The notes below the pieces were generated by a model. That model was not told where the DNA came from. It ran no database searches and worked only from the letters and a program-made list of their open reading frames with translations. Of a DNA stretch of 64,000 nt, positions 1-64,000 are shown in pieces; within the stretch, counting starts at the first letter, position 1, and each line of letters starts with the position of its first letter. Source of the stretch: Actinoplanes sp. L3-i22 (GTDB lineage: Bacteria; Actinomycetota; Actinomycetes; Mycobacteriales; Micromonosporaceae); NCBI RefSeq assembly GCF_019704555.1, contig NZ_AP024745.1:1293501-1357500 (forward strand), read 5' to 3'. The translations under genes and the position numbers were made by a program.

Positions 1-75
1 CTGGCGACCGACCAGGTCCGCGAGTTGTTGCTGGGGTCCAGTTCGCGGGCCGGTGAGTCTGTGGGTGGCGGCTGA
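1..75 (+). CDS. 3' end of an unidentified gene (partial)
   Basis: Only the last 24 codons are inside the window. They read in frame 1 and end in a TGA at 73-75 after a Gly/Ser-rich tail (ending GESVGGG). The product cannot be identified from so little sequence. The call rests on the open frame and on the following 180 bases having no better candidate. Confidence 0.4.
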   Translation: MATDQVRELLLGSSSRAGESVGGG

Positions 76-255
76 CCGAATGTGACCGCGGCGGGGCACG
101 ATCCAGGCGGGCGCCGCGGCGGGTCGGGAGCCGTCGATGTGGCGAAGGCGGACGAATCGATCGCCGGAAGCCGCCCAACGTGCCAAAACGGCGTTCGGAG
201 GTCCGGAAAGTGTCGTACCCGCCTCGTACCGTGGGGGCACGACAACCGAAGGAGG

Positions 256-918
256 ATGATGGTGGCCGCTCGTCTGCCGCTGGATCTGGACCCGCCGGTT
301 CGTCAGATCAGGGCGTTGCTGCTGGGTCTGGACGATCATGAGCTGATCGCGTCGACGCCGTGCCCGGGCTGGACCGTCGCGACCCTTCTCGATCATCTGA
401 TGAGCCTGGCCGAGGCGTTCGCCCAGGCGGCTCGCAAGGGCGCGGACGGGCTCGGGCCGGGTCCGCCGCCGGCGCCGTCCGCGGCCCACCTGTCGCCGCA
501 CTGGCGCAGCCGCCTGCCGGTCCTGCTGGAAGAGCTGGTCACCGCGTGGAATGATCCGTCGGCCTGGCTGGGCACGGCGCGCGCCGGCGGCGTCTCCATG
601 TCGGCTCACGAGATGGGCATCGTCGCGGCGATCGAGCTGGTCGTGCACGGGTGGGATCTGGCCCGCGCCACCGGTCAGGATTTCGCCGCGGATCCGCGCG
701 TCCTGGCCACGCTGATCGAGTTTCTCGCCGCCGGCCCGCTCGACGGCACGCCGGGCCTGTTCGGCCCGCGCGTCCCGATCGCCCTGGCGGAGGACGACGA
801 CCTGCCCCGCGCCCTGGCCCTGACCGGCCGCGACCCGGCGTGGCGACCACCCCGCTCCCGCAACGACCCCGCGCCCGAGCTGCACTGCGAGCACCCACCG
901 GCCGCCCGCTCCGCCTGA
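256..918 (+). CDS. TIGR03086-type mycothiol-dependent (MDMPI/DinB-like) protein
   Basis: About 220 residues. The N-terminal part carries the W-T-V-x-x-L-L-D-H-L pattern of the mycothiol-dependent maleylpyruvate isomerase/DinB four-helix fold, whose His helps bind a metal. The E-L-V-V-H-G-W-D-L-A segment in the second half is typical of TIGR03086 proteins. The substrate is unknown; family members are thought to be metal-dependent thiol-transfer enzymes of actinobacteria. An AGGAGG at 250-255 precedes ATG-ATG-GTG at 256, 259 and 262. The GTG at 262 has the best spacing, so the true start is one of these three. The frame stays open upstream to 82, but that part is Arg/Gly-rich and looks non-coding. 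Confidence 0.75.
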   Translation: MMVAARLPLDLDPPVRQIRALLLGLDDHELIASTPCPGWTVATLLDHLMSLAEAFAQAARKGADGLGPGPPPAPSAAHLSPHWRSRLPVLLEELVTAWNDPSAWLGTARAGGVSMSAHEMGIVAAIELVVHGWDLARATGQDFAADPRVLATLIEFLAAGPLDGTPGLFGPRVPIALAEDDDLPRALALTGRDPAWRPPRSRNDPAPELHCEHPPAARSA

Positions 919-1250
919 GGGGGCCGCGCACGAGCCCCCGGAGCGCCCGAGCCACGCGGGCGCCGCCTGGACTACCCCGACGACTGCGGGCCCCACGGCG
1001 GGGGAGTGCCGACCGAGGGGCGACGCCGACCGGCGAAGGGCGGCGGCGTGGCGTGGCGTGCAGCGCGGCGCGCGTCAACGCGTGTGGCGCGGCGGAGGTC
1101 GGGTGCGCGCCGGCCGCGAGGCGGCGCGGCGAGGCGGCGGGAACGGCCGCGGCAGGTCCGTGAATGCGGCCGGGCCGCCGCACGGGTCCGTGAATGCGGC
1201 CGGGCCGCCGCGCGGTGAGCTGCGGCGGCCCCGGGCTCGGACGTGGTGGG
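919..1250. other. intergenic, very GC-rich
   Basis: 332 bases between two convergent genes. Several frames are open only because GC content is extreme; their translations are Arg/Ala/Gly-rich without domain features. The only structure I see is the 30-bp tandem duplication listed separately. Confidence 0.5.
1155..1214. repeat. 30-bp tandem duplication
   Basis: Two head-to-tail copies (1155-1184 and 1185-1214) of a unit starting GGTCCGTGAATGCGGCCGGG. They differ only near the 3' end of the unit. The pair lies downstream of both flanking genes, so it is probably a replication-slippage product. Confidence 0.8.
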
Positions 1251-3395
1251 CTACCAGACGAGCTTGTCGGACGGCGGCGTGAACTTGGCGTGCGGCTGAC
1301 CCTTCAGCGCATCCCGAAGCGTCTCCGCCACCGTGTACTTGGAGATCGTCGACCGCCCACTACCCACGTAATGCTCAGGATTATCCGGATCCGCCACGAA
1401 CGCCGAGGCCGCCAACTGCGGCGTGAACCCGCTGAACCAGGCCGTCTTGTTGTTGTCGGTGGTGCCGCTCTTCCCGGCGACCGGCCGCCCGAGCGTCCCG
1501 AACACCATCGGCGACGTCTCCCACCCGCCGCAGCTGCCGCGGGCCGCGCCGTACCCGGTGACGCACCGGGCCGCGTCGGTCGCGGCGCGCGCCACGTCCT
1601 GGCTGAAGACCCGGTGGCAGCGCGGCGCCGCGATCAGCCTGCCCTTGTACGTGGCGTCCTTGCCGTCCGGGTTCCGGATCGACATGACCGGGAGCGGCTC
1701 GCAGTAGTTCCCTTCCGCCGCGACCGTCGCGAACACGTTGGCGATCTCGACCGGGGTGGCGTCGCTGACCCCGAGCGTGAACGCCCCCCACCCGGACGCG
1801 TGCTCGGGCGTGGCCAGTTTCCGGTCCACCTCGGTACGCCATTTCAGCCCGAGCCGTTCCGCCATCGCGACCGCCTTCTCCGCGCCGACCCGTTGTTCCA
1901 GCTGCACGAAGTAGGTGTTCACGGACTTGCCGAACCCGCTCCACATGGTCTGGTTCCCGGTCATCGACTTGCTGGAGTTCTTCGGGCACCAGTGCGTCCC
2001 GCAGGTCGCCGGCCCGGGCGCGGTGATGTATTTCGAGACGAACCGTTCGGGGGCGTAGTACGACGTGGACAGCGGCAGCCCGGCGTCCAGCGCCGCCAGC
2101 ATCGTGAAGATCTTGAACGTCGACCCGGCCTGGTACCCGGCCATGTCACCGCCGCCGAGCAGCGGGTTCACCGTGTTCGGGTAGTTGCCGCGGACGTCGC
2201 GCTGGGACCGGTCGCTGTGTTTGCCGTTGTCGTCCTGGTGCAGCGAGTATTTCCGGTTCACCGCCATGCTGAGCACCCGCCCGCTGCCCGGCTGGATCAC
2301 CACCTCGCCGTGCGCGAACGGGCTGTCCCGCCCTTCCTTGGCGAGCACGTGCGCCTCGGCGTACCCCTGGATCTCGGGGTCGATCGAGGTGATCACCCGG
2401 TAGCCGCCGCGGCGCAGGTTCTCCTCGCGTTCCAGGACGTTCTTACCGAAGGCCCGCTGCTCCCGCCACCAGTTCTTGAAGTAGTCGCAGAAGAAGCCCC
2501 AGTCGTTGTGCTTGGTGTTGATCGACACGCAGTCGTTCGGCGGGGCGCTCAGCCTCAGTTTGATCTTGGCTTTCTTGGCGTTCGCGGCCTGCACCGCGGT
2601 GATCGAGCCCATCTTCAGCATCTGGTCGATCACGTAGTTGCGCCGGGTCGTCGCGGCGGCGCCCTGCCCCTTGATCGCCGGGTCGTACGCGGACGGCGCC
2701 TTGACCAGCCCGGCGAGCAGCGCCGCCTCGTTCAGCGTCAGGTCCTTGGCGGGCTTCGAGAAGAACACCTCGGCGGCCGCGTAGATCCCGTACGCCCGGT
2801 GCCCGAAGTACGCGGCGTTCAGGTACCGCTGGAGGATCTGCTGCTTGGTGAGCCGTTGCTCGACCTCGATGGCCAGCCGCATCTCGCGCAGTTTCCGGCT
2901 GGCGGTCTGCTCGGTGGCCTCCAGCGCCTGCTTGGGGGTCCGCGCGCTGTCCCGCAGCGCCATCCGCACGTACTGCATGGTCAGCGTCGAGGCGCCCTGG
3001 GAGACGCCGCCGGCCTGCTGGTTGGCGACGAACGCGCGGGCCACGCCCTTGGCGTCGACGCCGTGGTGCTCGTAGAAGCGGGTGTCCTCGGAGGCCACGA
3101 TCGCCTGGGTGATGTACGGCGACATGTCCTTGAGCGCGACCTGCCGCCGGTACTCCTCGTAGAACATCGTCAGCAGCGTCTTGCCGTCCCGGGCGTAGAC
3201 GTAGGTGGTCTGCGCCGCGGGCACCTCGGTGAGCTGCTCCGGCATGTTCTCCAGGGCCCCGGTGCCGACCTTGACGCCCATCCCGGCGAGGGCCGTGAAG
3301 GGATAGGAGAGGCCGGCGATGACCAGGCCCGCGATGAGCCCGGCGCGGATCAGGAGGGCGACTCTTCCGGCTACGGTGGGACGTCGGTCAGTCAC
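1251..3395 (-). CDS. class A penicillin-binding protein (bifunctional transglycosylase/transpeptidase)
   Basis: 714 residues; polymerises and cross-links peptidoglycan on the outer membrane face. A short cytoplasmic Arg-rich start is followed by one membrane anchor (about residues 12-35). The GT51 domain has the catalytic Glu in SEDTRFYEHHG (E103), then QGASTLTMQ (133-141) and the RKLREM and QQILQRYLN motifs. The transpeptidase has S425-x-x-K (GSTFK), SVN (490-492) and KSGT (641-644). All catalytic motifs are intact. The start is GTG at 3395 (MTDRRPT). Length and order match actinobacterial PonA-like enzymes, though the usual Pro-rich C-terminal tail or PASTA domains are absent. It is transcribed divergently from the cobalamin genes. 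Confidence 0.93.
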   Translation of the reverse strand: MTDRRPTVAGRVALLIRAGLIAGLVIAGLSYPFTALAGMGVKVGTGALENMPEQLTEVPAAQTTYVYARDGKTLLTMFYEEYRRQVALKDMSPYITQAIVASEDTRFYEHHGVDAKGVARAFVANQQAGGVSQGASTLTMQYVRMALRDSARTPKQALEATEQTASRKLREMRLAIEVEQRLTKQQILQRYLNAAYFGHRAYGIYAAAEVFFSKPAKDLTLNEAALLAGLVKAPSAYDPAIKGQGAAATTRRNYVIDQMLKMGSITAVQAANAKKAKIKLRLSAPPNDCVSINTKHNDWGFFCDYFKNWWREQRAFGKNVLEREENLRRGGYRVITSIDPEIQGYAEAHVLAKEGRDSPFAHGEVVIQPGSGRVLSMAVNRKYSLHQDDNGKHSDRSQRDVRGNYPNTVNPLLGGGDMAGYQAGSTFKIFTMLAALDAGLPLSTSYYAPERFVSKYITAPGPATCGTHWCPKNSSKSMTGNQTMWSGFGKSVNTYFVQLEQRVGAEKAVAMAERLGLKWRTEVDRKLATPEHASGWGAFTLGVSDATPVEIANVFATVAAEGNYCEPLPVMSIRNPDGKDATYKGRLIAAPRCHRVFSQDVARAATDAARCVTGYGAARGSCGGWETSPMVFGTLGRPVAGKSGTTDNNKTAWFSGFTPQLAASAFVADPDNPEHYVGSGRSTISKYTVAETLRDALKGQPHAKFTPPSDKLVW

Positions 3396-3521
3396 TCTCC
3401 GAAGGTATGACAGATCGCCTCATGTTCCCCAGGAACCCCGGAAGTGAGACATTTCCAAAGAGCCGACCCCGGGATCAAGACCAAAAATCAAGATCCGCGA
3501 CGGTACGGCATGCTGAGGCGC

Positions 3522-4607
3522 ATGACGTTCGACCTCGATCATCACGGCGACGCCGAGGTGGACGCGACCCTGATCGACCTGGCGGTCAACGTCCGGCACC
3601 AGGCGATGCCCGGCTGGCTGAGTGATCCGATCCGGTCATCGCTGGACAGCCTGTCGGCGTATCCGGACGCCACCGAGGCCACCGCCGCGGTCGCCGCGAG
3701 GCATCGTCGGGACCCGGCCGAGGTGCTGCTCACGGCCGGCGCCGCGCAGGCGTTCGTGCTGCTCGCGCAGGCGTTGCGCGGGGCCCGTCGCCCGGTCGTG
3801 GTGCACCCGCAGTTCACCGAGCCGGAGGCCGCCCTGCGCAACGCCGGGCACGTCGTGGACCGGGTGCTGCTGCGCGCCGAGGACGGCTTCCGGCTCGACC
3901 CGGCGCTCGTCCCGGACGACGCCGACCTGGTCTTCGTCGGCAACCCCACCAACCCCACCGCGGTGCTGCACCCGGCCCGGGCGGTGGCCCGCCTGGCCCG
4001 GCCCGGCCGGGTGCTGGTGGTCGACGAGGCGTTCTCGGACACGACGTACCGGCCGGGCTGCCCGGGCGAGCCGGAGTCCCTGGCCGGCCGGCGCGACCTG
4101 CCCGGCCTGGTCGTGCTGCGCAGCCTGACCAAGACCTGGGGCCTGGCCGGCCTGCGGATCGGCTACCTGCTGGGCCCGGCCGAGCTGCTGCCCCGGCTGG
4201 CCGCGGCGCAGCCGCTGTGGGCGGTCTCCACGCCGGCGCTCGCCGCGGCCATCGCCTGCGCGTCGCCGGCCGCGGTCGCCGCCGAACGCGAGATCGCCGC
4301 GGCGGTCGCCGCCGAGCGGGACCATCTGGTGGAACGGCTGCGGCAGGTGCCGAAGGTCACGGTTCCCGGCGATCCGGCGTCCGCGTTCGTCCCGGTACAC
4401 CTCCCCGGCGCCGACCGGATCCGCGTCGAGCTGCGCAAACGCGGCTATGCGGTACGCCGTGGCGACACCTTCCCGGGCCTGGGCCCCGACTGGCTCCGGA
4501 TTGCGGTGCGCGACACTGCCACCACGGAACGATTCGTGCAGACTCTGCGAGAAGTGATCCACGAGGCAGACGCCGGGGACCCGATCCGAGAGCGCGACGA
4601 GACGTGA
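3522..4607 (+). CDS. cobC: CobC-like PLP-dependent aminotransferase (Rv2231c type)
   Basis: Fold-type I PLP enzyme of the histidinol-phosphate aminotransferase/threonine-phosphate decarboxylase group, about 361 residues. The PLP lysine lies in LRSLTKTWGLAGLRIGY; the NPTNPT loop and a VDEAF aspartate are also present. Actinobacterial members begin like this one (D-x-x-H-H-G-D-A-E-V). They sit beside cobalamin genes and probably make the aminopropanol-phosphate side chain, or carry out a related transamination. ATG 3522 has a GAGG 3-4 bases upstream; an in-frame ATG at 3510 is an alternative. cobT follows 19 bases downstream, suggesting one operon. Confidence 0.8.
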   Translation: MTFDLDHHGDAEVDATLIDLAVNVRHQAMPGWLSDPIRSSLDSLSAYPDATEATAAVAARHRRDPAEVLLTAGAAQAFVLLAQALRGARRPVVVHPQFTEPEAALRNAGHVVDRVLLRAEDGFRLDPALVPDDADLVFVGNPTNPTAVLHPARAVARLARPGRVLVVDEAFSDTTYRPGCPGEPESLAGRRDLPGLVVLRSLTKTWGLAGLRIGYLLGPAELLPRLAAAQPLWAVSTPALAAAIACASPAAVAAEREIAAAVAAERDHLVERLRQVPKVTVPGDPASAFVPVHLPGADRIRVELRKRGYAVRRGDTFPGLGPDWLRIAVRDTATTERFVQTLREVIHEADAGDPIRERDET

Positions 4608-4626
4608 GCCGAGAGCGAACCGAGGA

Positions 4627-5685
4627 GTGACCGTGACCCTGGAGACCACCCTGGCGGCCATCCGCCCGGCCGACGAGCAGGCCATGGCCGCCGCCCGCGA
4701 CCTGCAGGCCCGGCTGACCAAGCCGGCCGGCTCGCTCGGCCACCTGGAGGAGCTGTCGGTGCGCCTGGCCGGCCTGGCCGGGGTCTGCCCGCCGCCGATG
4801 CCCGAGCCGGCCACCGTCGCGGTCTTCGCCGGTGACCACGGCGTGCACGCCCAGGGCGTCAGCCCGTGGCCGCAGGAGGTCACCGCGCAGATGGTGGCGA
4901 ACTTCGTGGCCGGCGGTGCGGTGGTGAACGCGTTCGCCCGGCAGGCCGGCGCGGACGTGATGGTGATCGACGCCGGGGTGGCGATCCCGCTGCACGGCGG
5001 GCCGAACCTGCTGGACGCGAACATCCGCCGCGGCACCCGGGACATGACCGTCGAGCCGGCGCTGACCCGCGAGGAGGCGCTGGCCGCCGTCGAGCTGGGT
5101 CTCGCGGTCGCCGGCCAGCTCGTCGAGGCGGGCGCGAAATGCCTGCTCACCGGGGACATGGGGATCGCCAACACGACCCCGGCCGCGGCCCTGATCGCGG
5201 TCTTCACCGGGTCCGCCCCGGCGGTCGTGACCGGGCGCGGCACCGGCATCGACGACGCGACGCTCGCGCACAAGACCGAGGTGATCGCCGCGGCGCTGGC
5301 CCGGCACACCCCGGCCGCCGCCGACCCGCTCGGCGTGCTGGCCACCGTCGGCGGTCTGGAGCACGCCGCGCTGACCGGGTTCATCCTGGGCGCGGCCGCG
5401 CACCGGGTGCCGGTGATCGTGGACGGCGTGATCGCCGCCTCGGCCGCGCTGGCCGCCGCCGCGTTCGCGCCGGACGCGGTCGCCGCGATGGTCGCCGGGC
5501 ACCGCTCGGCCGAGCCGGGCGCCACCGTCGCCCTCGCCCACCTGGGCCTGGAGCCGCTGCTGGACCTGGGGATGCGGCTCGGCGAGGGCAGCGGCGCGGT
5601 GCTCGCGCTGCCGATCGTCGCGGCCGCCGTCCGGGTCCTGCACGAGGTGGCGACGTTCGACAGCGCGGGAGTGTCCGAGAAATGA
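4627..5685 (+). CDS. cobT: nicotinate-nucleotide--dimethylbenzimidazole phosphoribosyltransferase
   Basis: 352 residues. Transfers phosphoribose from NaMN to 5,6-dimethylbenzimidazole to give alpha-ribazole phosphate, used in the lower loop of cobalamin. Visible are LTKPAGSLGHLE near the N-terminus, FAGDHGV, the LTGDMGIANTT segment, and a C-terminal GMRLGEGSGA whose Glu is the catalytic base in characterised CobT. GTG 4627 overlaps the GAGGAG motif (4622-4627). The second in-frame GTG at 4633 has better spacing and may be the true start. The stop overlaps the next start (ATGA), so the two genes are probably translationally coupled. Confidence 0.92.
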   Translation: MTVTLETTLAAIRPADEQAMAAARDLQARLTKPAGSLGHLEELSVRLAGLAGVCPPPMPEPATVAVFAGDHGVHAQGVSPWPQEVTAQMVANFVAGGAVVNAFARQAGADVMVIDAGVAIPLHGGPNLLDANIRRGTRDMTVEPALTREEALAAVELGLAVAGQLVEAGAKCLLTGDMGIANTTPAAALIAVFTGSAPAVVTGRGTGIDDATLAHKTEVIAAALARHTPAAADPLGVLATVGGLEHAALTGFILGAAAHRVPVIVDGVIAASAALAAAAFAPDAVAAMVAGHRSAEPGATVALAHLGLEPLLDLGMRLGEGSGAVLALPIVAAAVRVLHEVATFDSAGVSEK

Positions 5686-6890
5686 GTCTGTATCCGATGG
5701 CGCTGCGCCTCGACGGCCGCCGCGTGCTGGTGGTCGGCGGCGGCTCGGTGGCCACCCGCCGGGTCCCGGCGCTGATCGCGGCCGGTGCGCGGGTCGACAT
5801 CGTCGCGCCGGAGCTGACCCCCGCGCTGCAGGCGCACGTCGACGCCGACCGCGCGACCTGGACGCCGCGCCGCTTCGCGCCGGGCGACGTCGAGGGCGCC
5901 TGGCTGGTCCACGTCGCGATCGACGACCCGGAGGCGGCGGCCCAGGTCAGTGCCGCCGCCGAGGATCAAAAGATTTTTTGCGTACGGGCGGACGACCGCG
6001 ACGCCGCGACCGCCTGGACCCCGGCCGTGACCCGGCACGGTCAGGTGACGGTCGCGGTGACGGACGGTGGCGACCGCCGGCGCGCGATGGCGGTCCGTGA
6101 CCTGGTCGCGCACGCGCTGGAGGCGACGCCCCCGGCCGCGCCCGAGCTCAAGGGCGTCGCGCTGGTCGGCGCCGGCCCCGGCGACCCGGAGCTGATCACG
6201 ATCAAGGGTCGCCGGCTGCTGGCCGCCGCGGACGTGGTGGTGGCCGACCGGCTGGTCCCCGGCATGCTCCTGGGCGAGCTGCGGCCGGAGGTCGAGCTGA
6301 TCGACGCCGCCAAGATCCCGTACGGGCCGTCCGCCGCCCAGGCGGAGATCAACCGGATCCTGGTCGACCGCGCCCAGCAGGGCAAGTTCGTGGTCCGGCT
6401 CAAGGGTGGCGACAACTTCGTCTTCGGCCGCGGCGGCGAGGAGGCCCTGGCCTGTGCCGAGGCCGGCGTCCCGGTCCTGGTCGTGCCCGGCGTGACCAGC
6501 TCGATCGCGGCGCCCGCGCTGGCCGGCATCCCGGTCACCCACCGCGGGGTGGCGCACGAGTTCACCGTGGTCTCCGGGCACATCCCGCCGGACCACGCGG
6601 ACTCGCTGGTCGACTGGCCGGCGCTGGCCCGGCTGCGCGGCACCCTGGTGGTGCTGATGGGCCTGAAGAACCTGCCGCGGATCGCGGAGCGGCTGCTCGC
6701 CGAGGGCCGGGACACGGCGACGCCGGTCGCGGTGATCCAGGAGGGGTCGACGGCGCACCAGCGTTCGCTGCGGAGCACGCTCGGCGCGGTCGCGGCCGAC
6801 GTCGCGAGCGCCGGGATCCGGCCGCCGGCGGTGGTGGTGATCGGTGACGTGGTCGCGGTGACCGAGGGGTTCACCCCGGCCGCGGGCTGA
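5682..6890 (+). CDS. cysG: siroheme synthase-type fusion: precorrin-2 dehydrogenase plus uroporphyrinogen-III C-methyltransferase
   Basis: 402 residues. The N-terminal Rossmann domain (about 1-150; VLVVGGGSVATRR motif) matches the precorrin-2 dehydrogenase/ferrochelatase part of CysG. From about residue 155 there is a complete SUMT methylase: GAGPGDPELIT, then VVADRLV, VRLKGGDNFVFGRGGEE, PGVTSS and PVTHRG. It methylates uroporphyrinogen III with SAM to precorrin-2 and can oxidise it, supplying siroheme and cobalamin. At about 400 residues it matches actinobacterial CysG (Rv2847c type) and is shorter than enterobacterial CysG. ATG 5682 overlaps the cobT stop by four bases. Confidence 0.9.
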   Translation: MSLYPMALRLDGRRVLVVGGGSVATRRVPALIAAGARVDIVAPELTPALQAHVDADRATWTPRRFAPGDVEGAWLVHVAIDDPEAAAQVSAAAEDQKIFCVRADDRDAATAWTPAVTRHGQVTVAVTDGGDRRRAMAVRDLVAHALEATPPAAPELKGVALVGAGPGDPELITIKGRRLLAAADVVVADRLVPGMLLGELRPEVELIDAAKIPYGPSAAQAEINRILVDRAQQGKFVVRLKGGDNFVFGRGGEEALACAEAGVPVLVVPGVTSSIAAPALAGIPVTHRGVAHEFTVVSGHIPPDHADSLVDWPALARLRGTLVVLMGLKNLPRIAERLLAEGRDTATPVAVIQEGSTAHQRSLRSTLGAVAADVASAGIRPPAVVVIGDVVAVTEGFTPAAG

Positions 6891-6906
6891 CGCCGTACCC
6901 CAGCGA

Positions 6907-6938
6907 TCGGCGCCGGACCCGAAGCGGCCCGGCGCCGA
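6907..6938. terminator. hairpin between convergent genes
   Basis: A perfect 10-bp inverted repeat TCGGCGCCGG / CCGGCGCCGA with a 12-base loop lies between the ends of cysG (+) and otsA (-). There is no U-tract, so it is a plausible but weak bidirectional terminator. Confidence 0.5.
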
Positions 6939-6949
6939 ACCGCATGGTT

Positions 6950-8380
6950 CTAGGCCTCGATCGTCTTCTCGTTGTCGTCGGCGCTGACCTTGTCGTCGGT
7001 GCCGAGTTCGTCGAGGAACGTGCGGGCCCAGCGCGCCACGTCGTGGGTACGCAGGTGGCGCTGCATCACCCGCATCCGGCGCTTGAGCTCGGCCGGCTCC
7101 GAGTTGATCGCCCGCATCAGCGCGTCCTTCACGCCGTCCGGGTCGTGCGGGTTGCACAGGAACGACTGGCGGAGCTCCGTGGCGGCGCCGGCGAACTCGC
7201 TGAGGATCAGCGCGCCCCCGGTGTCGCCGCGGCAGGCGATGTACTCCTTGGCGACCAGGTTCATCCCGTCCCGCAGCGGGGTCACCATCATGACGTCGGC
7301 CGCCACGTAGAGCGCGGCCAGTTCCTGCTTGCTGTAGGACTGGTGCAGGTAGTGCACGGCCGGCACGCCGACCTTGCCGAACTCGCCGTTGATCCGGCCG
7401 ACCTCGCGCTCGACCTTGACCCGCAGCGTCTGGTAGTGCTCGACCCGCTCCCGGCTGGGCGTCGCCACCTGGACCATCACCGCGTCGCCGACGTTCAGCC
7501 GGCCGTCGGAGAGCAGCTCGCGGAACGCCTTGAGGCGCAGCTCGATGCCCTTGGTGTAGTCCAGCCGGTCGACGCCGAGGATGACCGTCTGCGGATCGCC
7601 CAGCTCGGCGCGGATCTGCTTGGCCCGGGCCTGCACCGCCGGGTCGGCGGCGAGGCGTTCCATGTCCTTGGTGTCGATGCTGATCGGGAACGCGCCGGCC
7701 TTCACCTGACGCCCGTCCACCTGGATCGACTGGCCCACGTAGCGCAGGCCGAGCAGGTGCCGGGCCAGCCGGACGAAGTTCTGCGCGGCCAGCCGCTGCT
7801 GGAAGCCGACCAGGTCGGCGCCGAGCAGGCCGCGCAGGATCTCGGCCCGGAACGGCATCTGCATGAACAGCTCGATCGGCGGGAACGGGATGTGCAGGAA
7901 GAACCCGATCCGCAGGTCCGGGCGCATCTCCCGGAGCATCGACGGGACCAGCTGGAGCTGGTAGTCCTGCACCCAGACGGTCGCGCCCTCGGCCGCCACG
8001 TCCGCGGCGGCCTCGGCGAACCGCTGGTTGACCGCGCGATAGGAATCCCGCCAGCGGCGCTTGTAGACGGGGGTCTCCACGGCGTCGTGGTAGAGCGGCC
8101 AGATCGTCGCGTTCGACTGGCCCTCGTAATAGCGCTCGAGCTCGTCGGCGCTCAACGGCACCGGGTGGATGTTGATGCCCTCGAGCTCGAACGGTTCATG
8201 GACTGCGCCGTCCCCGCCGGCCCAGCCGATCCAGGTGCCACGATGCTCGGTGAGCACCGGGTGCAGCGCCGTGACCAGGCCACCTGGGCTGGGGCGCCAC
8301 TGGCGTTCCCCATTCGGCAGGGTTACCTCGTCGACGGGCAAACGGTTGGCGACGACTACGAAGGAACTTCGTTGGGCCAC
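6950..8380 (-). CDS. otsA: alpha,alpha-trehalose-phosphate synthase
   Basis: 476 residues, GT20 family. Makes trehalose 6-phosphate from an NDP-glucose donor and glucose 6-phosphate. Landmarks include the N-terminal [42 protein letters not shown], the donor-site [25 protein letters not shown] and a final LSEFAG segment. The frame continues far upstream over an unrelated plus-strand gene. I choose GTG 8380 because homology begins there and a GGAGG lies on the minus strand at 8391-8395, ten bases upstream. The stop is TAG at 6950-6952. No otsB phosphatase is adjacent. Confidence 0.93.
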
Positions 8381-8488
8381 GCTGAGTACACCTCCGGGTG
8401 GTTTCTGTTCCCAAGGCGAGCCTACTGTGCGTAGCCACCCCGGGTCGTACCCACTCTCGCCGAGCGATTTTGACGGAGGTGTCATCCT

Positions 8489-9049
8489 GTGCCGGTGACC
8501 CCCCTCGATGATCATTCCCAGGAGAGGCGCCCGATCTTCTACCCTGTGGTGATTGCCACGGTTCTGCTCACGATCATCGGCATGATCGGCGGGTATCTCC
8601 TGAGCGAGCGGGAGAGTCGGAAGTCGCGCGATCCGCAGCCGGGCGCCACCTCGGACCAGGCCTCCGCGGACGCCTCCGCGGCGCCGGCGCTGCTCCCGGT
8701 CGAGGGCGCCTGCCCGGATCAGACCCAGAAGATGGCGCACAGCGCGTCCGCGGGCGGGGTCGGCGAGCTGTCCCAGGTCCTGCGGATCACCACGGACCGC
8801 GGGTCGGTGGTCTGGATCTGCCAGGACGAGGCGGGAAATCTCTTCTACCACGCCAACCGGGGCGGCACCGAGGCGAAGTGGGAGGAGGGCGTGACGGCGC
8901 TCTTCATCCCGAACGTGCGCCGGGAGCCGGACGGCAGCTACGAGGGCACGGCGCCGCAGGACGGTACGGTCTTCTCGGTGACTCCGGAGCGGCTGCTGAT
9001 CCGCAAGTCGAGCGGGGCCGAGACGGTCCAATCCGCGGTGGGGAACTGA
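8489..9049 (+). CDS. single-pass membrane protein with extracytoplasmic domain
   Basis: 186 residues, not a family I recognise. A short Arg-containing cytoplasmic start is followed by one hydrophobic helix (about residues 18-40, beginning [11 protein letters not shown]). A Ser/Ala-rich linker leads to a roughly 110-residue domain with two Cys (GACPDQ and WICQDEAG) that could form a disulphide outside the cell. The start is GTG 8489 with GGAGG at 8475-8479. It is divergent from otsA and 97 bases upstream of ettA. Confidence 0.7.
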
Positions 9050-9146
9050 CCGTCCGGGGTTGGCGTTCACGGTTGGCGCGGGACCTGGAAAGATTGTCCT
9101 TTGATCCCGGCACCGAAAATCCACGATCTCGGAGGTAGGGCACACC

Positions 9147-10815
<1,669 letters not shown>

Positions 10816-10823
<8 letters not shown>

Positions 10824-11232
10824 CGGTCGCTTCGTCTACGACGTGCCCGTCAGGTGGTCCGACATGGACGCCTACGGGCACGTCAACAACGCGCGCTTCC
10901 TCACCTTGTACGAGGAGGCGCGCGTGGCGATGTTCTTCGTCGGGGCCCGGGAGCGCGGCCTCGGCTCCTTCGAGGAGGGCATCGTCATCGCCCGCCACGA
11001 GATCGACTACCTGAAGCCGGTGGACTTCGGCGAGCCGGTGCGGGTCGAGATGTGGATCTCCGAGCTGCGGGTGGCGGCGTTCACCGTGTCGTACGAGCTG
11101 TTCGACGACGGGGTGCTGGCCAGTCGCGCCAAGTCGGTGTGCGTGCCGTACAACCTGGCGAACGGGCATCCCCGGCGGCTCTCGCCGGAGGAGAAGGAGT
11201 TCCTGAAGCCGTACACGGGCGGCGGGTCATGA
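10816..11232 (+). CDS. acyl-CoA thioesterase, 4-hydroxybenzoyl-CoA thioesterase-like hotdog
   Basis: 138 residues. VRWSDMDAYGHVNNARFLTLYEEAR is diagnostic of the YbgC/4HBT hotdog family; the Asp of DMDAYGHVNN is the expected catalytic residue. It should hydrolyse an acyl-CoA thioester in the cytoplasm, substrate not predictable. GTG 10816 lies within the end of ettA, and its own stop overlaps the following start (ATGA). The three genes are therefore probably cotranscribed. Confidence 0.88.
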
Positions 11233-11888
11233 GTGGGCACGGCCTGCTCGGGATTCCCGACGCGGGCGCGTTCCTGGCCCGGCTGACCAGGCTGGATCCG
11301 GCGGCGCCGGTGCGGCTGCGGTCGGCCGGCGGGCGGACCGCCCTCTGGGCCCAGCTGCCCTGGGACGTGCTGGTCACCCGCGAGGTGGCCGGTCCCGGGC
11401 CGGGCGACGCCACGGTCGCCGCGGCCGGGCTGCTCGCCGTGCTGGCCGCCGGCGGCCAGGAGCTGCCGGAGCGCCGGGACACCCAGTGGCGCTGGCCGCT
11501 GCCGCCGGCGCTGAGCACCGCCGTCGAGTCGATCTCCGGCGACGAGCTGAGCCGGCTCGCCGCGGCCGCCGCCGGAACGCTCCGGGAGATCTCCGCGGGC
11601 GGTGTCGACGGGCGGGTGGTCGGTCAGCGGGCGGTCCGCGACGCGCTTCTCGATCACGTCGCCCTGGTCGTCACGCCGGACGCCGGCGGCCCGGTTCAGG
11701 TCTCCCAGCGACTCGTCCAAGCGGTCGCGCGGATGGGTTTTCTGGGCCCGCGGAGCGCGGAGCCGGTGGAGGCTCGAGTAAGGACCGCGGGCGGCTGGGT
11801 GGGAATTTCGGCACCATATGGAGTCGCGTGGCGACAGAGCGCCCACAAATTGACTGTTATGCCGATGCCAAGTCACCCGAAAGGGTGA
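11229..11888 (+). CDS. conserved actinobacterial hypothetical protein
   Basis: About 219 residues. I do not recognise a named domain. The protein is Ala/Gly/Leu-rich, with a WAQLPWDVLVTREV segment, a central helical stretch and an R-x-A-V-R-D-A-L-L-D-H-V segment. There is no signal peptide or membrane helix. ATG 11229 overlaps the thioesterase stop by four bases, so the two are translationally coupled; a link to acyl-CoA metabolism is only contextual. Confidence 0.7.
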   Translation: MSGHGLLGIPDAGAFLARLTRLDPAAPVRLRSAGGRTALWAQLPWDVLVTREVAGPGPGDATVAAAGLLAVLAAGGQELPERRDTQWRWPLPPALSTAVESISGDELSRLAAAAAGTLREISAGGVDGRVVGQRAVRDALLDHVALVVTPDAGGPVQVSQRLVQAVARMGFLGPRSAEPVEARVRTAGGWVGISAPYGVAWRQSAHKLTVMPMPSHPKG

Positions 11889-12017
11889 GTCTGCATCGTC
11901 CTTATGGTTCCGCCCTTCCGTTGGGGGGATGACCTTTAGGAAACGGTTGGGTACCGTCGGCCCTCGGATCTACTGCAACGTCCGGCAGCGGGTCTGTTGG
12001 GGAGCGAGGTGCGCACA

Positions 12018-12599
12018 ATGCCGTGGTGGTCTTGGCGTCCGGGAACGGCCGCGGATAACGAGACGGATTCCGGTGGCGAGGTGGCGGTGCAGAGCACCGT
12101 CCGCGTCGGTGTCCCGGCCCAGCGTGAACCGGCCCGGACCGGTCCACCGGCCGAGCTGCCGGCGACCGGGTCCTCCGACACGATCGAACAGGTGTCGCTG
12201 ACCCGGATCGGAAAGGCGCTCGACCTGCTCGACGTGCGGTTCCTCGCGGACGGCGGCGGCAGCCTGCTGGCCATGTGGGAGCGGCACGCGGTCCTGGTCA
12301 CCCTCGAGGGGCCGGACGACGAGATCCTGGTGATGCGGGCCCGCCCGCACGCGACCGTGCCGCCCGACTGGGCCGACCGGGCGTACCGGGTGGTCAACGA
12401 GTGGAACCACACCCGGCGCTTCTGCAAGGCGTACGTGGGGGACCCGACCGAGCGCGGGCAGCTGCCGATCTACGCGGAGCTGCAGGTTCCGCTGGCGGCC
12501 GGCACGCACGACGCGCTCCTGGTCGAGTTGCTCGACTGCGGCGCCGCCGTCGCCACCTCGTTCGTCGACTGGCTGCACGACGAGGGCGCTCTGCTCTGA
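12018..12599 (+). CDS. YbjN domain-containing protein
   Basis: 193 residues. After an Ala/Pro-rich N-terminal third, the SLTRIGKALDLLDVRFLADG to DWLHDEGAL region (about 60-190) has the pattern of the YbjN/type III secretion chaperone-like fold, including VNEWNHTRRFCKAYV. In actinobacteria such proteins are abundant and of unknown role, annotated as sensory transduction regulators. ATG 12018 is chosen because a GCGAGG lies about nine bases upstream. GTG 12009 and TTG 11997 are in-frame alternatives. Confidence 0.75.
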   Translation: MPWWSWRPGTAADNETDSGGEVAVQSTVRVGVPAQREPARTGPPAELPATGSSDTIEQVSLTRIGKALDLLDVRFLADGGGSLLAMWERHAVLVTLEGPDDEILVMRARPHATVPPDWADRAYRVVNEWNHTRRFCKAYVGDPTERGQLPIYAELQVPLAAGTHDALLVELLDCGAAVATSFVDWLHDEGALL

Positions 12600-12603
12600 C
12601 GCG

Positions 12604-12647
12604 GCCGGCACCGCGACGCGCAGCGTCGGTGGCCGTTCCGGGTTTTT
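12604..12647 (+). terminator. weak intrinsic terminator after the YbjN gene
   Basis: A CGACGC/GCGTCG stem with a 3-base loop (12614-12628), imperfectly extended outward, is followed by TTTTT at 12643-12647. The stem has bulges and the U-run is some way from its base, so support is modest. Confidence 0.35.
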
Positions 12648-12808
12648 GAAACCGCAACCACCCGCGGACGTCGCCCTGGAGGGTCTCGCGTTCTGGGCGC
12701 CCCGCGCCCTGCGAGGCCCGGAAGGGTCCCCGCGGGAGCGACGATCAGTTATCGGCCGCAGCCGAGGCAAAAAAGATCTTGAAGTTGATCTTTGAAAGCC
12801 GGAACGAC

Positions 12809-12842
12809 AAAACCGGGCCCGCGGACGTCTCCACGGGCCCGG
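12809..12842 (-). terminator. intrinsic terminator of the propeller-protein gene
   Basis: A perfect 9-bp inverted repeat CCGGGCCCG (12813-12821) / CGGGCCCGG (12834-12842) has a 12-base loop. Read on the minus strand it is followed at once by TTTT. It lies 17 bases past the stop of the minus-strand gene at 12859. Confidence 0.75.
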
Positions 12843-12858
12843 CGGGCTGAACCGGTCG

Positions 12859-14121
12859 TCAGCTCAGCGGGAACAGGCCGATCCGGCCGTGGTACTCCTT
12901 GCCCAGTTCGTCGGTGTCCGAGCCGACCAGCAGCCCCTGCGGCAGGGTCAGGAAGGCGCGCACGCCCACCCCGCGGGCCCGCGTCGGGTTCCAGGAGAGC
13001 GCCTTCCCGGTCGACGGGCTGACCGCGCCGATGCCCGGGCGGGAGACCGCGCCCGGCCCCGGGCCGTTGCCGTCGGTGCCGTACGGATTGTCGAACCACC
13101 GCTGGTGCCCGCCCAGGTAGACGGCCGGCCCGGTGATCGCGACCGCGTAGAGCGAGTCCCCGCCGGTCCGCTGCACCCAGGTGGGCCGCTGCTCGCCGGT
13201 CCGGCTGGTCTCGAAGCGCGCCGCCGAGTCGCAGAGCTTCTGCGCCGAGGAGGCCCGTCCGGTCGCGGCGACCACGAAGTAGGAGCCGTCCGGGGAGTAC
13301 TTGACCTGCCGCAGGTAGGTGTCGAAGCCCTTCATGCACTGCGGCTCGTAGTCCCGCGTGTACCAGCCGCTGAGCTGCGCGGACGAGCCGCCGACGTCGA
13401 ACTGCGCGATCTGGACCCGGTCGTAGCCGTCGGCCTTCAGGAACGCGCCGACCGCGACCAGCCGCCGCCCGTCCGCGGTGATGTCGAAGTGCTCCACCCG
13501 GACCCGGCTCAGGCCCGGCCCGCTCAGCTTCGCGTCGAAGCCGGTGTCCACGGCGCCGGTCTCGGCGTCCATCCGGGCCAGGGCGACCCGGTTGGTCCCG
13601 CTGATCGCGGAGAACGTGCCGCCGGCGTAGAGGCGGTCGCCGCGGGTCGCCAGCGCCCGCACGTCCCCCCAGTTGACCTTGGCGCGGAACGACGTGTCCC
13701 GGTTGCCGCTGCTCAGCCAGAGGCGGGTGATGCCGCGCTGGGCGGCGCCGTTGACGGTCTTGAACGCCCCACCGGCGTAGACCGTCCCGTCGGCGCCCGG
13801 CGCGAGCGAGTAGATCGCGCCGTCGACCTCCGGCGCGAACGACCGGATCGAGCCGTCGTGCAGGTCGAACGCGAAGATGTTCTTGCGGGCCAGGGTGGTC
13901 CGGCGGCTGCTGTCGGCGACCTTGGTGAAGGCGCCACCGACGATCACCGTGTCGCCCACCACCGCGAGGGACCAGACCGTGCCGTCCAGTACGTGCGGCG
14001 TCCAGTCCACCGGGTTGCTGGAGACGATCTCCGACTGGGTGATGTCGGCCAGCGCGGGGGGTGGGGAACCGGCCAGGGTGGCGAGCAAAGCGGTGGCGAC
14101 GGCCAGCAGGCGACGACGCAT
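12859..14121 (-). CDS. secreted beta-propeller-like protein
   Basis: About 420 residues. A classical signal peptide opens the protein (MRRRLLAVATALLATLAG, likely cleavage after ALA). The mature part is built of recurring blocks resembling V-x-x-G-G-x-F-x-x-V (VIVGGAFTKV, VYAGGAFKTV, LYAGGTFSAI, LVAVGAFLKA), the repeat pattern of delta-60/Kelch-like propellers. At least five blocks are visible. It is probably an extracellular or wall-associated binding protein; no enzyme motif is seen. The start ATG 14121 has GGGAG seven bases upstream. A longer frame to 14160 would put an odd extension before the signal peptide. Confidence 0.8.
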   Translation of the reverse strand: MRRRLLAVATALLATLAGSPPPALADITQSEIVSSNPVDWTPHVLDGTVWSLAVVGDTVIVGGAFTKVADSSRRTTLARKNIFAFDLHDGSIRSFAPEVDGAIYSLAPGADGTVYAGGAFKTVNGAAQRGITRLWLSSGNRDTSFRAKVNWGDVRALATRGDRLYAGGTFSAISGTNRVALARMDAETGAVDTGFDAKLSGPGLSRVRVEHFDITADGRRLVAVGAFLKADGYDRVQIAQFDVGGSSAQLSGWYTRDYEPQCMKGFDTYLRQVKYSPDGSYFVVAATGRASSAQKLCDSAARFETSRTGEQRPTWVQRTGGDSLYAVAITGPAVYLGGHQRWFDNPYGTDGNGPGPGAVSRPGIGAVSPSTGKALSWNPTRARGVGVRAFLTLPQGLLVGSDTDELGKEYHGRIGLFPLS

Positions 14122-14182
14122 GGGGCGGCTCCCGGATCGTGGACAGAACAATCCGATCAACGAGCCACCGGCGGCGGCGTCA

Positions 14183-14575
14183 CTACTCGGTGTTCACCAT
14201 GAAGTACGCCGCGCGCTCCAGGTAGTCCCAGAGCATCGTGTGCTGCGCCTCGGGCAGGCCGAGCGAGTCGACGGCGGTCCGCATCCGCAGCAGCCAGGCG
14301 TCCCGCTCGGCCGGGCCGACCCGGAACGGCGCGTGCCGCATCCGCAGGCGGGGGTGGCCGCGGGTGTCCGAGTACGTGGTCGGGCCGCCCCAGTACTGCA
14401 TCAGGAAGAGCCGCATCCGCTCGGAAGCCGGCCCGAGGTCCTCCTCCGGGTACATCGGCCGCAGCAGCGGGTCCGCCGCGACGCCCTCGTAGAACTTGTC
14501 GACGAGACGGCGGAACGTCGGTTCACCGCCGATGGCGGCGAAGAAGGTGGCCTCTTCCGGTACGGGTGCGCTCAC
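14183..14575 (-). CDS. glbO: group II truncated haemoglobin (GlbO-like)
   Basis: 130 residues. TFFAAIGGEPTFRRLVDKFY matches the start of the 2-over-2 globin fold. MRLFLMQYWGGPTTYSD, with Tyr and Trp in the E/CD region, and LRMRHAPFRVG, with the proximal His, are typical of trHbO. Group II truncated haemoglobins bind O2 tightly and act in O2, NO or redox chemistry. GTG 14575 (MSAPVPEE) gives the family length. The longer upstream frame is the antisense shadow of the MFS gene. Confidence 0.9.
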   Translation of the reverse strand: MSAPVPEEATFFAAIGGEPTFRRLVDKFYEGVAADPLLRPMYPEEDLGPASERMRLFLMQYWGGPTTYSDTRGHPRLRMRHAPFRVGPAERDAWLLRMRTAVDSLGLPEAQHTMLWDYLERAAYFMVNTE

Positions 14576-14598
14576 CGTTCCATCCTGCCAGCACCGGC

Positions 14599-15906
14599 TC
14601 AGGTGGCCGGTTCCGCCCGGGCGGGCGTCGGCGCCGCGGCGACCGGCGCGGGCCGCTTCGGCCAGAACGCCACGATCGCGACCATCAGCGCGGTGCCGGC
14701 GATGCTCCACACCCCGACCACCAGCGGGATCCGGAACCGCTCGGAGAGCACCCCGGTGATCAGCACGGCGAGGAACTGGCTGGCCTGGATCCCGCTGGTC
14801 ATCACGCCGAACGCCCGGGCCCGGTGGCTGGCCGGCAGGATCAGCGCGAACGACGCGTTGAGCGCGGGCAGCGCGGCCCCCTGGGCCAGGCCGGAGAGCG
14901 CCACCAGCCCGGCGACGACGACGGCCGGCGGCCCGGCGATGGCCGGGACCAGCACCAGCGGGGTGACGACGGCGAGCAGCGGCACCAGCTGCCAGCGGCG
15001 CTCGGCCGGGACCAGCCGGCTGAACAGCAGCCCGCCGATCGCGACGCCGAGCGGCCCGGCGCCCATGATCAGGCCCTGCGCCAGGCCCTGCGGGAGGCCG
15101 TCCGGGGTGCCCTCGGCGGCCCAGGAGGCGGCCAGGCTCTCCGGCACGATGCTGAACGCGATCGTGCTGAACACCACGATCGCGATCGACCGCAGCACCG
15201 GCAGCCCGAAGACCAGCTGGAAGCCCTCGGCGGTCTCGCGCAGCAGGTGCCGGCGGTGCGCCGGGGCGACCGCGGCCGGCCGGAGCCGCACCCCGATCGC
15301 GATCAGCAGCGCGGAGACCGCGAAGCTGACCACGTCCAGGCCGACCGCCACCCGCGGGGTCAGGCCGACCGCCAGCGCCGAGCCGAGCAGGTAACCGGCG
15401 ACCTGCGCGGCCTGGCCGGTGGTGGTGGCGACGGCGGTCGCCAGGGTGAGGCGCTCGCGCCCGACCACCAGCGGCAGCTGCGCGGAGCGGGCCGCCTGCG
15501 CGGGCGGGCCGCCCAGCCCGGCCAGCAGGACCACCAGCAGCAGCACCGCGACCGGCAGGCCGGGGATCAGCAGCATCGCGACCGCGGTCATCCGGAACAG
15601 GTCACAGGCGATCATCACCCGGCGGTACGGATACCGGTCGCCGAGTGCGGAGAGCACCGGCCCGAGGGTGATCCACGGCAGGTAGCCGATCGCGAAGGAG
15701 ATCGCGGAGAGCAGCACCGACCGGGTCTGCTGGTAGATCAGCACCGTGACGGCGGCCCGGGTCAGGTAGTCGCCGACCCAGCTGATCAGCATGGACGTGT
15801 AGACGAACCGGAACTCCCGGAGCGCAAAAAGGCCACGGAAGGTGATCGGATGATCGCCTTCCGTAGCCTTCTGGGCCTGTTGTGGACCCTCCAGGTCGTT
15901 GGCCAC
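14599..15906 (-). CDS. MFS transporter
   Basis: 435 residues with about 12 hydrophobic segments and the MFS loop 2-3 pattern GDRYPYRRVMIACD. The beginning ALREFRFVYTSMLISWVGDYL resembles MFS_3/enterobactin-exporter-like drug efflux proteins. The substrate is unknown; export of drugs or siderophores is plausible. GTG 15906 has GGAGG on the minus strand at 15911-15915. The region encoding residues about 13-27 contains a strong terminator-like hairpin (see the separate entry), so regulation by attenuation or a different start should be considered. Confidence 0.85.
   Translation of the reverse strand: MANDLEGPQQAQKATEGDHPITFRGLFALREFRFVYTSMLISWVGDYLTRAAVTVLIYQQTRSVLLSAISFAIGYLPWITLGPVLSALGDRYPYRRVMIACDLFRMTAVAMLLIPGLPVAVLLLVVLLAGLGGPPAQAARSAQLPLVVGRERLTLATAVATTTGQAAQVAGYLLGSALAVGLTPRVAVGLDVVSFAVSALLIAIGVRLRPAAVAPAHRRHLLRETAEGFQLVFGLPVLRSIAIVVFSTIAFSIVPESLAASWAAEGTPDGLPQGLAQGLIMGAGPLGVAIGGLLFSRLVPAERRWQLVPLLAVVTPLVLVPAIAGPPAVVVAGLVALSGLAQGAALPALNASFALILPASHRARAFGVMTSGIQASQFLAVLITGVLSERFRIPLVVGVWSIAGTALMVAIVAFWPKRPAPVAAAPTPARAEPAT
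15826..15868 (-). terminator. terminator-like hairpin inside the 5' coding region of the MFS gene
   Basis: Arms at 15831-15847 and 15852-15868 pair at 16 of 17 positions on minus-strand RNA (15 Watson-Crick, one G-U, one C-A mismatch) around a 4-base loop. A run of five U at 15830-15826 follows directly. This is the architecture of an intrinsic terminator, about 40 bases after the assigned GTG start. Confidence 0.6.
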
Positions 15907-16051
15907 GTGTCCTCCATCGACCGGCGCGAACGTGCATCTGCAAAAGCTGTACCGGATTCTGCCCGATCGTCCTAGTGGACGCTAGGGCGGTTGGTCCGAT
16001 TTCCAGCCGTTCGGTGGAGGGTGTAACCGATTTGTATCGCCTAGGCGCAGG

Positions 16052-17128
16052 TCAGGACGGTCCGCCCGGGGACCGCTCGTCGATCGAAGACGAAGAATTC
16101 TCGGGGCCCGTGTACCAGGGCGGCGGCACCGCCGAGCGCGGCGCCAGGCGGGACGCGGCGATCCGCTCGGACAGCCCGCTGGTCTCCAGCGACTCGGCCA
16201 GCACCCGGCGCAGCTCCCGCTGGACGGTCGCCTGACTCTCCGCGGTGGTCTTGGCGATCGTCCGGATCGTCGCGCCGTCCACGGTCAGCGTCTCCACGCC
16301 GATCACGTCCGGCGCCTCGATGAACTCGGTCTGGTGGTCCGGGTGCTCGGCGACCGCCTCGGCGGCCTGCTTCAGCACCGCGATCGCCTCCTCCGAGTTG
16401 ACGAAGCCGATCGGGATGTCGATCACCACCATCGCCCAGCCCTGGCTCTTGTTGCCGACCCGGACGATCTCGCCGTTGCGGATGTACCAGAGCACCCCGC
16501 GGGAGTCCCGGACCGTGGTGATCCGCAGGCCGACGCTCTCCACCACGCCGATCGCCTCGCCCAGGTCGACCGTGTCGCCGACGCCGTACTGGTCCTCCAG
16601 CAGCATGAACAGACCGGCTATCAAGTCCTTGACCAGGCTCTGCGCCCCGAAGCCGAGCGCCACGCCGACGATCCCGGCGCTGGCCAGCAGCGGCGCCAGG
16701 TTGAACCCGAACTCGCCGAGCACCAGCAGCGTCGCCATCGTGAAGACCACCGCGCTGACGAAGCTGCGCAGCACCGAGCCGATCGCCTCGGCCCGCTGCC
16801 GCCGCCGCTCCGGGATGAACTGCGCGTCCTCGGCGGTGACGTCGGGGCGTTCCTTCAGCGGCTTGAGCAGCGCCGGCATCGCGGCCCGGGAGGTGCTGGC
16901 GGTCAGCCGGGTGATCGCCCGGTGCAGCAGCCAGCGGATCAGCATCGCGATCGCGATGATCGCGATGACCCGGAGCGGCTTGACCACGAACAGGTAGCCA
17001 CTCTTGGCCAGCCACGGGCTCACGTCGTGTACCAGAAGCCACTTGCACACCGAGTCGGAGTCACACGACTTGGTCAGGTCGATATCCGGGATGGAGACGC
17101 TGGGAGAGGGAGTCGGAGCAAGGAGCAC
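16052..17128 (-). CDS. small-conductance mechanosensitive channel (MscS family)
   Basis: 358 residues. Three hydrophobic segments are visible: about 43-67, about 120-140, and the pore-lining TM3-like LLASAGIVGVALGFGAQSLV, rich in Gly and Ala. The MscS beta domain follows with EDQYGVGDTVDLGEAIGVVE and IRNGEIVRVGNKSQGWA, then the alpha/beta vestibule. It relieves hypo-osmotic stress by gating with membrane tension. The start is GTG 17128. The N-terminal loop has two Cys (KSCDSDSVCKW) probably facing outward. Confidence 0.9.
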   Translation of the reverse strand: MLLAPTPSPSVSIPDIDLTKSCDSDSVCKWLLVHDVSPWLAKSGYLFVVKPLRVIAIIAIAMLIRWLLHRAITRLTASTSRAAMPALLKPLKERPDVTAEDAQFIPERRRQRAEAIGSVLRSFVSAVVFTMATLLVLGEFGFNLAPLLASAGIVGVALGFGAQSLVKDLIAGLFMLLEDQYGVGDTVDLGEAIGVVESVGLRITTVRDSRGVLWYIRNGEIVRVGNKSQGWAMVVIDIPIGFVNSEEAIAVLKQAAEAVAEHPDHQTEFIEAPDVIGVETLTVDGATIRTIAKTTAESQATVQRELRRVLAESLETSGLSERIAASRLAPRSAVPPPWYTGPENSSSSIDERSPGGPS

Positions 17129-17318
17129 GGGGAGTCAAGGTACCGGGTCCGGCTGAGCGGGACGACGTCAGACGTTTACCACCCGGCCACAGATTGTGCT
17201 CGCAATTTGGTCATCCATCAGGGACTATTGGCGCACAGGCTTCGTCAGCGAGGCCCAGATCACACACGGCTGAGCTACGGGAGCGCTTAACAGCACGAAC
17301 ACCGGAAGGGTGATCGCG

Positions 17319-17873
17319 ATGCCTGACATACGACCCATAGTGGGCTCTTCCGCGTTAGTGCTGAACGCTACCTACGAGCCTCTGTGCGTCGTATCGGTGC
17401 GTCGAGCGACCATCCTCGTCCTCACCGACAAGGCCGAAACGGTCTCCGACGGTGACGGGATCCTGCACAGCGCGCACGAGGAGCTCCCCGTTCCCTCTGT
17501 GGTCCGTCTCACGCGGTACGTGAAGGTGCCGTACCGGACCCACGTCGGTCTCTCCCGCCGGGCCATCTTCGCCCGGGACGGCGGCCGCTGCGCCTATTGC
17601 CGCGGCTCCGCCGAGACCATCGACCACGTCTTCCCGCGCAGCCGAGGTGGTCTGCACGCCTGGGAGAACGTGGTGGCCGCCTGCGCCAAGTGCAACCACA
17701 GCAAGGGCGACAAGACACCGGCCGAGCTCGGGTGGCGGCTGCACTCCATACCTCAGGCGCCACGGGGCGTCGCTTGGCGGGTCCTCGGGCACCGCACGCC
17801 CGATCCCCGTTGGATGGACTGGCTGGACATGCCCGAAAATCACGCCGCCCCGGTAGCCACCGAGGCGGCGTAA
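17319..17873 (+). CDS. HNH endonuclease family protein
   Basis: 184 residues. The HNH core is ARDGGRCAYCRGSAETIDHVFPRSRGG, then WENVVAACAKCNHSKGDKTP. Two CxxC pairs bind structural zinc and the DHV/N/H residues form the beta-beta-alpha-metal site. The N-terminal half (SALVLNATYEPLCVVSVRRA) is conserved in a widespread actinobacterial HNH family of unknown target. ATG 17319 lies about ten bases after GGAAGG (17303-17308). GTG 17310 is too close to that motif. Confidence 0.85.
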   Translation: MPDIRPIVGSSALVLNATYEPLCVVSVRRATILVLTDKAETVSDGDGILHSAHEELPVPSVVRLTRYVKVPYRTHVGLSRRAIFARDGGRCAYCRGSAETIDHVFPRSRGGLHAWENVVAACAKCNHSKGDKTPAELGWRLHSIPQAPRGVAWRVLGHRTPDPRWMDWLDMPENHAAPVATEAA

Positions 17874-18674
17874 TTATTTCCTGGAGCTGACCAGGGAGGC
17901 GTAGACGACCACGTTGTCGGCGTATCCCTGGTCACCCCCGAGCCACTTGCCACCGCAGGTCATCAGGCGCAACGAGGGCCGGCTGAAGTCGCCGTAGACG
18001 CGGTTGACGGGCAGCCGGTCCTTGTCGTACCGCTCGACCGAGTTCACCTCGAAGACGGCGACCGTCCCGTCCGCCCGGTCCACCTCGATCCGCTGCTTCG
18101 GCTTGAGCTTGCCCAGGTCGTGGAAGACCGACGGGCCGGTCCGGGTGTCCGCGTGCCCGACGAACAGCGCCGGCCCGAACTGCCCCGGCGTCGGCCCGCC
18201 GTCGAACCAGCCGACCTCGTTGTGGCGCTTCAGCGGCGGCACGTCGACCGTGCCGTCGCCGGCCAGCCCGACCTCCAGGATCGGCGCGTCGATCTTCAGG
18301 TCCGGGATGCTCAGCCGCTCCGGCCGGCTCGGCTCCAGCACCGGGAACGCGCGCGGCGGCGGCTCGTCCGGCCCGCGGAACAGGCCCAGGTCGAAGCCGG
18401 TGGACACGCCCAGGCCCATGGCCACCGCGAACAGTCCGACAAAGAACAGCGCCAGGGCGATCCCGCCGATCGGCCAGCGCCGCCGCCGGCGGGCCGGGAC
18501 ACGCCGCGGGGCGGGTGTCCGGCGGCGCGGCAGCGGCACCCGGAACGGGGACCGGCCACCCTGCGGCCGGGGCGCCGGCAGCGGGCCGGTCACCACCCCC
18601 TCGGGCGGGGCGCTGATCACCTGGGCGGGGCGTTTCCCGCGGACCGACTCGGGCACCCCGGGCTCGCCGCTCAT
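17874..18674 (-). CDS. sortase, class E/F-like
   Basis: 266 residues. A cytoplasmic Pro/Arg-rich stretch (1-68) precedes one membrane helix (about 69-92) and an extracellular sortase domain. The catalytic triad is visible: His in ALFVGHADT, Cys in LMTCGGKW, and an Arg further on or in the SLRLMTC strand. PPLKRHNEVGWFDGGPTPG is typical of actinobacterial class F sortases. ATG 18674 overlaps the stop of the upstream membrane-anchored protein (ATGA), which is its likely partner or substrate. Confidence 0.88.
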   Translation of the reverse strand: MSGEPGVPESVRGKRPAQVISAPPEGVVTGPLPAPRPQGGRSPFRVPLPRRRTPAPRRVPARRRRRWPIGGIALALFFVGLFAVAMGLGVSTGFDLGLFRGPDEPPPRAFPVLEPSRPERLSIPDLKIDAPILEVGLAGDGTVDVPPLKRHNEVGWFDGGPTPGQFGPALFVGHADTRTGPSVFHDLGKLKPKQRIEVDRADGTVAVFEVNSVERYDKDRLPVNRVYGDFSRPSLRLMTCGGKWLGGDQGYADNVVVYASLVSSRK

Positions 18675-19165
18675 CGCGGGCTCCGGCGGCGCGCCGCCAG
18701 CAGGAGCAGTCCGGCGGCGGCCACCATCACCGCGAGGCCGCCCCCGATGAGCAGCGGCGCGGTCCGTTCCGGGGCGGTCCCGCCGCCGCCGGTGGCCGGC
18801 CCGCGGCTCGGTTCCACCTTGGGCAGCACGTGCATGCCGGTCTTCGCGGTCTTCCCGTCCGGGCAGTGCAGCGTGACCGGGTAGTCGCCGGGTTTCTGGT
18901 CGGCCGGCACCTTCGCGGTCGCGGTCAGGAAGCCGAACTCCGGCTCGACCGGCACCGAGCCGATCGGCTCGGCGGTGACCGTGGCGGCCTTCAGGTTGTC
19001 GTCGCAGGAGGCGCGCAGCGAGATCTCGTCCCCGGCGCGCACCGTGCTCGGGTTGATCTCGACGAACACGGTCGCGGCGGCGTGCGCCGCGGGCATCGGC
19101 AGCGCGACGGCGAACGTGGTCGCGACGGCGAGCGCGGGTAAGAACAAGGCAGCGGCCAGGCGCAT
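18671..19165 (-). CDS. secreted, C-terminally anchored surface protein; candidate sortase substrate
   Basis: 164 residues. Signal peptide MRLAAALFLPALAVATTFAV, cleavage likely after AHA. An Ig-like domain follows (VFVEINPSTVRAGDEISLRA, one CDD and one HCPDG cysteine). A Gly/Pro linker, a C-terminal hydrophobic helix (LLIGGGLAVMVAAAGLLLLA) and the tail RRRSPR end it. This is a cell-wall-sorting layout, but there is no canonical LPxTG; the nearest candidate is GPATGGGG before the helix. Overlap with the sortase gene supports a working pair. Confidence 0.8.
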   Translation of the reverse strand: MRLAAALFLPALAVATTFAVALPMPAAHAAATVFVEINPSTVRAGDEISLRASCDDNLKAATVTAEPIGSVPVEPEFGFLTATAKVPADQKPGDYPVTLHCPDGKTAKTGMHVLPKVEPSRGPATGGGGTAPERTAPLLIGGGLAVMVAAAGLLLLAARRRSPR

Positions 19166-19372
19166 CGAAAATCCCCCCTCTGGCCGTTCGCGGGCGTAAA
19201 GCACGCGGACGGCGCGTGAAGGTGATTTTCGCACCGCGACGCACATTCCGCGTAGATCCCGACGGCGTGAGACCCGGGTTCGAGACCCGACGGTCCGGCA
19301 CGACTCGTGCTCCGCTACCGTGATTGATGTTCGACTTAACAGAGGATCACACCGGCGCCTGGGGGCGTTCAG

Positions 19373-19663
19373 TTGTCTGTAATCACCACCATTCTGGTCT
19401 ATGTGATCATTCCGGCCGCGGTCATCGGCACGGTGGCGATGATCGTCTTCGCCCGTTCCGACAAGGCCAAGCCGTCCCGGCGCTACCGTCCGGGCCGGCC
19501 CTACGAGTTCGCGCCGATGTGGTTCCTGGCCGCGCCCGAGCGGGTCGCGGCGGCGGATCACGGGCACGCGACCCCGGCTCTCGAGCGCGGACAGGTCATC
19601 GAGGACAGCTCCGGCGCTCCGGTCCGGCCCGGCCCGACAGGAGGCGCAAGTGACAAGTGGTGA
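19373..19663 (+). CDS. small membrane protein upstream of DUF5130
   Basis: 96 residues. One N-terminal membrane helix (about 3-26, VITTILVYVIIPAAVIGTVA) is followed by a basic, Pro-rich cytoplasmic tail including RPGRPYEFAPMWFL. The family is unnamed to me. The start is TTG 19373 after a GGGGGCG about six bases upstream. It overlaps the next gene by 14 bases, implying coexpression. Confidence 0.65.
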   Translation: MSVITTILVYVIIPAAVIGTVAMIVFARSDKAKPSRRYRPGRPYEFAPMWFLAAPERVAAADHGHATPALERGQVIEDSSGAPVRPGPTGGASDKW

Positions 19664-20039
19664 GCTGGTCGAGGCGGACCGCGAGGGCCCCTTCACGACC
19701 CGTCAGCTGCTGCGCCTCGACGAGGCGCTCCGGCTCGCCGACCAGGCGACCGGCCTGACCTTCAGCATCTACCTCGGCGACCTCGAGGAACCGGTCCGCG
19801 AGTCGGCGGAGAAGCTGCACGCCCAGATCCCGAACCCGCACAAGGCCGTGCTGCTCGCGGTGTCGCCGAGCCAGCGCAAGCTGGAGATCGTCACGGGCGA
19901 CGAGGCCCGTAAGCGGATCACCGACCGGGACTCGAAGCTGGCGGCCTTCGGCATGGCCGGCTCGTTCGCCGGCGGCGACCTGATCGGCGGCCTGATGATC
20001 GGCCTCGACCAGCTGGCGTCGCACGCCGGCCGGTCCTGA
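19650..20039 (+). CDS. DUF5130 (TPM-domain-like) protein
   Basis: 129 residues. GPFTTRQLLRLDEALRLADQ, the FSIYLGDLEEP strand, and the C-terminal Gly-rich DLIGGLMIGLDQL match the actinobacterial DUF5130 family, which resembles TPM-phosphatase domains. Function is unproven. The start is GTG 19650 with AGGAGG-like CAGGAGGC about six bases upstream. Confidence 0.75.
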   Translation: MTSGELVEADREGPFTTRQLLRLDEALRLADQATGLTFSIYLGDLEEPVRESAEKLHAQIPNPHKAVLLAVSPSQRKLEIVTGDEARKRITDRDSKLAAFGMAGSFAGGDLIGGLMIGLDQLASHAGRS

Positions 20040-20053
20040 CCTGTCTTAAGACC

Positions 20054-20602
20054 CTAGAAAGCGCAGACCCGGATCGGGTACGGGGCGTCGAGCTTCACCG
20101 GCTCGGCGCCCTCGATCCGTTCCAGCTGCCGGTAGGCGTCGGCGTCCAGCGTGTACACGGCCATCGCCGCGCCCGGCTCCACCCGCCAGTAGGCGGGGAT
20201 CCCGGCCGACGCGTACACCGCGGGCTTGAGCAGCCGGTCGTAGCGCCGGGTCTCGGCCGACTCCACCTCGACGACCAGCGCCACGTCGGCCGGGTCCACC
20301 CAGATCGCCCCGGACGAGCGCGGCCGCAGCACGATCACGTCGGGCACCAGGCTGCTCGTGTCGATCTCGACGCCGAGGCGGGCGCAGACCCACCAGTCCG
20401 GCGGGGCGGCCGCGCGCAGCGCCGTGACGACCGCCTCGACGACGCCGTCGTGCGCGCGGTCCAGCGGCGGGGTGACGTGCAGGCAGCCGTCGAGGATCTC
20501 GTAGCGATGCCCGTCCTGCGGGAAGAGGTGCAGGTCAGGCTCCGTCCAACGGCCGTCCGGAGCGGTCCATCGCATCGGTGAGCCCTGGCTCAGCATGGTC
20601 AC
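20054..20602 (-). CDS. Uma2-family (DUF820) restriction-endonuclease-like protein
   Basis: 182 residues. The PD-(D/E)XK-like core is visible: VPDVIVL, then VALVVEVESAETRRYDRLLK, then YASAGIPAYWRVEP. These are the conserved Asp, Glu-x-Glu and Lys/Tyr features of Uma2. The proteins are multicopy in actinomycetes and cyanobacteria and their target is unknown. GTG 20602 is favoured over ATG 20596 because AGGAGGT (20614-20608) lies five bases from it. Confidence 0.85.
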   Translation of the reverse strand: MTMLSQGSPMRWTAPDGRWTEPDLHLFPQDGHRYEILDGCLHVTPPLDRAHDGVVEAVVTALRAAAPPDWWVCARLGVEIDTSSLVPDVIVLRPRSSGAIWVDPADVALVVEVESAETRRYDRLLKPAVYASAGIPAYWRVEPGAAMAVYTLDADAYRQLERIEGAEPVKLDAPYPIRVCAF

Positions 20603-20703
20603 GGGGCACCTCCTACGCCGCTCCGACGCCGCTCCTTCGCCGCGGAGCACAAGCCTACTGACGCAGCTCTGTTTCTGCGGGGTTACCGCCAGTTTGCGAG
20701 GAA

Positions 20704-20735
20704 AAGGCCTCGTCCGGCGTACCGGACGAGGCCTT
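20704..20735. terminator. strong intrinsic terminator, mainly for pepN
   Basis: A perfect 14-bp stem AAGGCCTCGTCCGG / CCGGACGAGGCCTT with loop CGTA. T-rich runs flank both sides (TTTT on the minus strand). It lies 35 bases past the pepN stop and before the oppositely spaced Uma2 start. Confidence 0.85.
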
Positions 20736-20769
20736 CTTTAAACCTTAAAAACGATTATTCGGTACGGAA

Positions 20770-23328
20770 TCAGCCCGCAGCCGCATCCTTGGCCCGCGCC
20801 TTGAGCGCCCGCAGGATCCCGTCCCGCCCCTCGGCGACCAGCCGCCGCAGCGACGCCGGGTGCCCGTCCCGCAGCAGCCAGGCGTCGGTCAGCGCGACCG
20901 TCTCCTCGCTGATCTGGAACGCCGGGTAGGCGAGCGTGGCGAACTCCTGCGCCGGCTCGCTGTCCGAGCGGGCCCACACCTCACCCACCGCGTCGAAGAA
21001 CTTCTCCGCGTACGGCGCCGTCAGGGACACCTGCCGGGTGCTCTGGAAGCCCTGCAGCAGCGACCGGTTGAGCCAGTTCGGCGGGGTCTGCGGGCCGGTC
21101 AGCTCGGCCCAGACCCGGGCCTTGTTCTCCGGCGTCGGCAGCAGCGCCCGGGCGATCGCCGCCTCCCGCTCACCGCTGGCGGTCTTGTCCGCGGTCAGCT
21201 CGTCGTCGATCTCCGACTCGGCCGCCGCGCCGATCGCGGACAGCGCCTGTAGCAGCGACCAGCGCAGCTCGGTGTCGATCACCAGGCCGGCCGGCGTCGC
21301 CCCGCCGCTGAGCCAGGCGCGCAGCACGGCCGCCTGCTCCTGCGTGCGGGCCGCGGTGATGTAGGCCCGCGCCCAGGTGAGCTGCCATCCGCTGCCCGGC
21401 TCGGCCGCGGCCAGCTGGGTCTCGGCGAGCGTGGCCAGCATCGCCCAGCCCTCCGGGGCCCACGCCGGGTCGGCGAAGCTGACCAGCGCGTTGCCGGCCT
21501 GCCGCAGGGTCGCGGTGGTCAGGTTGATGTCGGTCTCGGCCGACAGGCCCGAGACGACCAGCCGCACGTAGTCCCGCGCGGCCAGCTCGGCGTCGCGCAG
21601 CATGTCCCACGACGCGGCCCAGCAGAGCGCCCGCGGCAGCGCCGAGTCGAACCCGGCGATGTGGTCGACCAGCACGCTCAGCGAACGCTCGTCGAGGCGC
21701 AGCTTCGCGTACGTCAGGTCGTCGTCGTTGATCAGCAGCACGTCCGGCGCCTTGACCCCGGCCAGCGCCGGGATCGCGGTGCGCTCGCCGGCCACGTCCA
21801 CCTCGAGCCGGTCCCGCCGGACGAGGCGGTCGCCGACCAGGTCGTACAGGCCGATCCCGATCCGGTGGGTCCGCAGCGTCGGGTAGTCGGCCGGCGCCTC
21901 CTGCAGCACCGTCACGCTGGTGTAGCGCCCCTGGTCGTCCAGCTCGACGACCGGGCGCAGCGTGTTGACCTGCGAGGTCTCCAGCCACTGGGCGGCGAAC
22001 TTGCGCAGCTCCCGGCCGGACGCCGTCTCCAGCTCGGTGAGCAGGTCGTCGAAGGTGGCGTTGCCCCACGCGTGCTTGGTGAAGTACGCGCGCAGGCCGG
22101 TGACGAACGGGTCCAGCCCGACGTACGCCACCAGCTGCTTGATCACGCTGGCGCCCTTGGCGTACGTGATGCCGTCGAAGTTGACCTCGACCGCTTCCAG
22201 GTCCGGCATCTCGCAGTAGACCGGGTGCGTGGAGGACAGCTGGTCCTGCCGGTAGCCCCAGGCCTTGCGCATGGCCAGGAACGTCGACCAGGCGTCGGTG
22301 AACCGGGTGGCCTCGGTGTTGCACCAGTGGCTGGCCCACTCGGCGAACGACTCGTTCAGCCACAGGTCGTTCCACCAGCGCATGGTGACCAGGTCGCCGA
22401 ACCACATGTGGGCGAGCTCGTGCAGGATCGTGTTGGCCCGCTGCTCGTACTCGTAGTCGGTGACCTGCGAGCGGAAGATGTAGTGCGCCTCGGCGTGCGT
22501 GACGCAGCCGAAGTTCTCCATCGCGCCGGCGTTGAAGTCGGGCACCCAGAGCTGGTCGTACTTCGGCAGCGGGTACCGCACCCCGAACTGCTCGTGGAAG
22601 AAGTCGAAGCCCTGCTTGGTGATCAGGAACAGGTCGTCGGCGTCCAGGTACCGGGCCATCGAGGCGCGGCAGAACACGCCCAGCTCGATGCCGTCGTGCG
22701 AGTCGCGGACCTCGTGGTACGGCCCGGCGCAGATCGCGGTGATGTACGTGCTCATCCGCGGCGACTTCGCGAAGTGCACCGTCCGCGCGCCGTTCCCGGC
22801 CGTCTCCTCGCGCTCGACCGGCATGTTCGAGACCACTTTCCAGTGGCCCGGCGCGGTCGCGTGCCAGGTGAACTCGCTCTTGAGGTCGGGCTGGTCGAAC
22901 GCCGCGTACACCCGCTGGGCGTCGGCGGTCTCGAACTGGCTGTAGAGGTAGATCTCCTTGTCCACCGGGTCGACGCTGCGCTGCAGGCCCTGCCCGCTCG
23001 CCGAGTAGGCGAAGTCGCCCTCGACGATCAGCGTGTTCTCGGCGGCCAGACCGGTCAGGAACAGGCCCTTCTCGGCCGACCAGGCACTCAGGTCGAGCGG
23101 CTCGCCGTTCAGCGTGGCACCGTGCAGCCGGACGGCCGCCGCCTCGATGAACGTCTCCGCGCCCGGCTCGGTGCACCGGAAGTCGACGGTCGTGGTGGAG
23201 CGGAAGGTGTCGGACCCGGGGTTGCCGTTTCCGTCGGTCAGATCGAGGGCGATGTCGTACCCGGTCACCTCGAGCAATCGACTCCGCTCGGCAGCCTCGA
23301 CCTGGGTCAGGTTATGAACACCGGCCAC
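20770..23328 (-). CDS. pepN: aminopeptidase N
   Basis: 852 residues, family M1. The exopeptidase signature GAMENFG and the zinc site HELAHMWFGDLVT...NESFAEW are intact, followed by the ERAP1-like C-terminal helical domain. It removes N-terminal residues from peptides in the cytoplasm; no signal peptide is present. I choose GTG 23328 (MAGVHNLTQVEA), which lies seven bases from AGGAG on the minus strand. The in-frame GTG 23334 is almost on top of that motif. Confidence 0.94.
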   Translation of the reverse strand: MAGVHNLTQVEAAERSRLLEVTGYDIALDLTDGNGNPGSDTFRSTTTVDFRCTEPGAETFIEAAAVRLHGATLNGEPLDLSAWSAEKGLFLTGLAAENTLIVEGDFAYSASGQGLQRSVDPVDKEIYLYSQFETADAQRVYAAFDQPDLKSEFTWHATAPGHWKVVSNMPVEREETAGNGARTVHFAKSPRMSTYITAICAGPYHEVRDSHDGIELGVFCRASMARYLDADDLFLITKQGFDFFHEQFGVRYPLPKYDQLWVPDFNAGAMENFGCVTHAEAHYIFRSQVTDYEYEQRANTILHELAHMWFGDLVTMRWWNDLWLNESFAEWASHWCNTEATRFTDAWSTFLAMRKAWGYRQDQLSSTHPVYCEMPDLEAVEVNFDGITYAKGASVIKQLVAYVGLDPFVTGLRAYFTKHAWGNATFDDLLTELETASGRELRKFAAQWLETSQVNTLRPVVELDDQGRYTSVTVLQEAPADYPTLRTHRIGIGLYDLVGDRLVRRDRLEVDVAGERTAIPALAGVKAPDVLLINDDDLTYAKLRLDERSLSVLVDHIAGFDSALPRALCWAASWDMLRDAELAARDYVRLVVSGLSAETDINLTTATLRQAGNALVSFADPAWAPEGWAMLATLAETQLAAAEPGSGWQLTWARAYITAARTQEQAAVLRAWLSGGATPAGLVIDTELRWSLLQALSAIGAAAESEIDDELTADKTASGEREAAIARALLPTPENKARVWAELTGPQTPPNWLNRSLLQGFQSTRQVSLTAPYAEKFFDAVGEVWARSDSEPAQEFATLAYPAFQISEETVALTDAWLLRDGHPASLRRLVAEGRDGILRALKARAKDAAAG

Positions 23329-23454
23329 GTGCACTCTCCTTCGAGCTGACTGCTTTTCCTCGCAGCCTATGCGGCGCGCCGGTGTCGCACCTCACCTGTA
23401 CCGCCTTCGGCCGTGGGGAAGCGCCGAACTACTTGCGCGAGGAAGAATCGAAGC

Positions 23455-24081
23455 ATGACAGAACGCGCGACCGTCGACATGTACTTCGACCCGCTGTGCC
23501 CGTGGGCCTGGATCACCTCCCGCTGGCTGCTCGAGGTGGAGAAGGTGCGCCCCCTCGACATCCGTTTCAACGTCATGAGCCTGGCCGTCCTGAACGAGGG
23601 CCGGGATCTCCCGGAGCAGTACCGAGAGCTGATGAACAAGGGCTGGGGCCCGGTCCGGGTCTGCATCGCCGCCGCCGAGACGGCCGGCCCGGAGGTGCTG
23701 CGGGATCTCTACACCGCCCTCGGCACCCGGATCCACCTGCAGAAGTACGAACTGGACGAGAAGCTGTTCCGGGAGGCGCTGACCGAGGTCGGCCTCGACC
23801 CGGAGCTGGCCGCCGCGGCGTTCACCGACGCCCACGACGAGGCCCTGCGGGCCAGCCACAACGCCGGGATGAAGCCGGTCGGCACGGATGTCGGCACCCC
23901 GGTGATCCACGCGCCCGGCCCGGACCCGGACTCGAAGGTCGCGTTCTTCGGCCCGGTCATCACCCCGGCGCCCAAGGGCGAGGCGGCCGGCAAGCTGTGG
24001 GACGGCGTGCTGCTGGTGGCCGGAACGCCCGGCTTCTACGAGATCAAGCGGAGCCGCGAAATCGGTCCGATTTTCGATTAG
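23455..24081 (+). CDS. Rv2466c-family mycothiol-dependent oxidoreductase (DsbA-like thioredoxin fold)
   Basis: 208 residues. DMYFDPLCPWAWITSRWLLEV aligns with the start of mycobacterial Rv2466c, a mycothiol-dependent nitroreductase. Further landmarks are NVMSLAVLNEGRDLPEQYRE, WGPVRVCIAAAE, DVGTPVIH with its cis-Pro, and FFGPVITPAPKGEAAGKLWD. The active site here is CPWA: the first Cys is kept and the second is Ala, implying a monothiol mechanism. The ATG start has GAGGAAG about nine bases upstream. It is divergent from pepN. Confidence 0.88.
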   Translation: MTERATVDMYFDPLCPWAWITSRWLLEVEKVRPLDIRFNVMSLAVLNEGRDLPEQYRELMNKGWGPVRVCIAAAETAGPEVLRDLYTALGTRIHLQKYELDEKLFREALTEVGLDPELAAAAFTDAHDEALRASHNAGMKPVGTDVGTPVIHAPGPDPDSKVAFFGPVITPAPKGEAAGKLWDGVLLVAGTPGFYEIKRSREIGPIFD

Positions 24082-24109
24082 TTCGCCACTTGTTCGTCGC
24101 CCTGGTCGT

Positions 24110-24136
24110 TGGATGAGGTGATGTACACCTCATCCA
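24110..24136. promoter_or_regulatory. perfect dyad upstream of the DUF1015 gene
   Basis: TGGATGAGGTG / CACCTCATCCA, 11 bp per arm with spacer ATGTA, no U-tract. It lies 29 bases after the oxidoreductase stop and about 210 bases before DUF1015. It could be a transcription-factor operator or a weak terminator. A short reading frame across it (24112-24336) does not look like a protein. Confidence 0.5.
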
Positions 24137-24346
24137 GCGACGCGGTCGGCATGACCATCGGCGTCCAACGCGAAGTATGGGCCGATTTATCCCCTGAGCT
24201 GGCGGGACTCGTCGCGCCGCCGATCACCGTGACGGCCCGCCCGGCCGAACGTCCGGTGAACGCTCATCGACGGGCGCAGTTGGGCAGGTCACGCGGGAAC
24301 GTGCCGGTGGGTGGGCGCCGGCGGTCCGCCGGGTAAGTTGCCTGCC

Positions 24347-25543
24347 ATGACGGTCGTGCACCCGATCAGCCGGGCCTGGATCACCACTGGCGGTACCGGA
24401 GCCCAGAACTACGACGAGTTCGCCGACGACGCCGAAATCACCGACATCATCACGGCCAACGCGCACAGCTCGCTGGCCGTGGAAATGCCGCATCTCGCGC
24501 CCGAGTCCCTCGGGAAGACCTTCGCCGAATCCCTCCCGGACGCCGTCGTCCGGCTGGAGCGCGACACGTCCGAGGGCCACTACCGGCAGGCTGAGCACGT
24601 CGTGGTGCTCTACCGGATCACCGCGAAGGACGAGGCCCCCGCCTACGGCCTGTGGAGCCTGGTCGACACCGACCAGATCTCCACCAGCGCCGACGAGCCG
24701 GGCCTGGTCATCCGCAACGAGGACGTCTTCATCGCCAAGGTCCGCGAGCGGGTCGCGCTCGCCGACGCGCTGCAGACCCTGCTCTCCCCGGTGCTGCTGC
24801 TGCAGACCGGCAAGGGCGAGGAGCTGCACGCGGCCCTGGCCGACGCCTGCGACGCCGCGGGCGAGCCGGAGGCCACCGACACCGACCAGACCGGCCGGAC
24901 CCACGCCATCTGGACCGTCGGCGCGGGCGAGCTGCAGGACCGGCTCACCGCGCTGGCCGGCGGCGGCGACCTGGTCGTCGCGGACGGCAACCACCGCAGC
25001 CTGGCCGCGCAGACCGGCGGCCTGCCGCGCTTCCTCGCGGTGATCACCACCCCGGCGTCGGTCGCCATCCAGCCCTACAACCGCCTGCTCAGCGAGCTCC
25101 CGGCGCGGCCCGAGGAGCTTCTGGAGGGCCTGCGCGCGGCCGGTGCGACGGTCACCGAGCTGCCGCGCGCCGCGGCTCTTCCCGGCAAAGGGACGATTGA
25201 GATGTACGCCGGTGGCCGCTCCTATGCGGTCGGTCTCCCGTCCGACCCGGCCGGCACCGCGGTGGAGAACCTGGACCACGCCCTCGTCGAGCGGGTGCTC
25301 CTGCGTGACGTCCTGGGCCTGGACCCGGGCGACAAGCGGATCTCCTACATCGGCGGCGACTACCCGGTCGAGTGGCTGCGCGGCGAGGTCGACGCCGGCC
25401 GCGCCGAGCTGGCCGTGCTGATCGCCCCGGTGACCGTCGAGGACTTCGTCGAGGTCAACCTGGCCCGGCTGAAGCTGCCCCGGAAGAGCACCTGGTTCAC
25501 CCCGAAGGCGCGCGGCGGTCTCGTCCTCGCCCAGCTCGGCTGA
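24347..25543 (+). CDS. DUF1015 family protein
   Basis: 398 residues. VVADGNHRSLAA, near the position of the family's ADGHHR motif, and the end LKLPRKSTWFTPKARGGLVL are hallmarks of DUF1015, a widespread protein of unknown function often described as HTH-like or SerC-linked. ATG 24347 starts where homology begins; the Shine-Dalgarno is poor. The esterase gene starts ten bases after its stop, so they may be cotranscribed. Confidence 0.85.
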   Translation: MTVVHPISRAWITTGGTGAQNYDEFADDAEITDIITANAHSSLAVEMPHLAPESLGKTFAESLPDAVVRLERDTSEGHYRQAEHVVVLYRITAKDEAPAYGLWSLVDTDQISTSADEPGLVIRNEDVFIAKVRERVALADALQTLLSPVLLLQTGKGEELHAALADACDAAGEPEATDTDQTGRTHAIWTVGAGELQDRLTALAGGGDLVVADGNHRSLAAQTGGLPRFLAVITTPASVAIQPYNRLLSELPARPEELLEGLRAAGATVTELPRAAALPGKGTIEMYAGGRSYAVGLPSDPAGTAVENLDHALVERVLLRDVLGLDPGDKRISYIGGDYPVEWLRGEVDAGRAELAVLIAPVTVEDFVEVNLARLKLPRKSTWFTPKARGGLVLAQLG

Positions 25544-25552
25544 CCCCGGGCG

Positions 25553-26470
25553 ATGCTCCACCCCCAGGTAACGGCGGCGGCGAGTCTTCGCCGCCGCCCC
25601 ACCGCCGAGGAGTCGGCCGCCGGCCCCTACGAGCGGCTCCAGTTCGTCCGGGCCGCGATGGAAGAGGCCGTCGAGGTGGAGACCGGCCCGGCTCTGCCGT
25701 TGCCGGTCGTCGTCGACCTGGACGCCGACGGCGTGCCCGGCCGGCTGTACGCGACCCGGGCCGGCGCCCCGGTCTTCGTCTACCTGCATGGCGGCGGCTG
25801 GTGCTACGGCAGCATCGAGTCGGTCGACCGATTCTGCCGGCGCGTCGCCGACCGCTCCGGCCTGGCCGTGCTCTCGGTGGGCTACCGGCTCGCCCCGGAG
25901 CACGTCTACCCGGCCGCGCTCGACGACGTCGCGACCGTCCTCGGCCACGTCCGCAAGAACGGGGCCGAGCTGGGCGTCGACCCGTTCCGGCTGGCGATCG
26001 GCGGGGACAGCGCCGGCGGCCACCTGGCCACCGTCACCGCGCGGCGGCAGCGGGACGCCGCCACCCCGCTGGACTACCAGGCGCTGATCTACCCGGCCCT
26101 CGACCCGCTCACCTCCGCCGAGTCCTACGCGGAGCTCGGGGAGTACGGCCTGGACCGGGCCTCGATGAGGCTGGCCTGGGAGACCTTCGTCCCGGACCCG
26201 CGGCAGCGGCTCACCCCGGACGTCGCGCCGCTCGCGGTCGCCGACCTGTCCGGGATGCCGTCCACCCTGATCATCACGGCGGAGTACGACGTGCTCCGGG
26301 ACGAGGGCGCCGACTACGCGGACGCGCTGGCCGCCGCCGGGGTGCCGGTCGTGCACACCCGCTACATGGGCATGAACCACGGTTTCGCCCGCAAGATCGC
26401 CACCATCGACGCGGCCCGGGCCGCCGCCGACCAGGTGGCCTCAGCTCTGCGTGCGGCCCTCACCTTCTGA
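25553..26470 (+). CDS. alpha/beta hydrolase, hormone-sensitive-lipase (HSL) type esterase
   Basis: 305 residues. The oxyanion motif HGGGW, the nucleophile elbow GGDSAGG, the acid Asp in TAEYDVLRDEG and the His in MNHGF make a complete HSL (family IV) triad. Substrates are probably short acyl esters. There is no signal peptide, so it is cytoplasmic. The start is ATG 25553. Confidence 0.9.
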   Translation: MLHPQVTAAASLRRRPTAEESAAGPYERLQFVRAAMEEAVEVETGPALPLPVVVDLDADGVPGRLYATRAGAPVFVYLHGGGWCYGSIESVDRFCRRVADRSGLAVLSVGYRLAPEHVYPAALDDVATVLGHVRKNGAELGVDPFRLAIGGDSAGGHLATVTARRQRDAATPLDYQALIYPALDPLTSAESYAELGEYGLDRASMRLAWETFVPDPRQRLTPDVAPLAVADLSGMPSTLIITAEYDVLRDEGADYADALAAAGVPVVHTRYMGMNHGFARKIATIDAARAAADQVASALRAALTF

Positions 26471-26477
26471 CAGGTGC

Positions 26478-26495
26478 GGGCCGCGCGCCCTTTTT
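26478..26495 (+). terminator. possible short terminator after the esterase
   Basis: A 4-bp GGGC/GCCC stem (26478-26490) is directly followed by TTTTT (26491-26495), in the gap between the convergent esterase and rpiA genes. The stem is short. Confidence 0.35.
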
Positions 26496-26508
26496 AGCCG
26501 GGCCCTTC

Positions 26509-27210
26509 TCAGCCGGCCAGGATCAGCTCGAAGTCGTACCCGAAGAAGAGGCCGGTCTCGACCACGCCGGGCATCTGCTTCAACCGGGCGTGCGCGTCCT
26601 CGGCGATCTCACTGAACCGCAGGTCCAGGGTCAGGTTGCCGCGCTCGGTGATGACCGGGCCGTCCTTGCCGCCGGCCGGGCGCAGGGTGACCTCCTCCAG
26701 CCCGGGGAAGTCCTCGAGCTTCTCGAAGATCAGGCTGAGCGCGGCCGGGTCGATCTCCACCGGCGCCGCGAAGTTCTGCCCCAGCCGCTTCACGATCTTG
26801 GACTGGTCGACCACGATGAACGCCTTCGGCGCCGCGGCCATCATCAGCTTCTCCTGGTAGAGCGCGCCGCCCCGGCCCTTGATCAGCCGTTTGTGGTCGT
26901 CCACCTCGTCGGCGCCGTCGAAGCACCAGTCCGGGCGGGCGTCGTTCAGCGTGGTGATCCGCAGACCGAGCGCCGAGCAGGCGTTCGCCACCTCGATCGA
27001 GGTCGGGATCGCGGTGAAGGAGAGCCCCTCCTTCTCGGCGCGGGCCGCGAGGGCCTGCAGGGTGAGGAAGCTGGTCGAGCCGGAGCCGACGCCGACGGTC
27101 TGCCCGTCCCGCAGCTCGGCGGCCAGCCGCGCCGCCGCCTCCCGCTTGGCTTCCTCGTTCTTGATGGCACCTGACCAGGTCAGGCCGTTGGGGCGGTTCG
27201 TCCACTGCAT
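26509..27210 (-). CDS. rpiA: ribose-5-phosphate isomerase A
   Basis: 233 residues. Interconverts ribose 5-phosphate and ribulose 5-phosphate. VGVGSGSTS binds phosphate, then FDGADEVD, KGRGGALYQEK (catalytic Glu) and DQSKIVKRLG follow in RpiA order. Length is normal. Many actinobacteria rely on the unrelated RpiB, so an A-type enzyme is worth noting. The start is ATG 27210. Confidence 0.9.
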   Translation of the reverse strand: MQWTNRPNGLTWSGAIKNEEAKREAAARLAAELRDGQTVGVGSGSTSFLTLQALAARAEKEGLSFTAIPTSIEVANACSALGLRITTLNDARPDWCFDGADEVDDHKRLIKGRGGALYQEKLMMAAAPKAFIVVDQSKIVKRLGQNFAAPVEIDPAALSLIFEKLEDFPGLEEVTLRPAGGKDGPVITERGNLTLDLRFSEIAEDAHARLKQMPGVVETGLFFGYDFELILAG

Positions 27211-27259
27211 GTGATGGTCAACCGTTTCCAGGAGCGGTCCGTGGTCGACCTCATCGTAG

Positions 27260-27787
27260 TCAGCGGCGGGGGAGGTCTTCGCGCGGCAGCCAATTGCGCC
27301 GCACGATCACCAGGTCCCGCTCGGCGTCGGCGAGCTGTTCCTCGGACGGCCGGCAGGCATCCCGGGCACGCAGCGCCGCACCCACACTGACCTGCGACGA
27401 TCCCGATCCGACCAGGCCGCGCAGGCCACGCTCGGCCTCCCGGTCCTCGCTGTTCCCGCCGCCACCCGGCGCGGGCCGGCGCGGCGGGCGCCCGCTCACC
27501 GGCGGCGCCGGCACCGGGGTCGCCGGAGCGGCCGGAACCGGCGGAGCCGCCGGCGTCGGCGCGGCGGCCGGGGCCGACGGGACCGGTGCCCCGGCCGGAG
27601 CCGACCGAACCGGAGCGGCCGGAGCGGCCGGGACCGGTGGAGCCGACGGGACCGGTGGAGCCGACGGGACCGGCGGGGCGGACGGGGGCGGGCCGGGCAC
27701 CGGGGTGGCCGGCTCGGCCGGAGCGGGATTCGACCCGGACGGGGGGCGCACCCGCCGGCGGCGGCGTTCGGGTTCGGGTTCGGCCAT
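27260..27787 (-). CDS. proline/alanine-rich hypothetical protein
   Basis: 175 residues. About 100 residues are a low-complexity Pro/Ala/Val tract with tandem PPVPSA units, coded by an 18-bp tandem repeat at 27639-27674. A compact C-terminal part follows (GLRGLVGSGSSQVSVGAALR, then a DAERDLVIVRRNWLP helix) that may be the functional domain. No signal peptide or membrane helix is seen. It starts 28 bases downstream of the Eis-like gene end on the same strand, so the two may share a transcript. Confidence 0.65.
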   Translation of the reverse strand: MAEPEPERRRRRVRPPSGSNPAPAEPATPVPGPPPSAPPVPSAPPVPSAPPVPAAPAAPVRSAPAGAPVPSAPAAAPTPAAPPVPAAPATPVPAPPVSGRPPRRPAPGGGGNSEDREAERGLRGLVGSGSSQVSVGAALRARDACRPSEEQLADAERDLVIVRRNWLPREDLPRR

Positions 27788-27814
27788 GACCCGACGGTAC
27801 CGCCGCCGACGGCC

Positions 27815-29038
27815 TCAGAACGTCTCGGTCGCGCTGGGCGCCCGGTGCCAGCCGAACGCCAGGCTCGGATCGTTCCCGGTCAGCTGCCGGACCCGGCCGG
27901 CCGCGGCAAGCGTGGCCAGCGAGGTCCCGCCCAGGTAGACCGCGCCGAGATCGGTCACCGTGGCGGTCAGGTCGGCCGGGTCACCGGTCCGCACACAGGC
28001 CGCGCCCGCCGGACCGCCGGTCAGCCGCCAGCGGCCGGTGTTCGCCGGCAGGATCGGGTCGTCCACCTCCAGCACCACGTCGACCGGCGCGCGGTACCGC
28101 CGGGCGGCGAGCGCGCCCGGCACGTCCACCAGGCGTACCCAGAGCGCGTCGGCGAGCGTGGTGCCCAGCCGGCGCGGCTCGTCCACCAGGTACTGCAGCG
28201 GCTCGTCGACCGCGCCGTGGCTGAACTTCACGGTCCGGGTCAGGTCGATGCCGAGCAGGAACCGCCACAGCGCCTGATACGCCTGCGGGTCGGCGGCGAC
28301 CACCTCGGTCACCTGCGCGGTGGAGTCCGGCCCGTGCGACGACCAGCCGTCCTTGACCCGCCAGCGCGCGTAGCCGGTCGGGCCGCCGGGACCGTCGTGG
28401 ACCACCGCGTACTCCCGGGTGGCGCCGTCACGGTGCTCCGACGGATCGGTGAGGACCGAGCGCCACCAGCGGTCGTCCCGGTCGGACCAGCCGACCCGAT
28501 CGACCCGCACCTGGTCGAAGACCTTGCTGATCTCGGAGAGCAGGCCGGTCGGCTCACCCATCCGCAGTCGCCCGGACGGCTCGGCCGGCGGGACGGTCAG
28601 GCGAACCTCGCGGTTCATGATCGTGAACCGGAGGCGGGACGCGGCCGCGCCGTACCCGAATCTGGGGTAGATCGCGGTCTCGCTGGCCCACAGCACCGCG
28701 AGCGGCTCGCGCCCGGCCGCCGCGATGTCCTCGAGCTGCCGGCGCATCAGCGCGGTCAGCAGACCCCGCCGCCGGTGGGTGGGCCGCACCCCGACCGAGG
28801 AGATGTGCGCGGCCGGCAGCACCGCCCCCGGCACGGTCAGCTCGCGGCTGTAGGCCACCGTCTGCCCGGCCACCTGCCCGGCGTCGTCGGCGATCAGGGA
28901 ACGCTCGGGCTCGAAGACCTCCCGCTCGGCGGTCTTCGCCGCGCCCGCCAGCTCCTCGTGGAAGACCACGCCGAGCAGGTCGCAGATGGCCGGGAAGTCC
29001 TCGATCGTGCCCTGCCGGATTCGTATGCCGTCATCCAT
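27815..29038 (-). CDS. eis: Eis-type GNAT N-acetyltransferase
   Basis: 407 residues. The N-terminal GNAT has acetyl-CoA-binding VGVRPTHRRRGLLTALM, a second GNAT-like domain follows, and an SCP2-like C-terminal region ends in Phe (ATETF). In Eis proteins the terminal carboxylate is catalytic. Mycobacterial Eis acetylates aminoglycosides and a host phosphatase; the role in a soil actinomycete is unknown. The start is ATG 29038. Confidence 0.87.
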   Translation of the reverse strand: MDDGIRIRQGTIEDFPAICDLLGVVFHEELAGAAKTAEREVFEPERSLIADDAGQVAGQTVAYSRELTVPGAVLPAAHISSVGVRPTHRRRGLLTALMRRQLEDIAAAGREPLAVLWASETAIYPRFGYGAAASRLRFTIMNREVRLTVPPAEPSGRLRMGEPTGLLSEISKVFDQVRVDRVGWSDRDDRWWRSVLTDPSEHRDGATREYAVVHDGPGGPTGYARWRVKDGWSSHGPDSTAQVTEVVAADPQAYQALWRFLLGIDLTRTVKFSHGAVDEPLQYLVDEPRRLGTTLADALWVRLVDVPGALAARRYRAPVDVVLEVDDPILPANTGRWRLTGGPAGAACVRTGDPADLTATVTDLGAVYLGGTSLATLAAAGRVRQLTGNDPSLAFGWHRAPSATETF

Positions 29039-29141
29039 GGAGCTTGTGTAACGGACTCGCGTGGGTACGGGCCACCGATTTGCGGCGTCGTTACTCTCGA
29101 ATCAGACGGCCGACCGGCCGCCTGGTCGAAAGAGGGGGAAC

Positions 29142-29771
29142 ATGCCGGAGCAACCGCAGTGGTCGGAGCGGACGCTCGACATGCCGCCGCAGGACCCGTG
29201 GGCGGAACCGCCGACGGTCACCGCGCCGGCCGTGCCGGAAGCTGGCGAGCCCACGCGGCCGCACCAGCCGACCTCCCCGGCGCCTCAGGCGCCGCAGTCA
29301 CCGCAGTCACCGTTCAGTCAGGGCCGGGCCTCGGTCACGCCACGCACCCAGCGGCAGGACCAGACCGCTGTGCACGAGCCGACCGGGACCGGCTGGCCGG
29401 GCACCTCCGCGCCGCGGGCCGAGCACAGCCTCGGCTGGCACATGCGCCGCCTGCGCCGCGGCGGCGAGTGGAGCACCGCCGCCGTCCTGTTCGCGTTTGT
29501 CTGCTGGGGCATCTGGGCGCTCTCCGAGGGCGGCTCGCTGGGCACCCCGATGGTGGTGTTCGTGATCACGTTGCTGGTCGGCGTGGGCGTCTTCGCGCTC
29601 GCCCGGCTGGTCGGCCGCCTGGTCCTGGAGAGGTATCTGAACCGTCCCCGCCACACGGCCCGCGGCGCGCACATGGTCGCCGGGCTGTATCTGACCGGCG
29701 TCGGGTTCACGTTCCTGCGCCAGACCGAATGGGTGATGGACGCCTTCAACTGGGTGAAGAGCGTCTTCTAG
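29142..29771 (+). CDS. membrane protein with Pro/Gln-rich cytoplasmic N-terminus
   Basis: 209 residues. A disordered Pro/Gln/Ser-rich region (1-90) is followed by RRGGEWSTAAVLFAFVCWGIWALSEGG and a second hydrophobic stretch (MVVFVITLLVGVGVFALARL). A third weak segment is near YLTGVGFTF. Two or three membrane helices are predicted. I do not recognise a family. The start ATG 29142 follows a GAGGGGG motif. It is divergent from the Eis-like gene. Confidence 0.75.
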   Translation: MPEQPQWSERTLDMPPQDPWAEPPTVTAPAVPEAGEPTRPHQPTSPAPQAPQSPQSPFSQGRASVTPRTQRQDQTAVHEPTGTGWPGTSAPRAEHSLGWHMRRLRRGGEWSTAAVLFAFVCWGIWALSEGGSLGTPMVVFVITLLVGVGVFALARLVGRLVLERYLNRPRHTARGAHMVAGLYLTGVGFTFLRQTEWVMDAFNWVKSVF

Positions 29772-29797
29772 CCACGTGTTGACGATGTTGAGTTGAG

Positions 29798-29840
29798 TCG
29801 ACTGTACGAATCAACGTTGATAGTTGATTCGTACAGTCGA
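29798..29840. repeat. 18-bp perfect inverted repeat between convergent genes
   Basis: Arms TCGACTGTACGAATCAAC (29798-29815) and its exact complement (29823-29840) flank a 7-base spacer GTTGATA. It lies in an unusually AT-rich 90-base gap with further GTTGA/TTGATT copies. It may act as a bidirectional terminator (no U-tract) or be a recombination or binding site. Confidence 0.85.
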
Positions 29841-29860
29841 TGTGTTGATTCATATTGACG

Positions 29861-30235
29861 TCAAGACGTCTCCGACACGTGGGCCGTGATGATCCGCCAG
29901 CCCTCGTCGAGACGGGCCCACGCCTGGGTCTGCCGGCCGACGACGTCCGATCCCGGATACCCGAAGAGCGTCGTGACGACGGCGGTGCTGACGCCGTACG
30001 TCTGGATCTGGGTCTCCTTCAATCGGCGGCCCGGCGGCAGCGGGCCCTGAGCGAGCCGCCACCGCCGCTGTTCCTCGATGTCGTTCTGCTGGTCGGCGAT
30101 GCCGAAGCGGACCGCCCGGTCGGCGAAGAAGCCGAGCATGCCTTCCACGTCGTTGTCGACCAGCGCCTGCTCGTACGCCTCGAACGCCGCCGCCACCTCG
30201 GCGACCACCTCGGGCCGGTCCCGTTCCACGGTCAC
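29861..30235 (-). CDS. AtzH-like (DUF3225) NTF2-fold protein
   Basis: 124 residues. EVVAEVAAAFEAYEQALVDN, AVRFGIADQQ and the end VGRQTQAWARLDEGWRIITA match the AtzH family. In cyanuric acid-degrading bacteria, AtzH removes a carboxyl group-linked intermediate (1,3-dicarboxyurea) in the biuret branch. Partners AtzE/AtzG and allophanate hydrolase AtzF are not in this window. GTG 30235 overlaps the permease stop (GTGA). It is the last gene of the putative ureide operon. Confidence 0.85.
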   Translation of the reverse strand: MTVERDRPEVVAEVAAAFEAYEQALVDNDVEGMLGFFADRAVRFGIADQQNDIEEQRRWRLAQGPLPPGRRLKETQIQTYGVSTAVVTTLFGYPGSDVVGRQTQAWARLDEGWRIITAHVSETS

Positions 30236-31842
30236 GCCGCGGAGGGCACGGGCACGCCGCCCTCGGGCGCCTCGGTGAACGCGTTGCCCTCCATCGCCGG
30301 CGGCTCGCCCGGCTCGGGCACCCGCGGCACGGGCTTGGTCAGCGCGACCAGCCCGAGAATCACGGTCAGGAACAGGTAGCCGAGCGCGACCTGCCCGTTC
30401 GCGTTCCACTGCACCTTCTCGGCGTGGATCAGCCCGACGAAGGTGAGCACCGCGCCGGACCCGGCGAAGACCGCCGCGTGCCAGAAGCGCTTGTCGATGA
30501 TGAACGCGACGATCGCCCCGAGCACCAGCCCGGCCAGGATCGCCCCTTCGCCGAGTGTCTTCAGCCCGTCGTAGACCACCCCGGCCCCGGTCAGCGCGTC
30601 GTTGCCGACCGCCGCCGCGGTGGTGCCGGCCGCCGCGAGCGCGTTGTCCATCTGGCCGGTCGCCCAGCTCGCGATGTTCGGGATGAGCGCGGCGACCACC
30701 GCCGCGGCGTGCGCCCGGGGCGTCGCCTGGAACGCCTGCGCGCCGATCAGCAGCCCGATGTAGAGCAGGATCGGCACGATCGCCGCGGTCGGGAAGATCG
30801 CGCCGAGCAGGCCGAACAGGCCGAAGAAGCAGAGCAGCGCGATCACCACGCCGGTCGCCATCGAGTAGCCGGTGCGGCCGCCGGCCGCCTTCCAGCCGGG
30901 GTGGCCGACGTAGACCGCGGGCGGGAACGGCGAGCCCAGGCAGGACCCGACGATCGCGCCGGCGCCGTCGGCGAGCAGCACGCTGCGCAGGTTGTACCGG
31001 TCGCCGGCGGTGGCCGCGCTCTCCACGTTGGTCATCGCCTCGGTGAAGTTGTAGACGCCGAGCGGGATCGCGGTGGCCAGCAGCGGCGCCATGTCCCGGA
31101 GCCCGTCGACCAGCAGGTCGAACTTGAGGTGCGGGAACGCGAACGCGATGTCCTTGGCGGCGGCGGTCACGTCCGGCACCGACATCGCCCCGCCGAGCCA
31201 GCCGATCGCCGAGCCGGCCAGCAGCGCGACCAGCCCGATCGGCAGGTTGAACGGCAGTTTCACGTCGGTGAGCAGGCCGATCAGCAGCAGGCCGAAGACC
31301 GGCAGGGCGATCCAGGCGGCCTTCCACATGTTGCCGGCCGGGTTCATCGAGATGAAGGTGATCGAGATGCCGGCCAGTGTGCCGAGCAGCGCCGCACGCG
31401 GCGCGTACTTGCGGATGTACGGCCCGACGAACGCCCCGATCAGCACGATCACGCCGATGATGAACGCCCAGGCGATGCCGGCCGTCCACGCCTTCACCGG
31501 GTCCTTGGTGGTCAGGTAGATCGGCAGCATGATCACGAAGATGACGATGAACATGTGCGGGACGCTCGGGCCGTACGGCATCGCCGTGACGTCCGTGCGG
31601 TTCTCCCGCGCGGCCAGCCGGCGGGCCAGCCAGGTGTAGTAGATGTTGCCGCCGACCAGGGCGATCCCGAGCGCCGGCAGGATCACGCCGAACACGTCGG
31701 AGGCCGGCATCTTGATCACGCCGAGGCAGAGCCCGGTGAGGGTGAGCACGTTGACCAGGACGTTGACGCCGAAGCCGAAGAAGGCGTTGGTGTCGCCCCG
31801 GACCCAGTAGGGAAGTTTGGCCGTGGTGGTGGTAGCGGTCAT
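30232..31842 (-). CDS. NCS2-family (xanthine/uracil/AzgA-like) permease
   Basis: 536 residues and about 12-14 hydrophobic segments. TAMPYGPSVPHMF, GIALVGGNIYYTWLARRLA, the central PLGVYNFTEAMTNVESA and GSPFPPAVYVGHPGWKAAGG motif resemble nucleobase-ascorbate/AzgA transporters. In this operon the substrate is more likely a ureide or a triazine breakdown product such as biuret than a purine; that is inference. ATG 31842 overlaps the upstream hydrolase stop (ATGA). Confidence 0.85.
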   Translation of the reverse strand: MTATTTTAKLPYWVRGDTNAFFGFGVNVLVNVLTLTGLCLGVIKMPASDVFGVILPALGIALVGGNIYYTWLARRLAARENRTDVTAMPYGPSVPHMFIVIFVIMLPIYLTTKDPVKAWTAGIAWAFIIGVIVLIGAFVGPYIRKYAPRAALLGTLAGISITFISMNPAGNMWKAAWIALPVFGLLLIGLLTDVKLPFNLPIGLVALLAGSAIGWLGGAMSVPDVTAAAKDIAFAFPHLKFDLLVDGLRDMAPLLATAIPLGVYNFTEAMTNVESAATAGDRYNLRSVLLADGAGAIVGSCLGSPFPPAVYVGHPGWKAAGGRTGYSMATGVVIALLCFFGLFGLLGAIFPTAAIVPILLYIGLLIGAQAFQATPRAHAAAVVAALIPNIASWATGQMDNALAAAGTTAAAVGNDALTGAGVVYDGLKTLGEGAILAGLVLGAIVAFIIDKRFWHAAVFAGSGAVLTFVGLIHAEKVQWNANGQVALGYLFLTVILGLVALTKPVPRVPEPGEPPAMEGNAFTEAPEGGVPVPSAA

Positions 31843-32498
31843 TTGTCTACCCCTTCGAGGGCGGCGATCACTGCGGGGGAGTCCGCGACCCAGCCGAAGA
31901 TCCCGCCCTGGGCGGCGATCATCTGCAGGCCGACACGCTGGAATTCGGGGAAGTAGGAGCCGACGCAGTCGGCCAGGACGAGGCACTCGTAGCCGCGGTC
32001 GTTGGCTTCCCGGACCGTGGTGTGGACGCAGACCTCGGTGGTGACCCCGGTGACGATCAGGCTGGTGCAACCCTCAAGGATCTTGGAAAGATCCGTTCCG
32101 TAGAAGGCGCCTTTGCCGGGCTTGTCGACGACGTCCTCGCCGTCGAGGGGCGCAAGCTCGTCGATGATGTCGTGGCCGTACTCGCCGCGAATCAGGATTT
32201 TCCCGAATCGTCCTTCTTGGCCGATCATCGAGCCACGCTTCAGCTTTGCCGGCGGGCAGTCCGACAAATCGGGCAGGTGGCCCTCGCGGGTGTGGATCAC
32301 CTTGAGGCCGGCGGCACGCCCGGCCGCCAGCAGCGCGGCGAGCGGCTCGATCGTCCGCCGCAGCTGTTTCACGTCGTTGCCCAGGCTCTCCCCGAAGCCA
32401 CCGGGCAGCAGGAAGTCCCGCTGCATGTCGATGACGATCAGCGCGGTGCTGCTCAGGTCGAACGAGAACGGGCCGGGATCGGCGGCGACGGTCGGCAT
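31839..32498 (-). CDS. isochorismatase-like cysteine hydrolase (possible triuret/ureide amidohydrolase)
   Basis: 219 residues. The triad is Asp in LIVIDMQRDFL, Lys in [14 protein letters not shown] and Cys in [22 protein letters not shown]. It is a diverged paralogue of the neighbouring biuret hydrolase homologue. Triuret hydrolase (TrtA) belongs to the same superfamily and can occur beside biuret hydrolase, so that role is a reasonable guess. The start ATG has GGAGG upstream. Confidence 0.82.
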   Translation of the reverse strand: MPTVAADPGPFSFDLSSTALIVIDMQRDFLLPGGFGESLGNDVKQLRRTIEPLAALLAAGRAAGLKVIHTREGHLPDLSDCPPAKLKRGSMIGQEGRFGKILIRGEYGHDIIDELAPLDGEDVVDKPGKGAFYGTDLSKILEGCTSLIVTGVTTEVCVHTTVREANDRGYECLVLADCVGSYFPEFQRVGLQMIAAQGGIFGWVADSPAVIAALEGVDK

Positions 32499-32501
32499 GG
32501 C

Positions 32502-33191
32502 TCAGGCCTCCGTCGCGGCGATCACGGCGTCCGACGTGGACACGCAGCCGAAGACGCCGCCCTGCATGGTCACCATGTGCAGCGCGGCGGCATGGTTGGC
32601 CGGGTCGGTCGCCCCGGTGCAGTCGCTCAGGATCAGGCACTCGTACCCGCGGTCGTTCGCCTCGCGCATGGTCGTGTGCACGCAGACATCCGTGGTGATG
32701 CCGGTCAGGATCAGATGCGTGATCCCGTGCGTACGCAGGATCAGGTCGAGGTTGGTGGCGTAGAACGCGCCCTTGCCCGGCTTGTCGACGATCACCTCGC
32801 CGGCCACCGGGGCCACCTCGGGCACGATCTCCCAGCCCGGCTCGCCCTTGATCAGGATCCGGCCGGACGGCCCCGGCGAGCCGATCTCGGCGCCGATCCG
32901 CGCGGAGCGCCAGCGTTTGTTCGCCGGCAGGTCGGAGAGGTCCGGGTCGTGTCCTTCCCGGGTATGGATGACCAGCATGCCCAGGTCGCGGACGTGCTGC
33001 AGAAGTTTGGCGGTGGCCGGCAGTCCGGCGCGGGTGAGCTCGATGTCGTAGCCCATCGCGTCGACGTAGCCGCCCGGCCCACAGAAGTCGGTCTGCCAGT
33101 CGATGCAGAGCAGCGCGGTCCGGCTCACCGGCACCGTGCCGTCGTAGGGCCAGGGATAGGGGTTGGCTTGGACACTCCCGATCGTCGGCAT
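32502..33191 (-). CDS. biuH: biuret amidohydrolase homologue (cysteine hydrolase)
   Basis: 229 residues. Hydrolyses biuret to allophanate and ammonia, if the assignment holds. From memory it follows Rhizobium BiuH closely: [73 protein letters not shown]. The Asp-Lys-Cys triad is complete. ATG 33191 is chosen; an in-frame GTG at 33230 would add 13 residues, and neither has a good ribosome site. A TGTCGACA palindrome (33201-33208) just upstream is a candidate GntR site. Confidence 0.85.
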
Positions 33192-33263
33192 ATCGTCGAT
33201 TGTCGACAGTTCTGTTTCCGGGAATCCCACCCCAGGTAACGCCGTGATTTCCCGGCGTGATCT

Positions 33264-33899
33264 TCAGATCAGGTAGGCGCGAGCTCCGTGCGCGTTCAGG
33301 GCCGAAAGAATTTCCGGTACGCCACCCCGCCGCACCGCCTCGAACAGCCGCTCGTGCCGGTGCACGCCGTCGGCCGGCCGCGCCGTCTCGGCCTCGCGGC
33401 GCATGTTCACCGCCATGTACAGCTGGATCTTCACCAGGATCGTCTCGTACAGTGCGGTCAGCTGCCGGTTCCCGCTGAGCGCGACCACCTCCACGTGGAA
33501 GCGGCGATGCGCGTTGGCCAGCTCCAGTCGATCCCCGGCGCCGGTCGCGGTCCGGATGGTGTCCAGCGCCGCGGTCAGCCGGGTCAGGTCGCGCCGCTCC
33601 GGAGCGGACGTCACCGCGTGCCGTTCCAGCAGGTCACGGAGCTCGTACAACTCCCGTACGTCGTCGTCGGAAAGCGTCGCCACCCGCGCGCCCCGCCGCG
33701 GGATGTGCTCGACCAGCCCCTGCTCGGCGAGGAGGCGCATCGCCTCGCGCAGCGGCGCGCGGCTGATCCCGAGGCGCTTGGTCAGCTGCTCCTCGACCAG
33801 TCGCTCGCCCGGATCGGTCCGCCCGCTCAGGATGTCCCGCCGCAGCCGATCGACCGCGAGCTCGACGAGGCTGTACGCCGCCAACTCCCCGTCACTCAC
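33264..33899 (-). CDS. GntR-family regulator, FCD subfamily
   Basis: 211 residues. The N-terminal winged helix is VELAVDRLRRDILSGR...GISRAPLREAMRLLAEQGLVE. A C-terminal all-helical FCD ligand domain follows, with metal-binding-like residues (AHRRFHVEVVALSGNRQL, HRHERLFEAV). It is first in the strand order of the ureide operon and probably regulates it, releasing DNA on binding a pathway acid or ureide. The start is GTG 33899. Confidence 0.87.
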   Translation of the reverse strand: MSDGELAAYSLVELAVDRLRRDILSGRTDPGERLVEEQLTKRLGISRAPLREAMRLLAEQGLVEHIPRRGARVATLSDDDVRELYELRDLLERHAVTSAPERRDLTRLTAALDTIRTATGAGDRLELANAHRRFHVEVVALSGNRQLTALYETILVKIQLYMAVNMRREAETARPADGVHRHERLFEAVRRGGVPEILSALNAHGARAYLI

Positions 33900-33911
33900 G
33901 CGCCCAGTCTG

Positions 33912-34016
33912 TCAGGAGCTGTCCCGCCCGCGGCGGCGGTCCCGGGCGGACAGCCAGATCGCCGCGAGGCTCATCGATATTCCCAGTCCGAGAAGGGCGA
34001 ACCAGAACACGGCCAT
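33912..34016 (-). CDS. possible 34-residue single-helix membrane peptide
   Basis: A short frame opens with MAVFWFALLGLGISMSLAAI, a clear membrane helix. It continues WLSA and ends in a basic tail RDRRRGRDSS. Small membrane peptides with this layout are common in actinomycetes. No ribosome-binding site is visible, so expression is uncertain. It lies between the GntR and AHSA1 genes on the same strand. Confidence 0.45.
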   Translation of the reverse strand: MAVFWFALLGLGISMSLAAIWLSARDRRRGRDSS

Positions 34017-34055
34017 GGGCGGAGGATAGCTTTCCCCCGCCCATCGCCGGCCCGG

Positions 34056-34562
34056 TCAGGCGTCGGCCAGCACCTTGCCGGTCTCCAGCAGCGACTTGAG
34101 GTCGCTGAGCACCCAGGCCCAGCCGCCGCCACCCTCGGCCGCGGCGTCCGGCGTGCCGGAGACCATGGTCGCGACCGCCGGGGCGTCGGTCACGTCATGC
34201 GTGATGGTCACCCGGCAGACGCCGGGCGCCGAGTCCTCGATCTCGTAGGTCAGCGTGGTGAAGCCCTCGGCCGCGGTGTTCGCGTCCATCAGCATCCGCC
34301 AGGTCTGGACGAGCCGGCGCGGTGCCTCGGCCTCCAGCACCTCACCGTCCAGGATCGGGTCCGGCATGTCGAAGCCGTTGGCCTTGGCGTAGTCCTTCAT
34401 GCCCTGGTTGGCGTTCGAGTGGTACTTGCCGCCCTTCTTCAGCTCGAAGAACTGCGGCGTCGCGTAGCCGTACTTCGCGTTCCACTCCGGATCGGTGATC
34501 GCCTGCCAGATCTTCTCCGGCGTGGACTTGATCCAGATGCGGAAGACCTTGGTGTCGCTCAT
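34056..34562 (-). CDS. SRPBCC/AHSA1 domain protein
   Basis: 168 residues. VFRIWIKSTPEKIWQAITDPEWNAKYGYATP is the usual opening of AHSA1-type START-like domains. GDGEV-like LDGEVLEAEAPRRLVQTW and TLTYEIED follow. It is a hydrophobic-ligand cavity protein. Such genes are regularly coupled with ArsR regulators, as here: ATG 34562 overlaps the arsR stop (ATGA). Confidence 0.85.
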   Translation of the reverse strand: MSDTKVFRIWIKSTPEKIWQAITDPEWNAKYGYATPQFFELKKGGKYHSNANQGMKDYAKANGFDMPDPILDGEVLEAEAPRRLVQTWRMLMDANTAAEGFTTLTYEIEDSAPGVCRVTITHDVTDAPAVATMVSGTPDAAAEGGGGWAWVLSDLKSLLETGKVLADA

Positions 34563-34879
34563 GACTCTTCCTCCAGCGTGCGCTTGAGATCGATGAGGGC
34601 TGTGACCTGGTGCTCGGTGTACTTGTCGATCCACCGGTCGTGGATCTGCCGGATCGGGACGACGTTGAGGAAGTGCAACTTCTCCCGCCCCGATCGGCGC
34701 GTGACGACGAGTCCCGCCTCCTCGAGCACCTTCAGGTGCTTGGCGACGCCGAACCGCGTCATGTCCAGCTCCGACTCCAGCTCGGTGAGCGTGCGGCCGT
34801 CCCGCCCGAAGAGCAGGTCGAGCAGGAAGCGACGGCTCGGGTCGGCCAGCGCCTTGAACACCCGATCGTCGTCCGTCAT
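34559..34879 (-). CDS. ArsR-family HTH regulator
   Basis: 106 residues. FKALADPSRRFLLDLL, LTELESELDMTRFGVAKHLKVLEEAGLV and the wing VVTRRSGREKLHFLN form a typical ArsR winged helix. There is no Cys metal site, so the signal is probably not a metal. It likely represses itself and the AHSA1 gene through the dyad at 34891-34910. Confidence 0.87.
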   Translation of the reverse strand: MTDDDRVFKALADPSRRFLLDLLFGRDGRTLTELESELDMTRFGVAKHLKVLEEAGLVVTRRSGREKLHFLNVVPIRQIHDRWIDKYTEHQVTALIDLKRTLEEES

Positions 34880-34890
34880 GACGCTAAGTT

Positions 34891-34910
34891 ATGTGACCAT
34901 TAGGTCACAT
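34891..34910. promoter_or_regulatory. ArsR operator dyad
   Basis: ATGTGACC-ATTA-GGTCACAT, a perfect 8-bp dyad 12 bases upstream of the arsR start, in an AT-richer stretch. Position and symmetry are those expected for an autoregulatory operator overlapping a promoter. Confidence 0.7.
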
Positions 34911-34984
34911 GTCAACCCCGGGCTGCCCTGCGGCCTCCAGCGTTCCTGGTGGGCGACGGTCATGACGGGCGAATGCCGAAGCCG

Positions 34985-35488
34985 CTAGCGGCGCCGGGCG
35001 AGCATCTCCTGCTCCAGCTCCCAGGACTCGCCGTCATCCGTCGAGACGTACCCCAGCCAGCGGAAACTTCCCTCGGTCAGCTCGGTGAAGAGCCAGCGCA
35101 CCGACGTCCCGTCACCCTGCCGGCCCTCCTGGACGATGTCACCGTTCTCCCCGGCCCGGCCGGTCAGCGTCCACGTCCGCCCCAGCGGCGAGAACCAGAC
35201 GATGTGCCAGTGATCCGCCTCCGGGTCGTAGAGCCGCATCGTGCTCCCGGTCCGGCTGACCGGCCACCCGTCCGGCCCGGGCACGGTGAACCACATGACG
35301 TCCTGCACCGCACGCCCGGCCAGGACCCACCCGAACGTCCACACCACGGTTCCGGTGAGCCACTCGCCGTCCGGGAGCCGATAGCGGTTGATCACGTCCC
35401 AGGTGCCGACCAGCCGACCATAAAGATCAAGAGCTTTTTCATTGCTTGCGTACGGACGATCCGCCGCGAGCCCGTCGAGAAGCGTCAT
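34985..35488 (-). CDS. hypothetical protein, DUF1579-like beta-barrel
   Basis: 167 residues. LYGRLVGTWDVINRYRLPDG, GRAVQDVMWF, MRLYDPEADHWHIVWFSP and FRWLGYVSTDDGESWELEQEM give the alternating Trp/aromatic strand pattern of small lipocalin-like or DUF1579 barrels. No catalytic motif is evident. ATG 35488. It is divergent from the AraC-type regulator, which could control it. Confidence 0.65.
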   Translation of the reverse strand: MTLLDGLAADRPYASNEKALDLYGRLVGTWDVINRYRLPDGEWLTGTVVWTFGWVLAGRAVQDVMWFTVPGPDGWPVSRTGSTMRLYDPEADHWHIVWFSPLGRTWTLTGRAGENGDIVQEGRQGDGTSVRWLFTELTEGSFRWLGYVSTDDGESWELEQEMLARRR

Positions 35489-35561
35489 GCCCCGACCCTC
35501 CCGCCCGGCCGCCGGCCCGGTCTTGAACGAACTTGTCGTACCCCGTCGCTACGGTCGGGCC

Positions 35562-36551
35562 ATGTTGGAGTTCCGGGCGCTGTGCACCGCCGGGCAGACC
35601 AGGGCCACCGCGGTCCGCTGCCCCGGCGGCCACTCCGCCGAGGAGCCGGTCGTCGCCGCCGCGGTCGTGCTCGTCCGGCGCGGCCTGTTCGTCCGGCACA
35701 CCGGCGGCCGGGCCGTCCTGGCCGACGTCACCACGGGCTATCTGCAGCGTCCCGGCGAGACCCAGCGGATCAGCCATCCCCGCGGCGGTGACGTCTGCAC
35801 CTCGCTGACCGTCCCGCCGGAACTCGCCGACCGCTTCGCCCACGCCGGCCCGGTGCGCGTCCCGGCGGCCGCCGACCTGATCCACCGCCGATTGCTCGCG
35901 GCCCCGCCGGGGGAGCGGTCCGACCTGGTGGGGGAACTGCTGGCCGCGCTCCTCCCGGCGTCCCGGGTGGCCCGGGCGGCGCACCCGGTGGTCGAGGGCG
36001 TGCGCGAGTTGCTGCACACCGACCCGGCTCTCGACCTGACCGCGCTCGCCGAGTCCGCCGGCTGGTCGCCGTGGCATCTGTCCCGCTCGTTCCGCCAGGT
36101 CACCGGGTCCACGCTGAGCGCCTATCGCCGCCGCCTGCGGGTCCGCGCCGCGATCGACGACCTGGCCGCCGACCCGGCGGCCGGCCTGGCCACGATCGCG
36201 GCCCGCGCGGGATTCGCCGACCAGGCACACATGACCCGGGCGATCCGCGCCGAGACCGGCTCGCCCCCGGCCGCGCTCCGCCGCCGGCTGTCCGACAGTG
36301 ATCAGGCCACGCCGCGGCCCTCCCGGGCCGCCCCGCCGCTCGCGTATGCTCCCCGCGGCGAAGCCGTAGCGCAGAGGTCGTCGCGCCTTGGCACCGAGCA
36401 GGAGGACGCCGGTTCGAATCCGGTCGGCTTCGCCCCCGAAACCGTCCCGAGGCCGGGCCCACCGGTCCCGGAGTCCGCTCCGAGGCCGGGCCGACTCGTC
36501 TCGGAAACCGCTCGGAGCCCGTCCCGAGGGTGGGCCGATGAGCGGGCATGA
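35562..36551 (+). CDS. AraC-family regulator with unusual read-through tail
   Basis: About 329 residues. The N-terminal cupin-like sensor (1-125) is followed by a two-HTH AraC domain: LDLTALAESAGWSPWHLSRSF, then LATIAARAGFADQAHMTRAI, ending near PPAALRRRL (about 245). The last 80 residues are low-complexity and are coded across the tRNA-like element at 36360-36432 and into the next gene. That tail is therefore probably not selected as protein, or the reading frame is open by chance. ATG 35562 begins the homologous region. Confidence 0.78.
   Translation: MLEFRALCTAGQTRATAVRCPGGHSAEEPVVAAAVVLVRRGLFVRHTGGRAVLADVTTGYLQRPGETQRISHPRGGDVCTSLTVPPELADRFAHAGPVRVPAAADLIHRRLLAAPPGERSDLVGELLAALLPASRVARAAHPVVEGVRELLHTDPALDLTALAESAGWSPWHLSRSFRQVTGSTLSAYRRRLRVRAAIDDLAADPAAGLATIAARAGFADQAHMTRAIRAETGSPPAALRRRLSDSDQATPRPSRAAPPLAYAPRGEAVAQRSSRLGTEQEDAGSNPVGFAPETVPRPGPPVPESAPRPGRLVSETARSPSRGWADERA
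36360..36432 (+). ncRNA. tRNA-like RNA without a normal anticodon arm
   Basis: Acceptor GAAGCCG (36360-36366) pairs perfectly with CGGCTTC (36425-36431). The D arm is GCGC / GCGC (36369-36372, 36383-36386) with a GG-containing loop. The T arm is GCCGG-TTCGAAT-CCGGT (36408-36424) with a canonical T-loop. Only 21 bases lie between the D and T arms and they form no 5-bp stem with a 7-base loop; the best pairing is a 3-4 bp CCT/AGG-type stem with an 11-12 base loop. No CCA is encoded. D/T-loop contacts look possible, so it could fold as a tRNA mimic. Confidence 0.65.
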
Positions 36552-38280
36552 CCGGCTGGCGCTGGCCGAGTGGCAGCGCATCCGACGATATGCGGTGCCC
36601 GCCCGGATGATCGAGGAGTGCGCGGCGGCGCGTGCGCGCGGCGACTGGGCCGCCGCCTGCGCGGCCGGCGAGGTCGACGTCACCTTCGACGCCGAGTCGC
36701 TGACCACCCGGCACGGCCCGGCCGTCACCGCCGTGCTGCTCGAGATGCTGGCCGGCTTCGCGCCCGATCTGCTGCGCTGGCACCTGCCCCGGGCGCTCGG
36801 CGGCCACACCACCCTGGCCACCGGCAAGGACTACATTCTGGCTCCGGACGGCCCGGTCGAGCAGGACACGGTCGTGCTCGTGGTCCGCTCCCCGGTCTCG
36901 GTGCTCGGCTCGCAGCGGCTGACGCTCTCCGCGTCCAGGCTCGGCGACCTGCTGACGGAGGCCGATCCCCGGGAGTCGCCACCGCAGCCGATCCGGCTCG
37001 CGCCGCACCACTGGGACGCCCGGCGGGCCGGTGAGCTGCGCGCCGCGGCCGGCGGTTCGGCCGAGCGCCTGCCCGGCTTCACCCCGGCCGGCGACCCGCT
37101 CCCGGCCGCCGCGCTGGGGGCGGGCAACGACGCCCCGGCGCGCGTCGAGCGGGCCCTGCTGGCCGGGCAACCGTTCGCCGGGTGGCACGAGGCCGGTCTG
37201 CGGTTGCCGCCCGACGATTTCCCCGTCCAGGCGGATCCCCGGTCGTCCGATCCCCGGTCGCCGGAGAGCGCCGTCGATCGGCGGATCGACCCGGTGGAAG
37301 CCCGGTGGATCGACCCGTGGGCGGTGGCCGCCGAGGCCCGGCGGGTCGCCGCCCGGTTCGGCCACCGGACCCTGGCCCTCTGGTTCTCCTATGACCGGCT
37401 GCTGCGCCTCGACGTCGACGCCGACACCGTGCGGGTCACTCCGGTCACCGTCGTCTGGCGGCGGAACGACGAGATGCGCCGGCTGCCGGTGCTGTCGCTC
37501 GAGATGCTGGGCTACCCGGTCGACCTGGAGCTGGTCCGGAGCGGCCGGTTGCCGGCCGGCGCGCTGCACCCGCTGGTCCGGGCGGCGCTGTTCCCGGCCG
37601 CCCCGCCGGCGCCCGTGGCGCCGCCGCCCGATCCGGCGCCGATCCGGGTGCGCTGCCGCGGCGAGTGGCATCCGGTCGAGCACCGGGCCGGGCAGCTCCG
37701 GTTGCCCCTCCACACCGCCGACGAGGAGCAGCGGGAACGTGCCCTGCGCGCCTTCGGCGGCACGGTGACCGGCTGCTTCGCCGCGGCGCAGACCTGGACC
37801 GGTGCGTCCGGCCGGCTGCCGAGACGGCTGCGCGCCCACCGCGACGACCTGTGGCTGCGGATGCTGCACGGCGGCACCCGGACGGTGCTGGAGCTCCTCG
37901 ACGCCGGGATGGACCCGCGGATCCGGGACGGCCGCGGCCGGACCCTGCTGCACCAGGTCCGCGCGTTCGACCACGCCCGCCTGCTGCCCCGGCTGCTCGC
38001 CGCCGGCCTGGACGTGAACGCCCGCGACAAGGAGGGCAGCACCCCGCTCTACCTGGCGGTGGTCCACGTCTGGCCGGCCGGGCTGATCACCGCCCTGGTC
38101 GACGCGGGCGCCGACCCGCACACCCCGAACCAGGACGACCAGTCGGTGCTCGGCTACATCGACGAGTACCTGGAGTTCTTCGCCTTCGAGGAGTACGACG
38201 GCGACGACGCCCCGGAATACGAGAGCATCCGTGGCCCCGAGTTCCGGGCCGCCATCGACTACCTGAAGGAGCGCGCATGA
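36538..38280 (+). CDS. ankyrin-repeat protein of a MoxR-VWA operon
   Basis: 580 residues. The N-terminal 400 residues match no family I know. The C-terminal part holds about three ankyrin-type repeats (about 440-545): TVLELLDAGMDPRIRDGRGR, LLPRLLAAGLDVNARDKEGS, ITALVDAGADPHTPNQDDQS. Ankyrin repeats suggest a scaffold or recognition role. ATG 36538 begins after the tRNA-like element; the stop overlaps the MoxR start (ATGA). Confidence 0.78.
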   Translation: MSGHDRLALAEWQRIRRYAVPARMIEECAAARARGDWAAACAAGEVDVTFDAESLTTRHGPAVTAVLLEMLAGFAPDLLRWHLPRALGGHTTLATGKDYILAPDGPVEQDTVVLVVRSPVSVLGSQRLTLSASRLGDLLTEADPRESPPQPIRLAPHHWDARRAGELRAAAGGSAERLPGFTPAGDPLPAAALGAGNDAPARVERALLAGQPFAGWHEAGLRLPPDDFPVQADPRSSDPRSPESAVDRRIDPVEARWIDPWAVAAEARRVAARFGHRTLALWFSYDRLLRLDVDADTVRVTPVTVVWRRNDEMRRLPVLSLEMLGYPVDLELVRSGRLPAGALHPLVRAALFPAAPPAPVAPPPDPAPIRVRCRGEWHPVEHRAGQLRLPLHTADEEQRERALRAFGGTVTGCFAAAQTWTGASGRLPRRLRAHRDDLWLRMLHGGTRTVLELLDAGMDPRIRDGRGRTLLHQVRAFDHARLLPRLLAAGLDVNARDKEGSTPLYLAVVHVWPAGLITALVDAGADPHTPNQDDQSVLGYIDEYLEFFAFEEYDGDDAPEYESIRGPEFRAAIDYLKERA

Positions 38281-39452
38281 CGTCCGGACTGGACGCCGCC
38301 GACGAGGTGCTGGACCGGATCCGGGCCACCCGGACCGAGCCGGCCACCGACCACCAGGTGGCCGCACTGGCCCTGACCGTCGCGGCGAACCTGCCGGTGC
38401 TGCTCTGGGGCGAGCCGGGAATCGGCAAGTCGGCCACCCTCGGCCAGCTCGCCGAGGGCCTGGGCGCCCCGATGGAGACCGTGATCGCCAGCGTGCACGA
38501 GCCGTCCGACTTCGCCGGCCTGCCGATCGTCGGCGACGACCCGGCGACGCAGGGCGTGCCGATGGCCCCGCCGGACTGGGCGGTCCGGCTGTCCCGGGCC
38601 GGCCGCGGCATCCTGTTCCTGGACGAGCTCTCCTCGGCGCCGCCCGCGGTCCAGGCCGCCCTGCTGCGGGTGGTCCTGGAACGCCGGGTCGGCAGCCTGT
38701 CCCTGCCGCCCTCGGTACGGATCGTCGCCGCGGCGAACCCGCCGGCCAGCGCCGCCGACGGATGGCACCTGAGCCCGCCGCTGGCCAACCGGTTCGTCCA
38801 CCTGCACTGGACGCACGACCCGCGGGTGGTCGCCCGGGGCCTGGCCGGCGTCTGGCCGCGGGCCGAGGTGCCGGTCATCGCCACCGCCCGGACGCCGAGC
38901 GCGCTGGCCCGTGCCCGCGGCGTGCTCGCCGGGTTCCTCACCGCCCGGCCCGGCCTGACCCACCACCTGCCGTCCGACGCCGAGGCCCGCGGCGGCGCCT
39001 GGCCCTCCCCGCGCACCTGGGACATGGCGCTGCGCCTGCTGGTCTTCCACTTCTGCACGAACACCGCTCGGGAGGCGCTGACCACGGCTCTGGTCGGCGC
39101 GGTCGGCGACGGCGCGGGACTGGAGCTGGCGACGTACCTCCATGAGCTTGATCTTCCTGATCCGGAACGGGTGCTGGCCGACCCGGCCGCGTTCGCCCTG
39201 CCCGACCGGGGTGACCGGCAGCTCGCCTTCCTCACCGCGGTGGTCTCCGCGATCGAGGCGTCGGTGACCCGGGAACGCTGGGAGGCGGGCTGGGTCGTGC
39301 TGGCCAAGGCGGTCGACGCCGGGGTGCCCGACGTGGCCGCCCGCGCCGCGTTCGACCTGGCCCGGATGCGCCGGCCGGACTGGCCGGTGCCGGCCTCGAT
39401 CGACGCGTTCGTCGAGGTGCTCAGCGTGTCCGGGCTGCTGGCCGGTGCCTGA
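38277..39452 (+). CDS. MoxR-type AAA+ ATPase
   Basis: 391 residues. Walker A GEPGIGKS (45-52), Walker B GILFLDELSS (111-120), sensor-1-like VRIVAAANPP and the SPPLANRF arginine-finger region identify a MoxR-group AAA+ protein. These ATPases act as chaperones on VWA partners through a metal-ion-dependent adhesion site. A matching VWA gene overlaps by eight bases downstream. Confidence 0.9.
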   Translation: MTSGLDAADEVLDRIRATRTEPATDHQVAALALTVAANLPVLLWGEPGIGKSATLGQLAEGLGAPMETVIASVHEPSDFAGLPIVGDDPATQGVPMAPPDWAVRLSRAGRGILFLDELSSAPPAVQAALLRVVLERRVGSLSLPPSVRIVAAANPPASAADGWHLSPPLANRFVHLHWTHDPRVVARGLAGVWPRAEVPVIATARTPSALARARGVLAGFLTARPGLTHHLPSDAEARGGAWPSPRTWDMALRLLVFHFCTNTAREALTTALVGAVGDGAGLELATYLHELDLPDPERVLADPAAFALPDRGDRQLAFLTAVVSAIEASVTRERWEAGWVVLAKAVDAGVPDVAARAAFDLARMRRPDWPVPASIDAFVEVLSVSGLLAGA

Positions 39453-40617
39453 CCCGGAGGTCCCGCTGGACCGGACGAAACTGCTGGCCGCCCGACTGAA
39501 AGCGGCCGGCGCCCAGCCGTACCTCGCCTCCGCCCTCTACAGCCTCACGGTGGTGCCGACGACCGCGATCGCCACGATGGCCGTCGACCGGCACTGGCGC
39601 TGCTACGTCGCCCCGGAGTTCGTCGCCGCCACGCCGGTCCCCGAACTGGCCGCGGTCTGGCTGCACGAGGCCGCACACCTGCTGCGCGACCATTTCGGGC
39701 GCGCCGAGCTGGTCCCGCCGAAGTTCGCCGGCGACCACCACCGGATCAACGTGGCCCAGGACTGCGAGATCAACGACGACATCGCCGGGCTGCCCGCCGG
39801 CGCGCTGAAGCCGGCGACGTTCGGCCTGGCCACCGGCCGCCTGTTCGAGGAGTACCTGCCCGCGATCCCGGCCACGGCCCACCATCCACAGTGCGGCTCC
39901 GGCGCCCACGGCAGCCCGATGCCCTGGGAGTCCGGCACCGCCCCACGGGTCAGCCCGGTCGAGGCGGCCGCCATCCGCCGCCAGACCGCCCAGGCGATCC
40001 GCGCGGCGGCGAAGTCCCGCGGCAACCTGCCGGGCGGCTGGCAGCGCTGGGCCGACCGGATCCTGGAGCCGGTCGTCGACTGGCGGCGCGCCCTGGCCGG
40101 CGCGGTCCGCGAGGCGGCCGCCTGGGCGGCCGGTGCGGTCGACTACACCTACCATCGCCCGTCCCGCCGGGGCGCCGCCCTGCCGCGAGTGGTCCTGCCC
40201 AGCCTGCGCCGCCCGACCGCCCGGGTCGCGGTGGTGGTCGACACGTCCGGCTCGATGGGCGACGACGAACTCACCGCGGTCCTGGCCGAGCTGTCCGGCG
40301 TCCTGCGCGCGGTCGGCATCGGCCGGGAGCGCGTCACGGTCCTCTCCTGCGACGCCGACGTCCAGACCGTCCGCCGGGTGGGCAACATCGGCGAGGTCGA
40401 ACTGGCCGGCGGCGGCGGCACCGACATGCGGGTGGGCATCGAGCACGCCCTGCGGGCCCGCCTGAAGCCGAACATCATCGTGGTCTTCACCGACGGCTAC
40501 ACCCCGTGGCCCGACCATGCCCCGGGCCAGACCCGGGTGGTGGCCGGCCTGATCGGCGCCTCCCCACCACCCCCACCCACCTGGATCGAGTCGATCCACA
40601 TCCCCGAGACCCTCTGA
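39445..40617 (+). CDS. predicted metallopeptidase-VWA protein (DUF2201-like)
   Basis: 390 residues. The N-terminal domain has HEAAHLL (74-80) and DCEINDD (106-112), a zincin-like site. The C-terminal VWA domain has the MIDAS DTSGSMGDD (266-274) and the later GGGGTDM and VVFTDGY motifs. This matches DUF2201-type proteins that pair with MoxR ATPases. GTG 39445. All three operon genes overlap, so they are translated together. Confidence 0.88.
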   Translation: MPDPEVPLDRTKLLAARLKAAGAQPYLASALYSLTVVPTTAIATMAVDRHWRCYVAPEFVAATPVPELAAVWLHEAAHLLRDHFGRAELVPPKFAGDHHRINVAQDCEINDDIAGLPAGALKPATFGLATGRLFEEYLPAIPATAHHPQCGSGAHGSPMPWESGTAPRVSPVEAAAIRRQTAQAIRAAAKSRGNLPGGWQRWADRILEPVVDWRRALAGAVREAAAWAAGAVDYTYHRPSRRGAALPRVVLPSLRRPTARVAVVVDTSGSMGDDELTAVLAELSGVLRAVGIGRERVTVLSCDADVQTVRRVGNIGEVELAGGGGTDMRVGIEHALRARLKPNIIVVFTDGYTPWPDHAPGQTRVVAGLIGASPPPPPTWIESIHIPETL

Positions 40618-40683
40618 CAGCGACGCCGTGGCCCTTCTGACAGCGACCTCCGCGGCCCTTCTGACAGCGACCTCCGCCGCCCC
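40613..40683. repeat. three imperfect 23-24 bp tandem repeats
   Basis: TCTGACAGCGAC begins each copy, at 40613, 40636 and 40660. The first copy includes the stop of the VWA gene. The repeats lie in the 3' flank and may have spread by slippage. Confidence 0.75.
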
Positions 40684-41081
40684 GGCGTCCGCACGGGCCC
40701 ACGGCGATCCCGCTCAGCGGCCGAAAGGCGTGAAGGAATCGCGACCGGATACGTGGCCCTGATCACGATCACGGCCTTGTTCGGGCCACGCGCCGGGAGA
40801 CATCGGCGAACCCGGCGGGCGTGTCGTCGTACCGCGAAAATCGGCCAAGCCGAAGCGGCCGGAACCCAAGGGCATCGAGACACCCGGCAAGCGCTGATGG
40901 AAATCCGCCCGATTTTACCGGCGAGGATCCGGGCGCGCCGCAGTTCGCCGGAGAAGCCGCGGGCCGGCCACGCACTCGTCCGAAGAGTCGCGCAGAGCAC
41001 GAAACCGAAGCGCCCGACAAGGACAGTCTCGGCACCGCGACGCCCGTTCACGCGAAACTGGCCAAGAAGATCCACTGCCGA
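40618..41081. other. intergenic stretch before the integrated element
   Basis: 464 bases with no convincing gene. Open frames here are basic and lack any domain pattern. Apart from the three tandem repeats at its left edge I see nothing structured. Confidence 0.5.
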
Positions 41082-41179
41082 GTGACAGCAAACGACCCCG
41101 GTCGAGGGAATCCCTCTGACCAGGGCCGATGCGGTGGAGCGGGCGCCGAGAATCGAACTCGCGTAATCAGTTTGGAAGA
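41082..41179. repeat. left junction: displaced tRNA-Gly 3' end and terminator (attL side)
   Basis: 98 bases homologous to 56832-56931. The first half is a decayed copy of the terminator hairpin (GTGACAGCAAACG onward). The last 43 bases (41137-41179) match the 3' part of tRNA-Gly with one difference (C at 41146, A at 56898). This is the original chromosomal 3' end pushed away by integration. Confidence 0.88.
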
Positions 41180-41438
41180 TCGCTACCCGACACCGTGATC
41201 TAGGCGAATCGCCTGCTCAGGATGGGTGACTGAGTGACCGATCATGACCGCTCGTGGCCCTTGTTGATCTCGGCTACTGGCCCGCTAATGGCCCGGTTCC
41301 CGTGCCGCCCGACCGCTTGCGGCCCGCCGGCCCACCCGCCCGCGGTGACTGTCCTTCCCAATGGCAAGCCGCGAAGCGGCGCGGCAGCAGATGCGGCATT
41401 GGGCGGGCTGGGCGGAGGACTAGCCGCATTATGGCCGT

Positions 41439-41981
41439 TCAAAATCTTGACGTGTCTTTCCTGGCTTGCTCGCGTAGGTCGTCGATCAACCCTGCGAGTA
41501 CCTCGATCTCCGCTGTCAGCCGAAATGCGTGTTGATCGCGGTCGGCATACTCCGTCGATCTGGTGGCCCGGATGTCTTCTTCGATCTTGGCAAGAGACTC
41601 GTAGGTAGCTAGCGCGGCGCGAAATACCTCCGGCCATGCTGCCAGGAGCTTTCTGAACTCTGGTGTGGTGTCGAGCTGGGACAGAGCGTCGAGAGTCGCC
41701 TGCTCACGTTCGTCTGCGATCGAGTGATCGAATGGACGGCGGGCCTCTATCGCCCGTCGCAACTCGTCTCGGACATGGGCGATCCAGGGAAGGATCTTGA
41801 GGTAGGCCTCGCGCGCACGAACCTCACGCGCGGTCCGTGCGTCGCGGGCGGCCTTGCGCCAGTCAAGGGCAAACGTCACGGCCAGAGTCGCGCCGGAGCC
41901 GAGCAGAGTGAAGCAACCCGCAATGACGGCCGTTGCCCACCATGGAGCAGCCGCAGTGGTCGGCTGCGCAAGAGAAAGCAT
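41439..41981 (-). CDS. small membrane protein, coiled-coil C-terminus
   Basis: 180 residues. One membrane helix (about 13-37, WWATAVIAGCFTLLGSGATL) is followed by a charged helical region (DARTAREVRAREAYLKIL and onward), probably coiled-coil. Its family is unknown to me. It is the outermost gene on the left of the AICE, facing attL, so it is element cargo. ATG 41981. Confidence 0.65.
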   Translation of the reverse strand: MLSLAQPTTAAAPWWATAVIAGCFTLLGSGATLAVTFALDWRKAARDARTAREVRAREAYLKILPWIAHVRDELRRAIEARRPFDHSIADEREQATLDALSQLDTTPEFRKLLAAWPEVFRAALATYESLAKIEEDIRATRSTEYADRDQHAFRLTAEIEVLAGLIDDLREQARKDTSRF

Positions 41982-42321
41982 CGAGCCAAGGTAAGGCTGA
42001 GAACCTGGTGGAGTCCACGCGCGGGCAGCGAATCCGCCGGGTCAGTGGATCGAGGCACGAATCTTGGCCGGCGTGCCGGCCGATGCCGGCCGGAGGCCGC
42101 CAGCAGGCCGAGCGCGCCGGCCGCGCCGCGCTTGCGTGGCGCCTTGGTCCAGAAGAGATCAATTCGGCAGTACGTGACCGATATGGGACGGTGGAATAAA
42201 GATCGATTCGGCGTGCTCAGGAATTTCAGCACAAGACAAGGGCTTGTCTTGAAGCTGACAAAGTTTCCCTCCTGAACTTTCGGCTGATACATGTAGTAGG
42301 GAAGGCATCGACAGTGATCGA
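41982..42321. other. intergenic between divergent cargo genes
   Basis: 340 bases. GC content falls sharply from about 42150 onward, marking the change to the low-GC cargo. Overlapping open frames on both strands show no family pattern. It should hold the promoters of the two divergent transcripts, but I cannot place them. Confidence 0.45.
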
Positions 42322-42786
42322 ATGGCGATCCTTGTGAAGAGCTTTGCATTGGAAAGTGAGGCGGCCCGGGTGGACATTAATGAAGTTGCTACCTCTGTGG
42401 CTTCGGCATTGGCTTCATCTATGGCGACAGGCATTTGGATTTATGCTCGTGAGCGTGTGGCTCAAATCTTAGGGAATGGCGCCGAGGAGCGGGCCGTCCT
42501 GTCCGATCTGGATAATATGCAAGCTGCCCTAACTCAGGCACCGGCGGAGGAAAAGGAAAGCCTTTCTGTCATTGCTGAGGCTGAGATTCGTGGGCAGCTT
42601 AAGCACCGACTCCGACGGGATCCGAAATTTGCCGCGGAGTTCGCAGCCTTGGCGAATGAAGTGTCGCTGCGCATTTCATCGCAGCCGTCCGGAACCGTCT
42701 TTCAGCATGGGAAGTCTGAAGGAAACAGCACATTCTTTCAAGTTGGACGTGACTTTCATGGACGACTTCCTGGATCAGCTGATTAG
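42322..42786 (+). CDS. small protein with C-terminal RHIM-like motif (first gene of cargo operon)
   Basis: 154 residues. The N-terminal half has a hydrophobic helix (EVATSVASALASSMATGIWI) that may enter the membrane, then a helical AEIRGQLKHRLRRDPKFAAEFA region. The C-terminus has two FQxG cores: TVFQHG (126-130) and NSTFFQVGRDFH (135-146). This is like the (I/V)Q(V/I/L)G core of RHIM and bacterial amyloid signalling motifs. The next gene carries almost the same motif near its N-terminus. ATG 42322 lacks a good ribosome site. GC content is well below the chromosome's. Confidence 0.72.
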   Translation: MAILVKSFALESEAARVDINEVATSVASALASSMATGIWIYARERVAQILGNGAEERAVLSDLDNMQAALTQAPAEEKESLSVIAEAEIRGQLKHRLRRDPKFAAEFAALANEVSLRISSQPSGTVFQHGKSEGNSTFFQVGRDFHGRLPGSAD

Positions 42787-42795
42787 GGGATATAG

Positions 42796-44859
42796 ATGGA
42801 CTGGGCAACGGGGGATGGGCAATCGGACTTGGACCGTGACTATGAAAAAGAGGCGCGGAAAGATACTATGCTTCCCGTGCAGCTAGGAATAGCTACCGAA
42901 AATAGTACATTCTTTCAGGTTGGCGGTAGTCTCCATCAGAATCTGATTCGGTTGGTTCCTTCGATGGCTGTAGATCTTGAGGCGCGTAATGAGCTGGTGA
43001 CCTTTGAGCCACCTCCAGGGTATTGGGACGCAGTAGGGCTATTTGATGGATCTGAAGGCAATGATTCATCTGAACTTCAGGCTTCATCTTCTGTTGTCGT
43101 GCTTAAGGGGCCGGTCGGAATTGGTCGTCGAACGGCGGCGTTGGCGCTCCTCGCAAGGGATAATTCCACGGGTGAGATCCGTGAACTGCTACCGGATTGG
43201 TCGAAGCCTAGAGCCGATGTACTTCACGCAGAGCCGGGGGGACGGTATCTTCTTGATCTGACGTATGAGGAAGCCGATTTGGGAGATTTATTTTCCAAAA
43301 CCCTCCAAGAGCACGCGGCCAGGCTTGCAAAAGTGGGCGCCCGGATGGTGATCACAGTGACCCCAGATGTCTGGCGTTCATGCGAGCAGCAAACGGCCAA
43401 TTTTACCATCTTGTTGGATATTCCTGATCCGATTAATGTCGTCACTAAGCGTTTATGGGCTAGAAGTTCTGGGCACGCCATTGATGAAATAAAGGCGATT
43501 CCTCAACTCGCTAATCTGCTCCGTGATCTGATTGATAATCGTAGGCCTCCTCGGCGCGCCGTCGATCTGTCGGAAGCTCTGTCCTCTCCGAGTCAGCTAG
43601 ACCAGGAAAGTGTCGATAGGATAGTCGCTGAGTACCACCATTGGAAGGGCTTCCTTGACGAGCAACTTGGCGACGTTAAAGATGAGTCTGACCGTCAGAC
43701 CTACGCTCGGCAGCGGGCTCTTCTTATCGCCGCGTCCGTTTTGAACGGAGTGGCCGCCGACATCGTCTTTTCAGCCTCTTACGCTTTACTGGATCGTATA
43801 AAGGCATCTCCTCCGGCAGGCGAACTTCTCGTGGGCCCGGAGTTGTCAGGCCTTCTGGCACGTATACAAGCGGATCGTGCTGGCGATGCTGTCTTTTTAA
43901 CGACCAAGCATCCGGGTCTGGACAACGCAGTTCTTGATAGGGTCTGGACGGAAAGGCCTCAGCTTCGGCAAGATCTTCTTGAATGGCTTGCAGACCTAAC
44001 TACTGAGCGAGGATTGGCGTACAAGTGTATTGACCGTGTTTCTTGGGTGCTTGCCAGGATCGCTGTTGAACATAGGGCGTTGGAAGTTCTTGATGTAGTC
44101 CAGCGTTGGCTGGCCGAAGGGCGGCAACACCGGAGGCTTTCGGTATCACTACTGCAAGAACTCGCACAGAGTCGTGATATCGGATCTGCGGTTCGTCGTA
44201 AACTCTATGAGTGGGCTAATTCGAAGAACGTGCCCGTTCATGTGGGTACTGGTGTCGCTGAAGTATGCTCAGGGGAATTTGGTGTGCGATACCCTGAAAT
44301 GGCTCTTGTGCGGCTACGCTTGTTGGCTGATAGCCCTATCGGGGAAATACGATACGCTGCCTTCGGGGCAGTGCGTAAGTTGGCAAAGTCGAGTGATTTA
44401 ATCCGCAGGGCTGTAGTGCGACAAGTTTTTACTTGGGTGGTAAGTGATGCCTATCGCCAAGTCGGGAAATCAGTAAGCTTGTCGATCTTCGATCCGAGCG
44501 GCGAGGATCCCGTATTCGATGAAATTTTGAACGACGCGACTAGCGACGCGGAGATTTTTGCCAGAATTCGAGACGGATGGTTGACCCTTATTGATGACAG
44601 GGAAACCCGTCCTAAGGCGCTGGAAGTTGCTTGGCGCTGGTTGGAACAGGTCGATGACGGCAAATCAGACAGTAGTGCTGTCATTGATGTCCTGGCGCCA
44701 GCTATACGTGCGTCAATCAACCTCGATGGCGTAGGGCCATTTCTCGTTAGGTCGCCGGAAAAGGTCTCGGCCGCGAGGGAGGCGCTTCTTCTGCGGCTCG
44801 TTAGGCCCCATGCTGATGATGCCGTTGGTCATGTGTTGCGCCAGCGGGAGCCAAATTGA
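42796..44859 (+). CDS. large degenerate P-loop protein with N-terminal NSTFFQVG motif
   Basis: 687 residues. Motif NSTFFQVGGSLH at 36-47. A P-loop-like VVLKGPVGIGRRTAALALLA starts near 100; GPVGIGRRT has Arg-Arg where Lys-Thr/Ser is usual, a variant I associate with STAND-like actinobacterial NTPases. YLLDLTYEEADLGDLF and ARMVITVTPDVWR follow as likely core strands. The C-terminal 400 residues are helical, possibly superhelical repeats (RLRLLADSPIGEIRYAAFGA). ATG 42796 follows AGGGGA; nine bases separate it from the previous stop. Probable signalling ATPase; mechanism unknown. Confidence 0.75.
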   Translation: MDWATGDGQSDLDRDYEKEARKDTMLPVQLGIATENSTFFQVGGSLHQNLIRLVPSMAVDLEARNELVTFEPPPGYWDAVGLFDGSEGNDSSELQASSSVVVLKGPVGIGRRTAALALLARDNSTGEIRELLPDWSKPRADVLHAEPGGRYLLDLTYEEADLGDLFSKTLQEHAARLAKVGARMVITVTPDVWRSCEQQTANFTILLDIPDPINVVTKRLWARSSGHAIDEIKAIPQLANLLRDLIDNRRPPRRAVDLSEALSSPSQLDQESVDRIVAEYHHWKGFLDEQLGDVKDESDRQTYARQRALLIAASVLNGVAADIVFSASYALLDRIKASPPAGELLVGPELSGLLARIQADRAGDAVFLTTKHPGLDNAVLDRVWTERPQLRQDLLEWLADLTTERGLAYKCIDRVSWVLARIAVEHRALEVLDVVQRWLAEGRQHRRLSVSLLQELAQSRDIGSAVRRKLYEWANSKNVPVHVGTGVAEVCSGEFGVRYPEMALVRLRLLADSPIGEIRYAAFGAVRKLAKSSDLIRRAVVRQVFTWVVSDAYRQVGKSVSLSIFDPSGEDPVFDEILNDATSDAEIFARIRDGWLTLIDDRETRPKALEVAWRWLEQVDDGKSDSSAVIDVLAPAIRASINLDGVGPFLVRSPEKVSAAREALLLRLVRPHADDAVGHVLRQREPN

Positions 44860-45581
44860 CGGTTTGGCAAAGTGCATTAGGTTGGCTGCATGTGGCCGGA
44901 TGGCGCCGTTGCAAGATCAGCACGGCTATTGATTCTGAGGTGGATGGAGCAGTATTCAAGCTAACTGTATATGTGTTGTGGCGTAGGACTGCTGGTGAGT
45001 TGCCCGAGAGAAATTTGGCTGAAATACATGAGGCCGTGGTGAAGTCGGCTGGTGAGGCTCTGGAAATGAGCTCGGTCCTTTCTCTCCAATCCGCGGAATT
45101 GAGGGTTAGGGCTGCGTTATCCGAATTGCAGGTTAAGATCAATGCGAATAAAGTACTAGTGTTTTTTGATAGTTTTTTAGAGGCGGATGAGTATGATATT
45201 AAAATTGCATGGCGCAGTCGGCAAGAGCGGCGCGCTGTAAATGCGGCTGCTGTTAATGAGATGGCGCGCTTGAAGTTCCTAAGAGATGAAGTGTTCGCGG
45301 ACTCACTGCTGGCTCGTATTTGGTGGATGCAGCAACGGCCTGAGCTGGTGTCATCTATTGGTAATAGTGTATTTCTTGAAGCAGTGACGGCGGCTACCGC
45401 GCGCGAAGAGGCTGATGGATATGAGAGCGAAGGGCTGTTAGAGTTCCTGCGAGAATTTACGCAGTGGCTCAAGAGCGGAGATGCTCGCGCTGACATGACA
45501 ATCAGCCTTTTCGATAGCCTGTTGGCAACACTGCGAGAGGACGATCTGCGCGATTCTTTGCAGCGTGGTTTCTCCAAGTAG
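44856..45581 (+). CDS. unknown protein, third gene of cargo operon
   Basis: 241 residues. I recognise no family. An N-terminal beta-rich part (FKLTVYVLWRR, then IHEAVVKSAGEALEM) is followed by long helices and a C-terminal helical region (LLEFLREFTQWLKSGD). No signal peptide or membrane helix. TTG 44856 overlaps the stop of the P-loop gene (TTGA) with GGGAG upstream, so it is translationally coupled and should act with that protein. Same low GC as its partners. Confidence 0.7.
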   Translation: MTVWQSALGWLHVAGWRRCKISTAIDSEVDGAVFKLTVYVLWRRTAGELPERNLAEIHEAVVKSAGEALEMSSVLSLQSAELRVRAALSELQVKINANKVLVFFDSFLEADEYDIKIAWRSRQERRAVNAAAVNEMARLKFLRDEVFADSLLARIWWMQQRPELVSSIGNSVFLEAVTAATAREEADGYESEGLLEFLREFTQWLKSGDARADMTISLFDSLLATLREDDLRDSLQRGFSK

Positions 45582-45615
45582 TCGGTCTACTCGCGCAGGT
45601 GTTATCTGGCAGCGA

Positions 45616-46098
45616 TCAGCTGTTGGAGGCAAGCGGGTCATTTCCGTGCTCCGCATACGCAGGTATTCCACGATCTCGCGCAATGATTGCAGTATGAATT
45701 CGGCGGTATAGCCGTTCAGGGAGGTGTTTCTCTATCTCGGTGCGCTCCACGAAGCGCCATTCTGTTAGCTCTCCGTCGCGGAAGTTAATGCTATTTTGTA
45801 TTGCTTCTGGCAGAATGCCTGCATCGAAGACGAAGAGCATTTTGTCGCCTTCTGCCTCTGCTGGTGCCCAATCGATGACAAGAAGGCTTCCTGCTGCCTG
45901 GAGCAGGCCTAGTTCTTCTTGGACCTCGCGGATGCATGCAGCTCTAGGCGATTCGCCCGGCTCGACGTAACCGCCGGGGATGTCCCAACCCGCCTTATAC
46001 GCAGGCTTTACGAGCAGAACGCGTCCGGCTTCATCGAAGAAGAGGGCGCCGGCGGCGACGCGAGGAGTGGCCATCGGGGGTGTGTCGGATGTCGTCAC
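45616..46098 (-). CDS. Nudix hydrolase
   Basis: 160 residues. The Nudix box is complete: GGYVEPGESPRAACIREV, then QEELGL. It should cleave a nucleoside diphosphate linked to another moiety. In pSAM2 the transfer-immunity factor Pif contains a Nudix motif, so entry exclusion is a possible role here; that is inference. GTG 46098; ATG 46074 is an in-frame alternative. Convergent to the cargo operon and downstream of the XRE gene. Confidence 0.85.
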   Translation of the reverse strand: MTTSDTPPMATPRVAAGALFFDEAGRVLLVKPAYKAGWDIPGGYVEPGESPRAACIREVQEELGLLQAAGSLLVIDWAPAEAEGDKMLFVFDAGILPEAIQNSINFRDGELTEWRFVERTEIEKHLPERLYRRIHTAIIARDRGIPAYAEHGNDPLASNS

Positions 46099-46122
46099 AC
46101 CGAGCAGAATAGGGCGAGTGGA

Positions 46123-47349
46123 TCAGTCGAGCACGTGGAGACGGCGTGCCAGGCTGACAAGCTCCGAGGACGGCTTGCCGCGCTGCTGGCGGATCCAGAT
46201 GAGAACAAGCTGGCGACCGAGGTAGTGGTGCCGGACCTGTTCTGGGGCCATCTGCTCGGCGTCGAGGAGGATGGACAGCGCTTCGTCTTGGCGGTTCCAG
46301 GCGCCATAAGCCCGGGAGACCTCCAGGGCGTGGCGGACTCGGCGCTCCATCGGAAGGCCGGCGGTGTTGACCCGTGGTCCAAGGTCGATCGCTACCTGCA
46401 CGTTTCCGAGTTCGCCGGCTGCGGCAACCCGGTGAATCGCGACGTTGGTCGGGCCGAAGGCCGTCCACAGGTGGTTGGCGTCCCGGCCCAATCGGCCGGC
46501 GGCCTCGTCGGCGGCAGTCAGGAACGTCCGTGCTGTGCCTGCGTCGTTCGCCCTGGCGGCGGCGACCGATCCGCCCAGCAGCAACGTCCCGTAGACGGAC
46601 AGCAGCTCCGGCCCGGCTTCGGTGAGGTACTGGTCCAGGTAGTCGGCGGCGTCGGTCGTTAGGCGCACGGCGTCCTGGTACCGGCCGGTGGACAGGAGTG
46701 CGTGGCTGACGGAGCGGAACAGTGACCCAGTGATCGTAGGGTCTCCAGCCGGCCGGACCACGGAGAGACCGCGGTCGGCCGCGATCCACGCGAGGTCCGT
46801 CTCGCCAAGCTTGGTGAGCTGCGTCGCGGCCAACTGGTAGGTGAGGCCCAGCAGGCTCCGCGCTTCCTCCTGGTTGCGGCCGTCCAACTCGTCGGCGGCG
46901 GCCTGCGCCTGATGGAGCAGTCCGGGAAGCCGGCCGGTGACGAATCCGAACCGGGATGCCTGGTAGGCGTCCCAGAGCTTCCCGGTCTCCTTCCGAAGTT
47001 CGTCGAGGTTCGGCGGAACCGAGCCCTCGCCGCGGGCGCCAAGTGCCGTGATCGCCCGGTACTCCATGAGGGCGGTCCGGAGAGCCGGCACCGTTTCCAT
47101 GCCGCTGTCCGTCGTCCACTCGACGAGGGACGGCTCGGCGAGCAGATCGCCGAGTGAGACGTCCAAGACGTCAGCGAGCGACTTGATCACCGAGAGGCGA
47201 TCAAGTTCGATGCGGTTGTTCTCGATCTTGCCGAGCCAGTCCGCGGTACGACCGATCAGGCCAGCGAGTACCTCCTGAGACAGGCCGCGCCGGCGGCGGT
47301 ACCAGGCGACTCGCTCGCCGATCGTCAAGTTCATGGTCATGCCGTGCAT
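46123..47349 (-). CDS. XRE-family HTH regulator with TPR-like C-terminus
   Basis: 408 residues. The N-terminal Cro/CI HTH is IGERVAWYRRRRGLSQEVLA, then GRTADWLGKIENNRIELDR. The remaining 330 residues are helical repeats (for example HALLSTGRYQDAVRLTTDAA) like those in actinobacterial regulators sensing peptides or acting as adaptors. ATG 47349 lies seven bases after GGGAGGG. It may form a unit with the Nudix gene 24 bases downstream. Confidence 0.83.
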   Translation of the reverse strand: MHGMTMNLTIGERVAWYRRRRGLSQEVLAGLIGRTADWLGKIENNRIELDRLSVIKSLADVLDVSLGDLLAEPSLVEWTTDSGMETVPALRTALMEYRAITALGARGEGSVPPNLDELRKETGKLWDAYQASRFGFVTGRLPGLLHQAQAAADELDGRNQEEARSLLGLTYQLAATQLTKLGETDLAWIAADRGLSVVRPAGDPTITGSLFRSVSHALLSTGRYQDAVRLTTDAADYLDQYLTEAGPELLSVYGTLLLGGSVAAARANDAGTARTFLTAADEAAGRLGRDANHLWTAFGPTNVAIHRVAAAGELGNVQVAIDLGPRVNTAGLPMERRVRHALEVSRAYGAWNRQDEALSILLDAEQMAPEQVRHHYLGRQLVLIWIRQQRGKPSSELVSLARRLHVLD

Positions 47350-47432
47350 CCGCTGACCCTCCCCGTGTGGAGATCGGCGACCCCGGAATGATTTTCCGGG
47401 TTCCTGGGCGGTTTTGGCCACAGCCTGTGTCC

Positions 47433-47621
47433 ATGACCGTTTCTACCGCTTCCGCCTCGGTCCCCGCTTGCCGCTCGTGCGCCGGTGTGGGCTGGAAGTA
47501 CACGACCCACCGGACCGCTCTGCGGATGGTGGCTCAGTCGTGCCGGGACGCGCGGCTGACGGCTCGCCGCTCCTGCATGGACTGCGGTGGGCGTGGCCAG
47601 TTGGTGGCGACGGCCTCATAA
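47433..47621 (+). CDS. small protein with two CxxCxGxG zinc motifs
   Basis: 62 residues. Two DnaJ-like zinc half-sites, CRSCAGVGW and CMDCGGRGQ, suggest one zinc ribbon. Such proteins are common in AICEs beside XRE genes; function unknown. ATG 47433. Divergent from the XRE gene. Confidence 0.65.
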   Translation: MTVSTASASVPACRSCAGVGWKYTTHRTALRMVAQSCRDARLTARRSCMDCGGRGQLVATAS

Positions 47622-47701
47622 GCCGGCACCGGGACGGGTGCTGGCCCTTTCGCTCGCCCGCCCGTCTCGGTGCCCTTCGACCCGGTGTGGTGGAGGACTC
47701 C

Positions 47702-47956
47702 GTGATTCCACGTCCTGGTGACGTTCTGATCGTCGATCGCAACGCGTCGGTGCAGTTCGGTGGCGAGTGCCGGCTGCTGTTTCGTGTGATCTCGGTCAGC
47801 AACCGATCGACCTATGACGGCTGGGCCTGGATCCAGGGCTACTCGCTGAACAGCGCGGGTGACGCGATCGAGCGCCGGGAGATCTTCGTGCGTAGAGCGG
47901 GCCTGCGCCTCTACCGCCCTCAACCTGGTCGGCCGAACGTGGGGAGCAGCAAGTGA
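47702..47956 (+). CDS. small AICE protein, unknown function
   Basis: 84 residues, probably one small beta barrel: PRPGDVLIVDRNASVQFGGE, FRVISVSNRSTYDGWAWIQG, ending in RREIFVRRAGLRL. No family known to me. GTG 47702 with GGAGG at 47692-47696. Its stop overlaps the next start (GTGA). Confidence 0.68.
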   Translation: MIPRPGDVLIVDRNASVQFGGECRLLFRVISVSNRSTYDGWAWIQGYSLNSAGDAIERREIFVRRAGLRLYRPQPGRPNVGSSK

Positions 47957-48228
47957 GCGTCTTCCTGTCTGCCGTGGTCCGTGAGCAACTGGATTTCGCC
48001 CAAATGCAGCTCGACCGGCACGTCGCTCCGAGCGCGGACGGCCGCTGCGGGGCCTGCGGCGAGGAGGATCCGTGCTCGCTCCGCCGGGTGGCGCTGCGGG
48101 TCTTCGGTCGGTACGGCCGCCTTCCTCGTCGGTGGCCCGGTGCCTCGCGTCCGGAACAGGTCAGCACCCCGAAGACGTGGAACGGCTGGCTTCAGGCGTC
48201 CACCGCGGTCGAGGACCCGACAGCTTGA
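47953..48228 (+). CDS. small AICE protein with Cys cluster
   Basis: 91 residues. A helical start (REQLDFAQMQLDRHV) is followed by CGACGEEDPC, a probable zinc site of CxxC-x(5)-C type. Then RRVALRVFGRYGRLPRRWPG. Unknown family, recurrent in actinomycete elements. GTG start overlaps the previous gene. Confidence 0.65.
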   Translation: MSVFLSAVVREQLDFAQMQLDRHVAPSADGRCGACGEEDPCSLRRVALRVFGRYGRLPRRWPGASRPEQVSTPKTWNGWLQASTAVEDPTA

Positions 48229-48314
48229 CCCATCTTGTTCAGTCGTCCTTACAGGCCTTATGGTCCTGTATTGACATGCTGTGATCTCAAGCTGAGCCCG
48301 ATGGGTGGATCCCG

Positions 48315-49040
48315 ATGGCGTACGAGATTCCGACGCCGAAGTACCTGCGCGTGCTGAACGCGCTCCGTGGCCGCATCGAGGACGGGACCTACGCTCCCGG
48401 CGCCGGCCTGCCGTCCGAGAGCCAGTTGTGCACCGAGTTCGACGTGTCCCGGCCGACGGTGCTGAAAGCGCTCGGGATCCTCAAGCAGGACGGCTGGATC
48501 GAATCTCAGCAGGGCAAGGGCAGTTTCGTACGCGGTCGGCCGCCATCCGAGCGCAACTCGCCGCAGTACGCGGGTGACGCGATCGACCTGGACGAAACGG
48601 CCGAGACGGAGATCCTGCATGTCGGGCCGGTCCTGGCTGTGCCGTGGGTCTCGGCCGCGCTCGGGATCCCGGAGGGGACTCCCGTCTATGAGCGGCGTCG
48701 GCGCACGATTTCGTCGTCCGGGCCGATCGACCTGATCTCCACCTTTGTCCCGGTGGACATTGCCGTCGGGACCGACGTGATTAGGCCAGACCCGATCTCC
48801 GGCAGCATTCTGGAACACATCACAAGCCGGAAGAGGCTTCGTGCCGACTACGCCACCGAGCTGCTAACCGCCCGACGGGTCGACGAGGCTGAGGCCGTTG
48901 CGCTGGACGTGCCGGCCGACGAAGCAGTGCTGAGCGTCGTTGTAACGGTCCACCAGTCCACGGGCGAAGCGATCATGGCTTCGCTGATCGTCATGCCGGG
49001 GAGTCGGCATGAGATCGAGGACTCCTACCCGCTGTCGTGA
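48315..49040 (+). CDS. GntR-family regulator with UTRA domain (KorSA-like)
   Basis: 241 residues. Winged helix YLRVLNALRGRIEDGTYAPG, then CTEFDVSRPTVLKALGILKQ, followed by a UTRA-type effector domain (from about 85). In pSAM2, KorSA is a GntR protein that represses pra and so keeps the element integrated. Position and family support that role. ATG 48315 with GGTGGA upstream. Confidence 0.82.
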   Translation: MAYEIPTPKYLRVLNALRGRIEDGTYAPGAGLPSESQLCTEFDVSRPTVLKALGILKQDGWIESQQGKGSFVRGRPPSERNSPQYAGDAIDLDETAETEILHVGPVLAVPWVSAALGIPEGTPVYERRRRTISSSGPIDLISTFVPVDIAVGTDVIRPDPISGSILEHITSRKRLRADYATELLTARRVDEAEAVALDVPADEAVLSVVVTVHQSTGEAIMASLIVMPGSRHEIEDSYPLS

Positions 49041-49051
49041 ATGCTGGTTTA

Positions 49052-49576
49052 CTACCTGGTTTGGCGTCCCTCCTCGGCGTCTGCGGCGGCCCGGATGGCT
49101 TCGAATAGGCGGCCCGCTGTGCCAGGCACCTTGACCGCCTCAATCGCGTATGGGCCGACTCGCACGATCGGCTCGGAATAGGTGCCCTCAAGCCGAAGCG
49201 AGTATCGAGCAGCAAGCTCGGCTCGGGTGAGGCTGGGTGTCGCAGCCAGCAGCGCCTTCTGCTCGTTCCCGGTGCCGACTGCGTACTGGTCCAGGTGCTC
49301 GATGACGTCGCGCGCTTCCTTGACTCCTGGCAAAGCCGCATCGAACTTGGCCAGCGCATCGGTGATACACCGCTGAGCCTCCGGCTTCGTGAGCGATCTG
49401 GCGGCCAGTTGGGCGGCCCGCCGGACGTTCCGTAGCGCGACCAAGAGGAGAAGTGCATCCGGCAGTCCTGTGCCGTCACCGAGTAGGCGAGCTGCTGGAA
49501 GCTCGCAGGCCTTTGCCCAGAGCCAAGCGTGGCTAAGGGCCAGGTCGTACGGGGGCTGCAAGCTCGGGGTCGTCAC
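49052..49576 (-). CDS. hypothetical AICE protein
   Basis: 174 residues, mostly helical. ALSHAWLWAKACELPAARLL, RNVRRAAQLAARSLTKPEA, and VKEARDVIEHLDQYAVGTG are conserved-looking segments. No membrane helix and no known motif. GTG 49576. It is antiparallel to and closely follows the GntR gene. Confidence 0.65.
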   Translation of the reverse strand: MTTPSLQPPYDLALSHAWLWAKACELPAARLLGDGTGLPDALLLLVALRNVRRAAQLAARSLTKPEAQRCITDALAKFDAALPGVKEARDVIEHLDQYAVGTGNEQKALLAATPSLTRAELAARYSLRLEGTYSEPIVRVGPYAIEAVKVPGTAGRLFEAIRAAADAEEGRQTR

Positions 49577-49667
49577 GGGGACCAGGGTCCGCCGGCGAGT
49601 GCGCGTTCGCTACTGCATTCCGGGCTGAGACCTGCGGCAGACCGCCGGACGTCCCCTGGGCGTCCTA

Positions 49668-50701
49668 GGGCGTGTTTTAGAAGTTGGGTTTTGCCGGTGA
49701 GGGTCACGGCGTGGCGGTCATCGATAACTGAAGAGGTCTCCGGTAAGTGGTTCAGCGACCAAGCTAGAACTTCATACCGGAGACCTCGTGGCCACCTTAG
49801 CGGTGACGACGCGGCATGACCTCACCGACGCTCAGTGGCAGCGGCTTGCTCCGTTGCTGCCTGCTGTGTCGGGGAACGGGCGGCCGCCGAAGTGGACGAA
49901 ACGGCAGCTCATCAACGGGATCCGCTGGCGGATCCGGAACGGGGTTCCGTGGCGGGACGTCGCCGCCGTCTATCCGCCCTGGCCTACCGTCTATGGACTG
50001 TTTCGCCGCTGGCAACGCGACGGCACCTGGGACAGCATCCTGGCCGCTCTGCAGGCCCATGCCGATGCGGCCGGCCGGATCCGCTGGGACATCAGCATCG
50101 ACTCGATGACCAGCCGCGCCCATCAGCACGCGGCCGGTGCTCGCCGCGACGGGCAGTTGCAGAAGGAACCGCCCGGCGGCGTGCACACCGAACCTGATGA
50201 TCACGGCCTGGGGCGGTCGCGGGGCGGGTTGACCACCAAGACGCATCTGGCCTGTGAGCAGGGGCAGAAGGTCATGGCGTTCATCGTGACCGCCGGGCAG
50301 TGCGGGGACAGTCCGCAGTTCATCCCGGTCCTGTCCAGGATCCGGGTCGGCCGGCCCGGCGGTGGCCGGCCCCGGACCCGCCCCGACACGGTCCTCGCCG
50401 ACAAGGCCTACACCTCGAAAGAAAACCGTTCCTACCTGCGTAAACGCGGAATCCGGGCGTGCATTCCCAGCAAGAGTGACCAGGACGCCCACCGCAAAGC
50501 CAAAGGCCGCAAAGGCGGCCGGCCACCCGCTTTCGACCGGCTCGTCTACCGGCAACGCCACGCCGTCGAATGCGGCATCAACCGCCTCAAACGCCACCGC
50601 GGCGTCGCGACCCGCTACGACAAACTTGCCGTCCGCTACCAGGCAGTTCTGACCATCACCATCATCTGCGAGTGGCTCTGACCTGCTTATGAAACACGCC
50701 C
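49668..50701 (+). mobile_element. IS5-family insertion sequence
   Basis: Terminal inverted repeats GGGCGTGTTT (49668-49677) and AAACACGCCC (50692-50701), with TA duplicated on both sides (49666-49667, 50702-50703). About 1034 bp with one transposase gene. It lies in an intergenic gap of the AICE, upstream of the pra operator, so it probably left element functions intact. Confidence 0.88.
49788..50681 (+). CDS. IS5-family transposase
   Basis: 297 residues in a single uninterrupted frame. N-terminal [14 protein letters not shown] and [20 protein letters not shown] belong to the DUF4096 helix region. The DDE residues are D in ISIDSM, D in VLADKAYTS and E in [12 protein letters not shown]. No frameshift is needed, unlike many relatives split in two. 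It is probably active. GTG 49788. Confidence 0.9.
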
Positions 50702-50743
50702 TAATTGGTCGTTGCGCCATTTGAAGATCGGACATAGGTGGTT

Positions 50744-50782
50744 GCTTGTGCTTACATGCTGAACTAACTTGTAAGCATAAGC
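50744..50782. promoter_or_regulatory. inverted repeat upstream of pra, candidate KorSA operator
   Basis: GCTTGTGCTTACA (50744-50756) and TGTAAGCATAAGC (50770-50782) match at 12 of 13 positions as an inverted pair, 13-base spacer. It sits 44 bases before the pra start in a low-GC stretch. pSAM2 KorSA binds the pra promoter, which supports this role. Confidence 0.65.
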
Positions 50783-50825
50783 GGATGTCACATTGACGTT
50801 CGTGCGATCAGGAGGTCCGGTCCGG

Positions 50826-51245
50826 ATGGTTCCGCTGACGTTGAAGGTGCCTGTCCCGTTCGACTACGTGTTCCCGGCCGGTGCGCTCTGTCTCGGGGTG
50901 GAGGCCGCGGTCGACTTCGACCGGCGGCAGGACCAGGACAACCAGGTCCGCGACAAAGAGACCGGCGAGCGGGTCTGGGTGGTCCGGGTCCTGGACCTCG
51001 ACCCGGCCGCGGGCAAGTTCGGCCGCACGTCTGAGGTCAAGGTCAAGATCTGCGCGCCGCACCAGCCGGTGCCGCCGGCCTCTGCCGTGCCGGGCTACCC
51101 GCCGTCGATCGAGTTCGACGGGCTGACGCTCACGCCGTACGTCGACTCCCAGCGCTGCAAGGGCGCCGGTCCCTGCAAGTCACGCATGGCGTACTCGCTG
51201 CGTGCCACGGCCATTCGCCCGGTCGCTGTCGGCGCTGCTGCCTGA
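50826..51245 (+). CDS. pra: Pra-like activator of replication, integration and excision
   Basis: 139 residues. The PVPFDYVFPAGALCLGVEAAVDFD opening, VRDKETGERVWVVRVLDLD, IEFDGLTLTPYV and MAYSLRATAI follow the Pra-like family of AICEs. Pra turns on repSA-xis-int in pSAM2. ATG 50826 lies ten bases after AGGAGG (50810-50815); TTG 50793 upstream is unlikely. Confidence 0.8.
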   Translation: MVPLTLKVPVPFDYVFPAGALCLGVEAAVDFDRRQDQDNQVRDKETGERVWVVRVLDLDPAAGKFGRTSEVKVKICAPHQPVPPASAVPGYPPSIEFDGLTLTPYVDSQRCKGAGPCKSRMAYSLRATAIRPVAVGAAA

Positions 51246-51344
51246 CGGCTCTCTCTGAGTGCGCGGGCGGGCCGTTTCCCCGCCAAGAGTCCCGGCCCGC
51301 CCGCGCGCTGACCCGCAACCCCTCGACCTACGAAGGAGGGCCTG

Positions 51345-51575
51345 GTGCCCACCGTAAAGCAGGCTGCGCCGACCGATCTCCGTACCTTCTTCCTCGACCT
51401 GTCCGCGCTGCTGCGCGACCGGCCGGCTCTGTCCGCCACTGCCACCGAGCGAGCCGACTGGTTCGACCGGAAGGCCGAGCTGCTGGAAAGTATCGCCGCG
51501 ACGACCCCTGAGGCCGCCGAGCTGGCGATCACCGCTCGGGAGACCGCGACGTGGATTCGCGGGGGTGCGGCATGA
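51345..51575 (+). CDS. small helical AICE protein
   Basis: 76 residues, largely helical (LRTFFLDLSALLRDRPALSA, then ERADWFDRKAELLESIAA). Unknown function. GTG 51345 with GAAGGAGGG upstream. Overlaps the next gene (ATGA). Confidence 0.65.
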   Translation: MPTVKQAAPTDLRTFFLDLSALLRDRPALSATATERADWFDRKAELLESIAATTPEAAELAITARETATWIRGGAA

Positions 51576-51796
51576 GCGCTCGGCCCCTCGACCGCCCGCA
51601 GTCGCGGGTGATGACCCGATCGATCTCGATCCTGCGCCGGATGACCGGCCGGGGCCACCTGGCAATCGTGCTGGCCGTCCTCTGCCCCGGCTGCGACCTG
51701 TGGGTCAGTCCTCGGCGGTACGACGTGCGGCACATGGCCTGCAAGACCTGCGTACGGACGCTGGCCCGCCCGCCTCGCGTCGGCCGGGGGCGATAG
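51572..51796 (+). CDS. small AICE protein with zinc-ribbon cysteines
   Basis: 74 residues. CPGCDLW and MACKTC give two CxxC pairs for a zinc ribbon; the rest is basic. It is typical of the short genes upstream of tra in AICEs. ATG 51572 overlaps the preceding stop, and tra follows after two bases. Confidence 0.65.
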   Translation: MSARPLDRPQSRVMTRSISILRRMTGRGHLAIVLAVLCPGCDLWVSPRRYDVRHMACKTCVRTLARPPRVGRGR

Positions 51797-51798
51797 CT

Positions 51799-53205
51799 GT
51801 GCCCCTGGTCAACGTGATCCCCGGGGAGAAGATCCCCACCGCTCCGCTCAACACCCGGCTTCCGGTCTGGCGCATCCCCGGCTGGCTGCTCGTCTTCGTC
51901 TGGCTCGGCCGCGGGACGTTCCGCTCGGTCGTGCTGACCGGCCGGTACTGGTGGATCACCGGGCCGCTGGCCGTCTCCGGATGGCTGATCCAGGCGCACG
52001 GATGGCTGGCACTGCTGAGTGTCGTGAGCGGTCTCGCTGCGGCGATCGCTGCCTGGTGGCGCTTCTACCCGGCCTCCTGGATGCGCTTCGGCTGGTACCC
52101 GCTGGTCGGCCGCTGCCGCCGGCTGTGGATCTACCGGCGGGGCTGGACTCCGGCTATGACCGCGTGCGGGCTGGCCTCGATGCACGGCGGCCAGCGGTGG
52201 GTGCCGCGCCTGCTCGGCGTGCGGTCGGATCAGTGGGGCGACCGGGTGACGGTTCGCCTGCTGCCGGGCCAGCACCCGGACGACTGGTCGAAAGCGGCGC
52301 CGCGCCTGGCGTACTCGTTCCGCCTCCGCGAAGCACGGGCCTTCACCACGGACCGCCCGGATCGGGTGGTGCTGTACTTCGCTCGCCGCGACCCGCTGGC
52401 CGCCGTCGTCGATCCGCTGCCGGTGCCGGCAACACTCGACCTGTCCGGCCTGGAAGTCGGGAAGCAGGAAGCCGGCACGCCCTACCGGCTGCGCCTGGCC
52501 GGTTCGCACGTGCTGATCGCCGGTGCGACGAACTCGGGCAAGGGCTCGGTCATCTGGTCCCTGCTCCGCTCGCTGGCCGCCGGCATCTCGTCCGGGCTGG
52601 TCGAGGTGTGGGCGTTCGACCCGAAGGGCGGCATGGAACTGGCAGCGGGCGCACCGCTGTTCGCCCGATTCGTCTACGACGACCCGGAAGCAATGGCCGG
52701 CGTCCTGGAGGAGGCCGTCAAGCGGATGCGGCAGCGTGCGGCCCGACTGCGCGGGATCACCCGCCAGCACACGCCGACCGCCGACGAGCCGCTGATCCTC
52801 GTCCTGGTCGACGAGCTGGCCGCGCTGACCGCCTACCTGACCGATCGCAAGATCCGCGACCGGATCCGGGAATCGCTGAGCCTGCTGCTGTCCCAGGGCC
52901 GGGCGGTCGGCGTCCACGTGATCGCCGCGCTTCAGGATCCGCGCAAAGAGGTGCTGCCGTTCCGGGACCTGTTCCCGACCCGGATCGCGCTGCGGATGAC
53001 CGAACCCGAACAGTCCGACCTGGTGCTCGGCGACGGTGCACGGGACCGCGGGGCAACCTGCGACCTGATCCCGGAGACCTCGCCCGGTATCGGGTTCGTG
53101 GTCCTGGAGGGCGTGCGCGAACCGGTCCGGGTCCGCTTCTCCTACCTGGACGATGACGACCTGGCCGACCTGGCCGCCATCTACGCGCCGGGCGGTGAGC
53201 GGTGA
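51799..53205 (+). CDS. traSA: FtsK/SpoIIIE-type DNA translocase (TraSA/TraB-like)
   Basis: 468 residues. Two N-terminal membrane helices (about 25-70) are followed by the motor: Walker A GATNSGKGS, WAFDPKGGMELA, Walker B LILVLVDELAAL, and the FtsK LLSQGRAVGVHVIAALQDP segment. It pumps double-stranded element DNA between hyphae and should suffice for conjugation. GTG 51799. The stop overlaps the SpdB-like gene (GTGA). Confidence 0.9.
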   Translation: MPLVNVIPGEKIPTAPLNTRLPVWRIPGWLLVFVWLGRGTFRSVVLTGRYWWITGPLAVSGWLIQAHGWLALLSVVSGLAAAIAAWWRFYPASWMRFGWYPLVGRCRRLWIYRRGWTPAMTACGLASMHGGQRWVPRLLGVRSDQWGDRVTVRLLPGQHPDDWSKAAPRLAYSFRLREARAFTTDRPDRVVLYFARRDPLAAVVDPLPVPATLDLSGLEVGKQEAGTPYRLRLAGSHVLIAGATNSGKGSVIWSLLRSLAAGISSGLVEVWAFDPKGGMELAAGAPLFARFVYDDPEAMAGVLEEAVKRMRQRAARLRGITRQHTPTADEPLILVLVDELAALTAYLTDRKIRDRIRESLSLLLSQGRAVGVHVIAALQDPRKEVLPFRDLFPTRIALRMTEPEQSDLVLGDGARDRGATCDLIPETSPGIGFVVLEGVREPVRVRFSYLDDDDLADLAAIYAPGGER

Positions 53206-53732
53206 AGTCTCGCGCCGAACGGATCGAGGGCCTGCTCCTGGTCGCGATCCTGCTGATCGTTGCCGGGTTCGCCGGCGCCGCCTCGTTCACCCACGTCAAG
53301 GACTGGACGATGGCGAATTCCCCGGCGGGTACGGGGGAGTGGTTCGGCTGGGCGAACGCGGTCATCTCCGAGCTGATCCCGATGGCGGCGCTGCTGACGA
53401 TCCGGCAGCGTCGCCGGGCCGGCGGCTCGGTCGGCTACCCACTGTTCCTGCTCGTCTGCGCGGCGGGCCTCTCATTGTCCGCTCAGCTCGCAGTCGCCAA
53501 ACCCGGACCGTCCGGATGGCTGCTCTCCGCTGTCCCGGCTCTGGCCTTCCTGGGCCTGTCCAAGCTCGTGCTGGCACAAGCCCCGGCGGCGGCGCCGGCG
53601 GAGCAGGAGGAGCCGGCACCGATCTCGGTGTCGGTGCCGGAAGAGATCCCGGCACCCAACCCTCCTCGGCTCGGCCTGGTGCCCGTGCCGGCCTCGGCCT
53701 TCCCCGCTCGCCCTCGTGAGGCTGCCCTGTGA
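53202..53732 (+). CDS. DUF2637 (SpdB-like) spread protein
   Basis: 176 residues with four membrane helices: IEGLLLVAILLIVAGFAGAA, then near VISELIPMAALLTI, YPLFLLVCAAGLSL and LLSAVPALAFLGL. A Pro-rich tail follows. DUF2637 proteins accompany FtsK-type Tra in actinomycete elements and help intramycelial spread. Overlaps its neighbours on both sides. Confidence 0.82.
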   Translation: MKSRAERIEGLLLVAILLIVAGFAGAASFTHVKDWTMANSPAGTGEWFGWANAVISELIPMAALLTIRQRRRAGGSVGYPLFLLVCAAGLSLSAQLAVAKPGPSGWLLSAVPALAFLGLSKLVLAQAPAAAPAEQEEPAPISVSVPEEIPAPNPPRLGLVPVPASAFPARPREAAL

Positions 53733-55432
53733 CGACCCTCGTGGAACCCCGACCCGGCTCACGCGCTGCCCGGATGCGCCAGCCACTCGCCAAGGACGCG
53801 CTGAAGCTGCTCGCCGAGCAGCACGGCGTCTGCGTCCGCCCGCTGGTCCTCCGCCGCACGGACACCGCGACCGGTCTGACCGAACTGGTCGAGGTGCCGT
53901 GCGGCGCCCGGCTGGCCGCCAAGTGCAAGCCCTGCGCCGAGCGGAACCGGAAGCTCCGGATCCAGCAGATCCGGGAAGGCTGGCACCTGGACGACGAGCC
54001 GGCGGTCCGCCCGGACCAGCCGGGAGATGAGGATCTCGACCTGGTGAAGATCCGCGCCCATCTCGAGTTCGACCGGGCCGCGCTGCACTACGAGCCGATG
54101 ACCGCGGACGTGCGGGCGGAGCGGCTGGCCGACCTGGATCGCCAGATCGAGGACGCCGACGAGGTTCTGGCCGAGACGGATCTCCGGGGCCGGCTCACCC
54201 CGAAGGAGCGCGACGACCGTCCTCGCCGTGCCCGTTCCACTCGCCGCCGGCACGATTCCCCGGATCTGCCCCGGCTTCCGGTCGACCCGCGCACGGTCGG
54301 CCGTGCCTTCCAGGGCCGGGCCGGTCAGACCTACCGCCCGTCGATGCTGATCACGCTGACGCTGGACTCGCACGGCCCGGTGCACTCGCACTCGCGTCGC
54401 GGTGCCTATGTGCTCCCGTGTGCCTGCGGGGAGCGTCACCACCCGCACGACCCGAAGCTGGGCACGCCGGTCGACCCGACGACCTACGACTACCGCCGGG
54501 CCGCGCTCGACGCGATCCACTTCGCCCGGGTGCTCGACCGCTGGTGGCAGAACCTGCGCCGGGCAGCGGGCTGGAACGTCCAGTACGCGGGCGCCGTGGA
54601 GCTCCAACGGCGCCTTGCCCCGCACGCCCACTTCGCGGTCCGCGGCACGCTGCCCCGGAAGGTGGTCAACCAGGTCGCGGCGGCCACCTACCACCAGGTG
54701 TGGTGGCCCTCGTTCGACGAACTCGTCCACACGATCGACCGCCCGCCGGTCTGGAACGCCGACCGCGCCGGCTACGTCGACCCGGCCACCGGGAAGCCGC
54801 TCCCGACCTGGGGCGAGGCGCTGGACGCTCTGGAGGACCCGGACGCCCGCCCGGCGTACGTCGCGCGCCTCGGCCGCGTCGACGCCCGCGGCATCGCCCA
54901 GGGCACCAAGGACGCCGAACGCTCGATCCGGTACGTGACGAAGTACGTCACCAAGGACCTGACCGAGCACGTCCCGTCCAACGCGGGCGCTCAGACCGCG
55001 CACGCCGACCGGCTGCACGCGGAGCTGTCGGTCCTGCCCTGCTCGCCGACCTGCGCGAACTGGCTGCTCTACGGCGTCCAGCCCGACCGCGCCAAGGCCG
55101 GCCTGTCCCCGGGCCGCTGCACCGGCAAGGTCCACCAGCGGTCGACCCTCGGCTTCACCGGCCGCCGCGTTCTGGTGTCTCGGCAGTGGTCCGGCAAGAC
55201 CCTCGCCGATCACCGGGCGGACAACCGCGCCTGGATCCGCGCGGCCCTCGGCGAGCCCGAGCAGGAGGACCAACCGCAGAAGGACCGGTTCCGCTTCGAG
55301 CTGGCCCGGCCGGAGGACCCGGATGTCCTGCCCCTGGAACACCGCATCCTGCGCGCCGTATCGGCCCGGATCCGGTGGCGATCGCAGGTGAGAGCAATGA
55401 CCCCGACCCACAAGGAGGAACCGGATGGCTGA
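53729..55432 (+). CDS. repSA: RepSA-like rolling-circle replication initiator
   Basis: 567 residues. Landmarks: CGARLAAKCKPCAERNRKLR, a zinc-binding start; LITLTLDSHGPVHS, motif 1; then HFARVLDRWWQNLRRAAG, GAVELQRRLAPHAHFAVRG (HAH-type metal site), and IRYVTKYVTKDL with the expected Tyr. This is the pSAM2/pIJ101-type Rep family acting on the double-strand origin. GTG 53729. Xis follows, overlapping by eight bases. Confidence 0.88.
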   Translation: MTTLVEPRPGSRAARMRQPLAKDALKLLAEQHGVCVRPLVLRRTDTATGLTELVEVPCGARLAAKCKPCAERNRKLRIQQIREGWHLDDEPAVRPDQPGDEDLDLVKIRAHLEFDRAALHYEPMTADVRAERLADLDRQIEDADEVLAETDLRGRLTPKERDDRPRRARSTRRRHDSPDLPRLPVDPRTVGRAFQGRAGQTYRPSMLITLTLDSHGPVHSHSRRGAYVLPCACGERHHPHDPKLGTPVDPTTYDYRRAALDAIHFARVLDRWWQNLRRAAGWNVQYAGAVELQRRLAPHAHFAVRGTLPRKVVNQVAAATYHQVWWPSFDELVHTIDRPPVWNADRAGYVDPATGKPLPTWGEALDALEDPDARPAYVARLGRVDARGIAQGTKDAERSIRYVTKYVTKDLTEHVPSNAGAQTAHADRLHAELSVLPCSPTCANWLLYGVQPDRAKAGLSPGRCTGKVHQRSTLGFTGRRVLVSRQWSGKTLADHRADNRAWIRAALGEPEQEDQPQKDRFRFELARPEDPDVLPLEHRILRAVSARIRWRSQVRAMTPTHKEEPDG

Positions 55433-55643
55433 CGAGCTGTTGACCGCGGATGAGGTCGCCGCTCGCCTTCGTGCCACTACGAGATTTGTGCGCCGCCTCG
55501 TCTCCGAGCGCCGCATCGAGTACGTCAAGGTCGGCCGCCTGGTCCGCTTCGAGCCGGCCGCGATCGTCCACTACATCGACTCCCACCGCGTCGCCCCGAC
55601 CGATCGGGCGGCGATCCGTGCCTACGTACGAGGAGCCCACTGA
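55425..55643 (+). CDS. xis: excisionase (MerR-like HTH)
   Basis: 72 residues. LLTADEVAARLRATTRFVRR, then YVKVGRLVRFEPAAI, is the winged helix of AICE Xis proteins that bend attachment-site DNA for excision. ATG 55425 lies inside the end of repSA, and the stop overlaps int, so replication and excision are co-expressed as in pSAM2. Confidence 0.87.
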   Translation: MADELLTADEVAARLRATTRFVRRLVSERRIEYVKVGRLVRFEPAAIVHYIDSHRVAPTDRAAIRAYVRGAH

Positions 55644-56797
55644 TGGCCAACAAAAAGGGCCACCGCCGTTTCGGCAACGTCCGCAAACTGCCCTCGGGCC
55701 GGTTCCAGGCGCGCTACCTCGGCCCGGACGGCATCGAGCGGAAGGCCCCGAACACCTTCGACACCGAGCGTCTGGCCGGGAAGTGGCTCACGCTGGTCGA
55801 GTCCGAGATCATCCGCGGCGAGTGGCAGGCGCCGGAGGCCGGCGACGTGCACCTGGTGGAGTACGGCCGGGACTGGATCGCGCACCGCAAACTCCAGCCG
55901 CGCACCCGGGAGAACTACGAGGACCTGTTCCGGCTGCACATCGAACCGACCCTCGGGCACCTGGCGCTCGGCGCGATCAAGCCGCAGACGATTCGCTCGT
56001 GGCGCGGGAAGATCCTCAAAGGCGGCACGAGCGAGCCGCAGGCGGTCAAGGCCTACTCGCTGCTTCGGGCGATCCTCAACACCGCGATCCGCGAGGACGA
56101 GATTCTCAAGCAAAACCCCTGCAGAATCCCCGGGTACGACCGCTACCACACCCCGGAGCGACCGGTCGCCACCGTCGTCCAGGTCCTCGCGCTCGCCGAG
56201 CAGATGCCGGACCGATACGTGGCGCTGATCACCGTCGCGGCCTTCTCCGGACTGCGCTGGGGCGAACTCGCGGCGCTGCGCCGGTGCGATGTCGACGAAC
56301 GGGCCGGGACTGTCCGCGTACCCAGGAAATTGGCCGCGCTGAAAAGCGGCCTGGAGTTCGGAGCGCCGAAGTCCGCGGCAGGAATCCGGGTCGTCGCTCT
56401 TCCGGCAATGGCCCAGGCGGCGCTGACCAGGCACTTGGTGGACTACGCCGGCGCTGATCCGGAGTCTTTGGTGTTCACCGGCGACAAGGACAAGCCGCTG
56501 CGAACCGGCAACTTCCGACGGGCGGTGAAGTGGTCGAAGGCGCTGGTGGACGCGGGGATGCCGGCGGGCTTCCACTTCCACGACCTCCGGCATACCGGAA
56601 ACAACATCGCGGCGGCAAGTGGCGCCAGCACCCGGGAGCTGATGCACCGCATGGGACACGCGAGCATGCGAGCCGCGCTGATCTACCAGCACGCGACGAG
56701 TGACCGCGACCGGGAGATCGCCGACAGCATGGACAAGCGGATCGCCAAGAGCTCGAAACCCAAGGGCAAGGGCAAGCGTGGGCGCCGCAAGGCCTAA
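55643..56797 (+). CDS. int: tyrosine site-specific integrase
   Basis: 384 residues. An SAM-like N-terminal domain (about 70-160) precedes the catalytic domain: Arg in AFSGLRWGELAAL, His-x-x-Arg in FHDLRHTGNN, GH in RMGHASMRAALIYQHAT with the nucleophile Tyr. All residues present. It recombines attP with the tRNA-Gly 3' end, and its gene lies 34 bases from the attR segment, as expected. Confidence 0.92.
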   Translation: MANKKGHRRFGNVRKLPSGRFQARYLGPDGIERKAPNTFDTERLAGKWLTLVESEIIRGEWQAPEAGDVHLVEYGRDWIAHRKLQPRTRENYEDLFRLHIEPTLGHLALGAIKPQTIRSWRGKILKGGTSEPQAVKAYSLLRAILNTAIREDEILKQNPCRIPGYDRYHTPERPVATVVQVLALAEQMPDRYVALITVAAFSGLRWGELAALRRCDVDERAGTVRVPRKLAALKSGLEFGAPKSAAGIRVVALPAMAQAALTRHLVDYAGADPESLVFTGDKDKPLRTGNFRRAVKWSKALVDAGMPAGFHFHDLRHTGNNIAAASGASTRELMHRMGHASMRAALIYQHATSDRDREIADSMDKRIAKSSKPKGKGKRGRRKA

Positions 56798-56831
56798 TGG
56801 CACGCCAATGGCACGCAAGATCACCCGGTAG

Positions 56832-56931
56832 GTGACAGCAAACGGCCCTGGTCGGGGGAAATCCCCTCTGACCAGGGCCGTTGTAGTTGAGCGGGCGACG
56901 AGAATCGAACTCGCGTAATCAGTTTGGAAGA
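56832..56931. repeat. right junction (attR side): element-supplied tRNA 3' end and terminator
   Basis: 100 bases homologous to 41082-41179. The last 43 (56889-56931) are the att core within tRNA-Gly. The core runs from the tRNA 3' end through the anticodon loop, so the element restores a complete tRNA on insertion. Confidence 0.88.
56841..56882. terminator. strong hairpin after tRNA-Gly
   Basis: A perfect 13-bp stem AACGGCCCTGGTC / GACCAGGGCCGTT (56841-56853, 56870-56882) lies just past the tRNA-Gly 3' end and after int. It can terminate both. Its left-junction relative (41091-41130) is decayed. Confidence 0.75.
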
Positions 56932-56960
56932 CTGAGGCTCTACCATTGAGCTACGCCCGC
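56890..56960 (-). tRNA. tRNA-Gly (TCC)
   Basis: 71 bases without CCA. Acceptor GCGGGCG pairs with CGCCCGC; anticodon arm TCAGT-CTTCCAA-ACTGA gives anticodon TCC (reads GGA). The T-loop is TTCGATT. Its 3' 43 bases form the att core of the AICE. The cloverleaf is intact. Confidence 0.95.
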
Positions 56961-57090
56961 GAGGACCCGGAACATCCCGGGTCTCGTGCATAGCTTACTG
57001 AATCATCTGCCGTCCGCGCGAACCGGATTCCCCAGCAGGTGACTCCAGCGCACACGCGAGCAAGCAGACCGCATACACTGGCCGACGCCA

Positions 57091-57164
57091 CGGGGTGTGG
57101 CGCAGCTTGGTAGCGCACTCGCTTTGGGAGCGAGGGGCCGTGGGTTCAAATCCCGCCACCCCGA
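57091..57164 (+). tRNA. tRNA-Pro (TGG)
   Basis: 74 bases without CCA. Acceptor CGGGGTG pairs with CACCCCG; anticodon arm CTCGC-TTTGGGA-GCGAG gives TGG; T-loop TTCAAAT. It lies just upstream of tig and may be cotranscribed with it. Confidence 0.95.
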
Positions 57165-57202
57165 CTGATCACCAACTATCGGCAGCAACAAGGAGTACGC
57201 CT

Positions 57203-58552
57203 GTGAAGAGCACCGTCGAGACTCTGAGCCCGACTCGGGTGAAGCTCGCCATCGAGGTGCCGTTCGACGAGCTCAAGCCGAGCCTGCAGAAGGCGTACCG
57301 GGAGATCGGCGCGCAGGTTCAGGTTCCGGGCTTCCGAAAGGGCAAGATCCCGGCGGCGGTCATCGACCAGCGGGTCGGTCGTGGTGCGGTCCTCAACGAG
57401 GCCGTCCAGGAAGCGATCCCGGAGCAGATCCTCGCCGCGGTCAAGGAGCACGACGTCAAGACGCTCGGTCGGCCCGAGGTGGAGATCACCGAGTTCGCCG
57501 ACAACGCGCCGCTGAAGTTCACGGCCGAGGTCGACGTCCGTCCCGAGATCGCGATCCCGGACCTGTCCACGATCACCGTGGAGGTCCCGGCCGTCGAGAT
57601 CGGCGACAGCGAAATCGACGAGCAGATCAACGGCCTGCGTGAGCGCTTCGCGACGCTGAAGACCGTCGAGCGCGCCGCGGTGGAGGGCGACTACGTCCAG
57701 CTCGACCTGAACGCCACCGTCGACGGCGAAGAGGTTCCGGGCGGCTCGGCCACCAACATCTCCCACGAGGTGGGCAGCAAGCAGCTGCTCCCCGGCCTGG
57801 ACGAGGTGCTGGTCGGCCTCTCCGCCGGCGAGGAGGCGAACTTCACCACCCAGCTCGTCGGCGGCGACTTCGCCGGCCGTGACGCCGAGGTGAAGGTTGC
57901 CGTCCGGACCGTCAAGGACAAGCAGCTGCCCGAGATCGACGACGAGTTCGCCCAGCTGGCGAGCGAGTTCGACACCCTGGAGGAGCTGCGCGGCGACCTG
58001 CGCGAGCGGCTCACCAAGGCGAAGAAGGTCGAGCAGATCTACGCGGCTCGGGACGAGGCGCTCAAGCAGCTCGTCGACGCCGCCGAGATCCCCGCGCCGG
58101 AGGGCGTCGTCAAGGACGAGGTCGACGGCCGCAAGCAGGCGATGACCGACCAGCTGGAGCGGATCGGCGCGACCCTGCAGGACTACCTGGCCTCCGAGGA
58201 GAAGACCGAGGAGCAGATCGACCAGGAGCTGACCGAGGCCGCCCAGGAGGGCGTCCGGATCCAGCTGCTGCTCGACACGGTCGCCGACGCCGAGGACGTC
58301 CAGGTCACCGACGACGAGTTCGGTCACGAGATCGTGCACCGGGCGCAGCGCGCCCAGATGCAGCCCCAGCAGTACTACGACCAGCTGGTCCGCTCGGGTG
58401 CCGCGGCCGCCGTCTTCGGCGACGTGCGCCGGGGCAAGGCCCTCGCCTCGGTCATGGAGCAGGTCACGATGAAGGACAGCGAGGGCAACGTGCTCTCCCT
58501 GGACGACCTCCGCGCCGCCTCCGAGGACGAGCACGCCGGTCACAACCACTGA
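57203..58552 (+). CDS. tig: trigger factor
   Basis: 449 residues. Ribosome-bound chaperone with peptidyl-prolyl isomerase activity. The ribosome signature GFRKGKIP is in the N-terminal domain (about 43-50). A central FKBP domain (about 160-245, GDYVQLDLNATVDGEE) and a helical C-terminal arm follow. The end is His-rich (EDEHAGHNH). GTG 57203 has AAGGAG seven bases upstream; upstream residues in the same frame are the tRNA-Pro. Confidence 0.94.
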   Translation: MKSTVETLSPTRVKLAIEVPFDELKPSLQKAYREIGAQVQVPGFRKGKIPAAVIDQRVGRGAVLNEAVQEAIPEQILAAVKEHDVKTLGRPEVEITEFADNAPLKFTAEVDVRPEIAIPDLSTITVEVPAVEIGDSEIDEQINGLRERFATLKTVERAAVEGDYVQLDLNATVDGEEVPGGSATNISHEVGSKQLLPGLDEVLVGLSAGEEANFTTQLVGGDFAGRDAEVKVAVRTVKDKQLPEIDDEFAQLASEFDTLEELRGDLRERLTKAKKVEQIYAARDEALKQLVDAAEIPAPEGVVKDEVDGRKQAMTDQLERIGATLQDYLASEEKTEEQIDQELTEAAQEGVRIQLLLDTVADAEDVQVTDDEFGHEIVHRAQRAQMQPQQYYDQLVRSGAAAAVFGDVRRGKALASVMEQVTMKDSEGNVLSLDDLRAASEDEHAGHNH

Positions 58553-58580
58553 TCAAAGGCAGATCAGGGCAGGCTTCACT

Positions 58581-58616
58581 CGGCCACCGCGCACCGCTCA
58601 CGGTGCGCGGTGGCCG
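58581..58616. terminator. strong hairpin after tig
   Basis: A perfect 16-bp stem CGGCCACCGCGCACCG / CGGTGCGCGGTGGCCG with a CTCA tetraloop, 28 bases past the tig stop. No long U-tract. It separates tig from the clpP operon. Confidence 0.8.
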
Positions 58617-58771
58617 CTGTCATTTCGGGGGTACGGCGGAGGCCCGGTGCGCTGTCAGCGAACACCCGCCTGAGCGGGAAGCTGATGCGCAATCGACCCG
58701 TTAGGTTGGTCGTACGACGGACAACTGCCGGCCGGAGTCTCGGCCGACACAGCAAGCTGTGAAGGGCTGCC

Positions 58772-59407
58772 ATGACCGATCTCCACATCCCAACCGGGCC
58801 GGTGTCGCGGCGCGGCGGCGACTCCTTGAGTGGCAACCTCGACGACTCGGTCTTCAACCGCCTGCTGCGTGAGCGGATCATCTTCCTCGGCAGCGAGGTG
58901 ACCGACGCGGTCGCCAACCGCATCTGCGCGCAACTGCTGCTGCTCTCCGCCGAAGACCCGGAGCAGGACATCCACCTCTGGATCAACTCGCCCGGCGGCT
59001 CTGTCTACTCGGGTATGGCCATCTACGACACGATGCAGTTCATCGACAACGACGTGTCGACCGTCGGGATGGGGATGGCTGCCTCGATGGGGCAGTTCCT
59101 GCTCTGCGCCGGGACCGCGGGCAAGCGCTATGCCCTGCCGCACGCCCGGATCATGATGCACCAGCCGTCGGGTGGCATGGGCGGCACCGCCGCCGACATC
59201 GCCATCCAGGCGGAGCAGATGCTCTACACCAAGCGCATGTTCCAGGATCGGATCGCGTTCCACACCGGTCAGAGCCCGGAGCAGATCGCCGACGACTTCG
59301 ACCGGGACCGTTGGTTCACGGCAGCCGAGGCGAAAGATTATGGCTTCATCGACAAGGTGATCACCGGGGCCGTCCAGGTCCCGGACGGCGCCGGCACGCT
59401 GAACTGA
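58772..59407 (+). CDS. clpP1: ATP-dependent Clp protease proteolytic subunit 1
   Basis: 211 residues. Ser in [11 protein letters not shown], His in [14 protein letters not shown] and the later Asp ([12 protein letters not shown]) form the triad. Forms a mixed tetradecamer with ClpP2 in actinobacteria. ATG 58772. ClpP2 starts 11 bases after its stop. Confidence 0.94.
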
Positions 59408-59418
59408 GGAGCTGACCC

Positions 59419-60081
59419 ATGACCGACCTTTCCATGCCTCCCGGGTTCGCTCCGGTGCACAACCGCTACGTGCTGCCCTCGTTCTCCGAGCGCACCTCGT
59501 GGGGCATCAAGGAGTCGAACCCGTACAACAAGATGTTCGAGGACCGGATCATCTTCCTCGGCGTCCAGGTGGACGACGCGTCGGCCAACGACGTGATGGC
59601 CCAGCTGCTGACGCTGGAGAGCACCGACCCGGACCGCGACATCACGATGTACATCAACTCGCCCGGTGGCTCCTTCACCGCCATGACGGCGATCTACGAC
59701 ACCATGCAGTACGTCCGCCCCGACATCAGCACGGTCTGCCTCGGCCAGGCGGCCAGCGCGGCCGCGGTGCTGCTGGCGGCCGGCACGCCCGGCAAGCGGA
59801 TGGCGCTCCCGCACTCGCGGATCATCATCCACCAGCCGGCCACCGAGGGTGGTTACGGCCAGGGGTCGGACATCGAGATCCAGGCGCGCGAGATCATGCG
59901 GATGCGGACCCAGCTCGAGGAGATGCTGGCCCGCCACTCCGGCCAGACGGTCGAGAAGGTCCGCAAGGACATCGACCGCGACAAGATCATGACCGCCGCC
60001 GAGACCAAGGAGTACGGCCTGGTCGACACGGTGCTGGTCAGCCGGAAGAAGAGCCTGCAGGCAGTCGGCTCGAACAGCTGA
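59419..60081 (+). CDS. clpP2: ATP-dependent Clp protease proteolytic subunit 2
   Basis: 220 residues. Ser in [14 protein letters not shown], His in [15 protein letters not shown] and Asp in [12 protein letters not shown]. The N-terminal extension (about 30 residues) is typical of actinobacterial ClpP2. Same operon as clpP1; ClpX downstream is the unfoldase partner. Confidence 0.94.
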
Positions 60082-60090
60082 GGTACTCGA

Positions 60091-60135
60091 TGTCAGGGGC
60101 CGGACCGGTCTGACTAGACTGGCCGGTCCCTGACA
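60091..60135 (+). terminator. terminator after clpP2
   Basis: TGTCAGGGGCCGG (60091-60103) pairs with CCGGTCCCTGACA (60123-60135), with one G-U, and TTTT follows at 60142-60145. It implies that clpX has its own promoter in the 158 bases that follow. Confidence 0.7.
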
Positions 60136-60293
60136 CGCCCGTTTTGGGGGGTCGGAGAACAGCCCCTTTGCGGGTAACGTCGAGCCAGCAGCCTCAGTTA
60201 CGCGGGTCGGCAGACGATGAGATGGCAACGAGGCATTCCGTCCTCGGACACGGACCGGCCAGTGGTCAGTCGTTGAGCGCAAGGAGAACGTAG

Positions 60294-61583
60294 GTGGCAC
60301 GGATCGGTGACGGTGGCGACCTACTCAAGTGCTCCTTCTGTGGGAAGTCACAGAAGCAGGTCAAGAAGCTCATCGCGGGCCCTGGGGTCTACATCTGCGA
60401 CGAGTGCATCGATCTCTGTAATGAGATCATCGAGGAGGAGTTGGCCGAGACCGGCGAGGTGAAGTGGGAAGAGCTTCCCAAGCCGATGGAGATCTGCCAG
60501 TTCCTGGACAACTATGTAGTGGGCCAGGAGCACGCCAAGAAGGCGCTCGCCGTCGCGGTCTACAACCACTACAAGCGGATCCAGGCCGAGTCGAGCGGTG
60601 CTCCCGGTGGGGGCAGCGACGTCGAGGTGGCCAAGTCCAACATCATGCTCATCGGCCCCACGGGCTGCGGCAAGACGCACCTGGCGCAGACCCTGGCCCG
60701 GATGCTGAACGTGCCGTTCGCCATCGCGGACGCCACGGCGCTGACCGAGGCCGGCTACGTCGGTGAGGATGTCGAGAACATCCTGCTCAAGCTCATCCAG
60801 GCGGCGGACTACGACGTCAAGCGCGCCGAGCAGGGCATCATCTACATCGACGAGGTCGACAAGATCGCTCGCAAGAGTGAGAACCCGTCGATCACCCGGG
60901 ACGTCTCCGGTGAGGGCGTGCAGCAGGCCCTGCTGAAGATCCTCGAGGGTACGGTCGCGAACGTTCCGCCCCAGGGCGGCCGTAAGCACCCGCACCAGGA
61001 GTTCATCCAGATCGACACGACGAACGTGCTGTTCATCGTGGGTGGCGCGTTCGCCGGCCTGGACCGGATCATCGAGCAGCGCGTCGGCCAGAGCGGGGTC
61101 GGCTTCGGCGCCCGGCTGCGGTCGATCTCGGAGCGGAACACCGACGACATCTTCAGCAAGGTGATGCCGGAGGACATGCTGAAATTCGGGCTCATCCCCG
61201 AGTTCATCGGCCGTCTCCCGGTGATCACGTCGGTCCGCAACCTCGACCGGGACGCGCTCATCAAGATCTTGACCGAGCCGCGGAACGCCTACGTCAAGCA
61301 GTACCAACGTCTCTTCGAGCTCGACGGTGTCGAGCTGGAGTTCGACGAGGGTGCGCTGTCGGCCATCGCGGATCAGGCCATGCTGCGCGGCACGGGCGCC
61401 CGTGGTCTCCGGGCGATCATGGAGGAAGTCCTCCAGAACGTCATGTTCGAGGTGCCCAGCAACCCGGACGCGGCTCGCGTCGTGATCACCCGTGAGGTGG
61501 TCGTGGAGAACGTGATCCCGACGATCGTCCCGCGTGAGTTCGTCGGCCGGCGCCGGCACGCGCGCGAGGAGAAGTCGGCCTGA
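60294..61583 (+). CDS. clpX: ATP-dependent Clp protease ATP-binding subunit ClpX
   Basis: 429 residues. The N-terminal C4 zinc domain is CSFCGKS...[14 protein letters not shown]+ Walker [13 protein letters not shown] and Walker [14 protein letters not shown]; pore motif GYVG; sensor-2 region [14 protein letters not shown] 60294 ([16 protein letters not shown]). The stop overlaps the next gene by four bases if its CTG start is accepted. Confidence 0.95.
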
Positions 61584-62227
61584 GCGACACCCGCGATCTG
61601 GCGGGCATCCTCGCCGGCATCGAACGCGGGGACCGGCACGTGCCGGTCCCGTGGCTCGAGGTCGTTCCTCCACCGTCGCCCGATCGGGCGGCGGTGGTGT
61701 CGTTCCCGGGTCACGTCGTGGTCGCCGCCGACGTGGAGCCCGACTGGGCCGGGAAGCTCGCCGGTGAGGACTTCGCCGCACCCACCGGCCCGCGCTTCCT
61801 GACCGCCCTGGAGGACCGTTTCGGCCTGCGTGCCGGGGCGTTCGACGTCGCCCTGCTCGCGGGGCCGCTGCCGGGCGATCCGCCGCTCCCGCTGACCCCG
61901 CTCGACGCGAGCGGGCATCCGCGGGCGTTGCGCGCCCACCGATACCGGGCCGACGTGCGCGTGTGGGAGTCCGAGCACGGCCTGCTGGTCGTCGGCCGGG
62001 GGCTCGCCGGGCGCTGGGAGGTCGCCTTCGAGGTGGACCCGGCGGCGCAGGGAAGGGGCCACGGCCGGCTGCTGGCGACGGCGGCCCGCCACCTGATCCC
62101 GGAGGACCGGCCGATCTGGGCGCAGTGCGCCCCGGGCAACTCCGCAAGCCTCCGCGTGCTCCTGGCCGCCGGCTACCAGCCGGTCGGCTCAGAGATCCTG
62201 CTGATGCCGGCCACCGCCGGCTGGTAA
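61580..62227 (+). CDS. GNAT-family acetyltransferase, probable CTG start
   Basis: 215 residues from CTG 61580, or 195 from GTG 61640. The GNAT fold is shown by [20 protein letters not shown], the acetyl-CoA loop, and [23 protein letters not shown] 61580 overlaps the clpX stop as CTGA, and GAGGAG (61566-61571) is eight bases upstream. No such site precedes GTG 61640. Residues between the two ([20 protein letters not shown]) look like real protein. Substrate unknown. Confidence 0.78.
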
Positions 62228-62779
62228 CCACCCGGCCGACCCTCTGGTTGCGCAGTTGCTGCCGGCCAGCCGGCCTGGGTTGGCCAGCCTGGGTTGGCCA
62301 AGTGCCGGCACCCGAGTTGCCGGGGTTGGCCAGCCCCGCCGGCCAGTCCTTTCAGTGACCAGCCGCCCGGTCGGCCAGCCCTCGCCCGCCGCCCCTGGTT
62401 GGCCAGGCGCTGCCGGCCAGCTGCCGCGGGGTCCCGCCCGGTGTGGTCAGCGCTGCCCGGCCTGTTGGCCCTGGGCTAGCCAGCCGCTGCCGGCGGGCCG
62501 GCCGACAGTTCGGTTGGCAAGTGCTGCCAGACGGTCGCTTGGTCGATCAGCCGGGGCTGGCCCGTGGTCTGGCGGAGGAGCGCCTGGTCAGCCGCCTACT
62601 GGGTAGTCCCCACCCGCCACGGGGGCCTGCCCAATGCCCATTATCCCGGGTTGGCCGGGATCGTGGTTTTGGCCTGTGGACAACCTGCTGGTGTGGATAA
62701 CGGTGGGGTGGCCGGGGCGGGGTGTGGCCTGGGGCTGGGGGTGGACGGGAGACGGGGCTCACGTCGTACGCTCGGATTT
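62228..62779. repeat. gene-poor stretch with degenerate GGCCAG/TTGGCCA repeats
   Basis: 552 bases without a convincing gene. From about 62260 to 62480 the sequence is built of short degenerate units: TTGGCCA at 62280, 62294, 62326 and 62399, and many GGCCAG or GCCGGCCAG copies. Open frames here are Pro/Gly/Ala-rich and look accidental. The last 100 bases should hold the promoter of the next gene. Confidence 0.65.
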
Positions 62780-63574
62780 ATGCGCGTCGCCGTTTGCCAG
62801 CTGAACTCGCGGGAAGACCGCGCCCATAATCTTGCCGTCGCGAGGTCGTTGCTCGAGCGCGCCGCCGCAGGCGGCGCCGAGCTGGCGGTGCTCCCGGAGT
62901 ACGTGGACTTTCTCGGTCGCGCGGCGGACGCCCCCAAGCCGGAGGCGATCGACGGCGAGTTCGCCGCGTTCTTCGCCACGGCGGCGCGCGAGCTCGGGCT
63001 CTGGGTGCACGCCGGCTCGTTCCACGAGATCGGCCCCGACGAGGATCGGACCTTCAACACCACGCTGCTCTTCCGGCCGGACGGTTCGCTTGCGGCGAGC
63101 TATCGCAAGATTCATCTGTACGACGTGGAGATCGCCGGCCGGGTCTCGTACCAGGAGTCGCGCACCGTCGCGCCGGGGGAGCGGACCGTCGTCGCCGAGG
63201 TCGACGGGGTGCCGACCGGGCTGAGCATCTGTTACGACCTGCGCTTTCCGGAGTTGTACCGGCAGCTCGCGATCGCCGGCGCGAAGATCCTCGTGGTGCC
63301 CGCGGCGTTCATGCTGCACACCGGGCGGGACCACTGGGAGGTGCTGCTCCGCGCCCGGGCGATCGAGAACCAGTGCTTCGTCCTGGCCGCCGGTCAGATC
63401 GGCGATCACGAGCCGGGGCGGACGTGCTTCGGGCGGAGCATGATCATCGACCCGTGGGGGACGGTGCTCGCGCAGGCCCCGGACACCGAGAGCGTGGTGC
63501 TCGCCGACCTGGATCTGGGCCGGCTGGAGACGATCCGTGCGGAACTACCGAGCCTGGCGAATCGGCGTCTCTGA
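62780..63574 (+). CDS. carbon-nitrogen hydrolase (nitrilase superfamily, Nit-type)
   Basis: 264 residues. The catalytic Glu in AVLPEYVDF, Lys in SYRKIHLYDVE and Cys in LSICYDLRFPELY are all present. The last is the Nit1/Nit2/YafV-like signature, so it probably acts as an omega-amidase or repairs deaminated glutathione-like compounds; mycothiol-related substrates are conceivable. ATG 62780 begins the family's MRVAVCQL start. Confidence 0.9.
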   Translation: MRVAVCQLNSREDRAHNLAVARSLLERAAAGGAELAVLPEYVDFLGRAADAPKPEAIDGEFAAFFATAARELGLWVHAGSFHEIGPDEDRTFNTTLLFRPDGSLAASYRKIHLYDVEIAGRVSYQESRTVAPGERTVVAEVDGVPTGLSICYDLRFPELYRQLAIAGAKILVVPAAFMLHTGRDHWEVLLRARAIENQCFVLAAGQIGDHEPGRTCFGRSMIIDPWGTVLAQAPDTESVVLADLDLGRLETIRAELPSLANRRL

Positions 63575-63591
63575 CCGAGATGTATCCGGCG

Positions 63592-63807
63592 TCACAGACT
63601 CTGGATCAGGTAGCTGACGACCGCCAGCCCGACGACCGCGGAGCCGACCAGCAGGAGGGCGCCGCCCATCCGGGTCGGGCCGCGCATGAGCAGCTTCCGC
63701 GCCGAGACGACGACGGTCACCAGCACAAGTACGCCGATCACCAGCTGCCAGAGCGGAACCAGCAGCCCGAGGAAGGCGTCGACCGCCAGCGTCTCGGATG
63801 CGTTCAT
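63592..63807 (-). CDS. small two-helix membrane protein
   Basis: 71 residues. Two membrane helices, about 12-35 (FLGLLVPLWQLVIGVLVLVT) and about 48-68 (GGALLLVGSAVVGLAVVSYL), are joined by a basic loop RKLLMRGPTR. Unknown function. ATG 63807. Convergent to the hydrolase gene. Confidence 0.65.
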   Translation of the reverse strand: MNASETLAVDAFLGLLVPLWQLVIGVLVLVTVVVSARKLLMRGPTRMGGALLLVGSAVVGLAVVSYLIQSL

Positions 63808-64000
63808 GAGGCCACTCTGTCACGGTTTTCTGTCCCCGTGTGCCACCGCGCCGCCGGTGACGTGCACGGTCGTCGATTTGCGGTTCGGGCGGGCGGTCAA
63901 GTAATTTCTTCTCTGCCCACGGGAAACCGGTACGGACGGCCACGAAAGTGACAATCCGGATCGCGCCTTCGAGGGCCGCTGGAGCGAGCTACGCTTGAGT
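63808..64000. other. window edge, no gene seen
   Basis: 193 bases upstream of the small membrane protein. GC is lower around 63900. I see no gene; promoters for the membrane protein and for a gene beyond the window are likely. Confidence 0.4.

Follow-up and report, generated by a model that had tools for sequence, protein, structure and literature searches.

A low-GC operon on an Actinoplanes AICE belongs to a probable actinobacterial receptor-effector family with exchangeable partners and matching terminal tags

Three adjacent genes, P1, P2, and P3, are found close to one end of an AICE in the 64,000-nucleotide stretch of the Actinoplanes sp. L3-i22 genome analyzed here (the window). The features of the operon and of the element that carries it are as follows, in window coordinates.

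41082-41179, + strand: attL-like end repeat of the AICE, with 89% identity to 56832-56931
42322-42786, + strand: P1, small helical-bundle protein with a C-terminal tag, putative effector
42700-42762, + strand: effector-side tag FQHGKSEGNSTFFQVGRDFHG, at the C terminus of P1
42796-44859, + strand: P2, putative receptor, a STAND/AAA+-like protein with a pseudo-P-loop and, toward the C terminus, helical repeats that are probably of the HEAT type
42877-42939, + strand: receptor-side tag VQLGIATENSTFFQVGGSLHQ, at the N terminus of P2
43108-43134, + strand: degenerate Walker A motif GPVGIGRRT of P2, with K replaced by R
44856-45581, + strand: P3, conserved third component, with a TTGA overlap with P2
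56832-56931, + strand: attR-like repeat, overlapping the 3' part of the tRNA-Gly gene
56889-56960, - strand: tRNA-Gly, its 3' part overlapped by the attR-like repeat

AICEs are recognized by att repeats at a tRNA gene, a tyrosine integrase, an excisionase, a RepSA-type initiator, and an FtsK-type transfer protein. This set is found in the window as the 100-nt end repeats, the tRNA-Gly gene, and, between the repeats, matches to integrase, HTH_17, RepSA, FtsK, and GntR families; we infer that the 72-aa HTH_17 protein beside the integrase is the excisionase. The operon lies 1.1 kb inside one end of the element, and its GC content (0.53 to 0.55 across 42 to 46 kb) is well below that of the surroundings (mostly 0.65 to 0.78), so that its description in the original prediction as low-GC cargo on an AICE holds. 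The coupling of the third gene proposed there is also seen in the ORF list: P3 begins at 44856 with a TTG that sits within the TTGA shared with the end of P2 at 44859. A VWA-like gene at 39445-40617 lies outside the AICE and is separate from the operon.

The model of P1 is a compact helical bundle (block-mean pLDDT of at least 90 over residues 21 to 120) followed by a disordered tail, residues 125 to 154 (pLDDT below 50), which carries the tag. Eight database relatives of P1 (alignment A4) lack 12 to 15 residues of its N-terminal part, and the GTG at 42370 is therefore the likelier start. Neither P1 nor four of its relatives gave a convincing Pfam match, and a search for structural neighbors of P1 returned none that was convincing. 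It had been proposed that a hydrophobic N-terminal helix of P1 might attack the membrane. The first helix is weakly hydrophobic (Kyte-Doolittle maximum of 1.33 for a 17-residue mean), and no clear membrane helix was found with this measure; membrane attack by P1 is therefore a guess.

P2 adopts, according to its structure model and structural matches, which include an Avs5 filament, a P-loop NTPase fold of AAA+/STAND type, and the helical repeats modeled at its C terminus are probably HEAT-type. It looks STAND/NLR-like, in line with the NLR-like role first proposed for it, and several relatives show weak nSTAND3 similarity. P2 itself had no nSTAND3 profile match over the curated cutoff; the best match among the relatives, P0012, scored 26.5 bits against a cutoff of 27.2, despite which the protein is annotated as PF20720 in the protein database. 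A Pfam search (E≤0.1) with the 12 rows of alignment A1, P2 among them, gave no NB-ARC or NACHT match, and a remote relation to these domains is possible. The P-loop is degenerate, as had been noted, with GPVGIGRRT having an arginine in place of the Walker A lysine. Most relatives have also replaced this lysine: by profile alignment, the position is R in 66 of 87 and K in 6 of 87. P2-like proteins share an architecture of an N-terminal tag, an AAA+/STAND P-loop domain usually without the Walker A lysine, and probable helical repeats. None of the three proteins has a convincing match in PADLOC-DB 2.0.0, the best being to ZorC (E of 0.0036 over 56 residues).

P3 had been left unexplained, and no solved structure or family to which it was compared explains it. 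It is not peculiar to the window, however: of 90 loci, 82 have a P3-like gene after the P2-like one, and P3 therefore has the look of a core component. By comparison of coordinates, each of the 20 single-sequence matches to P3 has a P2-like match on its own strand, no more than 0.9 kb upstream.

The tags FQHGKSEGNSTFFQVGRDFHG and VQLGIATENSTFFQVGGSLHQ have in common the 8-residue core NSTFFQVG, encoded at 42724-42747 in P1 and at 42901-42924 in P2. With up to two mismatches allowed, an IUPAC pattern covering both copies hit no other place in the window and did not occur in any of 100 shuffled sequences. Local alignment of the P1 tail with the P2 head gave a score of 53, higher than that of any of 500 shuffles or 86 dissimilar partners, and the shared motif of the original prediction is thereby confirmed. 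In a low-confidence part of the model, the P2 tag forms two strands (residues 28 to 34 and 37 to 43).

The motif had also been called RHIM-like. The RHIM/BASS3 core is given as G-phi-Q-phi-G (PMC7885112), and two conserved glutamines seven residues apart, Q113 and Q120, are described in PMC9815663. The FQVG of the window fits phi-Q-phi-G, and on the P2 side a second Q follows at +7 (QVGGSLHQ), as in the BASS3 peptide VDLRDAKGVQVGDGNVQINRF presented in PMC8086366; the P1 tag (QVGRDFHG) has no Q at this position, and neither tag has a G before the phi-Q. The likeness is local, because sister operons carry IYSGRDT, NTAGRDN, or IISGGDA at the same place. In a 12-row alignment (A2), all rows share G142 and nearly all share D144, and the RHIM-like core Q is not conserved. 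The term RHIM-like is fitting for part of the clade only.

Pairing of the tags was then compared across loci, with the upstream ORF picked by coding score at each locus other than that of the window, for which P1 was specified manually, and with P-loop positions taken from the profile alignment. The upstream tail matched the N terminus of its own P2-like protein in 59 of 85 testable loci (p≤0.01), with a median alignment score of 47 for native and 25 for foreign partners. Control segments were significant in 0/85, 1/71, 2/78, and 1/85 loci; for one of these segments, the first 50 residues of the effector, no single locus reached significance, yet there was a small excess overall (medians of 23 versus 22, Wilcoxon p of 0.011). 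Tag pairing is not chance, and the motif pairs do co-vary between neighbors, the point on which the original prediction had staked its refutation. The type of tag shifts with the partner, as in STFIQVGHD/STLIQVGHD, NIYSGRDTN/NIYSEGDTN, and GQVAGTVSGGMHQ/GQVAGVVYGGLHQ. Significant pairing was absent in 26 of the 85 loci, including 5 of 11 with TIR partners and all 7 with small type B partners, two of which gave p values of 0.04 to 0.05.

Matching tags might be left by recent duplication or gene conversion between neighbors, with no functional meaning. The tags of the window are nearly identical, and identical tag residues share a codon more often (421 of 731) than the 349 expected from each locus's own usage, so some tag identity may stem from such events. 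The remaining 310 identical residues use different codons, however; the two NSTFFQVG copies differ at 4 of 24 bases, each difference being synonymous; and pairing holds in 27 of 44 loci when the P2-like proteins are less than 40% identical. On the codon use test, gene conversion was judged insufficient as the sole cause, and we regard an origin without functional meaning as highly improbable.

The slot upstream of the P2-like gene is interchangeable. It holds a helical bundle in the window and, elsewhere, class III cyclase-like, TIR, Mrr-type nuclease, or DUF4145 proteins. Classes were assigned by regular expressions and hand labels (two of the Mrr-type proteins being labeled by hand), with 3 of 85 loci unlabeled; the 82 labeled loci comprise 44 cyclase-like, 15 small type A, 11 TIR, 7 small type B, 3 Mrr-type, and 2 DUF4145 partners, and require 8 changes of class on the P2 tree. 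Pfam confirmed TIR, Mrr (Mrr_cat), and DUF4145 in one representative each, and a six-row profile of the cyclase-like partners matched the Ma1120 cyclase (E of 8e-5). TIR, Mrr_cat, DUF4145, and cyclase-like domains are known from conflict systems. That the receptor is kept while partner type and tag change together points to a bacterial system, little known so far, of immunity or cell suicide.

The operon could instead be a regulator or developmental switch, with SARP-type fusions of P2 acting in transcription and the cyclase-like partner making a second messenger. BTAD/Trans_reg_C annotations do precede the P2-like region in P0012 and P0013, and cyclase-like proteins are the commonest partner class. 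Exchange with TIR, nuclease-type, and DUF4145 partners, carriage on an AICE, and the patchy presence of P2-like proteins (in 126 of 354 same-family genomes, that of the window included) are all better suited to conflict, and we consider such a regulatory or developmental role improbable.

Matching tags on neighboring proteins are known from other systems. Dyrka et al. reportedly described BASS/Bell-NLR amyloid signaling pairs in 2020. Such pairs are encoded by adjacent genes and carry matching short tags, one at the C terminus of a partner that is usually small and helical but sometimes a CHAT or TIR protein, the other at the N terminus of a partner that is NLR-like. Many families of tags are described, and pairs occur in filamentous actinobacteria (PMC7889193, PMC8086366, PMC9815663, PMC12261475). 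The window pair has the same arrangement of effector C-terminal and receptor N-terminal tags side by side. It differs in that the P2 family shows no NB-ARC/NACHT match, lacks the Walker A lysine in most members, is accompanied by the conserved P3 gene, and has cyclase-like, Mrr-type, and DUF4145 proteins among its partners. Avs5, an nSTAND3 receptor presented in PMC12931631, combines an NTPase with C-terminal repeats, as P2 probably does. In Avs5, the Sir2 effector domain is part of the receptor itself, where the putative effector of P2 is a separate protein, and Avs5 needs the Walker A lysine that P2 has lost.

A further likeness is to the EAD-coupled and iSTAND systems of Kaur et al. 2020 (PMC7159879), in which a locus-specific adaptor copy on the core is matched on an interchangeable effector, and the core may be an inactive STAND-type protein. 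The window operon lacks MoxR and vWA genes, unlike iSTAND systems, which that paper describes as almost entirely absent from actinobacteria. EAD coupling, with the same adaptor on the core and on a neighboring effector in conflict systems of multicellular bacteria (PMC7159879), is a precedent for ordinary homotypic docking, in which the tags would form a non-amyloid β-strand pair or clamp and P2 would regulate P1 in a stable complex. Any homotypic contact fits the pairing data equally well. EADs, however, are small folded domains, whereas the tags are about 15 to 25 residues long, disordered or in two short strands, and lie in low-confidence parts of the models; they are rich in G, N, Q, and β formers, like the signaling-amyloid peptides shown in PMC8086366. 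We consider docking of this kind rather unlikely.

We conclude that the operon belongs to a receptor-effector family of actinobacteria. It is best read, with somewhat more confidence than doubt, as a BASS/EAD-style signalosome with a pseudo-P-loop receptor, a conserved third protein, and amyloid-like tags. For such a signalosome, we infer amyloid formation, membrane attack, and phage defense as follows. P2 would hold its tag apart or buried until something, most probably a phage or element that invades the cell, triggers it through the repeat region. Triggered P2 would cluster, probably through ligand- or conformation-driven release rather than ATP hydrolysis, since the Walker A lysine is missing. 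The exposed tags would nucleate a β-arch (amyloid-like) polymer, which would recruit and template no tag but that of the cognate partner; the P1 helical bundle, once crowded, would become active and harm something vital, most likely the membrane or another such target, leading to dormancy or death. P3 may be a constant adaptor or a brake on P2.

Whether this amounts to a widespread and undescribed three-component immune family of actinobacteria, in which a pseudo-P-loop STAND receptor selects one of several swappable effectors through a coevolving amyloid-like "zip code" and P3 sets the threshold, seems to us evenly balanced; the three-gene family was not described in the literature searched, which was mainly open access. 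If it does, the diversity of tags would insulate several systems from one another within a cell or community. Amyloid-type signaling is common to animal necroptosis, fungal incompatibility, and bacteria, where it is so far mostly predicted, and a conserved third gene is now assigned to a system of this type. A further question posed by the family is how a receptor of STAND type could operate once its Walker A lysine is gone. Because receptor, tag, and effector change independently of one another across the family, it provides a natural series on which tag specificity and effector swapping are directly testable.

The three open reading frames of the original prediction, the tag common to P1 and P2 and the TTGA overlap are all present in the sequence at the positions claimed:

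42322-42786, plus strand: P1, a small helical-bundle protein and putative effector, tagged at its C terminus
42796-44859, plus strand: P2, a STAND/AAA+-like protein with a pseudo-P-loop and putative receptor, tagged at its N terminus
44856-45581, plus strand: P3, the third operon protein

The tag is FQHGKSEGNSTFFQVGRDFHG in P1 and VQLGIATENSTFFQVGGSLHQ in P2; both contain xQxG...xQxG with a Q-to-Q spacing of 12 residues, and the two copies of the 8-codon core differ at 4 bases, synonymously in every case. GC content falls to 0.53 to 0.55 between 42 and 46 kb of the window. Because 8 database relatives lack 12 to 15 residues of the P1 N-terminal part, the true start of P1 may be the GTG at 42370. 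A P1 model from nine sequences gave a bundle over residues 21 to 120 (pLDDT block means ≥90) and a disordered tag tail; a structural neighbor search with P1 returned nothing convincing, and its most hydrophobic stretch has a modest hydropathy of 1.33, versus 0.9 to 1.77 in 15 other small effectors.

P2 matches occur in 34 of 200 relatives' genomes. A 12-row profile (E ≤ 1e-5) gave P2-like matches in 126/354 same-family and 43/296 same-class genomes, totals that take in the window's own genome as well as many matches that are weak or partial. At 45% identity, G015 is the closest relative; it has the same trio of genes as the window, and its tags are altered yet matching: ...STFIQVGHD... in the small protein versus ...STLIQVGHD... 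in the P2-like protein. The P3 sequence alone found matches in 20 of the 354 genomes, its own included, and coordinate comparison showed that a P2-like match precedes every one of them by ≤0.9 kb; an iterated profile, trained on the same locus set as was counted, detected a P3-like gene among the downstream ORFs of 82/90 loci (weakly in L083 and L092). P3 matched no known fold or family. Elsewhere in the window's genome, a second, weak P2-like match (L140, G000:C1:1032261-1032671; E 1e-9) lies in an 890-aa frame. In the database proteins P0012 and P0013, SARP-type BTAD and Trans_reg_C domains precede the P2-like region; this is the same receptor core joined to a transcription activator.

Upstream of the P2-like gene, six effector classes were found: P1-like helical bundle (type A), another small helical type (B), cyclase-like, TIR, Mrr-type, and DUF4145. 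One representative per class was confirmed by Pfam for TIR_2, Mrr_cat, and DUF4145; a six-row cyclase-like profile matched the Ma1120 cyclase (E 8e-5), and its top six PDB matches were all cyclases; the remaining labels came from regular expressions and manual assignment. Mapped onto a tree of 82 P2-like cores, the six classes required 8 changes (minimum 5), and partners within the window's nine-row clade are of small type A, Mrr-type, or DUF4145.

Pairing was scored by aligning the C-terminal 50 aa encoded by the upstream ORF, picked by coding score and not by similarity (in the window, P1 was set by hand), with the P2-like N terminus. From 130 stretches with a match, the window's among them, 95 distinct loci were kept, and removal of 5 under 100 bits and 5 more without a usable upstream ORF left 85. 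The anticipated covariation of tag pairs between neighbors was borne out in homologous operons, with p ≤ 0.01 against shuffled tails in 59/85 loci and a median score of 47 for native versus 25 for foreign tails (Wilcoxon 3e-15). Pairing was found in 27/44 representatives with P2 identity under 40%. An earlier version of the test gave 57/90 loci, the native partner outscoring all dissimilar partners in 37/90, window included. Controls were significant in 0/85 loci for the effector's first 50 aa (scores slightly raised overall, with medians of 23 and 22; Wilcoxon 0.011), 1/71 for an internal segment, 2/78 for the P3 C terminus, and 1/85 for P2's own C terminus.

Native scores also exceeded same-class foreign scores for cyclase-like partners (Wilcoxon 2e-8; the class as counted includes two Mrr-type proteins) and the small class (3e-5); TIR partners gave no native excess (p 0.63; 3/9 loci testable). 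Pairing was significant in 11/15 loci with small type A, the window's own subclass. The 26/85 loci with nonsignificant pairing count against the reading; they include 5/11 with TIR partners and all 7 with small type B (two at p 0.04 to 0.05). These type B operons form one P2-like clade (L058, L059, L069, L071, L108, L127, and L052), which has either another coupling mode or tags outside the test's reach.

The family combines a receptor-like core, an interchangeable partner, co-changing tags, and a constant third gene. Describing the tag as RHIM-like suits the window and its nearest relatives but not the sister operons, where the Q changes while G is kept and D mostly kept (AGRD-like). According to PMC9815663, the BASS2 C terminus has an ARD triplet, so kinship of the tag with BASS2 or with BASS3 is possible. 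Homotypic docking in the style of the EAD systems, as outlined in PMC7159879 and PMC8195603, predicts the same sequence pattern as amyloid templating and would account for it too. Signaling via amyloid templating is the best-supported candidate mechanism, by analogy with the BASS pairs presented in PMC7889193, PMC8086366, PMC9815663, and PMC12261475.

The operon lies 1.1 kb inward from one end of the AICE, whose boundary repeats (100 nt, 89% identical) and further features are as follows:

41082-41179: boundary repeat
41439-41981, minus strand: 180-aa ORF between attL and the operon, divergent to P1, with a single N-terminal hydrophobic stretch (by eye) and no Pfam match at E ≤ 0.001
45616-46098, minus strand: Nudix protein gene immediately past P3 and convergent with it, also in the low-GC region
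49788-50681: IS5-like transposase (DUF4096, DDE_Tnp_1), with regulator genes on one side and transfer genes on the other
56832-56931: boundary repeat, overlapping the 3' part of tRNA-Gly

A Nudix gene (Pra) is typical of pSAM2-like AICEs. Genes for RepSA, integrase, HTH_17, FtsK, and GntR lie between the repeats. Of 20 genomes tested, 4 have a RepSA match ≤20 kb from the P2-like gene (G000, G344, G387, and, as a fragment, G074), a count limited by contig ends. From the partner types, the patchiness, and AICE carriage, we infer a role for the operon in defense.
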